Origin: Nitrospinota bacterium
GTDB taxonomy: Bacteria > Tectomicrobia > Entotheonellia > J063
Direction of reading: 5' to 3'
Assembly: GCA_003696125.1 (NCBI GenBank)
Contig: RFHZ01000834.1
Location: 1-5,925, forward strand
Length of the DNA stretch: 5,925 bases
The notes beneath the pieces were generated by a model. That model worked only from the letters and a program-made list of their open reading frames with translations. It did not search any database and had not been told where the DNA came from. This document shows, one piece after another, positions 1 to 5,925 of the stretch. Within the stretch, counting starts at the first letter, position 1. Each line of letters starts with the position of its first letter. The position numbers were made by a program, and so were the translations under genes.

Positions 1-38
1 CCTTCACTGTCCCCGCCTTCACTATCTCCCCCTTCACT
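1..38 (-). repeat. Start of SEGGD-coding 15-bp repeat in protease A
   Basis: The unit AGT GAA GGN GGN GAY begins at codon 292 (base 38). Two full copies and the start of a third are visible before the window ends. The tract sits five codons after Cys287 and eight after the oxyanion Asn284. It is homologous in position and sequence to the tract in protease C. The total copy number cannot be seen. Confidence 0.85.
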
Positions 39-911
39 GGCCGGGATGGTGCAGTCGTAGTTGCCGACCGAGGCGACCATGATTACACCCTGCTGCTTGA
101 GCCACTGGATGACCTGGTGGAGGAGGGTGCTCCCCTGGTAGAAGCCGAGGCTCATGTTCACCACCCGGATGTTCTTCTCGGGATGGTTATAGACCCAGAG
201 GAGGCCGTTGATCAGGTCGGAGAGATAGCCGCCACCCGCGTCGTCAAGAACCCGCACGGCATACAGCTTGGCCCTGGGAGCCATCCCCTTCACCTTGAGC
301 TGTGCCAGATTGCCGGCGATGATCCCGGCGATGTGGGTGCCGTGGCCATTGCGATCAGTGTAGTCGGCAGGGTCCTCACCCGCCCGCGCATTGTACCCTC
401 CTCTTACCACCCTGGAGAGATCAGGGTGGGTGGTATCGATGCCGGTATCGAGCACGGCAACACGCACCCTATCTCCATCGGTCCCTTCGACTTTATGCCG
501 GTATATCTGGCGCATCGACCAGCGATAGCCATGATCCGTATACTGCTCCTTCCCTGTTTGGGGATCAATCGGGGTGACAAAGCTTCCCTGGATCCCTCCG
601 GCCAGGCTCTGGGCGGTGATGGAGGTGTCCTCCTCGATGGCCTCCACCTCTGGATAGCTCTGCAGGATATCCAGGGCCACCTGGGGCTGGTCGGGGGGGA
701 GTTGAATCACCAGGGCCGGAAAGGGGGAGAGGCGTTGCAGGATGGTGCTACTGCTGGCCTGGACAATCGCCTCCTGTACCTCTACCGGTGTGTCCTGGCT
801 GAAGATGGCGATGCGTCGCAGGTTTTCTGCCTTGACTGGAAGGGGACTGAGCACCAGACCCAGAGCCAGGAAGATGAGTCCAAACAGGATAATGAATTGC
901 CGACGTGCCAT
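1..911 (-). CDS. Secreted subtilisin-like serine protease A (S8 family), 3' end cut by window
   Basis: This reading frame starts at ATG 911-909 and runs off the left edge, so 303 codons are visible. An AAGGAGGAG ribosome binding site a few bases upstream supports the start. Residues 1-28 form a signal peptide (MARRQF, a hydrophobic core, then VKA before ENLRR). Residues about 31-100 resemble an inhibitor_I9 propeptide, ending in VEAIEED. The catalytic domain follows, with Asp155 in VAVLDTGID, His190 in RNGHGTHIAG and oxyanion-hole Asn284 in ASVGNYDC. The frame then enters a SEGGD pentapeptide repeat that the window edge interrupts. The nucleophilic Ser must lie outside, so activity cannot be confirmed here. 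It follows protease B by 18 nt and is probably translated from the same transcript. It most resembles protease C: both have DTP-EVQEAIV in the propeptide, AGGGYLSDLI, SLGFYQ and NYDC-IPASEGGDS. An exported endoprotease is likely; the substrate is unknown. Confidence 0.93.
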   Translation of the reverse strand, partial: MARRQFIILFGLIFLALGLVLSPLPVKAENLRRIAIFSQDTPVEVQEAIVQASSSTILQRLSPFPALVIQLPPDQPQVALDILQSYPEVEAIEEDTSITAQSLAGGIQGSFVTPIDPQTGKEQYTDHGYRWSMRQIYRHKVEGTDGDRVRVAVLDTGIDTTHPDLSRVVRGGYNARAGEDPADYTDRNGHGTHIAGIIAGNLAQLKVKGMAPRAKLYAVRVLDDAGGGYLSDLINGLLWVYNHPEKNIRVVNMSLGFYQGSTLLHQVIQWLKQQGVIMVASVGNYDCTIPASEGGDSEGGDSE

Positions 912-929
912 GAGCTGTCTCCTCCTTCC

Positions 930-2375
930 TTACTTACTTTGGACCTGATCGATGGCCAGGGCGGCATCGATCAGGCCGGCCCCCTGCGCTTCCCAATCTA
1001 GACCGAGATCCAGAGCGGTATCCTGTAAGATCTGGCGAATCTCTTCAGGAGTCAGAGTCCTGTCTACGCTGAGCAGAAGAGCCACCAGGCCGGTGACATG
1101 GGCGGCGGCCTGGCTGGTCCCGCTCCCCAGCCCATAGCCCTTGTTGAGATTGATCGAGAGCACCGGGTCCTGGCGATCCCCACCAGGGGCGACCAGATCC
1201 ACCTCTGGTCCCCGGATACTGTAGTCGGTGACCTCGGCCTCGATGTCGGTGGCACCCACGGCGATCGTCTCCGGGTAGCGGGCCGGATATTTCACCTGTT
1301 CCTGAGAGAGACAGCCGCCACCGCTGGCCGCGCCTTCCCCGGCTGCCCCTTCGCCGGCCGCGCCTTCCCCGCTGGCACATCCGGTACCGGCCGCTCCCTC
1401 TCCGGCCGCACCCTCCCCGGCCGCGCCTTCCCCGCTGGCACCGGTGGTGTCGTAATTCCCGGCCGAGGCGACCATGATCACACCGGCCTCGTGCAGCAGG
1501 CGGACCATGCGATGGAGGAGTTCACTCCCGGTGGAGAAGCCGAGGCTCATATTCACGATGCGGATCTTGCGGTTCTTATAGACCCAATTGAGCCCGTTGA
1601 TCAGGTCGGAGAGATACCCGCTCCCGTCATCGCCCAGCACCTTGACCGGATAGAGCTTCGCTCTGGGGGCGATGCCGCGTAAATGCGACCTCTTGCGCAG
1701 CTTGGCTGCAATGATGCCGGCGATATGGGTACCGTGCCCGTTGCGATCCAGGGTATCCCGTTCCTCTTCACCGATGCGGGCGTTGTATCCCCGGGCCACG
1801 ATCTTGTGCAGGTCGGGATGAGTGGGGTCGATACCGGTGTCGAGCACGGCGATATCGACCTTGTCTCCCTGTCGCCTGGGATCGGCCTGATCCAGGTAGA
1901 TCTGCCACAAATTCCAGGGGTAGTCTTCTTCGCTCTCTTCCAGCATTTCCGGATCAGCCGGGATGATGAGGCTCCCCTGCACCCCTCCCTCTCCCCCGGG
2001 AGTGGCGGTAGGGGAGGGATATCTCTGGCTCTCGGCCCCGAGCGACACGTCTTCTTCGATCCGTTCCACGGCGGGATGACGGTACAGGAAGTCGAGAGCA
2101 GTCTCTGCCTGATCTGGGGGGAGCTGGATCAGGGCCCCGTTGAGGAGGGGAAAGGCTTTGAGAAGGAGGCTTCCACTCTCTCTGATGACCCTTTTCTGCT
2201 CCCCCTCTTCGATCCCGGGTCGAAAGGCGACCAGCCGTCGCAGATGCCCTGCCGTGTTCACCTGCCCGACCCTTAGCCCGTGTCCACCATCTGCCCATGC
2301 CGGACAGGGCTCTGGGAAGAAGCCGGGCATGGCCAGCATGATCCCTAGCAGAACCCAGAGCATTCTCCCTGCCAT
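930..2375 (-). CDS. Secreted subtilisin-like serine protease B (S8 family), complete
   Basis: This is an intact 481-residue S8 protease. ATG 2375-2373 is preceded by an AAGGAG site seven bases upstream. Residues 1-28 are a signal peptide (AWA before DGGHG). Residues about 45-115 are an I9-like propeptide ending VERIEEDVSL, followed by a linker rich in Gly, Pro and acidic residues (about 118-150). The catalytic domain starts near YPWNLWQI. Asp179 (VLDTGID), His214 (NGHGTHIAG) and Ser421 (GSGTSQAAAH) form the triad, and Asn307 (ASAGNYD) is the oxyanion residue. Residues 315-350 are GEGAA repeats inserted between Asn307 and the conserved YPARYPETIAVGATD segment, with Cys333 and Cys355 within and after them. 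The protein ends shortly after the catalytic domain, with no anchor or sorting domain. The Ser motif lacks the family's usual Met and Pro (GTSMAxPH). The gene lies 18 nt before protease A. The family call is firm; the target is unknown. Confidence 0.96.
   Translation of the reverse strand: MAGRMLWVLLGIMLAMPGFFPEPCPAWADGGHGLRVGQVNTAGHLRRLVAFRPGIEEGEQKRVIRESGSLLLKAFPLLNGALIQLPPDQAETALDFLYRHPAVERIEEDVSLGAESQRYPSPTATPGGEGGVQGSLIIPADPEMLEESEEDYPWNLWQIYLDQADPRRQGDKVDIAVLDTGIDPTHPDLHKIVARGYNARIGEEERDTLDRNGHGTHIAGIIAAKLRKRSHLRGIAPRAKLYPVKVLGDDGSGYLSDLINGLNWVYKNRKIRIVNMSLGFSTGSELLHRMVRLLHEAGVIMVASAGNYDTTGASGEGAAGEGAAGEGAAGTGCASGEGAAGEGAAGEGAASGGGCLSQEQVKYPARYPETIAVGATDIEAEVTDYSIRGPEVDLVAPGGDRQDPVLSINLNKGYGLGSGTSQAAAHVTGLVALLLSVDRTLTPEEIRQILQDTALDLGLDWEAQGAGLIDAALAIDQVQSK
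1326..1433 (-). repeat. GEGAA-coding 15-bp tandem repeat in protease B
   Basis: Codons 315-350 encode three GEGAA units, then GTGCAS, then three more GEGAA units. The DNA is a 15-bp minisatellite of the form GGN GAN GGN GCN GCC with scattered synonymous changes. The repeat is in frame and therefore coding. It occupies the loop just after the oxyanion-hole Asn of the protease. Confidence 0.9.
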
Positions 2376-2461
2376 CTCTTTTCTCCTTCTTTAACTCCGT
2401 CTAAAAGTTTCCTCTTGTTCCCCTGGTCATATTTGCAATTTTTATACCTTAAAGACCATTG

Positions 2462-2467
2462 ATTATA
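2462..2467 (-). promoter_or_regulatory. Candidate -10 box for the B-A protease pair
   Basis: A perfect TATAAT lies on the minus strand about 87 bases before the ATG of protease B, inside an A/T-rich patch that contrasts with the GC-rich coding DNA. No good TTGACA-like -35 element lies 16-18 bases upstream; the nearest, TTGTGC, is about 22 bases away. A second -10-like TATAAA lies about 27 bases downstream. A real promoter in this area is plausible, but the exact element is uncertain. Confidence 0.35.
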
Positions 2468-2597
2468 TTTTCTTCAAATTTTTTGTACCGCACAAACCGT
2501 CTGCCTTAACCAGAGCGGGTTTCCCCTTCTGGCTGCTACCGGTCTGACTCGCGATCAGCAGGAGGATGGTGAGAGGGAGAAGGAAAAATTTTCTCAG
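2463..2597 (-). pseudogene. Cryptic 44-codon frame resembling a signal peptide, no standard start
   Basis: From CTG at 2597-2595 to TAA at 2465-2463, the minus strand reads LRKFFLLPLTILLLIASQTG followed by a lysine-rich tail ending KNLKKI. The first part looks like a Sec or lipoprotein signal peptide: basic n-region, then an uninterrupted hydrophobic core. No ATG, GTG or TTG precedes it in frame before a TAG upstream, and no good ribosome binding site is positioned for CTG. It may be the remnant of a small secreted protein whose ATG mutated to CTG, a genuine CTG-started peptide, or chance. It overlaps the terminator-like hairpin and the TATAAT box, which compete as explanations. Confidence 0.2.
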
Positions 2598-2639
2598 GCA
2601 GAGGGAGCAATGCGGTGAAATCCCTGTTCTTCCCTGCCT
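2584..2639 (-). terminator. Possible weak intrinsic terminator after protease C
   Basis: On the minus strand AGGCAGGGA (2639-2631) can pair with TCCCTCTGCCT (2606-2596) with a two-base bulge. The loop is about 24 bases. A run of five T follows at 2588-2584. The T-run begins about eight bases after the stem and the loop is large, so this is a poor match to a strong terminator. Its place downstream of gene C fits a transcript end. Confidence 0.3.
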
Positions 2640-2712
2640 TCTCTAAATAGTGCAATTTCTGCCTGGTAGAAGAAGAGGTGGTAGCAGGGGGAGAAGCAGG
2701 GAGGAGGGGAGA

Positions 2713-4089
2713 TCATGGCCAGTCCCCGGCTACTTCCACTGCCCACTCTGCATCGACGAGCCCGGCTCCCTGCACCTCCCAGGGCTCTCCCAGATCGGTG
2801 GCCGTCTCCTGCAGGATCTGCCGCACCTCCTGCGGGCCCAGTGCCGGGTTCACCTCCAGCAGCAGCGCCGCCACACCGCTCACATGGGCGGCCGCCTGGC
2901 TGGTCCCGCTCCCCAGTCCAAATCCGCTTCCCAGATAGGTGGAGAGGATGGGAGCCGTGCGGGTACCACCCGGGGCGACCACATCTACGGCCGGTCCCTG
3001 CACGCTGTAGGAGGTGACACTCCCTGTCTCATCGGTGGCCCCCACGGCTATGGTTTCCGGGTACTGGGCCGGATATTTCACCTGCCAGGTGCAATCGAGG
3101 CCGCTATCGCCCCCTTCACTGTCCCCCCCTTCGCTATCGCCCCCTTCACTGGTGGCACCGATGCTATCTCCTCCTTCACTGGCCGGGATACCGCAGTCAT
3201 AGTTTCCCACCGAGGCGACCAGCACGATCCCCTCCTGGTAGAGTCTGCGGATGACTTCGTGCAGGAGGGGGCTGTCCTGGTAAAATCCCAGGCTCATGTT
3301 GATGACCCGGATCCCTTTCTCGGGATGCGCATAGATCCAGAGCAGGCCGGCGATGAGGTCGGAGAGGTATCCGCCCCCGGCATCGTTCAACACCTTCACC
3401 GCATACAGCCTGGCCTTATAGGCAACACCCAGTACCCCCTGTCCCTGCTGGCTGGCGATGATGATCCCGGCGATATGTGTCCCGTGACCGTTGCGATCGA
3501 TCCAGTCGTCCGGGTTCTCGCCGGCCCGGGCATTGTACCCTCCCTCGATCCTGATCCCGCTCCCAAAGGCCGGGTGCACCGGATCGATGCCGGTATCGAG
3601 CACCGCCACCGTTACCCCCTTGCCTCGAATAGCCAGGGGAATCTGGTCATGATGGATCTCTACCAGGTTCCAGGGATAGACATTCGATCCGGGGAGGGAG
3701 GGGAGGATGAGGCCCTGGCTACCCCCTTCAGCGGGTAAGGCCGGGACGGTGATGGCGGCATCCTCCTCCACCGCGACGACCTCTGGAGCACTCTGCAGCA
3801 TGGCGAGGGCCATTCCCGGGTGGGCAGGGAGCTTGAGGGCCATGGCGTTGAGCGAGGGAAAACGTTGCAGGACCTTGCTGTCGCTTTGGGCAACGATCGC
3901 TTCCTGCACCTCCGGTGGAGTGTCTGGTCGAAACTGGACGAGCCAGCGCTTGTTGGCTGCCCAGGTCGTGGCCGTTCCCAGTCCTATCAGCAGGCCGAGC
4001 ACAAGCAGGGCACAAAGTCCCTGTCCTGCCCGGAACAGGGAGGAGGGGGTCGACCTGGTTGCGCTGGCGTGCCATGCGCTCTTTTTCAT
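2713..4089 (-). CDS. Secreted subtilisin-like serine protease C (S8 family), complete
   Basis: This is an intact 458-residue S8 protease. ATG 4089-4087 has AAGGAGG eight bases upstream. The signal peptide is long: a polar basic n-region (about 1-24), a hydrophobic core, and TTWAA before NKRWLVQF, with cleavage near residue 45. Residues about 46-115 resemble an I9 propeptide, ending VVAVEED. The mature part starts near YPWNLVEI. Asp165 (VLDTGID), His202 (NGHGTHIAG) and Ser397 (GSGTSQAAAH) form the triad, with Asn296 (ASVGNYDC) as oxyanion residue. An acidic SEGGD repeat at 304-329 is bracketed by Cys299 and Cys333, which could form a disulfide closing the repeat as a loop (inference). The C-terminus is short and ends in DWP. 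The gene starts 43 nt after the D frame's stop and is likely co-transcribed with D. Its closest visible relative is protease A. Substrate unknown. Confidence 0.96.
   Translation of the reverse strand: MKKSAWHASATRSTPSSLFRAGQGLCALLVLGLLIGLGTATTWAANKRWLVQFRPDTPPEVQEAIVAQSDSKVLQRFPSLNAMALKLPAHPGMALAMLQSAPEVVAVEEDAAITVPALPAEGGSQGLILPSLPGSNVYPWNLVEIHHDQIPLAIRGKGVTVAVLDTGIDPVHPAFGSGIRIEGGYNARAGENPDDWIDRNGHGTHIAGIIIASQQGQGVLGVAYKARLYAVKVLNDAGGGYLSDLIAGLLWIYAHPEKGIRVINMSLGFYQDSPLLHEVIRRLYQEGIVLVASVGNYDCGIPASEGGDSIGATSEGGDSEGGDSEGGDSGLDCTWQVKYPAQYPETIAVGATDETGSVTSYSVQGPAVDVVAPGGTRTAPILSTYLGSGFGLGSGTSQAAAHVSGVAALLLEVNPALGPQEVRQILQETATDLGEPWEVQGAGLVDAEWAVEVAGDWP
3103..3180 (-). repeat. SEGGD-coding 15-bp tandem repeat in protease C
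   Basis: Codons 304-329 encode one SEGGD, a SIGAT spacer unit, then three SEGGD and a final Ser. The three adjacent units alternate in codon use (GAT AGC, then GAC AGT), so the DNA also has a 30-bp higher-order period. The coding strand carries G-runs of five, seven and five. The repeat is in frame within the protease. Confidence 0.9.
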
Positions 4090-4132
4090 CGTTTTTTCCT
4101 CCTTGCCTCTCTGTTGTTAACCTCTTCTCCTT

Positions 4133-5477
4133 TTACCAGCGTCTGGCCTGCTCTATGGCGAGAGGCGCATTGATGAGCCCCGCTCCCTGCACCTCCCAGG
4201 TCTCTCCCAGATCGGTGGCCGTCTCCTGCAGGATCTGCCGGATATCCTCGGGAGTGAGATTCTTGTTCTTGGCTACGCTGAGCAGGAGGGTGGCCAGCCC
4301 GCTCACATGGGCGGCCGCCTGGCTGGTTCCATTCCCCAGTCCGTACCCACCCTGGATATCGGTGGAGAAGATCGGGTCGGTATGGGTTCCTCCAGGAGCC
4401 ACCACATCGATCTCTATCCCCGGGATGCTGTACGGGGCGATGCGGGCAGAGATATCGGTGGCACCCACGGCGATCGTCTCCGGGTAGCGGGCCGGGTACA
4501 GGATCTGGGGCTGGGTGACACAGTCGCCGGCCGCATTCCCCGGCCGCACCCTCCCCGGCTGCCCCTTCGCCGCTGGCACATCCGGTGCCGGCTGCGCCTT
4601 CGCCGGCTGCGCCCTCGCCGGTTGCTCCGGTGCTCTCATAGTTCCCTACCGCCGCCACCAGCACGATCCCCCGGTCCAGGAGCTTCTGGAGGACCTCTTG
4701 CAGCAGCAGGCTCCCCTGGGAGAAGCCGAGACTCATGTTCACCACCTGGACCCGGTAGCTGTTGGGATGATCGTGCAGCCAGCTCAGGCCGTTGATCAGG
4801 TCGGAGAGGTACCCGCTCCCGCTCTCATCCAGGACCTTGACCGCATAGAGCACCGCCTGGGGAGCGATACCCCGGAAGTAGGGATCGTCCAGGCTGGCGG
4901 CAATGATCCCGGCGATGTGCGTCCCATGCCCGTTGCGATCGATCCAGTCGTCCGGGTTCTCGCCGGCCCGGGCATTGTATCCCCGCACCACTACATTGGC
5001 GAGTGAGGGGTGGGAGGGATCGATACCGGTATCGATCACGGCGACGCGCATCCCGTGTCCCAGGTAGTCATGGTTGTGACGCTTGATCTGATCCAGGCCG
5101 ATCTGGTGCAGGTTCCAGGGGTATCCTCCCCCGGTCGTTGCCGGATCGGTAGCGGTGACCAGCTCGCTCTGCACCCCCCCGCTCAGCATCTGGAGGGAGA
5201 GGGAGAAGTCTGGTTCCATGACCCGTACTTCCGGCTGTTCCTGCAAGAAGCGGAGCGCCGTATCCGCCATGGCCGGATCTGCCGGGAACTCAATGGCCCA
5301 GGCATTGACCAGGGGGAGCTTGTGCAGCACGCTGCTCCCGCTGGCCTCGATCAGGCTCGTCTGCACCGCTGTGGGGGTACCGTCCAGAAAGGCGACGATC
5401 CACCGCTCTCCGGCCGCCCAGGCGGTGGCGGTGACCAGGAGCAAGATACATACCAGAACACCGATTCTCCTTACCAT
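4133..5477 (-). pseudogene. Secreted subtilisin-like serine protease D, frameshifted in its repeat tract
   Basis: ATG 5477-5475 is chosen because AGGAGG lies eight bases upstream and a signal peptide follows at once (MVRRIGVLV, hydrophobic core, ATAWAA before GERW). An in-frame start 20 codons earlier would overlap the PilZ gene and add only polar residues. Residues about 23-92 are an I9-like propeptide. Asp149 (VIDTGID), His184 (NGHGTHIAG) and Asn279 (AAVGNYE) are present. GEGAA repeats start at residue 287. Near base 4535 the frame breaks: beyond it, YPARYPETIAVGATD, GNGTSQAAAH (Ser codon 4324-4322) and the normal C-terminus lie in another frame, ending at TAA 4133. The pattern fits loss of two G from one repeat unit. 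Restoring them gives a 448-residue protein. Read as is, the product lacks the catalytic Ser and ends in unrelated sequence. Sequencing error, recent pseudogene and switchable gene remain possible. Confidence 0.9.
4529..4619 (-). repeat. GEGAA-coding 15-bp tandem repeat in protease D, with a 2-bp lesion
   Basis: Two GEGAA units, GTGCAS, then two more GEGAA units and a damaged last unit. The last unit reads GGGGAATGCGGCC where the pattern predicts GGGGAAGGTGCGGCC, a two-base shortfall at about 4535-4536. The layout with a central TGCAS spacer matches the tract in protease B closely. The following in-frame residues are GDCVTQ, with a Cys comparable to Cys355 of B. Confidence 0.88.
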
Positions 5478-5485
5478 CTCCTTTT

Positions 5486-5491
5486 CCTCCT
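5486..5491 (-). promoter_or_regulatory. Ribosome binding site deciding the start of protease D
   Basis: AGGAGG lies eight bases before ATG 5477-5475, in the 37-nt gap after the PilZ stop codon. It selects this ATG over the earlier in-frame one at 5537, which lies inside the PilZ gene. Confidence 0.8.
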
Positions 5492-5514
5492 CAGTAAACC
5501 TCGCTAAATCCTCT

Positions 5515-5925
5515 TTACCCCTGCTGGAAGGCGCCAAAGAGCGCGTTTACCAGCCGGGTGCGGGCTTCCTCCTCCATACGGGTAAACCGGACCCCCACCT
5601 GCTGGGTGAAGGCCTGCTCCGGTTTTACCCACTGCACGGTCCCCTCCACCTGGATGGGTGGGGTGTCGCGACCGAGTTCCACCGCCAGGTTCAGCACATG
5701 GGTGGGCTGGAGCGGGAGCGCCGTTTTGAGCATCAGTCCTCCCGGACCGATATCGATGGTTTTCCCCTTCCCGATGAGCTCTTCCGGTTCGTCCTGGTGC
5801 GGGATGTGCAGGGTATAGTGCACCGGAAACGCCCGGCTGACCCGCCGCGTTTTGCGCCGCTCCAGCCCGCTGACCTCTCGCGACTGGCGTTGGGGTGGGG
5901 GGAGGAGGCTACGCATGACCTGCAA
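5515..5925 (-). CDS. PilZ-domain protein, likely cyclic-di-GMP receptor; 5' end may lie outside
   Basis: The frame is open to the right edge. The first ATG is at 5916-5914 (133 residues), but only nine bases precede it and they show no good ribosome binding site, so the true start may be outside. Numbered from that ATG, ERRKTRR at 19-25 supplies the RxxxR part of the PilZ c-di-GMP site. DIGPGG at 55-60 matches the (D/N)xSxxG part with Gly in place of Ser. VEGTVQWV and QQVGVRF fit later PilZ beta strands. There is no signal peptide or membrane segment, so it should be cytoplasmic. PilZ proteins bind c-di-GMP and modulate partners in motility, secretion or polysaccharide production. The stop codon TAA at 5517-5515 is 37 nt before protease D, so co-transcription with the D-C pair is likely. 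Which process it controls cannot be read from the sequence. Confidence 0.85.
   Translation of the reverse strand: MQVMRSLLPPPQRQSREVSGLERRKTRRVSRAFPVHYTLHIPHQDEPEELIGKGKTIDIGPGGLMLKTALPLQPTHVLNLAVELGRDTPPIQVEGTVQWVKPEQAFTQQVGVRFTRMEEEARTRLVNALFGAFQQG

Follow-up and report, generated by a model that had tools for sequence, protein, structure and literature searches.

The window analyzed here, a stretch of 5,925 nucleotides from an uncultured bacterium, contains four tandem subtilase genes, each of which carries an array of pentapeptide repeats immediately downstream of the codon for the oxyanion-hole asparagine. The initial annotation had assigned SEGGD repeats to proteases A and C and GEGAA repeats to proteases B and D, and both assignments, as well as the placement of all arrays at a single homologous site, proved correct. 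There is, in our estimation, an even chance that the array forms a disulfide-anchored, disordered loop that tunes substrate access and has been diversified by the gain and loss of units together with gene conversion. In such a scheme, an in-frame 15-bp repeat would have enlarged the S1-pocket loop of these secreted enzymes to a disordered, net-negative segment of 30-55 residues, closed fully or partly by two cysteines whose disulfide would form after export. Slippage or unequal recombination would shift the number of units, always in frame, and gene conversion between the paralogues would spread the loop types. Tethered at the S1/S' side of the cleft, the loop could act as a lid or an exosite, with its charge, length and possibly its redox state determining which substrates get to the active site, and its Gly/Ser/Ala/Asp/Glu composition would also spare it from self-cleavage by the protease.

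The gene row and the site of the repeats in the subtilase fold

The window corresponds to one entire contig (G000:C231) of the source draft assembly, which comprises 990 contigs and 4.18 Mb. Its four Peptidase_S8 genes are transcribed in the order D, C, B, A and are preceded by a gene for a PilZ-domain protein (Table 1). Contig C200, which overlaps positions 1-169 of the window at 97%, completes protease A and continues with a GEGAA-type copy (E) and a SEGGD-type copy (F). If this overlap is right, six subtilase genes stand in one row. The repeat types alternate strictly along it (GEGAA in D, B and E, SEGGD in C, A and F), a pattern that resembles a duplicated gene pair, although the trees do not show such a duplication. 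Paralogue F (L014; C200, positions 2210-4243) combines its SEGGD loop with a C-terminal RTX (HemolysinCabind) tail of true calcium-binding nonapeptides. The frameshift of protease D falls within its array (window positions 4529-4545), where a genuine defect and an assembly error are indistinguishable. Further family copies are located on contigs C192 (GEGAA), C692 (SEGAD) and C458 (SEGAD).

Table 1. Positions in the window of the subtilase genes, their repeat arrays and the residues that flank them.
Feature	Position	Strand	Basis or remark
Protease A, 5' part	3..911	(-)	remainder on contig C200, 5735-6322
Array of A, SEGGD x5	3-38	(-)	begins at 38, continues on contig C200
Protease B, GEGAA type	930..2375	(-)	
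Array of B, GEGAA x3 - GTGCAS - GEGAA x3	1326..1433	(-)	
Cys codons of B	Cys333 1377-1379, Cys355 1311-1313	(-)	bracket second half of array
Protease C, secreted pro-subtilase, Peptidase_S8	2713..4089	(-)	PF00082, conserved columns, AF2 model
Asn296 codon of C, oxyanion hole	3202..3204	(-)	phmmer alignment with savinase/M-protease; invariant in 40 sequences
Cys299 codon of C, upstream bracket	3193..3195	(-)	3 residues past Asn296, five before array
Array of C, SEGGD-SIGAT-SEGGD-SEGGD-SEGGD-S, residues 304-329	3103..3180	(-)	codon read-out
Cys333 codon of C, downstream bracket	3091..3093	(-)	four residues past array, 6 before Tyr339 of YPAQYPETIAVGAT
Protease D, GEGAA type	4133..5477	(-)	reading frame broken inside array near 4540
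Array of D, GEGAA with mid-array Cys and frame break	about 4529..4619	(-)	
Cys codons of D	mid-array 4578-4580, second 4520-4522	(-)	

Protease C belongs to peptidase family S8, as indicated by its match to PF00082 (E=2.7e-59) and the conservation of the catalytic residues Asp165, His202 and Ser397 and the oxyanion Asn296, all located by alignment. Its score with the T7SS mycosin model (TIGR03921) was 156 bits, below the curated cut-off of 278.75. An AlphaFold2 model computed with 40 sequences (pLDDT 84, pTM 0.83; with 5 sequences, the model was poor, with a pLDDT of 54) shows a pro-subtilisin fold with an N-terminal propeptide, residues 45-456 aligning to pro-Tk-subtilisin and pro-subtilisin E (Z 49, rmsd 2.1-2.3). 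In an alignment with savinase, the loop of calcium site A has QQGQG in protease C in place of NNSIG, and the Asp of HPD is replaced, giving HPA; the classic strong calcium site may thus have been lost.

Both the phmmer and the 40-sequence alignments place the insert of protease C between Asn296 and Tyr339; the corresponding segment of savinase and M-protease is about 8 residues long. In all copies read from the source genome, the array starts exactly seven residues past the oxyanion asparagine and ends a few residues ahead of a YPxxYPE motif. We take the loop between this asparagine and YPxxYP to be the S1-pocket loop, residues ~156-166 of BPN' in subtilisin numbering. Positions 3103-3192 of the window encode residues 300-329 of protease C, and residues 301-330 have pLDDT values below 50 in the model, with Cys299 and Cys333 just outside this stretch; the array is accordingly predicted to be disordered. 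Its repetitive nature is not due to chance, since amino-acid matches at lag 5 run to a maximum length of 11 in protease C but never exceed 4 in 2000 codon shuffles.

Enlarged loops of this kind are rare. Relatives were drawn from genome and viral collections, and the 136 loci that could be parsed have true loops of 0-19 residues, with a single exception (52 loci were unparseable, and longer values reflected parsing errors at an earlier Gly-Asn). This exception, from a genome of the same class as the source (G004), carries (SGGDD)n between Cys277 and Cys313. A further scan of genome contigs for relatives yielded ordinary subtilases without the insert, and a tblastn search of plasmids returned only relatives of less than 60% identity. 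Two distant relatives from the Elusimicrobia and Chloroflexi (L128 and L155) have two cysteines in a short loop past the oxyanion asparagine (GNNGPCANCVNYP and GNSGSSGLCCNVTYP). Across the whole source genome, the tandem pattern [SG]EG[AG][DA] is confined to the subtilase family, save for one stray match on contig C163, and a three-unit repeat pattern was found in none of 385 other genomes, which rules out a dispersed DNA repeat. A literature search returned nothing relevant on SEGGD, on pentapeptide repeats in subtilisins or on subtilase repeat loops.

Kinship of the repeat types and apparent exchange between paralogues

The two kinds of array had initially been regarded as unrelated 15-bp repeat families that arose by independent expansion or wholesale swapping. 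However, SEGGD, SEGAD and GEGAA share the same register, an invariant Glu-Gly core and the common seven-residue offset from the asparagine. The Ser/Gly, Gly/Ala and Asp/Ala differences between them amount to one base each, and SEGAD represents an intermediate between the other two within the source genome itself. Moreover, two units of the same type from a single gene resemble each other no more than do two taken from different genes (SEGGD p 0.12, GEGAA p 0.46). Register, offset, single-base steps and unit distances together rule out unrelated families as well as purely independent expansion in the source genome. Of the original proposal, swapping survives in a local form only, reflected in the within-type likeness beside the array and the conversion-like tracts described below.

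Type and copy number vary, as the initial annotation had suggested checking: there are 4-5 SEGGD, 4-7 GEGAA and 3-7 SEGAD units, and four exact and one partial SGGDD unit in the class relative, with the qualification that the draft assembly of the source genome breaks at these repeats and several of its contigs end in or near arrays, where the number of copies is uncertain. Variant units are few and comprise SIGAT, an interruption common to C and F, GTGCA in B, D and E, and SGGDG in F. The subtilase on contig C458 (L017, 6963-7592) contains SEGAD repeats twice, once in the S1 loop and once in another loop a short way upstream of the catalytic serine, the latter without cysteine. Two near-identical genes (~95% at the DNA level) differ in their SEGAD arrays, one having 4 units, RFCVSTAA and 3 units (L016, 1-213), the other 3 units (L017, 7468-7593). 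The C458 array looks like that of C692 minus its middle, which could reflect either a true deletion between repeats or an assembly collapse.

The 44 exact units in the source genome differ at third codon positions only (~47 minimum steps), whereas random mutation would change the peptide in 70-80% of cases, a comparison biased by the choice of units that match the consensus exactly. Because the variation among exact units is purely synonymous, the repeat peptide looks to us to be under purifying selection. In the class relative, the unit TCC GGT GGG GAT GAC is present in four identical copies and its serine codon class differs from that in the source genome; this array may have an independent origin or be much older.

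These data bear on the alternative that replication slippage produced the repeat neutrally, in a surface loop permissive for any soluble sequence, with the disulfide merely limiting the damage. The 15-bp units, which always remain in frame, their solvent-friendly composition and the DNA-identical units of the class relative, indicative of recent expansion, would all be consistent with such an origin. Nevertheless, we consider it unlikely, given that the exact units differ synonymously only, that the cysteine pair and the seven-residue offset are conserved, and that the pattern occurs nowhere else in the genome and is absent from the 385 others.

Within the family, same-type gene pairs resemble each other most closely next to the array. 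Over the 7 codons that precede it, their nucleotide identity is 0.75, versus 0.48 for other pairs (the top value among 280 labelings), and over the 20 codons that follow it, 0.84 versus 0.72 (2 of 140 labelings); farther away, the excess drops to about zero. In addition, identity runs at polymorphic sites reach 30 for C-D, 24 for A-C (across the array) and for A-E, 23 for D-E and 18 for B-E, exceeding the values obtained in shuffles (95th percentile of the shuffled maxima 14; p ~0.001), in a permutation of site order that ignores rate differences along the gene. This evidence, good but not conclusive, suggests gene conversion among the tandem copies. The possibility that repeat type tracks gene ancestry was rejected: a tree of the pre-array region groups the types in 0% of bootstrap trees, and one of the post-array region groups SEGGD weakly (66%), both trees being poorly resolved.

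The cysteine pair, its precedents and competing roles for the loop

The bracketing of the protease C tract by Cys299 and Cys333, and with it the possibility of a disulfide-closed loop, had already been pointed out in the initial annotation, and the same arrangement recurs across the family with one variation. In the SEGGD genes and the class relative, the pair surrounds the entire array, the first cysteine lying 2-3 residues past the asparagine (C, A, F and G004) and the second before the YP motif. In the GEGAA genes, including B, D and E, the first cysteine is instead part of the mid-array GTGCAS unit, so that only the second half of the array is enclosed, and C692 (SEGAD) is similar; the closed ring thus differs between paralogues. 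Of the genes whose sequence spans the loop, only C458 (SEGAD) does not have the array, or a portion of it, between two cysteines; it has one, possibly owing to assembly collapse. In the mature protease domains, this pair accounts for all cysteines (299/333 in C, 333/355 in B, 323/345 in E, 279/319 in F and 277/313 in G004), additional ones lying in signal segments, such as Cys26, the only other cysteine of protease C, or in the RTX tail of F. A and D, each read separately in two parts, have the same pair, and A has one more cysteine in an error-rich contig end. As the bracketing is kept across repeat types and in the class relative, and the mature domains otherwise lack cysteines, a disulfide is likely to form after export.

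The closest and most telling precedent appears to be loop 2 of Plasmodium falciparum SUB1, a flexible, disulfide-closed loop between Cys521 and Cys534, next to the oxyanion Asn520, that bounds the S' pocket, is needed for full activity and has been described as unique among subtilisins in being closed by cysteines (PMC4024747). As in SUB1, the cysteine pair lies in the loop directly past the oxyanion asparagine in C, A, F and G004, and partly so in the GEGAA and SEGAD types. However, the SUB1 loop consists of 12 non-repetitive residues with a Lys tip, whereas the putative disulfide in this bacterial tandem family would enclose 20-40 residues built from acidic pentapeptide repeats whose type and number vary. 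It is tempting to extend the analogy to a redox switch, in which the cysteine pair near the oxyanion asparagine would activate the enzyme under oxidizing conditions and the repeats would act as a spacer. The site indeed matches that of the pair in SUB1, an enzyme that becomes less active when these cysteines are reduced or mutated, and the first cysteine is suitably close to the asparagine in the SEGGD types and G004, but it lies far from it in the GEGAA and SEGAD types, and a spacer role leaves the peptide-level conservation of the units unexplained, making this scenario improbable.

Another disulfide-tethered loop is the extended I2 loop of Dichelobacter nodosus AprV2, which is situated beside the substrate cleft and was shown to be an exosite (PMC2991261). 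It spans residues 82-102 (Cys89-Cys141), lacks repeats and precedes the catalytic His105, between strand beta1 and helix alpha2, whereas the insert of protease C follows Asn296, far after His202.

The Asp and Glu spacing of the repeats had also invited the speculation that they bind calcium. Acidic repeats held between cysteines could do so and thereby order the loop or stabilize the enzyme, a role compatible with the 9-10 acidic and zero basic residues of the SEGGD loops, the frequent calcium dependence of subtilisins and the true RTX calcium-binding tail of paralogue F. However, neither Dx[DN]xDG nor the RTX motif GGxGxDxU has a match in the seven loops. RTX nonapeptide repeats (PF00353) are Gly/Asp-rich and tandem like the repeat loop, but their motif is present in the C-terminal tail of F only. 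GEGAA, at the same site, provides one acid per five residues, half the acidic density, arguing against calcium binding as a shared role, and the model, which was computed without ions, shows disorder. The calcium insertion of Tk-subtilisin, whose pro-form ranks with the best structural matches to the protease C model, is likewise an acidic surface insertion but sits at another place in the fold. The insertion comprises 25 residues and binds four Ca2+ through ordered sites with a Dx[DN]xDG motif (PMC3123361), which the repeat loops lack. Collectively, these observations render a calcium-binding loop quite improbable.

Finally, a two-chain enzyme, whose exposed loop is nicked in maturation and whose halves are joined by the cysteine pair, would suit a long disordered loop in a protease with cysteines at both ends (SEGGD type and G004) but is highly improbable, as subtilases typically cleave after hydrophobic or basic P1 residues, which are missing from the units, and a nick in the half of the GEGAA-type loop outside the pair would remain uncovered.

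Implications for subtilase diversification

Repeat-loop subtilases occur in two genomes of the class, and in each, genes for oligopeptide-type family 5 solute-binding proteins adjoin them: two lie upstream of the C192 copy (L015, 1182-4642) and one downstream of the G004 copy (L019, 2921-4267). This neighborhood fits a role in protein scavenging with later peptide uptake.

The loop past the oxyanion asparagine, the S1-pocket loop, is a classic engineering site for subtilisin specificity. Going beyond a disulfide-anchored loop that tunes substrate access, one may envisage, as a possible but doubtful extension, a bacterial system for the diversification of protease specificity, in which tandem subtilases draw on a shared pool of pentapeptide-repeat loops that are moved by gene conversion, resized in 15-bp steps and individually anchored at the active site through a disulfide that may be redox-sensitive. 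If true, this would constitute a natural family that places interchangeable, cysteine-closed, disordered repeat modules at the S1-pocket loop, apparently exchanged between paralogues. It would exemplify the fast diversification of secreted proteases, offering ready-made loop modules and perhaps a means of retuning protease activity. As a bacterial parallel to the SUB1 loop, it would also allow simple hosts to be used for testing whether subtilases are controlled at the post-asparagine site by redox state or through an exosite.
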